Shown piece after piece: positions 1 to 40,798 of a DNA stretch of 40,798 nt. Position 1 is the first letter of the stretch. Each line of letters starts with the position of its first letter. Both the position numbers and the translations under genes were made by a program. This DNA comes from Deltaproteobacteria bacterium (lineage in GTDB: Bacteria > Myxococcota_A > UBA796 > SXON01): assembly GCA_947484175.1 (NCBI GenBank), contig CANKOI010000035.1, forward strand, positions 1-40,798, given 5' to 3'. The notes beneath the pieces are model-generated. The model saw only the letters and a list, made by a program, of their open reading frames with translations. It was not told the DNA's origin and did no database searches.

Positions 1-1
1 C

Positions 2-202
2 TTCCTCGTCGTGGACGACCACCCCACCGTTGGCGCGCTGGTGGCCATGTCGCCTGGCGACACCGTGACCGTTACCACGTTGAAGAAGGACGGTGCGCTC
101 CTCCGCGAGTGGGTGTCGGTCGCTCGTGCCGGCGGCAGCGTGGTGATCGAGCGCGGCGAGCGCGGCGAGCGCATCTGCTGGCGCGCGGCCGCCGGCCGCT
201 GA
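2..202 (+). CDS. C-terminal fragment of an unidentified protein
   Basis: The reading frame is open from the window edge and stops with TGA at 200-202, so this is the 3' end of a gene that begins outside. The visible 66 residues include a segment SPGDTVTVTTLKKDG followed by short beta-strand-like stretches, faintly reminiscent of the end of a PDZ or similar small beta domain, but this is not enough to name a family. An internal GTG at 11 could start a 63-residue protein, but the frame is open upstream of it and I prefer a truncated gene. It ends 27 bases before the acyl-CoA dehydrogenase gene, so it may be in the same transcription unit. Confidence 0.45.
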   Translation, partial: FLVVDDHPTVGALVAMSPGDTVTVTTLKKDGALLREWVSVARAGGSVVIERGERGERICWRAAAGR

Positions 203-229
203 GGTCGCTCAGCCGGGCTACTAGGGGGC

Positions 230-1885
230 ATGGACGCTCCGCTGTCGGCCCGGGCCGCGTTTGACGCTTGGCGCGCTGAGCTCGCCGGGAATGCGTGGCT
301 CGCCGACCCCCATGTGCGTGAGTTGCTTGTGCGCTACGGGCGAGGGGAGCCGGAGGGCTTTGCCCGGTTCGGCGCGGACGTGGCCGGGCCGCTCGATCGC
401 CTCGCTATCGAAACGAACCGGGACGAAAACCTCCCCCGTTTGCGCCGCTACGACGACGTGGGCAACCGCATCGAAGCCGTTGCCTTTCATCCGGACTACC
501 ACAGCATCGGCCGTGCCGCGTATCGCACGGGCTTGATGGGCCTCTACCGGGAGCCCGGGCGGGAGCTCGAAACGCTCACCTACGCCTACCTGCTCGGGCA
601 GAACGGCGAGGCTGGCCACACCTGCCCCTTCGCTTGCACCGCCGGGATGATCCGCAGCCTGCAGGCGGCCGCGGCCGATGCCGCCGACCAACCCGTGCTC
701 GCCGGGTCGGTCTCGGCTGAACAGGCAGCAGCCTGGCTGGAGCGCCTCTACGACCCCGATTACGACACCCACGCCCACGCCTCGCAGTTCCTCACGGAGG
801 TGCAGGGCGGCTCCGACGTAGGCGCGAACGCGCTCGTCGCCCGCCAGAACGGCGATCGGTGGCACCTCAGCGGGGAGAAGTGGTTTTGCTCGGTGGTGGA
901 CGCCCAGCTCTTCCTCGTGACGGCGCGCCCCGAAGGCGCTCCACCGGGAACCGGCGGCCTCGCTGCGTTCGTCGTGCCGCGCTCGCTCGCCGACGGTTCC
1001 CCCAACCGCTTCGTGATCCGGCGCTTGAAGGTGAAGCTGGGCACCCGCTCGATGGCGAGCGCGGAGCTGGACTTCGTGGGCGCCGAGGCGTGGCGCGTGG
1101 GCGACTTCCGCCGCACGGTGGAGAGGGTGCTGAACACCTCGCGGGTGTACAACGCGATGGTGGCGGCGGGCCTCCTGCAGCGCGCCGCCCGCGAGGCCTC
1201 CGCGTACTCCCGGCACCGCCTCGCGTTCGGGCGCAGCATCCGCCAGTTCCCGGTGATCGCCCGCATCGTGGCGCGGTTGCAGACCGAAGCGTACGCGGCC
1301 CGCGCCAGCACCTTCTGGATCGCGGACATGGCGGACCGCGCCGCCACCGGGCGCGGGGTGGAGGGGGAGGAGCCCGCGTGGCGGATGCTCGTGAACCTCA
1401 ACAAGATGTGGACGGCCCTCACCTGTCCGGCCGCCATCCGCGACGCCATCGAAGTGTTCGGCGGCAACGGGGCCATCGAGGAGTTCAGCGTGCTGCCGCG
1501 CCTGCTGCGGGATGCGATGGTCGTGGAGGCCTGGGAGGGCGGGCACGGGGTGCTCTGCGCCCAGCTCCTGCGCGACAGCCAACGCCTCAAGCTGCACGAG
1601 CCGATGTTCGCCCTCCTCGAGCGGCTGCCCGAGGGCGAATTCGCCGCGGTTCGCGCCCGCTGGGAGGCCGTCGTGGCGCGCCCCGAATCCGAAGCGGCGT
1701 GGCACCTGCGCGATGTGGTGGAGGAGCTGCGGGTGGAGGTGCAGAGCGCGCTCCTCCTTGGCGAGGCTTCGCCCCGCTCGCGGCGGCTCGGCGAGCATTT
1801 GCGCGCCACCTCGCGGCGAGGCGCCGACCCGCTCGCCGACGCCGGACTCTCCTCTCGCGTTTCCACCCTTCTCGAGGACTGCTGA
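230..1885 (+). CDS. acyl-CoA dehydrogenase family protein (AidB-like subgroup)
   Basis: This 551-residue flavoprotein should oxidise an acyl-CoA (or related) thioester, passing electrons to FAD. The middle region has the family signature FLTEVQGGSDVGAN, followed by a beta domain with SGEKWFCSVVDAQLFLVTAR and RRLKVKLGTRSMASAE. The C-terminal helical domain has VFGGNGAIEEFSVLPRLLRD and then EAWEGGHGVL, where the Glu of WEG sits at the position of the usual catalytic base. The long N-terminal extension before the core and the GGSDVGAN sequence favour the AidB-like branch rather than short- or medium-chain enzymes; the substrate cannot be told. The ATG at 230 gives a full-length protein. The downstream membrane-protein gene starts 3 bases after the stop, and a Rieske protein follows, so an electron-transfer link within one operon is plausible but inferred. 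Confidence 0.9.
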   Translation: MDAPLSARAAFDAWRAELAGNAWLADPHVRELLVRYGRGEPEGFARFGADVAGPLDRLAIETNRDENLPRLRRYDDVGNRIEAVAFHPDYHSIGRAAYRTGLMGLYREPGRELETLTYAYLLGQNGEAGHTCPFACTAGMIRSLQAAAADAADQPVLAGSVSAEQAAAWLERLYDPDYDTHAHASQFLTEVQGGSDVGANALVARQNGDRWHLSGEKWFCSVVDAQLFLVTARPEGAPPGTGGLAAFVVPRSLADGSPNRFVIRRLKVKLGTRSMASAELDFVGAEAWRVGDFRRTVERVLNTSRVYNAMVAAGLLQRAAREASAYSRHRLAFGRSIRQFPVIARIVARLQTEAYAARASTFWIADMADRAATGRGVEGEEPAWRMLVNLNKMWTALTCPAAIRDAIEVFGGNGAIEEFSVLPRLLRDAMVVEAWEGGHGVLCAQLLRDSQRLKLHEPMFALLERLPEGEFAAVRARWEAVVARPESEAAWHLRDVVEELRVEVQSALLLGEASPRSRRLGEHLRATSRRGADPLADAGLSSRVSTLLEDC

Positions 1886-1888
1886 TCC

Positions 1889-2305
1889 ATGAACCACGTC
1901 CGCTCGTTCTTCGCAACCGTCGCCGCCTTCGTGGCGGGCAACATCGGCATCACCCTCGGGCAGGTGCTCAACGGCCTGTGCTTCCCGATGCCGGAGGGCA
2001 TGGACATGAACGACCCTGCGGCCTTCGCCGCGTGGGTGCAGACGCTTCCGGTCGCCGCGATGCTCGGCGTGGAGCTCTCCTACATCGTGGGCAGTCTGCT
2101 CTGCGGGTTCGTGGGCGCCGTGGCCCACCCGCCTCACGGAAGGGTGATCGCGCTCGTGACCGGGGTGTTCTTCACGCTGGCGAACATCATGAATGTGATG
2201 GCCATCCCCCACCCCAACTGGATGGTCGTACTCACGATGATCACCTTCGTGCCGCTCTCGGTGGCGGGTGCAGCGCTTGGTGCGCGGGTCCGGCCGGCGA
2301 GCTGA
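1889..2305 (+). CDS. small polytopic membrane protein of unknown function
   Basis: This 138-residue protein has about four hydrophobic helices, roughly residues 5-28, 48-75, 80-102 and 106-132, with a small acidic loop (PEGMDMNDPAAF) between the first two. I do not recognise a named family. The ATG lies 3 bases after the acyl-CoA dehydrogenase stop, and the Rieske gene starts 5 bases after this stop, so the three genes are very probably co-transcribed and co-translated. Its position between a flavin dehydrogenase and an Fe-S protein suggests it could be a membrane partner, but nothing in its sequence (no haem-ligand pattern is obvious) proves an electron-transfer role. Confidence 0.75.
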   Translation: MNHVRSFFATVAAFVAGNIGITLGQVLNGLCFPMPEGMDMNDPAAFAAWVQTLPVAAMLGVELSYIVGSLLCGFVGAVAHPPHGRVIALVTGVFFTLANIMNVMAIPHPNWMVVLTMITFVPLSVAGAALGARVRPAS

Positions 2306-2310
2306 ACGTC

Positions 2311-3918
2311 ATGGACTGGACCCCGATCCTCCCGCTCGCTGACCTGCCGCGAGGCGGCATGAAGGCTCGCCATGGCGTGCTGGTGGTGCGCCTCGACGAC
2401 GACTCCTTGCACGCGATGGAGAACGCCTGCCCCCACCAAGGCTACCCGCTCGCGCAGGGGGCGCTGGGCGGCGAGGTGCTCACGTGCTGCTGGCACAACT
2501 TCAAATTCAACGTGCGCAGCGGCGCCTGCCTCGTGGGGGAGGAGGGGGTGCAGACCCATCCTCTGCGCGTTCGCGACGGCATCGTAGAGGTGCAGCGTGT
2601 CGTGACGATCAACACCGCGGCGGCATGGGCGAGCCTTGCGGAAGCGATGACGAAGGTTCAGGGCTCCCGCATCGCCCGCGAGGTGGCGCGGCTTTTGGCG
2701 GCGGGCGTGGCGCCCGCCGCGCTCCTCGGGTGGGCCGCCGCGTGGGACGCCGACCACGGCGAGTACGGCCCCAGCCACACCGGTGCCCTCGCCGCCGACC
2801 TTGTCGGCTGGCTCGGGGAGCCCCCCGCGGGCGTGGACGCCCGCGTGCACGACGTGCAGCTCGTGTCGGAGGCCCTCGATCTGGCGGCGCGGGCCCACCC
2901 GGGCCGGCCGGCCCGGGAGCGGCCCGCGCCGGAGCGCGGGAACGGCGATGTGGCGGCGGAGCTGCGCCGGCGGGCGGAAGCCGAGGAAGCCGAAGGCGCC
3001 GAGGCGCTGGTGCGCGGGATGGTCGCCGCGGGCGCCGCCCGCGGTGCCTTGCAGGCGGCGCTCTACCCGCTGGTCGCCGACCACTTCCTCGACTTCGGCC
3101 ACGAGTTGATCTACCTGCCCAAGCTGCTTGACCTGATCGAGCACAGCGGCCCCGAGTACGCCGACGCGCTCCTCGGCGGCTGGACCTTCGGCGTGGTCAT
3201 GGGCACCCGGGAGGACTCGCTGCCTCCGTGGGCGGGGTTCCGCCGCCGCCTCGCGGCCTTCGCCGACGGGGGCGGGCTCCTCGCGGCGCACGCCGCTCGG
3301 CACGCTGCCGGAACGGAAGCCGCCGTCAGCGTGGAGGCGCTCCACCACACGCTGGTGCACGCGGCCCCGCCCGCCGTCTTCGACGCCGTGGCCGCCGCGC
3401 TCCGCGCCGGCCCCTGGGCCCCCGTCCTCGATGCCCTCGTACTCGCCGGCGCCGAGCGCCTTCTACGCTTCGATCCCGCCCACGACCGGAACCCCGACGT
3501 GGAAGAGGGCTGGCTGGATGTGACCCACCGCTTCACCGTGGCGAGCGCAGCCCGGCACGCCGCTGAGGTGTGGGACCACCCCGACGCCGCCCGTATCGTG
3601 TTGGCCACCGCCCACTTCATCGCGCTTGCCCGACCGCTCGACGCGGCAGCGCCCTCGCCGCCCCCCGCACCGCCGAGCGAGCCCGCGCTGCGCGCGGTCG
3701 TGCTCGGCGGCCGTGCCCGGCGCGCGATCTTCTTCGCCCACGACGTGAAGACGCTCGTGGCGGCGCGAGCCGAAGGCGAGCGCCTGCGGAGCGCGCTGCC
3801 GATGCAGGCGGTGGCGCACTACTTGGCGCATCCGTTGCAGGAGCGGCTCACGCGCCGCTTCGCCAGCGAGGCGGTGCGGCTGGTGAGGGACGGCAAGCCG
3901 CCGGGGCAGGTGGGCTGA
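2311..3918 (+). CDS. Rieske [2Fe-2S] protein with a large uncharacterised C-terminal domain
   Basis: The first 100 residues form a Rieske-type domain. The cluster ligands are visible as CPH in ENACPHQGYPL and, 16 residues later, CCWH in LTCCWHNFKF, matching the C-x-H...C-x2-H pattern of ferredoxin-like and oxygenase Rieske domains. Residues ~105-535 are Ala/Leu-rich and helical, with scattered His and acidic residues (DFGHELIYLPK, HHTLVHAAPPAVFDAV, DVEEGWLDVTHRF). I cannot assign that half; a metal-dependent oxygenase-like helical domain is one possibility. The open frame extends far upstream, antisense-like, inside the dehydrogenase gene, but the ATG at 2311 sits just after the preceding gene and starts directly with the Rieske fold, so I take it as the start (535 residues). 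Confidence 0.85.
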   Translation: MDWTPILPLADLPRGGMKARHGVLVVRLDDDSLHAMENACPHQGYPLAQGALGGEVLTCCWHNFKFNVRSGACLVGEEGVQTHPLRVRDGIVEVQRVVTINTAAAWASLAEAMTKVQGSRIAREVARLLAAGVAPAALLGWAAAWDADHGEYGPSHTGALAADLVGWLGEPPAGVDARVHDVQLVSEALDLAARAHPGRPARERPAPERGNGDVAAELRRRAEAEEAEGAEALVRGMVAAGAARGALQAALYPLVADHFLDFGHELIYLPKLLDLIEHSGPEYADALLGGWTFGVVMGTREDSLPPWAGFRRRLAAFADGGGLLAAHAARHAAGTEAAVSVEALHHTLVHAAPPAVFDAVAAALRAGPWAPVLDALVLAGAERLLRFDPAHDRNPDVEEGWLDVTHRFTVASAARHAAEVWDHPDAARIVLATAHFIALARPLDAAAPSPPPAPPSEPALRAVVLGGRARRAIFFAHDVKTLVAARAEGERLRSALPMQAVAHYLAHPLQERLTRRFASEAVRLVRDGKPPGQVG

Positions 3919-3940
3919 CCCACCCAACGAGGAACGGTCG

Positions 3941-3983
3941 GCCTGTCAAGCGACTCCGCTGGGCTTGCTGCGGCGGCTCATTA
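3941..3983. repeat. copy A of a ~45-bp dispersed repeat
   Basis: The segment reading CTGTCAAGCGACTCCGCTGG and continuing GCTTGCTGCGGCGGCTC recurs at 38248-38293 with 34 identities over 39 aligned columns, and both copies end in ATTA. This copy lies in the convergent gap between the Rieske gene and the symporter gene, directly after the symporter stop codon (minus strand). It contains a 5-bp inverted repeat (CAAGC...GCTTG) that copy B does not keep, so a terminator hairpin is not a sufficient explanation. Confidence 0.7.
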
Positions 3984-3984
3984 T

Positions 3985-5169
3985 CTACCCCTCCGCGTCT
4001 ACACACGCCGCGATCACCAGGTCGCCGGCCACGTTGAGCGTCGTGCGGCACATGTCGAGGATGCGGTCGAAACCCACGAGCACACCGACCGACTCGGGGG
4101 GCAGGCCCACCGCCGTGGCCAGCGCCGCGATCACCGGCAGGGAGGCCCCCGGGACACCGGCGGTGCCTACCCCCGCGGCGATCGAGACGATGACGATCAG
4201 CGCGGACTGGCTCACCGAGAGGTCCACGCCGTAGAGCTGCGCGAGGAACAGGACGGACACCCCCTCGAAGAGGGCCGTGCCGTTCTGGTTCGCTGACGCG
4301 CCGACCGTGAGCACGAAACGAGCGAGGTCGGGCCGGAGCCCGAGCCCGCTGTCGGCCACGCGCAACGTGGTGGGAAGCGTGGCCGCGCTCGATGCGGTGG
4401 AGAAGGCCACGGCGAGGGCGGGCTGGATGGCTCGGTAGAAGGCCAGCGGGGAGCGCCGCGCGAGGAGGTGCAGCGCCGCGCCGTACACCACGATCCCTTG
4501 AATCAGGATGGCCCCGACCACGACCGCAACGAAGCGGGCGAGGGGTGCCAGGCCCTCGAGCCCGGTGCGCGCTACGAGCACGCAAGTGAGGCCCGCCACG
4601 CCTACCGGCGCGAGCTTCATCACCATCTGCACGCCCACCACCAGCACATCGAAGAGCCCCTGCACCCACTCGACGAGGCGCCGTGCGGGCTCTCCTGACG
4701 AGCGCCGCACCGCGAGGCCCACGAGTACGGCGACCAAGAGCACACCGAGCAGATCGCCCTTCGCGGCGGCCGCGATGACGTTGTCGGGCACCATGTTCAC
4801 GAAGGTGTCGATGGGCGGCGTGTCGATTGCCGCCACCGGCTTGCCGGCAGGGAGCGCGCTCCGGTCGATGCCGCGCCCGGGATGCACGACGGTGACGAGG
4901 AACACGCCCACCCCGACCGCCGTAGCGGTGAGCGCCACCGTGAGGCCGAGCGCCCGCGAGGCCACCCCCCCGAGCGCGCCCGGCTTCAGCTCGGCGATGC
5001 CCAGCACGAGCGCCGCCGCCGCGAGCGGCATCACCAGTACCAGCAGCAGCCGCATGAAGAGGGCGCCCGCAGGGCGGGCGACGAGATCCACGAGCCACGG
5101 GGCGTGGGGCGCCACGAAGGCGCCGAGGAGGGCGCCCGTGGCCATGCCGAAGAGGATGCGGAGGGCCAT
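3985..5169 (-). CDS. dicarboxylate/amino acid:cation symporter (DAACS family)
   Basis: This 394-residue inner-membrane carrier belongs to the GltP/DctA/SdcS fold. Family marks are visible: the Ser-rich hairpin STASSAATLPTTLR, the TM7 motif NQNGTALFEG (usually NMDGT in glutamate carriers, so substrate or cation specificity may differ) and the second hairpin GTAGVPGASLP. The C-terminal segment FDRILDMCRTTLNVAGD matches the conserved TM8 substrate-binding helix with its Asp and Arg. It should import acidic or neutral amino acids or dicarboxylates with Na+ or H+. The frame is open far upstream, but the ATG at 5169 is followed at once by the first TM helix (ALRILFGMATGALLGAFVAP). It begins 2 bases after the hydratase stop, so it is probably the last gene of the thiolase-hydratase operon. 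Confidence 0.92.
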   Translation of the reverse strand: MALRILFGMATGALLGAFVAPHAPWLVDLVARPAGALFMRLLLVLVMPLAAAALVLGIAELKPGALGGVASRALGLTVALTATAVGVGVFLVTVVHPGRGIDRSALPAGKPVAAIDTPPIDTFVNMVPDNVIAAAAKGDLLGVLLVAVLVGLAVRRSSGEPARRLVEWVQGLFDVLVVGVQMVMKLAPVGVAGLTCVLVARTGLEGLAPLARFVAVVVGAILIQGIVVYGAALHLLARRSPLAFYRAIQPALAVAFSTASSAATLPTTLRVADSGLGLRPDLARFVLTVGASANQNGTALFEGVSVLFLAQLYGVDLSVSQSALIVIVSIAAGVGTAGVPGASLPVIAALATAVGLPPESVGVLVGFDRILDMCRTTLNVAGDLVIAACVDAEG

Positions 5170-5171
5170 GG

Positions 5172-6431
5172 TTACAACCGGTAGTGCATCGTGTATCGCA
5201 TCAGCAGCGCCTCTTCGGCGGCACGCAGGCCGCGAATCTCCAGACCGGTGTGATCGACCATCGCGGCGAGGGCCTTCTCGTCTTGTGGATCCATCATCGC
5301 CACCAGCAGCAGGTCGCCCTCGCGGCGCACCGGGATCACGAGGTGTTGGCGCACGAGCCAGGTGGGGAGGAGATCGAGAACGGTGTCGGCGATGGCAATG
5401 TGCTCGAGGTCGACTTCGGGGGGGAGGGGAGGCGGGGGGTCGGGTTCCTCCGCGCCGGCTTCCCCTTCGAACACGGAGCCTTCGGGCACGCGAGAACTCA
5501 GCGCGAGGGCTTCGACGCCGCGCTCGGTCGGTCGCTCGGCCGCCCGCGGCGCGGGTGCTGGCGGGGGCGCCGGCGCCGCTTCGGGCGAGGGTGCGGGGGC
5601 GTTGCGGGGGGCATGCCCCCCGCCTCCACCCGGCACCGGCCTTCCCGTGAATTGCGGCGCTCGTTTGGCCAGAAACGCAGCCAGCCCCTCCCCCGCATCC
5701 GGCGAGGTGAACAGCCGCTGTTGCAGCTCCCGCTCCAGCGCGAGCCCGCTCTCCAACGGCAGGTCGGCCCCGCTCACGACCGCCCGCTTGATCAGCCCCA
5801 CCGCTCCGGCGGCCTTGTGCGGCGCACAGAAGCTGGATGCGTATTTCAGCACCTCCTGCCACCAGTCGTCGGCGGGGAAGACAGCGTGTACGAGGCCCAT
5901 GGCGGCGGCGTCCTCGACGGGGAGGTTGCGGCCCTCAACCATGAACTGGAGGGCCTGAGCGCGGCCGAGGATGCGGCTGAGGCGCTGGGTGCCGCCGGTG
6001 CCCGGCAAGACCCCCAACGACACCTCCGGCATGCCCACGAGGTTCGGTTTGGCGCCGCTCTCCTTGCCCACCCGCAGGTCGCAGGCGAGGGCGATTTCGA
6101 GCCCTCCACCCACACAATGACCGTTGATCGCGGCGATCACCAGCTTGGGCGTGTGTTCGAGGCGCAGGAGCGTTTCGTTGGCGTGCAGGCAGAACGCGTA
6201 CTTCTGCTCGGGCTCCAGCGATTGGAGGTAGGCGATGTCGGCGCCGGCGCAGAAGAACTTGTCACCGGCGCCGCGGATCACGATGACGTCGATTTCCGGG
6301 GCCATCCGGATGTCGAGCACGTGCGCGTCGAGCTCGCGGTGCATGGCGTGGCTGTAGCCATTGGCGGGGGGGTTGTTCAGCGTGAGGACCGCGACGCGGT
6401 CTACGTCCTGACGGTGTACGAGCATGTTCAC
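5172..6431 (-). CDS. enoyl-CoA hydratase/isomerase fused to a GspE_N/MshEN-like domain
   Basis: Residues 1-260 are a crotonase-fold enoyl-CoA hydratase. Oxyanion-hole segments are FFCAGADI and [18 protein letters not shown], and [18 protein letters not shown] carries the usual second acidic position. The enzyme should hydrate trans-2-enoyl-CoA during fatty-acid or aromatic-acid breakdown. Residues ~262-335 are a Pro/Ala/Gly-rich linker. Residues ~341-419 (containing [34 protein letters not shown] and TGLEIRGL) resemble the N-terminal domain of type II secretion/type IV pilus ATPases (GspE_N, part of MshEN). The full two-motif c-di-GMP-binding MshEN is not evident, only this half. The ATG overlaps the thiolase stop by 4 bp. 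The domain call rests on pattern recognition. Confidence 0.88.
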
Positions 6432-7606
6432 TCCACGGCTTCAAAGAGGGTGGCCACGCCCTGACCCACACCCACGCAGAGGGTGGCGACACCGTACCGT
6501 GCGCCGCGGCCACGCATGGCGTGGAGGAGGGTGGTGGTGATCCGGGCGCCCGACATGCCCAGAGGGTGGCCGAGCGCGATGCCGCCGCCCTTGATGTTCA
6601 CGCGGTGGGGGTCGATTCCCAGCTCGCCGATCACCGCCAGCGCCTGCGCGGCGAAGGCTTCGTTGATTTCCCAGAGGTCTACGTCGCCGACGTTCAAGCC
6701 GGCGCGGGCAAGGCACTTCTGCACGGCAGGAACCGGGCCGATGCCCATCACGCGGGGGTCTACCCCCGCGCTCGCGCAGGCGAGGATGCGGCCGATGGGA
6801 GCCAGGCCCAGCTCCGCCGCCCGCTCGGGGCTCGCCACGAGGAGCGCCGCCGCCCCATCGTTCAGGGTGCTGGAATTGCCGGCCGTCACGGTGCCGCCCT
6901 TCCGAAACACGGGGCGCAGACGAGCGAGGTTTTCGGCCGTGCTGTCGGAGCGGGGGCCTTCATCGGCCGAGAGCGGCTCGTCCTTGCCCCGCGGGACCGG
7001 CACGATCTCGGCCCCGAAGTTGGCGGCGAGGGCCTTGCGATGGCTTTCGGAGGCGAACAGGTCTTGATCCTCCCGCAAGATGCCGAAGCGCTCCACGACG
7101 TTCTCGGCGGTCTCCCCCATCGCCTCCAACGGAAAGAGAGCCTCCATCGCGGGGTTCGGAAAGCGCCAGCCCAGCGAACTGTCGAAGCCCGTGATGTTCC
7201 CGAACTTCGGGGCCACGTTGCCGCGCGCAAAAACGTAGGGCGCCCGCGACATGCTCTCGACACCGCCCGCCAGCACCACCCCGGCATCGCCCGCGAGCAC
7301 CATCCGAGCGGCGTTGTTGATGGCTTCGAGGCCCGAGGCGCACAGGCGGTTCACGGTGTAGGCGGGTGTGCCGTGCGGCAGGCCCGCGAGGAGCGCGGCC
7401 ATCCGGGCCACGTTGCGGTTGTCTTCGCCGGCCTGGTTCGCGCAGCCGAGGATCACCTCGTCGATCGCGGCGGGATCGACGCCGCTGGCGCGCACCACGG
7501 CGGCGATCACGTGCGCGGCGAGGTCGTCGGCGCGCACGCCCGAGAGGCCGCCCCCGAAGCGACCGATCGGAGTGCGGAGCGGCGACACAATGACGGGGTG
7601 CGACAT
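6428..7606 (-). CDS. acetyl-CoA C-acyltransferase (thiolase)
   Basis: A 392-residue degradative-type thiolase that cleaves 3-ketoacyl-CoA with CoA, releasing acetyl-CoA. The nucleophilic Cys lies in [17 protein letters not shown], followed by [12 protein letters not shown]. The other active-site elements are [11 protein letters not shown], the His in [17 protein letters not shown] and the second Cys in TLCVGVGQG. Length and motifs are canonical; similarity to beta-ketoadipyl-CoA and FadA thiolases is comparable by eye, so the exact substrate is open. It is the first gene of a minus-strand operon with the hydratase fusion (4-bp ATGA overlap) and the symporter. No regulator gene is adjacent. 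Confidence 0.94.
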
Positions 7607-7690
7607 ACAAACCTCAGCGCCCCTTGGCTGTATCGCGGGGGCGGCTCCGGGAACGTGGGCAGGCGCGGATCGCTGCGCGGGTGAACGCGG

Positions 7691-7763
7691 ACTATAGGAT
7701 TCTTTGTGATCTTATTGCAGACGGAGGTAACCTAGAATAAGTAGGCAAAGATAGCTATAATCT
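7691..7763 (+). promoter_or_regulatory. AT-rich leader upstream of the AAA ATPase gene
   Basis: This stretch is strikingly AT-rich against the G+C-rich surroundings. It contains a small inverted repeat CCTAGAATAAGTAGG (7731-7745), a Shine-Dalgarno-like GGAGGT at 7722-7727 with no start codon at the right distance, and a perfect TATAAT at 7756-7761 only 2 bases before the annotated ATG. A -10 element so close to the start would place transcription inside the gene, so either it is fortuitous or translation starts further in. Regulatory function is inferred from composition only. Confidence 0.4.
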
Positions 7764-8948
7764 ATGCACCCCAATCTCAACCCTTTTGCGCCCGGGGCAG
7801 GCACCCAACCCCCTGAACTGTCTGGTCGCGGGGCCATCCTCGAGAGCGCGAGCTTGGCGTTCACCCGAGTGAGGTCTGGCCGGCCTGCCCGGGGGCAAAT
7901 GCTCCTGGGCCTTCGGGGCGTGGGCAAAACGGTGCTGCTGAACCGACTCGCCGAGCTCGCTGAGGTCGAAGGGTACCTCACGGTCGCGCTCGAAGTGCCC
8001 GACGGTCGCCGCTTGGCCGAGATGTTGGTACCCGCCCTTCGGTCCACGTTGCTGAAGATCAGCCGGTCGGAGGGCGCCAGAGCGGCGGCGCGGCGGGCTC
8101 TCGGCATCCTGCGCGCGTTCGCGGGGGCGTTCAAGGTCACGGTGGGCGATATCGAATTCGGCGTAAACAGCGAGCCGGGCACGGCTGACTCGGGCCACCT
8201 CGGCACCGATCTGCCCGAACTCTTCGTGGCGGTCGGCCTCGCCGCGAAGGAAGCCGGCCGGCCCGTGGCGCTCTTCGTGGACGAGCTCCAGTACCTTGTC
8301 GAGGAGGACCTCGCGGCGCTCATCGTGGCGGTCCACGCCATCAGCCAGAAGGGGCTGCCCGTGATCCTGTTCGGGGCGGGGCTGCCGCAGTTGGCCGGGC
8401 TCGCCGGGCAAGCGAAGTCGTACGCGGAGCGCCTGTTTCAGTTCCAGAACGTTGGAGCGCTGAACGACGCGGCCGCGCGGTCCGCGATCCGTACGCCGGT
8501 GGAACGCGAAGGCGTCGAGATCACGGAGGCCGCGCTTTCGGTTATCGTTGAGAAGACCAAGGGCTACCCGTACTTTCTTCAGGAGTGGGCCTCGCAGGCT
8601 TGGAACATCGCACGGCAGTCTCCGATCCAGGCGGAAGACGCGGAGGAGGCCACACAACAGGCGTTGCAGGAGCTGGACGAGGGCTTTTTCCGGGTGCGCT
8701 TCGATCGCCTTACGCCTCGCGAGCGGGACTACATGCGGGCCATGGCCGAGTTGGGTGCCGGCCCCCACCGTTCGGGCGACGTGGCTCAGGCCGCGGGGAT
8801 GGGTGTGACCAATGCGGCGCCACTGCGGAGCGGGCTGATTCGGAAGGGCATGATCTACAGCCCCCTGCACGGCGACACCGCCTTCACCGTACCCCTGTTC
8901 GACGAGTTCATGAAGCGGGTGATGCCGAAGAGGGCGGCGGGCGCCTGA
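7764..8948 (+). CDS. AAA-family ATPase with C-terminal winged-helix-like region
   Basis: A 394-residue P-loop ATPase. Walker A is GLRGVGKTVLLNRL (residues ~49-62) and Walker B is VALFVDELQYL (~170-180), followed by LFGAGLPQL in the sensor-1 position. The fold type resembles ORC1/Cdc6-like or AAA_16 ATPases. Residues ~310-385 (LTPRERDYMRAMAELG, SGDVAQAAGMGVTNAAPL, SGLIRKGMIYSPLHG) look like a winged helix-turn-helix, suggesting DNA binding. Related stand-alone ATPases are common in bacteria without a settled function; some accompany mobile elements. No partner gene lies next to it, and its AT-rich leader hints at acquisition by transfer. The ATG at 7764 lacks a clear Shine-Dalgarno sequence, so the start is moderately certain. 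Confidence 0.82.
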   Translation: MHPNLNPFAPGAGTQPPELSGRGAILESASLAFTRVRSGRPARGQMLLGLRGVGKTVLLNRLAELAEVEGYLTVALEVPDGRRLAEMLVPALRSTLLKISRSEGARAAARRALGILRAFAGAFKVTVGDIEFGVNSEPGTADSGHLGTDLPELFVAVGLAAKEAGRPVALFVDELQYLVEEDLAALIVAVHAISQKGLPVILFGAGLPQLAGLAGQAKSYAERLFQFQNVGALNDAAARSAIRTPVEREGVEITEAALSVIVEKTKGYPYFLQEWASQAWNIARQSPIQAEDAEEATQQALQELDEGFFRVRFDRLTPRERDYMRAMAELGAGPHRSGDVAQAAGMGVTNAAPLRSGLIRKGMIYSPLHGDTAFTVPLFDEFMKRVMPKRAAGA

Positions 8949-8973
8949 GGAGCCGCCCCGATCCTCTCCCCCC

Positions 8974-10464
8974 CTACGGCGGCAGCGCTCCCACCTCTAC
9001 CGGCGCCGCCGCGAAATCGCCGTACACATAGAGCCCCACGCGGCGGCCCGACTCGCTCCCCGCCAGGTCGCAGTTGGCGATGGTGCCGTACACGTTGCCG
9101 AGGGAGTCGGCGTAGGCGCAGAAGTCGTCGGACACCGAGTTGAGCCGACCCGGCCACGCGGCCTCCTGCCCCCCCTGGTCGTAGGCTTCGTAGTCCCACT
9201 GCTGGAAGGTGTCGGCGTCGTCGCAGGTGGCCATGGTGAGCGTCCACGGGCCGATCCAGGAGTCGGTGTGCGAGAGGCAGGCGTCGAGGCCGAGGTTGCG
9301 GAAGCCGGTGTGGCCGCTCGCGTTGAACGGGGCCCACTGCTGGCCTGGGTCGCCCGGGAGGCAGGAGGTCGTGGTCGTGACCCCGCCGCCGCTCTCGGCC
9401 AGTAGGCAGCGGCCGTCAACCTGGAACTGCACGAGCACGAAGCCGGGGTCGGGGTCGCAGGCGTCGCCCACGCCGTCGCCGTCGCTGTCGACTTGGTAGG
9501 GATCGAACACCTCGGGGCAGAGGTCCTCGCCGTCGGGCACACCGTCGGCGTCGGTGTCCACCTCGCCTTCGGGCGGAATGCCGGGCTCGGGGCAGATCGA
9601 CCCGTGGCAGCTCCAGTCGGGGAAGTCGTAGCGGATCATCGCCTCGCCGGGGGCACACACCTCGCCGGGCACCGGCCCCGTGGCGCACCCCGCCTCAAAC
9701 CAGCCGCCTCCGCGAGCCTTGTCGACGATCGAGATCGCCGACGTCACCCGCCCGTCGAAGTCGCCTCCCACCTCAAGGGTGCCGCCCTCCTCGCCGTTGC
9801 CGGAAAAGTCGGTGTCCTGGGTGATCGTGCCGTCGAGGACCAGCTCCACCTCCAGCGGCAGCACGGCCGTGTCGTCGAGCCAGTAGGGGTCGGCCGGGTC
9901 GTGCACCTCGATCGTCGTGCTCACGCGGCACGCCGAGTAGCGGAACTCGCTGATGGCGCGCACGCCGGAGAGGCTCACGTTCCACTCCACCCCGCCTTCG
10001 CCGCACTCCGTGGTCCACGTGCCCACGCCCGAGGGGTTCTCGCAGTCGTTCATCCGGCACTGCAGCTCTTCTTTCACCGCCACGAACGCGCGCACGAGAT
10101 CGTCGTTCTGCCAGAGCGTCACGACGCCGACGACATCGGCGCAGGAGGGGGAGTCCACGAGGTAGGTCGCCTCTTCGGTTTCGGCGTCGTCGGTGCCCCA
10201 CCGGATCGTCACGGCGTGGAAGCCACAGGTGAGCGGGATGCGTCGCTCGTCGCCCAGCGCGTTTTCGCAGGTGTCGCCAAAGCCGGGGTCGCCGCCGTCT
10301 ACCGATACGCACACCGCCGCGTCGTCGAGGCCCACGATGCCGACGGATGCGTCTTCGTCGGTGATCGTGGTGCCCGAGGCGGGGTCGAAGTGGGTGTCTA
10401 CCCGCCCCACGCCTTCGCTGGCGGAGCAGGCGGCGAGGAGCACGACCAGTGGGCGAGTGCGCAT
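8974..10464 (-). CDS. secreted lipoprotein with thrombospondin-3 repeats and ricin-type lectin domain
   Basis: The 496-residue product starts MRTRPLVVLLAACSAS, a lipoprotein signal with the lipidated Cys at about residue 13. The body to ~295 is Cys-containing and beta-rich but unassigned. Residues ~298-342 are Asp-rich calcium-binding thrombospondin type 3 repeats (VDTDADGVPDGEDLCP and VDSDGDGVGDACDPDPG). The last ~150 residues carry two Q-x-W-type motifs (GQQWAPF, FQQWDYE) and paired Cys, as in ricin B-type beta-trefoil lectins. It should be a cell-surface or periplasmic carbohydrate-binding protein. It is transcribed divergently from the hydrolase operon that follows, with starts about 65 bases apart, so the two may share a control region. 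Confidence 0.85.
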   Translation of the reverse strand: MRTRPLVVLLAACSASEGVGRVDTHFDPASGTTITDEDASVGIVGLDDAAVCVSVDGGDPGFGDTCENALGDERRIPLTCGFHAVTIRWGTDDAETEEATYLVDSPSCADVVGVVTLWQNDDLVRAFVAVKEELQCRMNDCENPSGVGTWTTECGEGGVEWNVSLSGVRAISEFRYSACRVSTTIEVHDPADPYWLDDTAVLPLEVELVLDGTITQDTDFSGNGEEGGTLEVGGDFDGRVTSAISIVDKARGGGWFEAGCATGPVPGEVCAPGEAMIRYDFPDWSCHGSICPEPGIPPEGEVDTDADGVPDGEDLCPEVFDPYQVDSDGDGVGDACDPDPGFVLVQFQVDGRCLLAESGGGVTTTTSCLPGDPGQQWAPFNASGHTGFRNLGLDACLSHTDSWIGPWTLTMATCDDADTFQQWDYEAYDQGGQEAAWPGRLNSVSDDFCAYADSLGNVYGTIANCDLAGSESGRRVGLYVYGDFAAAPVEVGALPP

Positions 10465-10529
10465 CGGGGCAGTGTATCGCCCGCCCCTCGCGGCGCCCCC
10501 GCCTCGGTGGTATGGTCCGGGCCGATCCG

Positions 10530-12185
10530 ATGTTCCTCGTCGCCCTGACCCTCGCCCACGCCGCCGACGACTTCGAGGGGCGGCGCTTCTACTATGGGGA
10601 CATTCACGCGCACACCGGTGCCTCGGGCGATGGTGGTTCGAGCGATATGGGCACCTGCCAGAAGTGGCGGTCCGACGAGCCGGGCGTGTGCGGGGCCGTC
10701 GCCGACCTTGGAGCCCTTGCGAAAGGCAACGGCCTCGACTTCTTCAGCACGGTCGATCACGTCACCTCCGAGGCCGCCACCACCACCCCCGAGCAGTGGT
10801 CGGAGGTGTTTCAGCGGGTGAACGCGCTCGACGACCCGGCCGGTGGATTTGTCACCCTCCCCGGCGCCGAGCTGTTCCTGGAGCTCACCGACGGCTCCGA
10901 CCTCGGCCACCGCTCGCTGCTCTTCTTTGGCGACGTGGCCACGCTCGCTGCGGTCACGCAGACCGACACGCAGGCGAGCGGCACGACCGCCAACGAGGTG
11001 GCCGACTGCGCCGCCGTCACCACGTTCATGGACGGGCTGACCGCTCAGTTCGGCGACGCCTTCCTGATCCCGCACCACCCCGGGGTGCGCAAGCCGATGG
11101 CGACGGACTGGAGCTGCTTCGATGCCACCTACGAGCCGTTGGTCGAGGTGTACAGCGAACATGGCAGCTCGATGAACGCGACCAGCACCTTCGACGTTCC
11201 CTGGTCGGGCTACGCGGAGTCCGGCACGGTGGCAGCGGCGATCGACCCCAAGAAGATGGCGCTGCGAATCGGGTTCGGTGCCGGCAGCGACAACCACGAC
11301 ACGCATCCCGGTCAGGTGTGCGGCACCGACACCGTGCAGACCGACCACCCCTACGCGGGCGGTCTCACCGTGGTGGTGCTCCCCGAGGGCGACGCCTTCG
11401 ATCGCCCCGCCATTCACGATGCGATGGTAGAGCGCCGCACCTACGCCACCACCGGGCCTCATGTGCCCTTGGTCGTGGAGGTGAAGCTCGGCGATGGCTC
11501 GCTGCTCGCCGAGATGGGCGAGGAGGTGGCGATAGCCGCCGGCACGGAGGTGGTGGTCGAAGCGCGGCTACCCGAGGATGCGGTGCCCGCTGTGCTCGAC
11601 GTGTCCGCTGTCGGTCCTGAGGCCACCTGGGTGATGGCGCCCGGCCGCCCAGGCATCTGGTCGGTGACGATTCCCGGCGCCGAGCTGCCCGAGAACCTGT
11701 TTGTGGATGTGACCCTCGATGGCGGGGTGATCTGGTCCGAGGGCTGCGCGGATGGCGGCGCCGACAGCTTTGACCACCTCTGGAGCTCGCCCATCTGGTT
11801 CGACCCCGCGGGCGACGACGCGGACGGCGACGGCTACTCGCCCGCGCAAGGCGACTGCGACGACGACAACGCGAACGTGAACCCCGGCGCGCGCGAGGCC
11901 TGCGGGCGGCCGGAAGCCGACCAGGACTGCGACGGGACCGCGGCGGCCGACGACCCCGACTGCCTCGACGACACCGGCCGCGACACGGGCGACACGGCGG
12001 ACACCGGCGCGCCCGACACCGCCCCCGAGAACGACAGCGGCATCGACAGCGCCACCCCCGCCGACACCGCCGCCCCCCCCGACACCCACCGGTGCGCCTG
12101 CGGCACCTCGGGCGAAGGCGGCCTCGTCGCGGCCCTCGCCGCCGCCGCCGCCCTAGCCGCCGCCTCTCGGCGGAGGTCTGCATGA
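10530..12185 (+). CDS. secreted PHP/DUF3604-like metallohydrolase with MopE-type motif and MYXO-CTERM anchor
   Basis: A short signal (MFLVALTLAHAA) is followed by a PHP-superfamily-type domain. Metal-ligand motifs are YYGDIHAHTG (HxH), FSTVDHV (DH), FLIPHHPG and GAGSDNHDTHPG (DxH). The order and spacing fit DUF3604-like hydrolases, whose substrates are mostly unknown. Residues ~428-469 hold a MopE-like metal-binding motif (DADGDGYSPAQGDCDDDNAN...DQDCDG). A linker of DTG/DTA repeats follows, and the protein ends HRCACGTSGEGG, a hydrophobic Ala/Leu segment and SRRRSA, which is a MYXO-CTERM sorting signal. The protein should therefore be surface-anchored after processing. ATG 10530 was chosen because it begins the signal peptide; ATG 10512 in frame would add six residues. 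The stop overlaps the next start by 4 bp. Confidence 0.85.
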   Translation: MFLVALTLAHAADDFEGRRFYYGDIHAHTGASGDGGSSDMGTCQKWRSDEPGVCGAVADLGALAKGNGLDFFSTVDHVTSEAATTTPEQWSEVFQRVNALDDPAGGFVTLPGAELFLELTDGSDLGHRSLLFFGDVATLAAVTQTDTQASGTTANEVADCAAVTTFMDGLTAQFGDAFLIPHHPGVRKPMATDWSCFDATYEPLVEVYSEHGSSMNATSTFDVPWSGYAESGTVAAAIDPKKMALRIGFGAGSDNHDTHPGQVCGTDTVQTDHPYAGGLTVVVLPEGDAFDRPAIHDAMVERRTYATTGPHVPLVVEVKLGDGSLLAEMGEEVAIAAGTEVVVEARLPEDAVPAVLDVSAVGPEATWVMAPGRPGIWSVTIPGAELPENLFVDVTLDGGVIWSEGCADGGADSFDHLWSSPIWFDPAGDDADGDGYSPAQGDCDDDNANVNPGAREACGRPEADQDCDGTAAADDPDCLDDTGRDTGDTADTGAPDTAPENDSGIDSATPADTAAPPDTHRCACGTSGEGGLVAALAAAAALAAASRRRSA

Positions 12186-13516
12186 TCCCCCTGCTCCTCG
12201 CCTGCTCCTCCGGCGACACGGGCTTTCCCACGCCCGAATGGGAAACCGGCGCCGACACCGGCCCCCTGACCCCCCTCGAGGTGAGCATCACCGGCCCTGA
12301 GGTGGCCCTCGACGAATGCGAGAGCGCCTGCTTCAGCGTGGTCACGACCCGCGGCGGGGAACGGGTGAACGATGTGGAGGTGGATGTGTGGGCGGGCGAC
12401 GTAGTGCTCGGTGCCGATCTGATCACCCGGCAGCACGGCGAGGCGGGCAGCTGCGCCGACGGGCTCCCGGTGGGCACCCACACCCTCACGGCCATCGCCA
12501 CCCTCGGCACCGAGCGTGCGACCGCCACCACCACCGCCACCGTGAAGCCCTTTGGCTACGCCGACGGCTTTGTGCGCAGCGAAGCCGTCGTCGACGAGGT
12601 GCCGTGGGCCCCGGAGTTCGTGCGCGACCCCGCGAACCCCGTGCTCCCCGCCGGCGCGGCCGACTCCTGGGACTCCATCGGCACCATCGTGCCCAGCGTG
12701 GCCGCCACCCCCGAGGGCTACGTGATGTGGTACGCCGGCACCGCCGAGGTCGACTACATCCTCGGCGTGGCCACCTCGCCCGACGGTGTGGTGTGGACCA
12801 AGGACAGCGACAATCCGCTGCTCGTGCCCAGCGAGGTGGAAGGCGACTGGCGCCGGTACAGCACGAACTCCCCGATGGTGCTGGCCTACGAGGGGGAGTG
12901 GTACGTGTACTACACCGGCCGCAAGGAGGAGACGTCCGACCTCACCATCGGCCTCGCGAAGGGCGCCGATCCCACCGAAGTCACCGACATCGCCGAGAAC
13001 CCGGTGTTCTCGTGGAACGAAGAGGAGGAGGAGTGGGCAGGCGTGGCGGCGGCTCACCCGAACGTGCTGGTGAACGACGAGGGCTGGTGGGAGATGTGGT
13101 ACTCCACGGGCTACCACAAGGTTGGCTACGCCTACAGCGCCGACGGCCTCTCGTGGACTCGGTACTGCCACAACCCGGTGCTGGTGGGCGACCCCGACCT
13201 CGCCTACGAGGCCCACGCCATCAAGGCCACCGAGGTGGTGCAGCTGGGGGACTGGTATGTCACGACCTACACCGCCGGCGCCACCGGGGCGTTCACTGTG
13301 GGGTGGGCGATGAGCCGCGACGGGCTCCATTGGGCGCACGGGGAGGCGCCCCTGCTCTCGCCTCCGGAAGCAGCGGGCACTTGGGAGAGCAACTCCGTAC
13401 TCTCGGCGCCGATCCTCGTGGTCGAAGACGAGCTGTGGATGTGGTACTCCGGCACCGGTCCCACGGGCTCTGCCGTGGGCCTCGCGCGCGCCAGCCTCGA
13501 CGGGTTCCCCGAATGA
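12182..13516 (+). CDS. lipoprotein with five-bladed beta-propeller glycosidase-like domain
   Basis: This 444-residue protein starts MIPLLLACSSGDTG, a minimal lipobox with Cys at residue 8. A small beta-sandwich (~30-120) precedes a propeller of repeated blades. Each blade has a pattern such as YVMWYAGTAEVDYILGVATS, WYVYYTGRKEETSDLTIGLA, WWEMWYSTGYHKVGYAYS and LWMWYSGTG, typical of the GH43/GH32/GH130 clan of sugar-cleaving or phosphorylase propellers (arabinanase/sucrase fold). Catalytic acids cannot be assigned with confidence by eye. Start ATG overlaps the stop of the PHP protein, and its own stop overlaps the next start, so the three gene products are probably made together and act on one surface or extracellular glycan (inference). 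Confidence 0.82.
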   Translation: MIPLLLACSSGDTGFPTPEWETGADTGPLTPLEVSITGPEVALDECESACFSVVTTRGGERVNDVEVDVWAGDVVLGADLITRQHGEAGSCADGLPVGTHTLTAIATLGTERATATTTATVKPFGYADGFVRSEAVVDEVPWAPEFVRDPANPVLPAGAADSWDSIGTIVPSVAATPEGYVMWYAGTAEVDYILGVATSPDGVVWTKDSDNPLLVPSEVEGDWRRYSTNSPMVLAYEGEWYVYYTGRKEETSDLTIGLAKGADPTEVTDIAENPVFSWNEEEEEWAGVAAAHPNVLVNDEGWWEMWYSTGYHKVGYAYSADGLSWTRYCHNPVLVGDPDLAYEAHAIKATEVVQLGDWYVTTYTAGATGAFTVGWAMSRDGLHWAHGEAPLLSPPEAAGTWESNSVLSAPILVVEDELWMWYSGTGPTGSAVGLARASLDGFPE

Positions 13517-15750
13517 TGGTGCTGCTGCTCGCCTGCCGGTTTGGGGAGCCCGACCCGGTGGACACCGCCGACACCGAGCCGTCCACGACGCCCGCTGAGG
13601 AGGTCAGCTACCTGATCGAGGCCGTGGCCTCGGGCACCCTGCCCGACCAGCAGGGCGTGCAGGTGGCGTTCACCAACCCGCTCCATGGCGTGACCTACGC
13701 GCTCGACGACGCCGGGCTGATGTTCCGCTACCTCCTCGACACCTGGGTACACCCCACCGGCGATTATTGTGCCGGCGGCACCGTGGATGAGAACGGAATC
13801 TGCCGTGGCGGTGTGGTGTGGACGAGCGGGCGGATCGAATCGCCGGCCCCCTCGCTCAACCACTGCCTCGACCGGGAGAACGGCGTTCTCTACCTCCTGA
13901 AATCGGGCGGCGACGCCATCGAGGTCGTGGACGTTTCGATGGAGGGCGGCGACCCCTACACCTACCAACGGGCCGTCCGCAACGCGCGGCTGCCCAAGGA
14001 GGTGTCCGACGCCGTGAACTGGACCGGCCCCTGCGAGGTGGACAACGGGGACAACTCCATCCTCCTCACTTCCACGCCTCAGAAGGCGCTCCTGCGGCTC
14101 TCCAACGGGGAGTCCTTCACGGTCGTGAAGACGGTGGCCCTAGGCTTTGCGTCCGGCGCGGTCGTGCGCCAAGGGGAGCGGATTCTGTTGTGGGACCAGA
14201 CGGCCCACCGGCTCGTCGCCCTCGACAACGGCACCTACCGGCCGCTGAGCGCCTGGGTGGCCTCCGCCCCCATCGTGGACGCCGCGTTTGCGCGCTCGAC
14301 CGGCGCCGGCTGGGCTGCCCTCGGCGAAGACGGCGTGGCCAGCGTGGAGCTCCACGACGACGGCACCTCCGAGGTGTGGGTCGCGCAGGTGGAGGGGAGC
14401 GCGGGGCAAGTCGTCGCCGACCCGTGGCGCGGCGTGGCATGGGCGGCGGTGCAGGGGGAGACCGGTGACAGCGTGGTGCTCGTGCAGCCCGGCGAGGTGC
14501 GCGCCACCTGGCCGATCGCGGGCACGGTGCTCCAGCTCTCGGAGCCCTCCGCAACCGGCGATGTCGCCGTGTTCTACACCCCCGAGGGCAGCACGGAGGT
14601 GGCCTACACCGTGCTCGCGCCCGTCGAAGACGTGCAGGCCGAGGAGCCCCTCAACATCTTCTTGTTCACCACGATCGAGGAGCCCTCCGACGTGAACATG
14701 GCCCTCCCCTGCGAGGGGGCCGGCACCACGTTCGCCACGGAGCTGGCGATGGTTCGGAACAACTCGGCGGTCCTCGCCAAGCTCGGAGTGCCGATCGCGA
14801 TGGCGATCACCGACAACTTCGCCCAGAAGGCGGAGGAGTGCGGGGAGACGGGCATCTACCAAGAGCTCGCCGATCTGGGCTTCGAGCTGGGGGCCATGCT
14901 CCACAACCGCCCCTGCTACAACTGCTCCAGCGGCGGCGACGCCAACCCCGATCACTGCGACGCCGACAACGCCTTGTACATCGCCTCGACCAGCGGCGCG
15001 GCCTGCTTCCCCGACGACCCCGAGTACTGCGGCCTCGGCGACTACGACTGCTACCTCGAGTTCCTCGCCCCCCGCGTAGACATCGCCGACCGCTACATCC
15101 CCGGCGGCGCCCGCTTCATCGTCGGGGCCGACCGCCACGGCATGTGGAGCTACGACTGGATTCGGCTCTATCGGGAGGTGGAGCGCCCTTCGCAGGGCAA
15201 GGTGGGCTTCGATCTCACCCTGTTCGCCGGGGCGTGGGCCTTCAACGACGTGGCCTACGACGACCCTCGCGGCAAAAACCCCGCTCCTTGGCACGTGGAC
15301 CGGCGCACCCCCGCCTGGCATCTCTCCGACATCAACGCCTGGGACCAAGACAGCCCCACCTCGAATCTGCTCTACCTTTCGGGTGCGAACAGCGCGACGG
15401 TGAAGCTCGCGGAGCAGCAGGCGAGCGGCCTCTACATGCTCGACTTCTTCGAGGTGGCCACGCAGCAGTCGTACCGCCCCGACGACTTCGAGATGCAGTT
15501 CCAATGGCTGCGTAGCGCCGTGCAGAACCGCAAGCCCGGCGCCACCAACACCTGGTACTTCCACATCCACGACACCGGCACGGTGAACCTCCGGGGCGCC
15601 GAGGATGTGCCGATTCTCATCGACAAGGACGACCCCGACCAACTCACGATCGAGCAAGCGCTCGCCGACTTCATCACCCGCATCCACGACCGCTACGACG
15701 GCACGGGGGCGTTGGAGTGGAAGCTTCCGAGCGAGATTCGGGGGGATTGA
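13513..15750 (+). CDS. lipoprotein with beta-propeller N-half and possible deacetylase-like C-half
   Basis: A 745-residue protein starting MMVLLLACRFGEPDPVDTAD, with lipidated Cys at residue 8 and a DTADTEPSTTPAEE linker. Residues ~35-385 have WD/NHL-like strand repeats (GVLYLLKSGGDAIEVVDVSM, LLWDQTAHRLVALDNGTY, GVAWAAVQGETGDSVVLVQP), suggesting a propeller. Residues ~390-745 change character: NIFLFTTIEEPSD opens what could be a (beta/alpha) hydrolase fold, then LADLGFELGAMLHNRPCYNC, a Cys-rich insertion, FIVGADRHGMWSYDW and WYFHIHDTG. The layout recalls polysaccharide deacetylase-type proteins, but I cannot place the catalytic triad, so this is only a suggestion. Third gene of the operon, with a 4-bp overlap with the preceding gene. 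Confidence 0.78.
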   Translation: MMVLLLACRFGEPDPVDTADTEPSTTPAEEVSYLIEAVASGTLPDQQGVQVAFTNPLHGVTYALDDAGLMFRYLLDTWVHPTGDYCAGGTVDENGICRGGVVWTSGRIESPAPSLNHCLDRENGVLYLLKSGGDAIEVVDVSMEGGDPYTYQRAVRNARLPKEVSDAVNWTGPCEVDNGDNSILLTSTPQKALLRLSNGESFTVVKTVALGFASGAVVRQGERILLWDQTAHRLVALDNGTYRPLSAWVASAPIVDAAFARSTGAGWAALGEDGVASVELHDDGTSEVWVAQVEGSAGQVVADPWRGVAWAAVQGETGDSVVLVQPGEVRATWPIAGTVLQLSEPSATGDVAVFYTPEGSTEVAYTVLAPVEDVQAEEPLNIFLFTTIEEPSDVNMALPCEGAGTTFATELAMVRNNSAVLAKLGVPIAMAITDNFAQKAEECGETGIYQELADLGFELGAMLHNRPCYNCSSGGDANPDHCDADNALYIASTSGAACFPDDPEYCGLGDYDCYLEFLAPRVDIADRYIPGGARFIVGADRHGMWSYDWIRLYREVERPSQGKVGFDLTLFAGAWAFNDVAYDDPRGKNPAPWHVDRRTPAWHLSDINAWDQDSPTSNLLYLSGANSATVKLAEQQASGLYMLDFFEVATQQSYRPDDFEMQFQWLRSAVQNRKPGATNTWYFHIHDTGTVNLRGAEDVPILIDKDDPDQLTIEQALADFITRIHDRYDGTGALEWKLPSEIRGD

Positions 15751-15772
15751 CGCCAGAGCGAACCGTGGGTAC

Positions 15773-15786
15773 GTATGCAGTATGCA
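15773..15786 (+). promoter_or_regulatory. tandem GTATGCA repeat at the antitoxin start
   Basis: Two perfect abutting copies of GTATGCA occupy 15773-15779 and 15780-15786; the second contains the ATG of the antitoxin gene. Ribbon-helix-helix antitoxins commonly autoregulate by binding short repeated sites at their own promoter, so this may be an operator. The assignment is an inference from position and repeat structure. Confidence 0.3.
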
Positions 15787-16021
15787 CCGCATCACGATCT
15801 CCCTTCCCGAAGAGCTTGCGGCCGTCGTCTCCGACCAGGCCGATCGCGAGGGTACGTCCGTGTCCGAGGTCGTCCGCCGCGCGGTCGTGTTGGCGTTCGG
15901 CGCGGGCGATCGGTCGCCGGCACTTCCGTTCGCCGGCCTCGGCCGAAGCGGTCAGCGCACAACGGCCCGGGATGCCGAGTCCATCCTGGCCAAGGAATGG
16001 GCCGTTGATCGCCATCGTTGA
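15782..16021 (+). CDS. ribbon-helix-helix antitoxin (VapB/CopG-like)
   Basis: A 79-residue protein whose first 45 residues, MHRITISLPEELAAVVSDQA then DREGTSVSEVVRRAV, match the ribbon-helix-helix DNA-binding fold: a short beta strand with alternating residues, a helix, a turn and a second helix with SEVVRRA. The C-terminal half (~45-79) is less ordered in appearance and would be the toxin-neutralising tail. The next gene encodes a PIN-domain protein whose start lies inside this gene, the classic antitoxin-toxin arrangement. I chose the ATG at 15782 because it begins exactly at the fold. Confidence 0.85.
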   Translation: MHRITISLPEELAAVVSDQADREGTSVSEVVRRAVVLAFGAGDRSPALPFAGLGRSGQRTTARDAESILAKEWAVDRHR

Positions 16022-16415
16022 CACGGGGCCACTCTACGCCGCGGTGGACGCCGATGACATGGATCACGCACGCTGCATCGCGGCGATGAGCCGCCCAGGC
16101 CTGCGCCTCGTGATCCCCGCCATGGTGGTGGCGGAGGCCACCTACCTGATTGGAGCCCGCATGGGCCCGAAAACCGAGGCCGCCTTTCTCCGAAGCCTAC
16201 GCGGCCTCCGGATCGAGGTGCCCCGGCCCGAGGACCTCGACCGGATGGGCGAGCTCGTGGTGCAGTATGCGGACTTCCCCCTCGGCGGCACCGATGCTGC
16301 GGTGGTCGCGCTCGCCGAACGCTTAGGTACGGACCTCGTCCTCAGCCTCGACCGCCGCCACATGCTCGCCGTGCGCATGAAATCCGGCGGCTCCCTCCGG
16401 GTGCAGCCCGAGTAG
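16005..16415 (+). CDS. vapC: PIN-domain ribonuclease toxin (VapC-like)
   Basis: A 136-residue PIN-domain protein, probably an RNA-cleaving toxin. The four acidic positions expected in the active site are visible: Asp in LIAIVDTGPLYA, Glu in VVAEATYLIG, Asp in GGTDAAVVALAERL and Asp in LSLDRRHM. Length matches VapC proteins. An in-frame ATG at 15972 would add 11 residues (MPSPSWPRNGP) not typical of the family, whereas TTG 16005 begins at the first beta strand and is preceded by AAGGA at a spacing of about eight bases, so TTG is preferred. It overlaps the antitoxin gene by 17 bp, consistent with translational coupling. Confidence 0.87.
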   Translation: MIAIVDTGPLYAAVDADDMDHARCIAAMSRPGLRLVIPAMVVAEATYLIGARMGPKTEAAFLRSLRGLRIEVPRPEDLDRMGELVVQYADFPLGGTDAAVVALAERLGTDLVLSLDRRHMLAVRMKSGGSLRVQPE

Positions 16416-16584
16416 GCGCGAGGGCATGGACGAGGTGCTCGCCGCCGAGGCGGCGCAGCGCGAAACGGGCGGCTGAGCGCCTCGCCGCACTCGAAGATCC
16501 CGGCCCCCGGCCCGCCCCAACCGCGCCTGAATAATTTGCGCCGTCTCGGGGGGCTCGCTGAGGCTGGCGGGCGAAAGGCGGTCC

Positions 16585-17538
16585 TCACAGGGCCTGCCGC
16601 GCCGCCCAGCCGTTGCGCGCCCCCCACGCCTCCGGCACGCTGCTGGTCCGTTGGGCGCTCGCGCGAAGCACGTCTGCGGGCGTGCTCGTTCCCAGATGCT
16701 CCGCCTTTCTGGCAAGGATCGCCACGATCGTTTCGATATCGGGGGCGCACACTTCGGCGATCGCGACCTGCCGAAATCGGGAGCGAAGGCGCAACGCGAG
16801 GGTGCCAATCTCCTTGGGCGGACGGTCGGCGCAAAGAATGATCTGCGTCCCCGACCGCACCATCCCCTCGAACAAGGGGCACACGATCTCTTGCGTGCGG
16901 TCGCCCCGAGCGATGAACTGCATGTTGTCGAGCAGCAGTACGTCGATTTCGCTGCTGAACCGCTTGCAGAAGTCGAAGATGTTGCGCTCCTGAAAGGCCT
17001 CTACCATCGCGTCGAAGAACTGCTGGGCCGGCCAGTACTCCACCGCTCCCCCGCGGTGCTGCTCCAAGCGGTTGCCGATCGCGTGCATCAGGTGGGTCTT
17101 CCCGTGCCCGTTGCCGCCGTGCAGGAACAGAGGATTGTAGGCAACGCCCGGGGCATCGGCCACGGCGCTTGCCAAGCCGTGAGCGAGCTCGTTGCCCGTG
17201 CCCACCACGAAGTTCTCGAAGGTGAACTCCCGGCGTAGTCCACTCGCGCCTCGCCCGGCTCTTGGTGGAGGGTGCACGGCCCCGTGCTCGGGCAGTTCGC
17301 CATCGAAGGAGAGACGTACTTCCACCGGCCCCCCCTGCACTTCCTCCCAGGCGATGCGGATGTCGCGTAGAAAGGCTTGGTGCACCCACTCGCTGGTGAT
17401 GCGGTTTTCGGCGCACAGCCGCACCCGCCCCGGCTCGACGCTCCCTAACTTTACGGCGCGGGTGAACCAGATGGCCACGTTCTCGTGGCCGATGCGCCGC
17501 TCCAGCGCAACGCAAAAAGCCGCCCACACCGACTCCAT
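16585..17538 (-). CDS. DnaA paralogue lacking the DNA-binding domain IV
   Basis: This 317-residue protein matches the replication initiator DnaA from the N-terminus through the AAA+ domain and then stops. Residues 1-75 resemble domain I (VWAAFCVALERRIGHENVAIW...VHQAFLRD). FTFENFVVGTGNELAH opens domain III. Walker A is GGNGHGKTHLMHAIGN. Walker B is VLLLDNMQFIARGDRTQE, with Asn where DnaA usually has the second Asp. The Arg finger region RLRSRF is present. The lid segment ends SSVPEAWGARNGWAARQAL, where the usual sensor-2 Arg (RELEGA) is Pro, and the stop follows directly, so the helix-turn-helix domain IV is absent. GAGGGGAAG precedes the ATG. A DnaA-box-like CTATCCACG (7 of 9 to TTATCCACA) lies at 17560-17568. 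It may be a regulator or a decaying copy. Confidence 0.86.
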   Translation of the reverse strand: MESVWAAFCVALERRIGHENVAIWFTRAVKLGSVEPGRVRLCAENRITSEWVHQAFLRDIRIAWEEVQGGPVEVRLSFDGELPEHGAVHPPPRAGRGASGLRREFTFENFVVGTGNELAHGLASAVADAPGVAYNPLFLHGGNGHGKTHLMHAIGNRLEQHRGGAVEYWPAQQFFDAMVEAFQERNIFDFCKRFSSEIDVLLLDNMQFIARGDRTQEIVCPLFEGMVRSGTQIILCADRPPKEIGTLALRLRSRFRQVAIAEVCAPDIETIVAILARKAEHLGTSTPADVLRASAQRTSSVPEAWGARNGWAARQAL

Positions 17539-17606
17539 GCGCTCTTCCCCTCACGATCTCTATCCACGCCAGCCGGCGCTACGCCCCATGATATGCGCGC
17601 CTCCTC

Positions 17607-18890
17607 GTGTTCTCGCTCCTCCCCCTTTTCGCCGCCATCGCCCTCGCGGCCGACACCGTGTACGAGTACCGCGGCCCCGGCGGCGCTGGGCAGTACAGCG
17701 CGGTCGAGATCGGCGCCTTCCTCCGGGCCGACGCCGCCGCCCTCCACGAAGTACGTCTCGACGGCTTCGACGACTGGCAAGACGCCACCCGCGTGCCCGA
17801 GATCGCGGGTGCCTGGTTGCGTGGGGATGGGGCGGCGCCGGTTCAGCAGACAGCGGTCCAAGAAGCAGCGCCCCCCGAGCGGCCGGCCGCGGGGCCGCGC
17901 ACCGAAGCCGTCGAGGCGCCCGCGGCGCCCGCCGCGCCGGAGGCGCTCGAAGCGCCCGCGCTCCGCGGCGCGGGCGAACTCTGGCTCAACGTGCAGCTGC
18001 CCACCGACGGCGAGGGCGCTTCTGCCGCCGTTCGGAAGGCCGCGGTCGGCTTCGCCCTCGACCGCGGCGCGTTCACCGCGAAGCTCCTCGTGGCGGGCGA
18101 GCGGCCCGGCACCGTGCGGCTCGACGACGCCTGGGTGGGCGTGGCCACCGACGGCCCCGTGAAGGGCTGGGCCCGCCTCGGTGTGGCGCGCCCTGGGTTC
18201 GGGGTGGCCGACCGTTTCGAAGAGGAGCGCCAGTTCTGGGTGGCGGGGCGCAGCGCGGAGCTGGAGCGCCGGTCGGGCTGGCTGCCGCAGTCGAGCGCCG
18301 CTCTTGCAGCGGGCGCCACCGGCGCCCGCTGGTCGGCTTCCGCCGAGCTCGCCGATGCCGGCGCTGCCGCGCCGGCGCCGACCTTCGCCGCGCTGGAAGC
18401 TCGCGGGCGCGGAGTTGCCTCCTTCGGCGGCACCCCGGAGGCGCCTCGGCTCCGCCTCGGCGCCTCTGCTGCCTACCGCGCCCCGCTCGCAGACGACGCC
18501 AGCTCGCGCCTGCTCGGCGGCGTGCACGCCGAACTCTCGGCAGGGGCGGTGCACCTGTTCGGCGAGGGGATTGTGGGCACGGAGGCAGAGGGCACGCCGC
18601 TTGCGGGCGGGCTGGGCGCGATGGCGGTCACGGTGCCCCTCGTTTCGCCGGCGCTTCGCAGCTTCGTTCTGGTGCTGGCGGGTGGCGGGTGGGACCCCGC
18701 GATCACCGGCCTCGCCGACGAGGAAGACGCGCCGGACGCGAAGTACGAAGCCCGCGCCGGCGCCAACCTCCTCTGGAACACGCCGGACTCCAGCCTGCTT
18801 ACGGGCGTGGGCTATCTGCTCGACGTGCCGCAGAGCTTGGCGCTCGCGGTCACCCAGACCGTCGTGGTCGAGGCGGCTTGGCGCTACTGA
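17607..18890 (+). CDS. envelope barrel-like protein with GYF_2-like N-terminal domain
   Basis: The GTG at 17607 gives 427 residues with a short signal (MFSLLPLFAAIALAAD). Residues ~17-72 (VYEYRGPGGAGQYSAVEIGA then FLRADAA..DGFDDWQDATRVPEI) resemble the GYF_2 fold, with a Gly-Pro-Gly opening and the D-W-x-x-A-x-x-V-P ending. An Ala/Pro/Glu-rich linker (~75-125) follows. The rest is made of alternating hydrophobic strands (VGFALDRGAFTAKLLVAGE, ARLGVARPGFGVADRF, GARWSASAELADAG, RLRLGASAAYRAPL) ending in ...VVVEAAWRY with a terminal aromatic residue, as expected for an outer-membrane beta-barrel. The specific porin family is not recognised. It is divergent from the DnaA-like gene and its stop overlaps the next gene. 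Confidence 0.75.
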   Translation: MFSLLPLFAAIALAADTVYEYRGPGGAGQYSAVEIGAFLRADAAALHEVRLDGFDDWQDATRVPEIAGAWLRGDGAAPVQQTAVQEAAPPERPAAGPRTEAVEAPAAPAAPEALEAPALRGAGELWLNVQLPTDGEGASAAVRKAAVGFALDRGAFTAKLLVAGERPGTVRLDDAWVGVATDGPVKGWARLGVARPGFGVADRFEEERQFWVAGRSAELERRSGWLPQSSAALAAGATGARWSASAELADAGAAAPAPTFAALEARGRGVASFGGTPEAPRLRLGASAAYRAPLADDASSRLLGGVHAELSAGAVHLFGEGIVGTEAEGTPLAGGLGAMAVTVPLVSPALRSFVLVLAGGGWDPAITGLADEEDAPDAKYEARAGANLLWNTPDSSLLTGVGYLLDVPQSLALAVTQTVVVEAAWRY

Positions 18891-20104
18891 GCGTCGTCGT
18901 TCTGCTCGGCGCCTGTGCGCTGCGCGAGGTGCTTCCCGGCCCGCCCGTCGCCGTGGGAAAGGCGCGGGCCGCCTACGACGCGCCCTCGCCCCCTCGTTCG
19001 GAAGGCGGCGCGCCGATCGTCTACACCGGGCCGGCTTCCGACCTCCCGCCCATCCTCCCCTTCCAGGTGTGGGGCCTCCGCTACGCGCTCGATGTGGTGC
19101 TGGTCTCCGACGATCCGCACTGGGTGATGCACGAGTACGCGCGGGTCGACCTGCCGAGCGGTCCGCTCTGGCTGGCGAAGGATGCGGGGGCCGACCGCGA
19201 GCAGACGATCGTGGCCGACCTTCCCGACCTTGAATCGTGGGTGCCCGAGGTGCCCGTGCGCCGGCTCTCCCGGCCGCTCCGGGTCAGCGACCGGTCCACC
19301 GCCACCCACGCCGACCTCGGTTTTGCCTACGAGAATGCCCTCGGCGAGCCGGTGGAGGTGACCTACCGCGGCGTGCTGCCGACGGAGCCATCGCGGCCCC
19401 GCAACGGCAACACGATGGGCCACAGCCGCGGCAGCGTCGCGGCGCTCCTCGATCTGTACCGCTTTCGCATCGGTGGCGACGTGCAGATCCGCATCGGGGG
19501 TGTCGCCCGCGGGCTGCATCGCCTCGCCGGTCTGGTTCCCGAAGCCTACCTACTCGCGCAGGTGCAGGCGGGCTTCGCTATTACTGACTTCTGTCAGTCA
19601 GCGAGTTCGGGGGGTTTCACGCTGCGCCGCCCCTGTGCCGACGGGGGCTGGCCCACGCGCAGCAACGAGGCGTGGACCGTCGCGGCCGACGGCTGGGTGG
19701 AGCGCCCCGGCGACCCCACCCGCCTGCGCTACCACTTCGTGGAGGGCGAGCTCGACCGCGCCGAGGTCCTCCAGGAGGGGGCGCCCGACCCGCTCCTGAA
19801 CCTTACCTTCACCCCGCGCCTCCCCGATCTCCGGCGACCCTTTGCGGGCGAAGCGTACTCCTCGTTCGTGGCGGACGTGAACGGCCAGCCGGGCCACGGC
19901 ATCGGCTGCGTGCGGGTGGCGCTGGGCGGGCCCTCGCTCGGCACCTTCCCGCAGGCGGTCCGCATCGAGATCACCCCGTCGGCGCCGAGCTGGTTCGCCG
20001 ATCGCCCGCTGGCCGGCGAGGTGGTCCGCGCGCTCGACGTCGCCTCCGTGCGCACCTGGCGCGCCGACCCGGATGCAGTGCGTGCCTGCGGACCTTCGCC
20101 GTGA
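18878..20104 (+). CDS. lipoprotein of unknown function
   Basis: A 408-residue protein. I chose TTG 18878 because it gives a standard lipoprotein signal (MALLSVVVLLGACALREV; lipobox LGAC) and a GAGG lies just upstream; no ATG or GTG is available without losing the lipobox. The start overlaps the previous stop by 13 bp. The mature protein is beta-rich with several Cys (DFCQSASSG, RRPCADGGW, GIGCVRV) and a conserved-looking LPFQVWGLRYALDVVLVSDD segment. I recognise no family. The following methyltransferase gene starts GTGA over this stop. At 19583-19598 a perfect 6-bp hairpin (ACTGAC-TTCT-GTCAGT) sits in an AT-richer patch of the gene. Confidence 0.75.
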   Translation: MALLSVVVLLGACALREVLPGPPVAVGKARAAYDAPSPPRSEGGAPIVYTGPASDLPPILPFQVWGLRYALDVVLVSDDPHWVMHEYARVDLPSGPLWLAKDAGADREQTIVADLPDLESWVPEVPVRRLSRPLRVSDRSTATHADLGFAYENALGEPVEVTYRGVLPTEPSRPRNGNTMGHSRGSVAALLDLYRFRIGGDVQIRIGGVARGLHRLAGLVPEAYLLAQVQAGFAITDFCQSASSGGFTLRRPCADGGWPTRSNEAWTVAADGWVERPGDPTRLRYHFVEGELDRAEVLQEGAPDPLLNLTFTPRLPDLRRPFAGEAYSSFVADVNGQPGHGIGCVRVALGGPSLGTFPQAVRIEITPSAPSWFADRPLAGEVVRALDVASVRTWRADPDAVRACGPSP

Positions 20105-20715
20105 CGCACCCCGCGGGCTCCCCCCCGTTCTGGCTCGACCGCTGGGCCACGAACCAGATTGGGTTCCACGAGGGCGTTCCCAACCGCTTCCTGACGCAGT
20201 TCTGGACGCATCGCGGCACGACTTTGGTGCCCCTGTGCGGGAAGTCCGCCGATCTCGAGTGGCTCGCTGCGCAGGGCCCGGTGGTGGGCGTGGACCTGTC
20301 CGCGATTGCGTGCGCCGCCTTCTTCGCCGAGCGCAACCTCACCCCCACGATCACGACCGCGCCGCCCTTCACCCGCTACGAACACGGCGCAACCACGCTC
20401 CTCGAGGGGGACATCTTCGGGTTCGCCGGCCGGGTGGACGCGATCTGGGATCGCGCCGCCCTCATCGCCCTCCCGCCCGCGCTGCGCTCCCGCTACGCCG
20501 CGTTGCTCCTTTCCTTCCATGTGCCCATCCTCCTCGTCTCCTTCGTGTACGACGGGGCACGGCGGGACGGCCCCCCGTTCTCGGTTTCGGACGACGAGGT
20601 TCGTGCGCTCTTTCCCGGAGCCACCGTGCTCCACCGTGAGCCTGTCGACGAAGTCCGCTGGAACGAGGTCGGCGGCGCGGCGCAGGTTGTGTGGGCAATC
20701 CCACCGCAGTCGTAG
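20101..20715 (+). CDS. tpm: thiopurine S-methyltransferase family protein
   Basis: A 204-residue SAM-dependent methyltransferase of the bacterial TPMT family. The N-terminal signature FWLDRWATNQIGFHEGVPN is followed by the SAM-binding LVPLCGKSADLEWLAAQG and VVGVDLSAIACAAFF, then DAIWDRAALIALPPALRSRY; all fit the family order. Bacterial TPMTs methylate sulfur and also selenium or tellurium compounds, which gives metalloid tolerance; the natural substrate here is unknown. GTG at 20101 overlaps the preceding stop as GTGA. Downstream, thiG follows after 26 bases. Length is close to the usual ~215 residues. Confidence 0.93.
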   Translation: MTHPAGSPPFWLDRWATNQIGFHEGVPNRFLTQFWTHRGTTLVPLCGKSADLEWLAAQGPVVGVDLSAIACAAFFAERNLTPTITTAPPFTRYEHGATTLLEGDIFGFAGRVDAIWDRAALIALPPALRSRYAALLLSFHVPILLVSFVYDGARRDGPPFSVSDDEVRALFPGATVLHREPVDEVRWNEVGGAAQVVWAIPPQS

Positions 20716-20741
20716 CGGGCCGAAACGGATAGCCTGCACCC

Positions 20742-21509
20742 ATGTGGACCCTCGCTGATCGCACGTTCTCCTCCCGCCTCGTTCTCGGCACCGGCAAGTA
20801 CCCCTCGTTCGCCGTGATGCAGGCGTGCCACGAAGCGAGCGGCACCGAGATGGTCACCCTCGCGATCCGGCGGGTCGACCTCTCCGCACCCCGCGGCGAG
20901 AACATCCTCGACTTCATTCCGCGGGAGCGCATCCACATCCTGCCGAACACCGCCGGCTGCTACACCGCCGAAGATGCCGTGCTCACCGCGCGGCTCGCCC
21001 GCGAGCTGCTCGGCTCGAACTGGGTGAAGCTGGAGGTGATCGGCGACCCCGACACGCTGTTTCCCGATGTAGAGGGCACCCTCGAGGCCGCTCGGGTGCT
21101 CGTGCGCGAAGGCTTCGTGGTGCTGCCGTACATCACGGACGACCCGGTGGCCTGCAAACGCCTCGCTGACATCGGCTGCGCCGCGGTCATGCCGCTCGCC
21201 GCCCCGATCGGCAGCGGGCTGGGAATCCGCAACCCCTGGAACCTGCAGATCATCCTTGAGCAAGCCACGGTGCCGGTCATCGTGGATGCGGGTGTGGGCA
21301 CCGCGAGCGACGCCGCCCTCGCCATGGAGATGGGAGTGGCCGCCGTGCTCCTGAACACGGCCGTAGCGGGCGCGAGAGACCCCGTGAAGATGGCCGCTGC
21401 CATGCGAGCGGGGGTCGAGGGTGGCCGTCTCGCTTCGGAGGCGGGGCGCATCCCGCGGAAGCTGTACGGCACGGCTTCGAGCCCGGTGGAGGGGGTCGTG
21501 GCGCGGTGA
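20742..21509 (+). CDS. thiG: thiazole synthase
   Basis: ThiG condenses 1-deoxy-D-xylulose 5-phosphate, dehydroglycine and ThiS-thiocarboxylate into the thiazole phosphate moiety of thiamine. The 255-residue product has the start [20 protein letters not shown], the Schiff-base Lys in [27 protein letters not shown], the phosphate-binding [12 protein letters not shown] and [20 protein letters not shown], and the C-terminal [17 protein letters not shown]; all match the family. No thiS, thiF or thiC gene is present in the window. There is no space upstream for a TPP riboswitch (26 bases). It is translationally coupled to the ThiE/TenI-like gene. Confidence 0.96.
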
Positions 21510-22033
21510 GGCTCGTCGTGATCACCGCGGGCGGGGAAAACCTCGCGGAGCGGGTGCACGCGCTGCTCGATGCGGGCGCCGAGGTGCTGATCCGCGAGCC
21601 CACCCTGCCGCCGGGACTTCCGCTCGATCGGGTGATGCTGCACGCCCGGATGCCCGGCGCCGCCCAAGTGGCCCACGCGCTCCATCTGCCCGGCGGCGCC
21701 GACGTCGCCGCGTGGCGCGCTCGGTTCCGAGGGCCGATTGGCGTGAGCGCCCACAGCGAAGAGGAGGCGCGGGCCGCGCTCGAAGCCGGAGCCACCACCG
21801 TGTTCCTCTCGCCCGTGTTCGCAGCGCGCCACGGCCGGCCCGCCCTCGGTCCGGCCTCCCTGCGCGGCCTCCTCGCCCTCGGCGGCGTACGCCCGGCGCA
21901 CGCGCCGGTGCTCCACGCCGCCGGCGCCGCCGGCGCCGCGGTGCTCAGCGGCGTTTGGGAGGCGCCCGATCCGGTGGCGTCGGCGCGGGACTACCTGGGG
22001 GCGTTTGCTGTCCGGTGCGGCCGATCAGGGTGA
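21506..22033 (+). CDS. ThiE/TenI-like thiamine-phosphate synthase family protein
   Basis: A 175-residue TIM-barrel protein starting at GTG, overlapping the thiG stop by 4 bp. [19 protein letters not shown] followed by [19 protein letters not shown] matches the ThiE/TenI family. The early strand [13 protein letters not shown] occupies the place of the QLREK motif but lacks the Lys, and the HLG(Q)ED segment reads LHLPGGAD, so residues used by true ThiE for the pyrimidine diphosphate appear altered. At 175 residues it is shorter than typical ThiE (~210). TenI-like thiazole tautomerase or a divergent ThiE are both possible; the thiG neighbour supports a thiamine role. Its last 89 bp overlap the 3' end of the opposing membrane-protein gene. 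Confidence 0.8.
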
Positions 22034-22703
22034 TCTTTTGCCAGATCTTGTTCGACATCGAGCCGCAGAGCCCTTCGATCTCGTTCACCGCGCCTAGGGT
22101 CACGCTGTCGTTGAACTGCTGCACGTGGAGCGCGGCCAGCTTGCTGATGAGCGAGAGCAGCTCGCTGCAGTAGTCGAGGTACCGCCCGAGCTCGGGTGTC
22201 GTCAGCGACCGCGTTGGCGATGACGCGGTGTCGAGCTCCGGCGAGGCCAGCCGTTCCGGATCCTTGGTGAGCTGGTGCATGTCCACGATGTGGGCAACGC
22301 TGCGCAGCCGGTGGAGCGACCACAGGGCGCGACTCCGCTTGATGCGGTTCTCCAAGCTCACGAGGAAAAAGACCGCGATGCCGAGAAAGACCAGGTCGTT
22401 GATGGCCGACTCGATGGCCTGCACGAAGGCTCCAAAGCCGTCGATTCCGGCCGGCATCCGCAGCGACAGCGCGGCCGCCGCGAGAACTCCGCCGATCAGC
22501 GCGAGCACCACGCCGACGGCAATGCGGATGGGCCAGTTCGGGCGGCCGAGGTAGGCCACGAGCTCCGCCGTGTCATCCCCGACCGTGAGCAGGTCCGCGG
22601 CCACGTGGCCGAGTCCCGAGCCCGGGAAGCGCTCCCCGATCCGGTCGTGAAGGCGCCGCAGGGTGGCGAGGATTCGCGGTGCTTCGAGATGGTGCGCGGG
22701 CAT
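21945..22703 (-). CDS. conserved membrane protein of unknown function
   Basis: A 252-residue protein with two probable TM helices (~62-82, IAVGVVLALIGGVLAAAALS, and ~102-120, INDLVFLGIAVFFLVSLE). A conserved-looking cytoplasmic region follows: LWSLHRLRSVAHIVDMHQL, TKDPERL, then LGRYLDYCSELLSLISKLAA and a C-terminal [20 protein letters not shown]. These segments are well known to me as a recurring bacterial protein without assigned function, and the sequence is intact. The N-terminal ~60 residues are soluble. It is convergent with, and overlaps by 89 bp, the ThiE/TenI-like gene. Confidence 0.85.
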   Translation of the reverse strand: MPAHHLEAPRILATLRRLHDRIGERFPGSGLGHVAADLLTVGDDTAELVAYLGRPNWPIRIAVGVVLALIGGVLAAAALSLRMPAGIDGFGAFVQAIESAINDLVFLGIAVFFLVSLENRIKRSRALWSLHRLRSVAHIVDMHQLTKDPERLASPELDTASSPTRSLTTPELGRYLDYCSELLSLISKLAALHVQQFNDSVTLGAVNEIEGLCGSMSNKIWQKITLIGRTGQQTPPGSPAPTPPDRAPPKRR

Positions 22704-22867
22704 CGGATGGGAGTTTACCGGTTTGCGGGCGAGTCTGTGCCGTGGGGCCGTGGTGCCGAGCCGGAGTGTGGCGGGCGCCGGACCTTGGGGAGGCGGCGCG
22801 CGAGCACCTATCGGCGCTTGGCGTAGCGGCGAAACGTTAGCGCGGCCTCGCCGATCCGTGTTCCGGA

Positions 22868-22896
22868 TTGCGCGCGTTCTGTCAATTGATTATCAG
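22868..22896 (+). promoter_or_regulatory. candidate sigma-70-like promoter for the small acidic lipoprotein gene
   Basis: TTGCGC (22868-22873) and TATCAG (22891-22896) are spaced by 17 bases in an AT-richer patch about 24 bases before the ATG at 22920. Match to the consensus is partial (3/6 and 4/6). There is no Shine-Dalgarno sequence in the short leader; instead the bases just before the ATG read GGATCACCTCC. Confidence 0.28.
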
Positions 22897-22919
22897 CAAC
22901 GCCAAACCGGATCACCTCC

Positions 22920-23279
22920 ATGCTTTTCGTCATACTGCTGTTCGCCTGCACCACCGCCACCGGCACCTGGGAAGGGAAGTGTACCTACGACAGCCAGTCG
23001 ATCAACGTGGAGCTGGACCTCGACGAGGAGGGCGGCGTCGTGAGCGGTGACGCTAAATTTTCGTCGAACGGCGAAACGTACGATGGGGACGTCGAGGGCG
23101 AGCGTGACGAGGAGGACGTGGAGCTGGACATCGAGGTCAGTAGTGGCGGCACCTCGGTCGTCTCGACCTTCGAGGGGGAAATCGACGGGGACGATCTGGA
23201 TGGGAACCTTGGCATCGAATCCGAGGTCGGCGGCCTCGCCGTTGTCGTCGTCGCGGACTGCGAGCTCGAGCGGGACTGA
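22920..23279 (+). CDS. small acidic lipoprotein of unknown function
   Basis: A 119-residue protein starting MLFVILLFACTTATGTWEG, with lipidated Cys at residue 10. The mature part is very acidic and Gly-rich, with alternating strands (NVELDLDEEGGVVSGDAKF, DVELDIEVSSGGTSVVSTF) and two Cys (GKCTYD, VADCELE) that could form one disulfide linking the first and last strands, as in a small beta-sandwich or lipocalin-like fold. No family recognised. No Shine-Dalgarno sequence is seen. The decayed region begins just after its stop. Confidence 0.65.
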   Translation: MLFVILLFACTTATGTWEGKCTYDSQSINVELDLDEEGGVVSGDAKFSSNGETYDGDVEGERDEEDVELDIEVSSGGTSVVSTFEGEIDGDDLDGNLGIESEVGGLAVVVVADCELERD

Positions 23280-23305
23280 ACGGCGGGGTGGGCTCCGCCG
23301 TTGGG

Positions 23306-23414
23306 GTCGAAGCGTCCAGCGCGAAGGCGGGGAACGCGGTGAACCCTCCGAGCCCCCCGGTACCAAGGTGCAGGTACGCCGTTGGCAACCGCGCAGCGGA
23401 GGATGGCGCCTTCT
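23306..23414 (-). pseudogene. internally deleted second copy of crcB
   Basis: Bases 23306-23383 match the intact crcB at 24198-24275 with about nine differences in 77 (shared blocks include AGCGCGAAGGCGG, GTGAACCCTCCGAGC and CCGGTACCAAGG). Bases 23392-23414 then match 24393-24415, near the start of crcB (AGCGGAGGATGGCGCCT). The ~117 bases between these two blocks in the intact gene are missing here, and the frame is not kept. The remnant encodes the equivalent of the N-terminal GGAILRY region joined to the LGTGVLGGFTTFSAFALDA region. It is therefore a decayed paralogue on the same strand as crcB, about 1 kb away. Confidence 0.8.
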
Positions 23415-23484
23415 ACGTGGTCGAGTACGGTGTCGTCGTGGCGCCCGAACGTTATCCTGTGGGTCGTGACGGTCGCGCCGCTCT

Positions 23485-24059
23485 CCTCTGTGGCAACGCG
23501 GGATGCTCTCGCCCGCGCGGAGCCACCCTGGCCTGCCCGAAGTGGTGGCCTTGGCCCACCGGCTCGGTGCCGACCGGGTGGCCTGCAGTTGGCTGCAGGT
23601 GCTCGATCCGACGTTGAGGGACCTGTCGCTCCACGAGGTCCCCGGCGGGGTGGCTCAGCGTTTTTCCGAGGCGCGTCAGGCGGCCCGGCGCCTGCGCGTT
23701 GGTCTGGAGTTGCCCGGGCGCGAAGGCGCGCCGCACTGCGCAGTGCGCTGCACCACGCGCGGGTGCGGGCCTGGGAGGCGCGAAGTGGGCTCGCCGCGCG
23801 CTGCCGCTTCCTCTGGGGGCGCGCCTATCTGCACGCCGACGGGCGGGTATCCCCCTGCTGCGTGCAGGGTCGCCCGTGGGTGGGCAGCCTCCACGAGTCC
23901 TCCTTCCACTCCATCTGGACGGGGCCTGCGATGACTGCGCTGCGCGCTGGGATGTACGACGGTCAGCCCCATGCCGCCTGCGCCCGTTGCGCCCAGGGGG
24001 AGGGGCCCTCACCGCCGCCGCGTGAAGCCTGGACCGCGCCTGGGGGTGCGACGGCCTGA
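23485..24059 (+). pseudogene. frameshifted 3' remnant of a radical SAM/SPASM protein
   Basis: Two consecutive reading frames each carry sensible protein sequence. The first, to about 23740, reads HPGLPEVVALAHRLGADRVA and WLQVLDPTLRDLSLHEVP, like the end of a radical SAM barrel. The second, from about 23745 to the TGA at 24057-24059, reads FLWGRAYLHADGRVSPCCVQG, IWTGPAMTALRAGMYDGQP and CARCAQGEG, a SPASM-type auxiliary Fe-S cluster domain. No single frame covers both, and no N-terminal CxxxCxxC cluster motif is found upstream, where the crcB remnant begins. The whole stretch 23280-24060 is best read as a decayed locus with no intact gene. Confidence 0.68.
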
Positions 24060-24075
24060 CCGTCCCGCAGAGACA

Positions 24076-24450
24076 CTACGGCGAGCCGGCTCCTCCGGAA
24101 CTGACCAACCAGCGTCCTGTCTGAAAGGCGAGGAGTCCGAGAACCACGCTCGCCGCGACGTACACCGCGCCGGAGGCCCGAGAGGAGCCTGCCAAGCTCG
24201 AAGCGTCGAGCGCGAAGGCGGAGAAGGTGGTGAACCCTCCGAGCACTCCGGTACCAAGGAGCAGGTAGGCCGCCGAGAGTCGCTCGGGAACCACCTGCAC
24301 CAGCGCGCCCATGGCGAAGCAGCCCACGACGTTGACCAGCCCCGTTGCCAGCGGCGATTGCCAGCCCAGCGCCCCGATGCCCACGGCCACCCCGTAGCGG
24401 AGGATGGCGCCTCCTGCGCCCCCCACGCCCACAAGGAGGAGTCGGATCAC
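24076..24450 (-). CDS. crcB: fluoride ion channel CrcB/FluC
   Basis: A 124-residue inner-membrane protein that exports fluoride as a dual-topology dimer. Motifs are GGAGGAILRYGVA near the N-terminus, NVVGCFAMGAL in TM2, and GTGVLGGFTTFSAFALDA containing the TTFS element of TM3 that lines the pore. Four TM helices are expected. The GTG at 24450 begins MIRLLLVGVGG, the usual family start; an in-frame GTG at 24462 would add four residues. The frame remains open further upstream through the opposite-frame lipoprotein gene, but that part does not resemble CrcB. A decayed duplicate lies ~0.7 kb away. No fluoride riboswitch-like structure was recognised. Confidence 0.93.
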   Translation of the reverse strand: MIRLLLVGVGGAGGAILRYGVAVGIGALGWQSPLATGLVNVVGCFAMGALVQVVPERLSAAYLLLGTGVLGGFTTFSAFALDASSLAGSSRASGAVYVAASVVLGLLAFQTGRWLVSSGGAGSP

Positions 24451-24478
24451 TGGGGAGGGCACTTCCGGCCCCCACCCC

Positions 24479-24757
24479 TCAAAAACTCCAAACCGCCTCG
24501 TCGTAGCACACCCCTTCCTCCACCTCGGCACACTCCGACTCGTAGAGGCAGGTGAGCTCGGCGTCGAAGGCTTCGCGCTTCGCAACGTCGTCCCACGTTT
24601 CGTCGTAGAGCGTGCGCTGGTCTTCGCACGACTCGCGGCACTCGGCCGTCGACATCCGCTCCGTGCCGGCGTTCTCGCAGGCCACCAGCTTGTCGCACAC
24701 CTCTTCGCAAGTGGGCGTGCAGCCACTGAGGACTGCAAGGGCAAACAACAGGCTCAC
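24479..24757 (-). CDS. small Cys-rich lipoprotein
   Basis: A 92-residue protein from GTG 24757, preceded by AGGAG five bases upstream. The signal MSLLFALAVLSGC gives lipidation at Cys 13. The mature part has eight further Cys in a spaced pattern (CTPTCEEVCDKLVACE, AECRESCEDQR, LTCLYESECAEVEEGVCY), suggesting a disulfide-stabilised helical fold. Function unknown. It follows a paralogous lipoprotein gene on the same strand after 7 bases, so the pair is one operon, and crcB starts 28 bases after its stop. Confidence 0.75.
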   Translation of the reverse strand: MSLLFALAVLSGCTPTCEEVCDKLVACENAGTERMSTAECRESCEDQRTLYDETWDDVAKREAFDAELTCLYESECAEVEEGVCYDEAVWSF

Positions 24758-24764
24758 AACGCTC

Positions 24765-25106
24765 CTAGTAGTGCGGCTGACAGTAGCCGTTGCCGATGTT
24801 GTCGCACGACGTTTCGCCCACGCAGTCCATCCAGGAGGCGGCCTGCTTCTCGTTCGCGATGCTCAGCTTCGTGTCGGTGTTGCTGTTGGGGTCGTAGGTG
24901 CCGAGGGCGCCCGCCTCGGCCATGGCCGACTCGCACTCTTGCGAACACTCGATGATCAGGGAGTTGGCACCGGCCTCTCCCTCGAAACCGGGCACGGCGA
25001 TGTTGCACTGGTCCGTGCCGCTTCCGTAGAGTCGCTCGCAGGAAGTGCGGCAGCTCGGGCCGCACCCCATCAACGACCCGAGAACTGCAACGACCAGAAC
25101 GAGCAT
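24765..25106 (-). CDS. small Cys-rich lipoprotein, probable paralogue of the next gene
   Basis: The ATG at 25106, with GGAGG five bases upstream, begins a clean lipoprotein signal MLVLVVAVLGSLMGCGPSC, so I reject the longer frame starting at 25148. The 113-residue product has Cys-spaced segments (CGPSCRTSCERLYGSG, ECSQECESAMAEAG, DCVGETSCDNIGNGYC) similar in layout to the lipoprotein encoded directly downstream, suggesting local duplication. No function can be assigned. The opposite-strand glycosyltransferase gene starts 48 bases away, divergently. Confidence 0.77.
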   Translation of the reverse strand: MLVLVVAVLGSLMGCGPSCRTSCERLYGSGTDQCNIAVPGFEGEAGANSLIIECSQECESAMAEAGALGTYDPNSNTDTKLSIANEKQAASWMDCVGETSCDNIGNGYCQPHY

Positions 25107-25154
25107 GCTGCCTCCGAAGGCCGTGCAGGGTAGTCGGGCAAACGGCACTGGTCA

Positions 25155-26276
25155 ATGCGCGTTCTGCACGTCACCCCCTGCTACCCCCCCACCTGGGCGT
25201 ACGGGGGAATCCCGCGAGTGGTGAGCGCCCTCGCGCGTGCGCAGGCGGCCCTCGGCCACGACGTGCACGTGTGGACGACCGACGCGATGACGGCCACGGC
25301 CCGCTCGGCGATGCCCGCGGTGCGGGAGGAAAACGGGGTCACGGTGCATGTCTCGCGGCTCTGGAGCAACCGCCTCGCCTGGCACCACCAGCTCTACGTG
25401 CCGCAGGGCGATGTTCCGGCAGTGGGGGCCGATGTGGTGCACCTCCACGGCCACCGGAACCTGCTGAACTGGCGGGCCTTCCGGGCGGCGCGCGCGGCAG
25501 GGGTTCCGGTGGTGCACATGCCGCACGGCACCGCGCCGCGCCTGGAGCGGAAGCAGCTGCTGAAAGGCGTGTGGGATGTCGCCTTTGACGGACGGGTGCC
25601 CCACGAGGCCGATCGGGTGGTCGCGGTGTCGAAGGCGGAGGTGCGGCAACTCCTGGCGTTGGGCGTGCCCGGCGACCGCGTGGAGCGCATCCCCAACCCG
25701 CTGCACCTCGAGGAGTTCGCGGAGCTGCCCCCGCGCGGGAGCTTTCGGGCCGCCCACGGCCTCGGCCCGGCGCCCATCGTGGCCTACCTCGGCCAGATCA
25801 CGCCGCGAAAGGGCGTGGAACGGCTGGTGGCGGCGTTTGCCGAGGGCCTGGACGGCGCGATGCTGGTGGTGGCGGGCGCTGCGCGTGGAATGGCACTGCC
25901 CCGCGGCCCCGGCGTGCTCACGCTCGGCACGCTTGAGGGCCGCGACCGGCTCGCCCTCCTCGTCGACGCCGACGTGCTGGTGTACCCGAGCACGCACGAG
26001 GTGTTCGGCCTCGTCCCGCTCGAAGGGCTGCTCTGCGGCGCGCCCGCCGTCGTGGGCGATGATTGCGGCTGCGGTGAGCTGATCAGCGAGGCGGGAGCAG
26101 GCCTCACGGTGGGAAGCTCGCCGGAGGAGTTGCGCTCCAAGATTCGGCTGCTCCTGCATGACCGGGTCCGCGCGGCCGGCATGGTGGAGCGCGGTCGAGC
26201 GTACATCGCGGCCCATCTCGACCCGGGCCGGGTCGCCGCGGCGCACGTGGCCCTTTACGAGCGCCTGTGCAGATGA
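25155..26276 (+). CDS. glycosyltransferase family 4-type protein
   Basis: A 373-residue GT-B fold glycosyltransferase, cytoplasmic or membrane-associated. The N-terminal Rossmann half begins MRVLHVTPCYPPTWAYGG and has VHLHGHRNLLNW. The linker VSKAEVRQLLALGVPGDRVERIPNP and the C-terminal half VAYLGQITPRKGVERLVAAF are typical. The nucleotide-sugar binding E-x7-E is EVFGLVPLE. It transfers a sugar from a nucleotide donor to a lipid or glycan acceptor; neither donor nor acceptor is evident. The next gene, a membrane mannosyltransferase-like protein, starts in an ATGA overlap, so both probably serve one glycan or glycoprotein pathway. Confidence 0.92.
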   Translation: MRVLHVTPCYPPTWAYGGIPRVVSALARAQAALGHDVHVWTTDAMTATARSAMPAVREENGVTVHVSRLWSNRLAWHHQLYVPQGDVPAVGADVVHLHGHRNLLNWRAFRAARAAGVPVVHMPHGTAPRLERKQLLKGVWDVAFDGRVPHEADRVVAVSKAEVRQLLALGVPGDRVERIPNPLHLEEFAELPPRGSFRAAHGLGPAPIVAYLGQITPRKGVERLVAAFAEGLDGAMLVVAGAARGMALPRGPGVLTLGTLEGRDRLALLVDADVLVYPSTHEVFGLVPLEGLLCGAPAVVGDDCGCGELISEAGAGLTVGSSPEELRSKIRLLLHDRVRAAGMVERGRAYIAAHLDPGRVAAAHVALYERLCR

Positions 26277-27847
26277 AACGTTGGCTGCCGCTCCTGCTTG
26301 TCGCCGCGGTAGCCGCTGCATGGGCCAACAGCTTCCATGGGCCGTTCACTTACGACGACCGGGTGGAGGTGTTGCACCCCGCTCTCCGCGACTGGAGGGC
26401 GCCCGAGGCCATCCTCGTTTACAACCCAGGCCGCTTCGTGGTGCTCGCCACCTACGCGCTCAACTGGGCACTCGGGGGGGTAGACCCGCTGGGCTACCAC
26501 CTGCTCTCCGTGGGCATCCACGCGCTCAACGCGGTCTTGGCGTGGAGGCTCCTCGGGCGACTCCTTTCTCCCGGTCGGGCCGCGGTCGGAGCGGCGGCGT
26601 GGGCGCTCCACCCGATGTGTACCGAGGGGGTCACCTACATCTCGGGGCGCAGCGATGCGCTCTCGGCCACCTTCGCGCTCGTGGCGCTGGCAGCGTGGAT
26701 CGACGACTCGCGTGCCCCTGCGTGGCGGCCGCGGGCGGTGGCGATGGCTGCGGTTGCGGTCGGCATGGCCACCAAAGAGACGGCCTTTGTCACCCCGTTC
26801 CTGATGCTCGCCGCGGAGCTGCTCTTGGTGGCCGGAGGCCGGTGGCGACTGGTTCGTTGGCCTCGCTACGCCCCGTTGGGCGCTCTGGTCGCGGCGGCCG
26901 GAGTGGGCCGCGTGCTCTTCGCGGGCTGGCCCGTGCCGGAGGTGCCTCGTTCGTTGGTGGACCACCTTGGCTCTCAGGGCGAGGTGTGGCTGCGGTACGC
27001 GGGGCTATGGCTCCTCCCTTGGGGCCAGTCGATCCTCCAAGCGGTGCCGGGCGAGGCGAGCGGCCTCGGCTGGGCTGGGCTTGCGGCGTGGTCCTTCGCC
27101 GGGGTGTGGGCATGGCGGCGTGGCGGACTCGCGGCCTTCGCTTGGGTGCTGTGGGCGCTGCCGTTGGCGGTATCCAGCGCGCCGGTGCTGAAAGAGACGA
27201 TGGCGGAGCACCGCAGCTACCTCTCCGGACTCGCGGTCGTGCTTTTTGTGGCGGGGTCGCTGCCCGCCCGCCGCGGGTTCCTAGTCATCCCGCTGTTGCT
27301 TGCCGCCCTCACGGTGCGGCGCAACAGCGACTGGCGCGACGAAGTGACCCTCTGGCGCGGCGCTACCGATCGCTGGCCCGCGAGCCGCGATGCCTGGCAG
27401 GGCTACGGCGACGCCCTGCGCCTCGCTCGGGCGTGGGAGCCCGCCGAGCGCGCGTACCGCACCACCTACGCCCTCGACCCCGAAGACGTGGACCCCTTGG
27501 TGAACATCGCCATCGGCCGCGGGGTGCGCGGCGATCTGGTCGGGGCGCGCGAGGTGCTCGTCGAGGCGCTGCGCCGGCAGCCCGGCCACTGTGCCGCGCT
27601 CAACAACCTCGCGCGTATCGACTTTGTCGATGGCGACATCGCCGCCGCCGCCGGCGGCTACGAAGGAACCCTACGGTCCTGCCCCAATGACGCCACCGCC
27701 CACTTCAGCCTCGGCGTGCTCTACGGCGACGCCGGGGAGCACGGCCGCGCGATTTTTCACCTGCGCGCCTACCTCGCGGCCGACCCCTGGGGGGCGCGGG
27801 TGCCCACGGCCCAGCAGCGGTTGCGGGCGTCGGGAGTTGAGGACTAA
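26273..27847 (+). CDS. TMTC-like membrane O-mannosyltransferase with C-terminal TPRs
   Basis: A 524-residue polytopic protein. FTYDDRVEVLHP in the first periplasmic loop has the acidic pair expected in GT-C enzymes. HALNAVLAWRLLGRLL, HPMCTEGVTYISGRSDALSA, TKETAFVTPFLMLAAELLL and AEHRSYLSGLAVVL are the segments shared with eukaryotic TMTC and bacterial relatives. Residues ~385-520 are tetratricopeptide repeats (AWEPAERAYRTTYALDPEDV, GHCAALNNLARIDFVDGDI, ATAHFSLGVLYGDAGEHGRA). The likely activity is transfer of a sugar from a polyprenyl-phosphate donor to a protein or lipid outside the cytoplasm. ATG 26273 is preferred (4-bp overlap with the previous stop) over GTG 26267. The 3' end overlaps the convergent HEAT-repeat gene by 4 bp. 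Confidence 0.88.
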   Translation: MKRWLPLLLVAAVAAAWANSFHGPFTYDDRVEVLHPALRDWRAPEAILVYNPGRFVVLATYALNWALGGVDPLGYHLLSVGIHALNAVLAWRLLGRLLSPGRAAVGAAAWALHPMCTEGVTYISGRSDALSATFALVALAAWIDDSRAPAWRPRAVAMAAVAVGMATKETAFVTPFLMLAAELLLVAGGRWRLVRWPRYAPLGALVAAAGVGRVLFAGWPVPEVPRSLVDHLGSQGEVWLRYAGLWLLPWGQSILQAVPGEASGLGWAGLAAWSFAGVWAWRRGGLAAFAWVLWALPLAVSSAPVLKETMAEHRSYLSGLAVVLFVAGSLPARRGFLVIPLLLAALTVRRNSDWRDEVTLWRGATDRWPASRDAWQGYGDALRLARAWEPAERAYRTTYALDPEDVDPLVNIAIGRGVRGDLVGAREVLVEALRRQPGHCAALNNLARIDFVDGDIAAAAGGYEGTLRSCPNDATAHFSLGVLYGDAGEHGRAIFHLRAYLAADPWGARVPTAQQRLRASGVED

Positions 27848-28587
27848 CGACCCTGAACGGGCACGCCGCCCCGGAGCTGGTAGCCCGGCGGCATGTGCTC
27901 GCCGATCCAGCCATCTTCCTCCACGGACCAGCGCCGCTGCCCGAAGACTTCGGCTAGGCGCCCCCGCACCCGGGTGGACTCTTCGTTCCTCCGTTTGAGG
28001 GCCGCCTCCAACGGGGCGCGGCCCTCTTCGCCCTCTTGGGCCGCGATGGCCTCGATCGCGGCGTGGCGCACGCCTTCGTCGAAGTCGGGGAGGAAGCGAG
28101 CCGCAGCTTCGACGATCCGTGGGTCTTTCCGTTCGGCCAAGGTGAGCAGCAGCGTACGTTTCTTCTCGGGGTGGAACTCGTTCTCCAGCCGCTCACCCGC
28201 CAGCAACTCCAAGAGAAAGGCTGTGCTCGCCGTGCGGCCCTCGATGCGCTCCAGCGTACGAACAGCGTACTGGAAGTTCGCGGATACCCGCGCGTGCTGC
28301 CGCACCGCCTCGGAGCCGAGCGGGCCGGCGCCGACGAGGAGCTCCAAGACCGCGTCCTTCTCCTGCCGGTCCTTCATCTGGTGTTCGAGCTGAAGGTCGA
28401 AGCGGCGGCACAGGGCTGCGAGCGCCTCGGGCGTGCCCTCTTCCGCGAGCCAATCGGCCGACTTCAGCCGGTCCTCCGCCTGTGCGTCGCGATCCTGCAT
28501 GCGGCGGCCGTGCTTGGCTACGCTGTTTCCCGTGAAGATGTCGTGCCAGGCCAAAGTGCGCCCCCAGAGGCCGCGAGTGCTATTCAC
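27844..28587 (-). CDS. HEAT-repeat protein of unknown function
   Basis: A 247-residue soluble helical protein. SVAKHGRRMQDRDAQAEDRL, ADWLAEEGTPEALAALCRRF and DLQLEHQMKDRQEKDAVLEL are segments I recognise from a widespread bacterial HEAT-repeat family that begins about 20 residues into this frame. DPRIVEAAARFLPDFDEGVR and HAAIEAIAAQEGEEGRAPLE show the repeat pattern. GTG 28587 is used; the first ~20 residues are poorly conserved by eye, so a later start is possible. It overlaps the preceding minus-strand gene by 8 bp and probably shares its transcript. It is likely a scaffold for protein-protein contacts; no catalytic motif. Confidence 0.82.
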   Translation of the reverse strand: MNSTRGLWGRTLAWHDIFTGNSVAKHGRRMQDRDAQAEDRLKSADWLAEEGTPEALAALCRRFDLQLEHQMKDRQEKDAVLELLVGAGPLGSEAVRQHARVSANFQYAVRTLERIEGRTASTAFLLELLAGERLENEFHPEKKRTLLLTLAERKDPRIVEAAARFLPDFDEGVRHAAIEAIAAQEGEEGRAPLEAALKRRNEESTRVRGRLAEVFGQRRWSVEEDGWIGEHMPPGYQLRGGVPVQGR

Positions 28588-29410
28588 CCCGACCGGTGTC
28601 GGGAAGTGATCCCGCTACACCAAGGCGGAGAAGAATGCGGCCATCGGCGGCGGCAGGGGTGAAGCCCGCGGCGCCTTCCGCCTCTACGAACCAGCGTTCG
28701 CCTGCCCGAACGCAGCCTCCGGCCTCTACGCGGGCGGGGTTGAGTGCGGTCGGCAGCTCTGCCGTGCCGAACGCGGAGAAACCCCAAGCGCCGAAGCGGG
28801 CGCCGACGTCGGCGAGCACCATCGGCACATCGTCTTGGTTCGCGTAGCGGAGGGGATTGCCGAGCACCGCCAACCCCATCGCGAGGCCCGCCTGCACCGG
28901 TCCCTTGTCGACGCGCGCCCACACGCCGAGGGTGATGTCGGTCTCATCGCTCCCCAGTTCGTCTTCGTTCTTGGCGTTCGGAAGCTTCGCCTCCCATCCC
29001 ACGCCGAGGCGCAGCGGACCCGTGGAGGCCACACGCACGGCGGTACCGAGCCGCACATCGCCCGGGCCGGAAACGGGTGCTCCGGCCGCGGTGTCGTCCA
29101 CGAGCCAGTTCCATTCCGCCTGCGCGCGCACCCGGCTTCCGAACCACGCACTCGCCGCCACGCCGAAGGTGCTGCGATCTCTCGGGGCTGACCGGAACGG
29201 GGGCACAAGGCCGGGCGAAAAGGATGCAACGGCGCGGGCGTCGGCAGCCACGCTACCGGCTTGCGGCAGGGCTTCAAGAGGGGGGGCGGCCCACGGGCTG
29301 GCGGCTGCCTCGTGGAAGGGCGGCACGAGACACGCCATCAGGAGCGCCGTCGCGTTACGCGCGGAGCGCAGCGAGCGGCATGTCAATTGCCCTTGACGAT
29401 CTACCCGCAC
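28580..29410 (-). CDS. secreted barrel-like protein of unknown function
   Basis: Up to 276 residues. The N-terminus contains RSLRSARNATALLMACLVPP followed by AAASPWAAPP, a plausible export signal, and the rest alternates strands and turns (FGVAASAWFGSRVRAQAEWN, GDVRLGTAVRVASTGPLRLG, DITLGVWARVDKGPVQAGLA, FSAFGTAELPTALNPARVEA) like an outer-membrane or periplasmic beta-barrel. The start is uncertain: GTG 29410 (used), TTG 29386 and ATG 29338 are all in frame, and the -35-like TTGACA at 29386-29381 would favour a later start. It is divergent from the PKD lipoprotein gene. Confidence 0.6.
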   Translation of the reverse strand: MRVDRQGQLTCRSLRSARNATALLMACLVPPFHEAAASPWAAPPLEALPQAGSVAADARAVASFSPGLVPPFRSAPRDRSTFGVAASAWFGSRVRAQAEWNWLVDDTAAGAPVSGPGDVRLGTAVRVASTGPLRLGVGWEAKLPNAKNEDELGSDETDITLGVWARVDKGPVQAGLAMGLAVLGNPLRYANQDDVPMVLADVGARFGAWGFSAFGTAELPTALNPARVEAGGCVRAGERWFVEAEGAAGFTPAAADGRILLRLGVAGSLPDTGRGE

Positions 29411-29420
29411 CTTCTGTACC
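29393..29420 (+). promoter_or_regulatory. weak candidate promoter upstream of the PKD lipoprotein pair
   Basis: TTGACG at 29393-29398 is a 5/6 match to the -35 consensus; a poor -10 candidate TGTACC follows after 16 bases. It lies about 60 bases before the ATG at 29482, in the gap between divergent genes. A TTGACA on the other strand (29386-29381) lies nearby, which would serve the divergent gene. Low confidence, since the -10 matches are poor. Confidence 0.25.
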
Positions 29421-29481
29421 CTTCGTCACCACCCAGTTCACACGCTTCGCTCGATGCCGCCAGCGCTCCGGAGTGCCTCGC

Positions 29482-30831
29482 ATGATTGCCCGTTCCCCTC
29501 TGCTCTCTCTCCCGCTTGTGCTCCTCCTCGCAGGATGCATTCAGGACTCCGACACCGAGGTCGCCAAGGTCGACACCTGTGCCGCGCCAGAGGTGGCGGC
29601 CCTGGTCGATCAAACGGTCGACCTTGGCAACATCGTCAGCATTCCGGGCGCGGCTGTGCCGTGCGCAGAAAAGGACGAGCTCACCTTCACGTGGACGCTG
29701 GACTCCGCCCCGCTGGATTCGGCGCAGGACACCACCAGCATCAACGTTACCGACCCGCTGAGCCCCAGTTGGGAGCCCGACGCCGTCGGCGTCTACGTCG
29801 TGGGCCTGTCGGTGTCGGATGACACAGGTCGCGTGGCTGCGCCGGTCTACGTCGTGATCGCCGTGAACTCCGGCAACGAGCAACCCGTGGCGGATTGTGG
29901 CGCGAGCGTCACCGGTAGGGTGGGCGACCGTGCCGACCTCGATGGGAGCGCGAGCGCCGACCCTGAGGGCGAGGAGATCGAGTTCGATTGGTCGCTGGCT
30001 TCGGCGCCTGACGGCTCCTTGCTCGACCAGGACGACGTCTTCAACGGCGATCAGCCCGTGGCCTCGGTGGTTCCCGACGTCCCGGGCGTCTACGTGATGA
30101 GCCTCGTGGTGGGCGACGGCCTCAACTGGTCGGAAGCGGACTACTGTACGGTCACGGTGGAGTCCGACAACGAAACGCCAGTGGCCGACGCAGGCGACAG
30201 CGAAACCCTCTCGCCGTGCACCGCGCCCGACTTCCACCTCGATGGCTGGGGCAGCTACGATCCCGATGGCGACGAGCTCACGTATGCGTGGTCCCTGCTC
30301 AGCGCTCCCTCGGGCTCAGCCGGCTACTTCAGCAGCGACGCGAACGCGGCCGACCCCTACTTCCGCTGGGACATTCCGGGCGAGTACCTGTTTCAGCTGC
30401 AGGTGTGCGACGCGGAAACCTGCTCGGCCCCCGACATCGTCACCTTCAACTTCGTCGACGCAGGCGAGAACACTCCGCCCACGGCGAACGCGGGCGCCGA
30501 CCAGACCATCGACGTGGAGACCGACTGCGAAACCTCGGCCTACGTCTTCACCTGCGAGGACTGCGAGGCGGAGACGGTGTCGCTCGACGGCAGCGCCTCG
30601 ATCGACTCGGCCGACGGCGACGAGTTGGATTTCTTCTGGGCCGAGAGCACCGGCGAGCTGGCCGTGGCGGCGCCGACAAGCCCCGTGACGACCGTCACCA
30701 CGCCGGCGTTCGCCTCCACCTACAACACGGTCACCACCAAGACGTGGAGCGTCGGCCTCACGGTCAGCGACTGCTCCGAGTCGAATACCGACTGGGTCAC
30801 CGTGACCTACAACTGCACGGGCACGTACTAG
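29482..30831 (+). CDS. PKD-like repeat lipoprotein, copy 1
   Basis: A 449-residue lipoprotein (MIARSPLLSLPLVLLLAGCI, lipidated Cys 19). It has about four PKD/Ig-like domains of ~90-100 residues, each with the marks PVADCGASVTGRVGD, DLDGSASADPEGEEIEFDWS, DPDGDELTYAWSLLSAPSGS and PPTANAGADQTIDVE. The last domain carries a CEDCEAET pair and further Cys. Such proteins usually mediate contacts on the cell surface. A paralogue follows after 12 bases, so a tandem duplication in one operon is likely. Confidence 0.88.
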   Translation: MIARSPLLSLPLVLLLAGCIQDSDTEVAKVDTCAAPEVAALVDQTVDLGNIVSIPGAAVPCAEKDELTFTWTLDSAPLDSAQDTTSINVTDPLSPSWEPDAVGVYVVGLSVSDDTGRVAAPVYVVIAVNSGNEQPVADCGASVTGRVGDRADLDGSASADPEGEEIEFDWSLASAPDGSLLDQDDVFNGDQPVASVVPDVPGVYVMSLVVGDGLNWSEADYCTVTVESDNETPVADAGDSETLSPCTAPDFHLDGWGSYDPDGDELTYAWSLLSAPSGSAGYFSSDANAADPYFRWDIPGEYLFQLQVCDAETCSAPDIVTFNFVDAGENTPPTANAGADQTIDVETDCETSAYVFTCEDCEAETVSLDGSASIDSADGDELDFFWAESTGELAVAAPTSPVTTVTTPAFASTYNTVTTKTWSVGLTVSDCSESNTDWVTVTYNCTGTY

Positions 30832-30843
30832 GAGCCCCGAAAC

Positions 30844-32223
30844 ATGCGCACCCTGCTCTCCACCCCGCTCTTCGTCCTCGTGGCCGCGTGCACGGGTCCC
30901 TCCTCGTCTGACCAGCCTGGCGATACCGGGGTCAAGCCCAACACCGCCCCGATCGCGGAAGCCGGGCTGGCCATCTCCCAGACGGCCGACACGCCTGTGC
31001 AACTCAACGGCGGCGCCTCCGCGGACTCCGATGGCGACGCCATCACCTGGCACTGGAGCTTCGACCGTGTACCGGAGGGCTCCGCCCTCAAGGACAAGGA
31101 AAAGCCCTTCTCGGTGAACAACAGCGCCGCCGCGTCCTTGCCCACCTTCCAGCCCGATCGGGTGGGAACGTTCATCGTGAAGTTGGTGGTCAACGACGGC
31201 CACGTCGACTCCTCCCCGGACTTCGTCATCGTCACCATCACGGCGCCGGAGAACCTGCCGGTGGCCAACGCTGGCTCTGACGTGACCGGTGCCGTAGGGG
31301 CGGGGATCACGCTGGACGGTTCGCTGTCCTACGATCCGAAAGGCATGGAGCTGACCTACGCGTGGACGCTGGTCGACAAGCCGACCGGCTCTGCGCTTAC
31401 CGGCCTCACGGGGGCCGACTCGGCGGCGCCCTCGCTCACCGGGGATGCGCGCGGCAACTATACCGTCAACTTGATCGTGAACAACGGGCTTGGCGACTCG
31501 CTCGCCGACGCTGCCGTGATCACCGTGACCGGCGACGACGGCGCACCCGTCGCCAACGCCGGCAGCGACCAGATCGTGGAGGACTGCACCTCGATCTCGC
31601 TGGATTGCAGCGCCTCGGTCGATCCCGACGGCGACCCGCTGACGTATTCGTGGGCCATCCAGTCCAAGCCCGCGGCCTCGAAGGCCAGCGACACCACGTC
31701 GTTCAGCGATCCGGCCGCCGCTAGGCCTACGTTCTACGCCGACGAGGCGGGCGACTACACGCTGAGCTGTGCGGTGTACGATGGGAAGAACTGGGCCACG
31801 CCCGACATCGTGAAGCTCGCGGCCGACGAACGGCGCAGCAACAACAAGCCCGTCGTCGACGCGGGCACCGATCAGGCGGTCGCGGGCGGCAACTCCGAGT
31901 GTACGCTCTCCGGCTACGAGTACAACTGCGACGAGTGCGCCAAGCAGACGGTGGCGCTCGGGGCAGATGGCCGCGCGAGCGACCCGGACGGTGACCCGAT
32001 GGTGTTGGAGTGGAGCGTGGCCGATGGCAGCGCCACGATCGGCAGCCCGGGTTCATTGGTCACCACGGTTACGCTCGAGGACGCCGAAGCCACCGAGCCC
32101 GGCGTGTGCTCGGACACGGACTACCGGATGGAGCTCAAGGTCACCGACTGCACCGGCGAGAGCACCAAGGACACGGTGGTGTTCACGGTGAGCTGCTGCG
32201 GCATCGAAGACTCGGGGCCGTAG
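30844..32223 (+). CDS. PKD-like repeat lipoprotein, copy 2
   Basis: A 459-residue lipoprotein (MRTLLSTPLFVLVAACTGPS, lipidated Cys 16). It repeats the layout of the preceding gene: PIAEAGLAISQTADTPVQLN, GSLSYDPKGMELTYAWTLVD, CSASVDPDGDPLTYSWAIQS and a last domain with CDECAKQT in the place of copy 1's CEDCEAET. The first linker contains SSSDQPGDTGVKPN. It ends CCGIEDSGP. The two proteins look related throughout but have diverged clearly, so the duplication is not recent. Co-transcribed with copy 1. Confidence 0.88.
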   Translation: MRTLLSTPLFVLVAACTGPSSSDQPGDTGVKPNTAPIAEAGLAISQTADTPVQLNGGASADSDGDAITWHWSFDRVPEGSALKDKEKPFSVNNSAAASLPTFQPDRVGTFIVKLVVNDGHVDSSPDFVIVTITAPENLPVANAGSDVTGAVGAGITLDGSLSYDPKGMELTYAWTLVDKPTGSALTGLTGADSAAPSLTGDARGNYTVNLIVNNGLGDSLADAAVITVTGDDGAPVANAGSDQIVEDCTSISLDCSASVDPDGDPLTYSWAIQSKPAASKASDTTSFSDPAAARPTFYADEAGDYTLSCAVYDGKNWATPDIVKLAADERRSNNKPVVDAGTDQAVAGGNSECTLSGYEYNCDECAKQTVALGADGRASDPDGDPMVLEWSVADGSATIGSPGSLVTTVTLEDAEATEPGVCSDTDYRMELKVTDCTGESTKDTVVFTVSCCGIEDSGP

Positions 32224-32302
32224 GCCCTTCGGCTAGCATCGAGGTGGGCGCATCGACACCCTGAGAGCCCTTCTCGCGGCCGGCTGCCTGCTCGCCGGAG
32301 CG

Positions 32303-34036
32303 GTGGGCACGGGCGCTCTCGTACTCCGGCACCTCCACCCCGAGCGCTTGCTCGGCGGGGGCGGCTGGTTGTTCGCGCTCGTCGTGGGCACGACAGTGCA
32401 GGCGCTGGTTGCCAGTTTCCTTCTGGCTGCGGGCGTGTTCGGGCAGCAGGCGGCCCTAGGCGTCGTGGTGGTGTCGCTCCTCGCGTGGGGCGCCCGGCCG
32501 GGGATGGACGCGCCTCGCCGACCCTCGGTGGTAGCGGTCCTCGCCTTCGGGGTGCTCCTCGCCCCGGCGCTTCTGGCCGCGCTGAGCCCACCCATCGACA
32601 CCGACGAGATGTACCAGCACCTCGCGCTGGCGCGACACCACGCCGAAACGGGTCGGTTTGCTGGTGGCCTCGACTGGCCCGACGGCTCCCGTCCGCAGCC
32701 GGTGCATGCCCTGTTCGCCACCCTGTTTTCGGTGGCCGGCCCTGCTGCGGTGAGACTCTGGCATCTCGGGCTCACACTCGCCCTCTTGCTGGGTGCTTCG
32801 GAGCTGGGAGATCGGCGGTTCGGCGCGGGGCGGGGCTTGGTGCCGGCGCTGGTGTGTGCGGCGTCGTACAGCTTCGCCTACGAGGCAGGGCTCGCCTACA
32901 ACGACGTGCCGGCCGCGCTCGGCCTGTTGCTCGCGGTGGAACTGGCGCTTGAGGGGGGGGGGCGAAGAAACGCCCTGCTCTTCGGGGTCGTGGCAGGCTT
33001 CGCGGTCACGGCGAAGTACACCGCTGCTCCAGCCGCTGCCGCCGCAGGACTATTGGCGTTGAGCCGAGCGTCTGGGGGTGCCAGAGGGCGGTTCGGCTGG
33101 GCCACGGTGGCGGCGGCGGTGGGGGCGGCCCTGGTGGTGCCCTGGTGGGTGCGCAACGCAGCGGAGGGGCTTCACCCGCTGTTCCCGTACGCGGGCTGGC
33201 CGCTCATCGAAGGGTTTCGTTTTCTCTACCCGGAGAAGTACGGTGCTGGTCACGGCTGGCTCGATGCGCTGCTGCTCCCCTTCAACGTGCTGTTTCGGGC
33301 CAAAATCCACCACAACCAGTTTATGGGGCAGCTGTCTTGGGGTTGGCTACCGCTCGGCCTCGCTGCGGTGTGGGAGGCTCGGCGGAACGCCGACGCCCGC
33401 TGGCTGGTGGCCATCTTGGGAGTGGGGTTTGTGGTTTGGGGCGCTTCCGCGCAAGTCATCCGCTATCTGCTGCCGCTGGCCGGCGTGGCCATCCTGTGCG
33501 CCTCGGCGGGTCGCGCATCCTGGCTCGCGGTGGTGGGGCTCTGTGCATCGGCGCCGCAGAATCTGGGTCCGCTGTGGAGGGAGGCGAGCAGCCAGTGGAT
33601 GGTGGTGGGCGGCGAGCTCAGCGAGGAGACCTGGCTACGCCGCGAGCTGCCCGCGTGGGGGGCCCTGCGCCACCTTCGAGAGCACGCGCCCGCCGACGCC
33701 CAGGTGGCGCAGCTCTACGCTTGGCACGGCTACTGGATCGACCAGCCCTGGATCCTCGGCTCCGTGGAGGAACACACGCCCACTCGAATGTGGCTCGCGG
33801 AGCACGGCGATGCCTCGCTCCGTGCGCTCCGCGAGCGCGGCGTCACGTGGCTTCTCGTGGGTGATGTACGCTTTTTGAGGAAGCAGTACCCGTTTCTGTC
33901 GGAAGAAGAGTGGCAAGCGCAGTTCGTGGCCCCCCGCGAGCTGCTGACGCGCCTGCTCCTCCGAGATGCGGTGCAGGTGTACGCGGGGCGCCGCTGGGAG
34001 GTCTACCGGCTTGACGCCCCGGCACCCGGCGAGTAA
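32303..34036 (+). CDS. GT-C type membrane glycosyltransferase (PMT/GT39-like)
   Basis: A 577-residue polytopic protein with about 10-12 hydrophobic helices. The first periplasmic loop carries SPPIDTDEMYQHLALARHHA, with the acidic residues expected for a GT-C glycosyltransferase using a polyprenyl-phosphate sugar. AFATLFSVAGPAAVRL-like and VAGFAVTAKYTAAPAAAAAG segments and a soluble C-terminal ~120 residues follow (LREHAPADAQVAQLYAWHGY). The GTG at 32303 is taken, but the frame is open further upstream with no ATG; an ATC at 32252, preceded by GAGGTG at the right spacing, would add a complete first TM helix. It is followed by tRNA-Leu on the same strand. Confidence 0.8.
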   Translation: MGTGALVLRHLHPERLLGGGGWLFALVVGTTVQALVASFLLAAGVFGQQAALGVVVVSLLAWGARPGMDAPRRPSVVAVLAFGVLLAPALLAALSPPIDTDEMYQHLALARHHAETGRFAGGLDWPDGSRPQPVHALFATLFSVAGPAAVRLWHLGLTLALLLGASELGDRRFGAGRGLVPALVCAASYSFAYEAGLAYNDVPAALGLLLAVELALEGGGRRNALLFGVVAGFAVTAKYTAAPAAAAAGLLALSRASGGARGRFGWATVAAAVGAALVVPWWVRNAAEGLHPLFPYAGWPLIEGFRFLYPEKYGAGHGWLDALLLPFNVLFRAKIHHNQFMGQLSWGWLPLGLAAVWEARRNADARWLVAILGVGFVVWGASAQVIRYLLPLAGVAILCASAGRASWLAVVGLCASAPQNLGPLWREASSQWMVVGGELSEETWLRRELPAWGALRHLREHAPADAQVAQLYAWHGYWIDQPWILGSVEEHTPTRMWLAEHGDASLRALRERGVTWLLVGDVRFLRKQYPFLSEEEWQAQFVAPRELLTRLLLRDAVQVYAGRRWEVYRLDAPAPGE

Positions 34037-34052
34037 ACCTCGCCGGCCATTC

Positions 34053-34138
34053 GCGGAGGTGGCGGAATGGCAGACGCGCTAGGCTCAGGACCTAGTGGGG
34101 TAACTCCCGTAGGGGTTCAAGTCCCCTCCTCCGCACCA
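34053..34138 (+). tRNA. tRNA-Leu (anticodon CAG)
   Basis: The 86-base sequence folds as a class II tRNA. The acceptor stem is GCGGAGG/CCTCCGC with discriminator A and an encoded CCA at 34136-34138. The anticodon stem-loop is CTAGG-CTCAGGA-CCTAG with anticodon CAG, reading CUG, which is an abundant Leu codon in such GC-rich genomes. The long variable arm (TGGGGTAACTCCCGTA) and the T-loop GTTCAAG are typical of tRNA-Leu. It lies just after the GT-C gene and before a strong terminator. Confidence 0.97.
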
Positions 34139-34143
34139 AACCT

Positions 34144-34172
34144 GAAGGGCCCGCCTCGTGCGGGCCCTTCTT
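34144..34172 (+). terminator. rho-independent terminator after tRNA-Leu
   Basis: GAAGGGCCCGC (34144-34154) pairs perfectly with GCGGGCCCTTC (34160-34170) around the loop CTCGT, giving an 11-bp GC-rich stem followed by TT and then a G-C-rich stretch. It starts 6 bases after the tRNA 3' end. The recJ gene on the opposite strand ends 5 bases further on, so the hairpin may also stop recJ transcripts. Confidence 0.85.
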
Positions 34173-34176
34173 GCGT

Positions 34177-35856
34177 TCAGCGCATGTCTTCCACGACGAG
34201 CTGCGGCTCGCGGCGCCCGCCGTAGGCGTTCACGGAGGGGCAGCCGAGCACCTCAGTGGCGCGGGCGAGCAGGTCTACCCGATCGGCGCCGTTCCACCAC
34301 ACACATCGAAGGGGCCCCACCTGGAAGCGCAGGTGCCGCTCCTTCATCACCGCGATGGAGGTCGGGGTTCCCCGCACCACCAGCCGGGCGGCCTCGTTTC
34401 CCTTGCCGGTGGGTTCGAGCCGCGCGAGGTCGGCGAGCAGGCGGAGGTCGATGTCGCTGGGGTTCACGAAGGCGTCGATCGTCTCTTCGGGAACGAGCAG
34501 GTCGTCGTCGTCATGGGCGGCCACGAAGGCGGCGAGGGCTTCGGCGAGGGCGGGCAGGTCGCGGGTGGAGACGGTGAAGCCCGCCGCCGCCGCGTGGCCG
34601 CCGTGGCGATGGAGCAGGTGCTGGGCGCTGTCGAGCGCGCGTGTGGCGTGCACGCGCGGCACCGAGCGCACGCTGCCCGTAGAGTGCTCTCCCAGCGTGC
34701 TCACGATGGCCACCGGGCGCCCGACCCGTTCCCGCACCTTCGCCGCTACGATGCCCACCACGCCCCGGTGGAAGCCCTCCTCCTCCGTTCCGGCCACCAG
34801 CACGAACGGGGGCGGCGAGTCGGGCAGGCGCTCCATCACCACCGCTACGAGCCGCTCCTGAATGTCCTGACGCTCGCGGTTCAGTTCATCGAGGAGGGCG
34901 GCCTGGGCCAGAGCGGCGGCAGGGTCGCGCTCGCGGAGCAGCCTCACCACGGCATTGGCGTCGGCGAGGCGGCCGGCCGCGTTGATGCGGGGGCCGATGC
35001 GCCAGCCGAGGGTCTCGGCGGTGATCTCGCCGAGGCGCGCTTGGGCCACAGTGAGGAGCGCCGACAGCCCCGGAGAGTGGGGGCCGCGGTTGAGCGCCTC
35101 GAGCCCGAGGGTGACGATGGCGCGGTTCTCGGGGTTGAACACGTCGACGACGTCGGCCACCGTGCCGATGGCCGCCAGCTTCATGAGCGAGCTGAGGATT
35201 TCGTCGCGGCGAGGGTCTTCGGCGAGGAGCGCAGTGGCCAGCTTGAGCGACACGCCACAGGCGGCGAGGGCCTTGTTGGGGTAGGGGCAGCCGGCCTGGG
35301 GGGGGCAGAGCACCGCCACCGCCGCCGCGGGGACCGACTCGCCGGCCGGCAGGTGGTGGTCGCAGACGATCACGTCCACGCCCAGCTCGGCGGCTCGCGC
35401 TACGGGGCCGTGGTCGCGCACCCCGATGTCGGCCGTGACGATGAGGTGCACCCCGTCGGCGGCGGCCTTCTCGATGGCCTGCACGGAGAGGCCGTAGCCC
35501 TCCGTGAAGCGGTCGGGGATGTGGTAGCTGATGGTGGCGCCGCCGAGGCGGTCAAGCGCGGCGTGCAGGATGAGGCAGCTGGTGGTGCCATCCACGTCGT
35601 AGTCGGTGACCAGCCGGATGTGCTGGCGCTCCCTGCGCGCCCTCTGCAACCGCTCGAGCGCGCGGGGGAGGCCGAGGATGCTGTCGGGAGCGTGCAGGTC
35701 GGCAGCTCCGCTCGCGAAGAACGCGGCGTCGGCGCCTCGCACCGCGAACACCTCGGCCGCAACCGGATGGCAACGGAGCTCGGATAGGAGCGCGGCGGCA
35801 CGCTCCGGCTGAGGTGTCCGGACCGTCCACCGCCGGCCGTTGAGGCTCGGTCCCAC
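34177..35856 (-). CDS. recJ: single-stranded-DNA-specific exonuclease RecJ
   Basis: RecJ degrades single-stranded DNA 5' to 3' in recombination and mismatch or base excision repair. The 559-residue protein has the DHH-family motifs in order: VTDYDVDGTTS (Mn-binding), VTADIG, VCDHHLPAGE (DHH), HRGVVGIVAAKV, and GGHAAAAGF in the DHHA1 part, plus GPRINAAGR. Length matches the family. The C-terminal OB-like region follows after ~450. The ATG at 35856 is 3 bases after the stop of the MglA-like GTPase gene, so the two are probably one operon, an association I do not know as standard. The stop is beside the tRNA terminator. Confidence 0.95.
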   Translation of the reverse strand: MGPSLNGRRWTVRTPQPERAAALLSELRCHPVAAEVFAVRGADAAFFASGAADLHAPDSILGLPRALERLQRARRERQHIRLVTDYDVDGTTSCLILHAALDRLGGATISYHIPDRFTEGYGLSVQAIEKAAADGVHLIVTADIGVRDHGPVARAAELGVDVIVCDHHLPAGESVPAAAVAVLCPPQAGCPYPNKALAACGVSLKLATALLAEDPRRDEILSSLMKLAAIGTVADVVDVFNPENRAIVTLGLEALNRGPHSPGLSALLTVAQARLGEITAETLGWRIGPRINAAGRLADANAVVRLLRERDPAAALAQAALLDELNRERQDIQERLVAVVMERLPDSPPPFVLVAGTEEEGFHRGVVGIVAAKVRERVGRPVAIVSTLGEHSTGSVRSVPRVHATRALDSAQHLLHRHGGHAAAAGFTVSTRDLPALAEALAAFVAAHDDDDLLVPEETIDAFVNPSDIDLRLLADLARLEPTGKGNEAARLVVRGTPTSIAVMKERHLRFQVGPLRCVWWNGADRVDLLARATEVLGCPSVNAYGGRREPQLVVEDMR

Positions 35857-35859
35857 GGC

Positions 35860-37242
35860 TCAGCCCGCCGCGATGACGTAGCCCAGAGCTACGCCGGCAA
35901 GCAGCCCCAGTCCTCCCGCTACGACAGCCGCGCCGAGGAGCCCGAGCAGGTCTCGCCCGTTGGCCTCCGGCGCCCGTGGCGGCGCCCGAGCGACGAGCTT
36001 GACGGGGTGCAGGCGCCGCTCCCCCGAGTGGTCGATCAGCACGTCAACGAAGACGGCGCCTCCCTCCAGCCGGGCGCCGCTCGCCGCCTCTACGCGTGCG
36101 CCCACCCACCCTGCGGGGTCGACCGCGGCTTCGATCAGGTCTCCACGTGAGGGCGGGCGCTCCCGCTCGGGGGGGGCGGCCGGTGGCGGCGGCAGCACGC
36201 GGCCGTAGGCCCCGGTGTTGACCGGTGGGCTCTTGGCGGGCGCGGCTTTGGCCGCCGGTCCTTTGGCCGCGGCGTTGGCGATGGGCGAGGCCGTCGGTGG
36301 GGCCGCTGGCGACTTGGCCGCCGCCGCGGTCTGCGGTGCCGCCGCGACAGGCGCCGCCGCCTTCCGTGGCCGCTGCACGACCATCTCCTCGGGAATCTCG
36401 GCCGCCTGTGTCGGCGCCGCTCGCGGCCCCGAGGGACCGCCCTCGAGGTACTCGTCGGCGCGCTCCACGTTCTCGAGCAGGAAGGCATCGACGTCGGCCG
36501 CCTTGACGTGGCCCCCCATCTTGAGCTTCTGGCCGCGCTCCTCCTCCATCGGCCGCACCCGCTTGATCTTCTCGAGGTGATCCCGAATCACCTTTTGGTC
36601 ACTCTCGGCCTCCGCGCGGTCGACCGCCGTGAGCTGTACGGCCGTTTCACGCCCCGCGAGGTTGTCCCGGATGCGCTGGGCGGCGAGGTCGGTGACCGCG
36701 CGCAGCGTCTCCATCACGCCGCGCCCCTCGAACGCCACCGCCTCGATCATGGGCACGCCGAAGGGGTTCAGGTCTGCCTCGATGTCTTTTACGGGTCGGG
36801 CGTTGGGCAGGTCGCGCTTGTTGACCTGAATCACCAGCGGGATGCTGGCGAGATCGAGCCCGTGACTGCGAAGGTTCTCCTCGAGGTCGATGAGCGCGTC
36901 GATGTTCGCCTCCGCACGGTCGTCGCCGCTGTCGGCCACGAAAACGACGGCGTCGGCGCCCTGGAGCACGACCCGCCTGGTGTCCTTGTAGAAGACCTGG
37001 CCGGGCACGGTGAAGAGCTTGAACTTGGCGTGAAAACCCGCGATCTGGCCGAGTTGAACGGGCACATAGTCGAAGAAGAGGGTGCGCTCTTCAGCGGTGG
37101 CCAGGGTGTGGAGGTCGCCGCGCTGGGTGTCGGGCACGAGGCCGTGCAACACTTGCACGTTCGTGGTCTTTCCGGACAGCGCAGGGCCATAGTAGACGAC
37201 CTTTGCCTCAATCTCGCGTCGGGCGAAGTTGATGACCGCCAT
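35860..37242 (-). CDS. MglA-like small GTPase with C-terminal membrane anchor
   Basis: A 460-residue protein. Residues 1-190 are a Ras-like GTPase of the MglA family: P-loop GPALSGKTTNVQ, the switch region TLATAEERTLFFDYVPVQLG, TVPGQVFYKDTRRVVLQGAD, and NKRDLP for guanine recognition. MglA controls polarity and motility in myxobacteria. Residues ~190-255 are charged; ~256-355 are a Pro/Ala-rich linker (PPPPAAPPERERPPS); ~360-425 a small domain of unknown kind (GWVGARVEAASGARLEGGAV); and the last ~30 residues are a single hydrophobic helix (LGLLGAAVVAGGLGLLAGVA), a tail anchor. The P-loop has A-L-S-G where MglA usually has G-L-C-G. It precedes recJ in an operon. Confidence 0.88.
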   Translation of the reverse strand: MAVINFARREIEAKVVYYGPALSGKTTNVQVLHGLVPDTQRGDLHTLATAEERTLFFDYVPVQLGQIAGFHAKFKLFTVPGQVFYKDTRRVVLQGADAVVFVADSGDDRAEANIDALIDLEENLRSHGLDLASIPLVIQVNKRDLPNARPVKDIEADLNPFGVPMIEAVAFEGRGVMETLRAVTDLAAQRIRDNLAGRETAVQLTAVDRAEAESDQKVIRDHLEKIKRVRPMEEERGQKLKMGGHVKAADVDAFLLENVERADEYLEGGPSGPRAAPTQAAEIPEEMVVQRPRKAAAPVAAAPQTAAAAKSPAAPPTASPIANAAAKGPAAKAAPAKSPPVNTGAYGRVLPPPPAAPPERERPPSRGDLIEAAVDPAGWVGARVEAASGARLEGGAVFVDVLIDHSGERRLHPVKLVARAPPRAPEANGRDLLGLLGAAVVAGGLGLLAGVALGYVIAAG

Positions 37243-37317
37243 GAGCCGCTGCTATCACAGATTGGGGGGCCACGACTCCTTCCGCCTCGGCCGCCAACCC
37301 GGTTAGGCCCCGCCCCG

Positions 37318-38163
37318 ATGAAGCCCCTCATTCCCTACTTTCAGGACCCCTACATTACGATTCCAGGCATTGGGCTCGACATCCACGCCTTCGGGGTTCT
37401 CGTGGCCATCGGGTTCGCGCTGGGTGGGCAGCTGGCGCAGAAGAAGGCGGCCAAGTTCGGGGGCAGCCCCGACGTGGTGAACCGGCTGGTCGGCTGGTTG
37501 GTGCTCGGGGTCTTTGTGGGCGGCCATTGGGGCCACCTGCTGATGTACAAGCCCGACGAAGTGCAGGGCGACGGGGCTCGGTTCGCCGCGCTTCCTTCGA
37601 TCTTCAGCAGCGGGCGGCTGCCCCACGGCGACGAAGTTCCGGTGCTCCTCCAGTTCTGGCACGGCCTGTCCAGTTTTGGCGGCTTTGCGATGTGCATCGG
37701 CCTGACCATCTGGTTCTTCCGAAAGGAGAAGGTGCCCTTCTGGCCCAACGCCGACGGTTTGGCGATCGGTCTCACCCTCGGCTGGTTCTTCGGGCGGATG
37801 GGCTGTTTTTCCGCCCACGATCACTCCGGCACGGTGACCGACTTCTACCTCGGGGTGTACGGGATGTGCCCCGGCGGAAACCCTGCCGTCGCCTGCCACG
37901 ACCTCGGCCTCTATGAAGCTATTTGGTCGCTCGGCGCCTACGGGTTGTTCCTGTTCCTTGACCGAAAGCCGCGCCCGACGGGCTTCTTCACCGGGCTCTT
38001 GGCGGCGCTCTACGGCCCCTGCCGCTTCGCCAGCGACTTCTTCCGGTCGCAGGAGAGCGACACCCGCTACGCTGGGCTCACCCCGGCGCAGTACGGCTCC
38101 ATCGTGCTCACGGTGGTGGGAATCTGGATTCTGCGGTCGCGGCTCACGAAAGCGGCGGCCTGA
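37318..38163 (+). CDS. lgt: prolipoprotein diacylglyceryl transferase
   Basis: Lgt transfers diacylglycerol from phosphatidylglycerol to the lipobox Cys of prolipoproteins, so it acts on many proteins in this window. The 281-residue membrane protein has about seven TM helices. ATG 37318 begins MKPLIPYFQDPYITIPG. LHGLSSFGGFAMC corresponds to the helix with the conserved H-G-G region, and WFFGRMGCFSAHDHSG is the Lgt signature. The segment GHWGHLLMYKPDEV matches the conserved loop after TM2. Start confirmed by the preceding non-coding gap. It is divergent from the GTPase gene and ends in the convergent gap that holds repeat copy B. Confidence 0.93.
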   Translation: MKPLIPYFQDPYITIPGIGLDIHAFGVLVAIGFALGGQLAQKKAAKFGGSPDVVNRLVGWLVLGVFVGGHWGHLLMYKPDEVQGDGARFAALPSIFSSGRLPHGDEVPVLLQFWHGLSSFGGFAMCIGLTIWFFRKEKVPFWPNADGLAIGLTLGWFFGRMGCFSAHDHSGTVTDFYLGVYGMCPGGNPAVACHDLGLYEAIWSLGAYGLFLFLDRKPRPTGFFTGLLAALYGPCRFASDFFRSQESDTRYAGLTPAQYGSIVLTVVGIWILRSRLTKAAA

Positions 38164-38247
38164 TCACCAAGCGGCTCGCCGCGCAGGACGCGTCACCCAG
38201 CCCGTCACCGTCTCGTCCACCGCCGGTGCCCCGCACCAACAGCGTCA

Positions 38248-38293
38248 GGCTGTCAGGAGACTCCGCTAGGCTTGCTGCTGCGGCTCGCCATTA
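38248..38293. repeat. copy B of the ~45-bp dispersed repeat
   Basis: CTGTCAGGAGACTCCGCTAG followed by GCTTGCTGCTGCGGCTCGCC and ATTA aligns with copy A at 3941-3983 with 34 of 39 identical columns plus a 3-base insertion. As in copy A it fills the space just downstream of the stop codon of a minus-strand gene (here the barrel protein ending at 38291) and lies in a convergent gap. Confidence 0.7.
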
Positions 38294-39097
38294 CCACCGC
38301 GCGCCGACCCCGACTCGGATGAACGGGCCGAGGAGATCGAGCGTGGCGGTGTCACCGAGCTCGAGCGGGGCGTTCCATTCGTAGCCACCTTCGGCCGTGA
38401 AGGACACTTCCACGTCGCTCCCGGTAGGGGCGTAGGCGGTGAGGCCGCCCGTGGCCGTGATGCCCGCCGTCGCCCCGCTGGCCTCAAACTGGCTGAGGTT
38501 GTCGTCCACGTCGGGGTCGTCGTCGAAGCGCAAGGTTCCGAGGGTGAGCTGGGTCTGGCCGAGGACGAAGAGCCCGACCATGGGATGCACTTCCGCTTCG
38601 GCGCGCGCTCCGAGCGCGAACTGCTGCTGCTCGTACGAGGTGAGCAGGTCGCCGGTCGCGCCTTCGGAGTACTCCCACTCCTCTTCGTCCGTTCCGGTCA
38701 GCAGCCCGTCGTTGTAGTGCGTCCTCCCTGCTCGCAGGGCGCTGATGCCGAAGAAGGGGTGCAGCCACGGCTTGTAGGCGTAGGACACCGTGCCGCCGAA
38801 GGCGGCGCTGCCGGAGGAGTTGAGCTCCTTGTAGGAAGAGTTCGAGTCGAGGATCACGCCGCTCACGTTGAGCTGCACGTTCCAGCGCGGGACATGGGGC
38901 ACCGGCACGATGTGGGCGTCGGGCTCGGGCTCGGGCGGTGCGTCGGGGAGGGCGACAGGGGCCGGGTCGGCGGCCGGCGCGGGCGCTGGCGCGGGCTCGG
39001 CCGCGGGCGCCGGGTCGGCTGCAGGAGCGGGTACGGGCGCTGAGCCGGCGGCGGGCGCGTCATCGGCGGCGAGGGCGAGCGAAAGGAAGATGAGCAT
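38291..39097 (-). CDS. outer-membrane-like beta-barrel protein with Pro/Ala-rich N-terminus
   Basis: A 268-residue protein starting MLIFLSLALAADDAPAAGSA, a short export signal cleaved near LALA-AD. Residues ~14-60 are an Ala/Pro/Glu tract (repeats of PAPAADPAPA). The rest is composed of alternating strands (WNVQLNVSGVILDSNSSYK, AAFGGTVSYAYKPWLHPFF, FALGARAEAEVHPMVGLFVL, FIRVGVGARW), and it ends in a terminal aromatic residue, the usual outer-membrane insertion mark. Family not recognised. It starts 2 bases after the propeller lipoprotein's stop, so both are in one operon. Confidence 0.8.
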   Translation of the reverse strand: MLIFLSLALAADDAPAAGSAPVPAPAADPAPAAEPAPAPAPAADPAPVALPDAPPEPEPDAHIVPVPHVPRWNVQLNVSGVILDSNSSYKELNSSGSAAFGGTVSYAYKPWLHPFFGISALRAGRTHYNDGLLTGTDEEEWEYSEGATGDLLTSYEQQQFALGARAEAEVHPMVGLFVLGQTQLTLGTLRFDDDPDVDDNLSQFEASGATAGITATGGLTAYAPTGSDVEVSFTAEGGYEWNAPLELGDTATLDLLGPFIRVGVGARW

Positions 39098-39099
39098 GG

Positions 39100-40659
39100 T
39101 TACTCCTGGGCCGCGCGGCGCGGCAGAAGGGGGCGTTCAGCGAAGCCGGCGAGCGCGAAGCCCGCCACAGAAACCGGCTCGTCACTGCCGGGGTCGACGA
39201 AGGCGAGCATGCCCATGGGGCTGTCTGCGGCGACGACGAGGGAGCCGTTGGGGGCGGCGAACAGCCCCAACGCCGGTGCTTCGAGGGGCACCTGCGTAGC
39301 AGCGGCGTCGGCGAGGCGAACCCGCAAAAGCGTGTCGACGTCGCGCATCAGCAAGAAGGCGTAGTCGCCGTCCTCGGACTCCGTGGCCACAAAACCCACG
39401 GGCTCGGACTGGAGCACCAGCGAGACGGGATCGGCCTTCGCGGTGGAGGAGGGCGCCGCGAGGGGGAACACCCCGAGGCCGTAGTTCACGTCGTACACGG
39501 TTCCCGAGCCACCGGTGTCGGGGCTCATGGTGGCCACGGCGAAGCGCGTTCCGGCCCACAAGTCCACCACGGGGTTCTCGGCGCGCTGTTCCCGCCAGTC
39601 GCCCGAGGCGGAGTCGACGGTGATCACGTCTTTGTAGACGCTGCCGTCCTTGTAGTAGAACATCGCGCCCGCGTCGGTCATCTGACCGTCGGTGCAGGGT
39701 TCGTCCACCGGCACGCTCGAGATCTCGAAGAACTCGTGATCGATCACGTCGATCACCGCCTTCCGCGCGTAGCCCACGAGCGTTCGGCCGTTCACCGCGT
39801 CGTCCACCAGCACCGACGGCTCGCCGCTCAGTTCGATGAGGTCGATGGCTTCGCGCTGCAGGTCGAGCACGTAGAGGTCGGAGCTGCCCCGCACGCTCAC
39901 CAGGGCGTAGCGGCCGTCGGCAACGAGCGCCACGTCTTCCGGGTAGAGCACCTGATCCGCGTCGAGGGTGAGCGGGTAAGTCACGCACACCGAGTAGGCT
40001 TCGCAGGTGTCGGTGGCGTCGCCGAGGTTCACGACCGCCACCTCGCTGCGCGACAGCACCACGGCGCGCGATTCGTCGTCCGAGAACAGGACCGAGTCGG
40101 CCGCGAAGCCGACCGAGACCCGGTGCGGCGTGCCGTCGACCATGTCCACGAACGTGACTTCGTTGAGGTTCAGGAAGCCGTCCACCGTCACCGTGCTGGC
40201 GCTGGCCGGGTCGACCGTCAACGCCACGAGCGAGCTGCTGGCGGTCCAAAAGGCCTTGTCGAGCACCGGCGAGACGCCCTCGAGCGCCCCGCCGCCTACC
40301 CGCTCGCCGTCGCGCACGAGCACCATCTCGGTGGCGGTGCTGAGCTTGGAGCTCGGGCACTGATCCACGTAGATGATTTCGGGGTCGTCGTCTTCGCAGA
40401 CCGGCCAGGAGGCCCGTACGAAGAGGCCCCCGCCGTCGGGCGCCGCGAGGAGCTGGTCGGGGGCGGCGCCGTCGAGGTCAACCTCGGCGAAGGCTCCGTC
40501 CGGCGTCACCCGCACGAGGCGCCCCGCGCTGGGCAGCCGCACGTAGGCGCCGTCGGAGGCGACGACCACCGTCGGGTCCCAGAAGGCGTCGTCGTGGTAG
40601 TCGGACTCCCCTTCGGGGAACTCCCAGGGATTGCAGCCAAGCAGAAGGAGGGTGAGCAT
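39100..40659 (-). CDS. propeller-like lipoprotein of unknown function
   Basis: A 519-residue protein from ATG 40659 (AAGGA six to seven bases upstream). MLTLLLLGCNPWEF gives lipidation at Cys 9. Repeated strand units (GAYVRLPSAGRLVRVTPDGA, SRAVVLSRSEVAVVNLGD, GRYALVSVRGSSDLYVLDLQ, GRTLVGYARKAVIDVIDHE) suggest a seven-bladed beta-propeller of WD/YVTN-like type. Several Cys may pair. A longer frame to 40776 exists but lacks a signal sequence, so the later ATG is taken. Binding or scaffold role is likely; no catalytic motif. It is followed by the barrel protein and preceded by a gene cut by the window edge. Confidence 0.82.
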   Translation of the reverse strand: MLTLLLLGCNPWEFPEGESDYHDDAFWDPTVVVASDGAYVRLPSAGRLVRVTPDGAFAEVDLDGAAPDQLLAAPDGGGLFVRASWPVCEDDDPEIIYVDQCPSSKLSTATEMVLVRDGERVGGGALEGVSPVLDKAFWTASSSLVALTVDPASASTVTVDGFLNLNEVTFVDMVDGTPHRVSVGFAADSVLFSDDESRAVVLSRSEVAVVNLGDATDTCEAYSVCVTYPLTLDADQVLYPEDVALVADGRYALVSVRGSSDLYVLDLQREAIDLIELSGEPSVLVDDAVNGRTLVGYARKAVIDVIDHEFFEISSVPVDEPCTDGQMTDAGAMFYYKDGSVYKDVITVDSASGDWREQRAENPVVDLWAGTRFAVATMSPDTGGSGTVYDVNYGLGVFPLAAPSSTAKADPVSLVLQSEPVGFVATESEDGDYAFLLMRDVDTLLRVRLADAAATQVPLEAPALGLFAAPNGSLVVAADSPMGMLAFVDPGSDEPVSVAGFALAGFAERPLLPRRAAQE

Positions 40660-40667
40660 GGGATTCC

Positions 40668-40798
40668 TTAGTGTTCGATGTCGCTGTTGAGCTCGAACCC
40701 GGTGAGGGTGTCGAGCGTGGCCGCGTCGGGGTTGTAGAAGGAGAGGCGCCCGAGGTCGTGGGCTTGGCTGGCCCACGCGACGGCCTGGCCGGGGAGCA
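40668..40798 (-). CDS. C-terminal fragment of an unidentified protein
   Basis: Read from the right edge on the minus strand, an open frame gives 43 residues (ending LTGFELNSDIEH, with AHDLGRLSFYNPDAATLDT before it) and the TAA at 40668-40670. The stop lies 8 bases before the start codon of the propeller lipoprotein gene, and the AAGGA used by that gene overlaps the stop. The style (SFYNPDAATLDTLTGFE) resembles the strand units of propeller proteins, so a second propeller lipoprotein is possible, but the visible part is too short to name. Confidence 0.5.
   Translation of the reverse strand, partial: LPGQAVAWASQAHDLGRLSFYNPDAATLDTLTGFELNSDIEH

Follow-up and report, generated by a model that had tools for sequence, protein, structure and literature searches.

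The window, that is, the whole stretch of 40,798 nucleotides analysed, shows a short dnaA-like gene next to a vapBC-like gene pair, both located in an approximate lineage-specific insert between two chromosomal genes, g13513 and g17607. The features of this region, including the domains and motifs encoded by the short dnaA, are the following:

15760-17585, no strand assigned: approximate lineage-specific insert between g13513 and g17607, containing vapBC and the short dnaA
15782-16021, forward strand: gene encoding a VapB-like antitoxin (RHH_1, PF01402)
16005-16415, forward strand: gene encoding a VapC-like PIN toxin (PF01850), with a probable TTG start
16585-17538, reverse strand: short dnaA paralogue with an ATG start, encoding 317 amino acids (stop codon 16585-16587, coding part 16588-17538)
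17299-17538, reverse strand: DnaA domain I, residues 1-80, with W5, W24 and N45 retained (Pfam DnaA_N, modelled fold, dN/dS 0.22)
17245-17298, reverse strand: linker or domain II, residues 81-98, predicted to be disordered (pLDDT < 50)
16588-17244, reverse strand: AAA+ domain III, residues 99-317, with the final lid helix at 301-316 (Pfam Bac_DnaA, model and Foldseek)
17092-17118, reverse strand: Walker A motif GGNGHGKTH, residues 141-149, intact (alignment)
16915-16938, reverse strand: Walker B motif LLLDNMQF, residues 201-208, with the second acid changed from D to N in a column that is invariant in the other DnaA proteins compared (alignment)
16777-16779, reverse strand: arginine finger R254, equivalent to E. 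coli R285, retained (alignment)
16633-16635, reverse strand: sensor-2 position P302, equivalent to E. coli R334, arginine lost (alignment)
16588-16647, reverse strand: C-terminal 20 residues (298-317, the sensor-2 helix), without detectable constraint
17607-18890, forward strand: flanking gene g17607, whose order with thiG is conserved across the genus

The gene encoding the RHH antitoxin overlaps the gene encoding the PIN-domain protein (PF01402 and PF01850, respectively), an arrangement characteristic of VapBC pairs. As the initial annotation described, this pair lies 170 bp from the 3' end of the short dnaA: vapC ends at 16415 and the genes are convergent. In three other genomes (G003, G006 and G009), the matches of window positions 13513-15747 and 17607-18887 are adjacent, with a gap of roughly 60-120 bp, and in G004 the gap between the homologues of g13513 and g17607 is filled by a different gene, so that this site seems to accept insertions. 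The G004 gene, at L064:8991-9829, encodes a putative lipoprotein. The VapC protein shows 80-83% amino acid identity to copies in G007, G006 and G012, and the cassette (window 15760-16415) shows 72-78% DNA identity to the cassettes found at other sites in these genomes. Since the VapC identity is higher than is usual for flanking genes at that distance, the vapBC pair is probably mobile. Its homology to other vapBC loci stops at or before the vapC stop codon, so the 170-bp spacer is not part of the vapBC module. Truncation of the gene by an insertion event, proposed earlier as the alternative origin of the short form, is neither shown nor needed with vapBC as the agent: the homology of the module ends at this codon and is followed by the unrelated spacer. 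It is very unlikely that the short DnaA acts with the neighbouring vapBC, or in a mobile cassette, instead of on chromosomal replication: the two share the same insert, but their convergent orientation and the gap between them argue against a partnership, as do the three genomes with homologous cassettes, which match only up to the vapC stop and have no short dnaA.

Two Pfam domains were found above their cut-offs in the short protein: DnaA_N (PF11638) at residues 2-65 (E 3.7e-8) and Bac_DnaA (PF00308) at residues 101-257 (E 1e-46). Bac_DnaA_C (PF08299) has no match in it, and the only occurrence of this domain in the genome belongs to the full-length dnaA. Together with the alignment to E. 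coli K-12 DnaA, these matches confirm a DnaA paralogue that has domains I and III and lacks domain IV. The frame does stop where domain IV should begin, since its last residue corresponds to E. coli residue 349, at the domain III/IV junction. In the AlphaFold2 model, built from a shallow alignment and with a mean pLDDT of 75, domain I is complete, the segment at 81-98 is disordered, and the AAA+ domain is complete with its lid, whose final helix ends one residue short of the C-terminus. The top Foldseek matches of this model are DnaA domain III structures (8bv3, 2z4r and 1l8q), followed by Hda. A promoter scan, which is a weak test, found no sigma-70-like site for the gene.

Residues were assigned in the alignment with E. 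coli K-12 DnaA as reference. The Walker A residues G141, G146, K147, T148 and H149 are retained, as are the first Walker B acid (D204), the H-motif V179, the B-motif R214, the sensor 1 D238, the box VII R250 and, in domain I, the dimer tryptophan W5 together with W24 and N45. Both alterations reported by the initial annotation are present: the second Walker B acid, D236, is N205, and the sensor-2 arginine, R334, is P302. Three further positions are lost: R227 of AID-1 is S195, the equivalent of K243 is G212, and L290 of AID-2 is A259. In E. coli DnaA, R285, R281, R227, K243 and L290 have roles in DnaA-DnaA contacts, and R334 is required for ATP hydrolysis, RIDA and DDAH and is dispensable for initiation complexes (PMC5742627); in mutants of the R334 equivalent, initiation continues and inactivation is escaped (PMC3193534). 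Read residue by residue, the pattern is one of predicted nucleotide binding and an arginine-finger face that are kept, and of hydrolysis, one set of contacts and DNA binding that are lost.

The same assembly contains a separate full-length dnaA, as the initial annotation had suggested checking. It encodes a protein of 453 amino acids with 63% identity to the short form and every motif intact, and it is followed by dnaN and recF (dnaA-dnaN-recF locus). Full-length DnaA is present in 56 of 57 relatives, and none of the 57 has a short form with domain I. The congener G010, whose assembly is 91% complete, shows no detectable dnaA at E 1e-20, probably because of an assembly gap. Conservation of the short form among related genomes, on which its interpretation as a regulator was to be judged, does not hold: it is absent from the 10 other genomes of the genus and from 11 genomes of the family, and is thus lineage-specific. 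A survey of the order found no further short DnaA with domain I, the scan of a contig collection returned only remote alphaproteobacterial DnaA proteins, and in the open-access literature no paper was found that describes a DnaA paralogue consisting of just domains I and III. A phage or plasmid origin was also considered and rejected: the best matches listed have at most 37.5% identity, and those that carry an annotation are ordinary dnaA genes.

In a tree of 31 proteins, the short form is the sister of the DnaA of its own genome (support 98/93) and is nested inside the pair formed by this DnaA and that of G004; forcing the latter two together without the short form is disfavoured (AU p 0.043). 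The protein branch of the short form is 0.75 and that of the own DnaA 0.055, about 14 times shorter, so the placement carries some long-branch risk. Synonymous divergence is 0.59 between the short form and the own dnaA, and 0.83 between the own and the G004 dnaA. The sister placement and these divergences indicate a duplication that postdates the split from the nearest sampled species and is not recent. The short form is known from one genome only, a draft assembly in 167 contigs whose contamination is estimated at 2%, and either the contig or the full-length dnaA could in principle come from another organism through assembly or binning. Such an artefact is very improbable, since synteny with congeners holds in the flanks, the nearest relative of each dnaA copy is the other one, and their GC3 is similar (0.83 and 0.82).

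The DNA similarity to the own dnaA begins at the ATG and ends 8 nt short of the stop codon of the short form, with 74% identity and a net 3-bp deletion. A compensating pair of 1-bp gaps near codon 280 appears in one alignment and not in the other, and is a matter of alignment choice. Upstream of the short form there is no resemblance to the dnaA promoter region (score 20, against 21 for shuffles), whereas the upstream regions of the own and the G004 dnaA are still clearly similar (91 against 21). Downstream, no domain IV remnant was detected, and simulated remnants with 28-42% substitutions nearly always score higher than this region. Because decayed remnants of either kind would nearly always be detectable, the ends are breaks and not the product of decay after a nonsense mutation. 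The short form is therefore a copy that recombination cut at both ends, and does not represent a full-length gene in which an early stop was followed by decay of the rest. Two candidates in the adjacent sequences were rejected: an out-of-frame domain IV remnant downstream (PPETAQIIQARL, resembling PPPTAQVIIERV), whose score is equalled by 30 of 400 shuffles and is at chance for nucleotides, and a DnaA box near the start (CTATCCACG, at 17560), which has two mismatches and is one of 21 such sites in the window, with 22.5 expected. The anatomy of the short dnaA and its origin as a partial copy of the own dnaA are, overall, very probable.

Selection was analysed with a custom implementation of the MG94xHKY codon model on seven sequences. 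The dN/dS of the short-form branch is 0.30 when branch lengths are free and 0.47 when the two sisters follow a clock, against a background of 0.04, and neutrality is rejected in both cases (p 1.2e-5 and 7e-6, respectively). By region, dN/dS is 0.22 in domain I, 0.29 in the linker and core and 0.47 in the lid, all three significantly below 1 and above background; a fit of domain I and II alone hit the branch-length bound and was left out. An initial polarised count (dN/dS 1.06-1.23) was replaced by these maximum likelihood fits, since the outgroup differs at half of the synonymous sites and the count therefore misses synonymous changes. In a test free of synonymous rates, the 251 nucleotide differences were redistributed at random: the short form shows 114 amino acid changes against 159.6 +/- 5.4 under neutrality, changes in seven of 45 invariant DnaA columns against 22.3 +/- 3.2 expected, and no stop codon against four expected (probability of no stop, 0.014). 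Frameshifts are absent. The dN/dS analysis along the gene, put forward earlier as a check, thus shows purifying selection, although the short form is relaxed relative to DnaA. The earlier description of an internally undisrupted gene stands (one 3-bp deletion in 951 bp), with the restriction that roughly the final 20 codons change as though free of constraint: taken by themselves, the last 19-20 codons are compatible with neutrality, at low power, and residues 271-297 are still constrained. The roughly neutral amount of drift in the sensor-2 helix suggests that the short form is old, and the branch, regional and C-terminal tests together suggest that the form under selection was, for much of its history, a short protein without a working sensor 2. 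The product was probably selected as a protein for most of that history. Selection may have stopped recently, or may predate the present form, since the estimate is an average over the whole branch.

The main rival explanation is a decaying duplicate, functional for a time, perhaps as a full-length gene or an early fragment, that then lost its function, was deprived of domain IV by rearrangement and is now a pseudogene with its frame unbroken. This is a serious possibility, at clearly less than even odds. It accommodates the restriction to a single genome, a dN/dS 7-10 times the background, the loss of invariant catalytic residues, the neutral drift of the C-terminal 20 residues and the position beside a mobile-looking vapBC cassette. 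It is harder to reconcile with an intact frame carrying only a 3-bp net indel at 26% nucleotide divergence, with constraint that is graded by site conservation, and with the constrained residues 271-297 followed by a helix whose drift points to an old short form.

The short form shares with DnaA (TIGR00362) domains I and III, Walker A, sensor 1, box VII, the arginine finger and direct descent from the dnaA of the genome; it differs in lacking domain IV, the catalytic Walker B acid, the sensor-2 arginine, AID-1 and AID-2, and scores 239.7 bits, below the cut-off of 343.9. With Hda/HdaA (TIGR03420), the DnaA inactivator of RIDA, it shares a DnaA-derived AAA+ domain without domain IV. In Hda, an arginine finger triggers DnaA-ATP hydrolysis; the putative counterpart in the short protein is R254, which aligns with R285 of DnaA. 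Its score against this family is 66.6 bits, below the cut-off of 194.8, and its origin is separate and lineage-specific. The difference in architecture from Hda noted by the initial annotation is real, since domain I is retained. An N-terminal beta-clamp binding motif of the Hda type (Q-L-x-L) was not found in the short protein, and none of the proteins in 22 genomes of the family exceeds the Hda cut-off. The E. coli R334A and Caulobacter R357A mutants of DnaA share the loss of the sensor-2 arginine, which is expected to block ATP hydrolysis, but they keep domain IV and over-initiate (PMC3193534), whereas the short form should not bind origin DNA.

Two other DnaA-derived proteins were found in the family. 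G017 (C49, L072:4358-5140) encodes a domain-III-only paralogue of 260 amino acids, which also lacks domain IV and has an intact Walker A but, in contrast to the short form, has no domain I, keeps Walker B and the sensor-2 arginine, and has lost the arginine finger; in the tree it forms a separate long branch at another place. Downstream of it there is a gene encoding a response-regulator receiver domain. G019 (C1, L073:1690-6741) encodes a protein of 1684 amino acids that matches the SLOG family and contains a TIR-like region (PADLOC ThsB-like, E 1e-16). Its C-terminal part consists of DnaA domains III and IV, in which Walker A is destroyed (GPDSDTNTH), and the protein has the appearance of a conflict or defence factor that borrowed a DnaA module. 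Neither paralogue is related to the short form, and DnaA pieces have been reused more than once in the family.

For the short DnaA itself, the reading preferred here, with a probability of roughly 0.4, is an ATP-holding, DNA-blind partner that would modulate DnaA in mixed complexes. A partial copy of the lineage's own dnaA, covering the gene from its ATG through domain III, came to lie between two chromosomal genes, together with a vapBC cassette or close to one, once the lineage had separated from the nearest sampled species, and was then kept under relaxed but real purifying selection. We infer that its product binds ATP, from the retained Walker A, first Walker B acid and sensor 1; barely hydrolyses it, from the lost second Walker B acid and sensor 2; cannot bind DnaA boxes, as domain IV is missing; and associates with full-length DnaA. 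Docking would take place through domains I and III, with the intact arginine finger offered to DnaA-bound ATP. The short DnaA would stay ATP-bound, without anchoring to DnaA boxes and without normal filament extension. With AID-1, AID-2 and DNA binding lost, its action would be either to cap or poison productive DnaA assemblies or, like Hda, to promote the hydrolysis of DnaA-ATP in trans. As a net effect, assemblies at oriC would be capped or thinned, or the ATP of the neighbour hydrolysed, and initiation would be damped or timed. Several observations count against a modulator: its presence in a single genome, the roughly 14-fold longer branch, the seven changed residues that are invariant in the DnaA proteins compared, the loss of AID-1 and AID-2 residues that normally mediate DnaA-DnaA contacts, and the lack of a clamp motif and, in a weak scan, of a recognised promoter. 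Modulation of DnaA as its role is tentatively proposed, at a little under even odds. A dedicated modulator built within this lineage by copying dnaA domains I-III and discarding DNA binding and hydrolysis, an ATP-locked, DNA-blind subunit that would attach to DnaA both by domain I and by its arginine-finger face, is rather unlikely.

Should the gene be no more than a slowly decaying pseudogene, it would be a common case of an essential-gene duplicate that was truncated. Outside the groups that bear Hda, little is established about the inactivation of DnaA. If the modulator reading is true, the short DnaA would be an independent solution to the problem that Hda solves, in a genome without a protein over the Hda cut-off, and a traceable duplicate from which precisely these two activities, DNA binding and hydrolysis, were lost would illustrate how regulators of the Hda type can arise.
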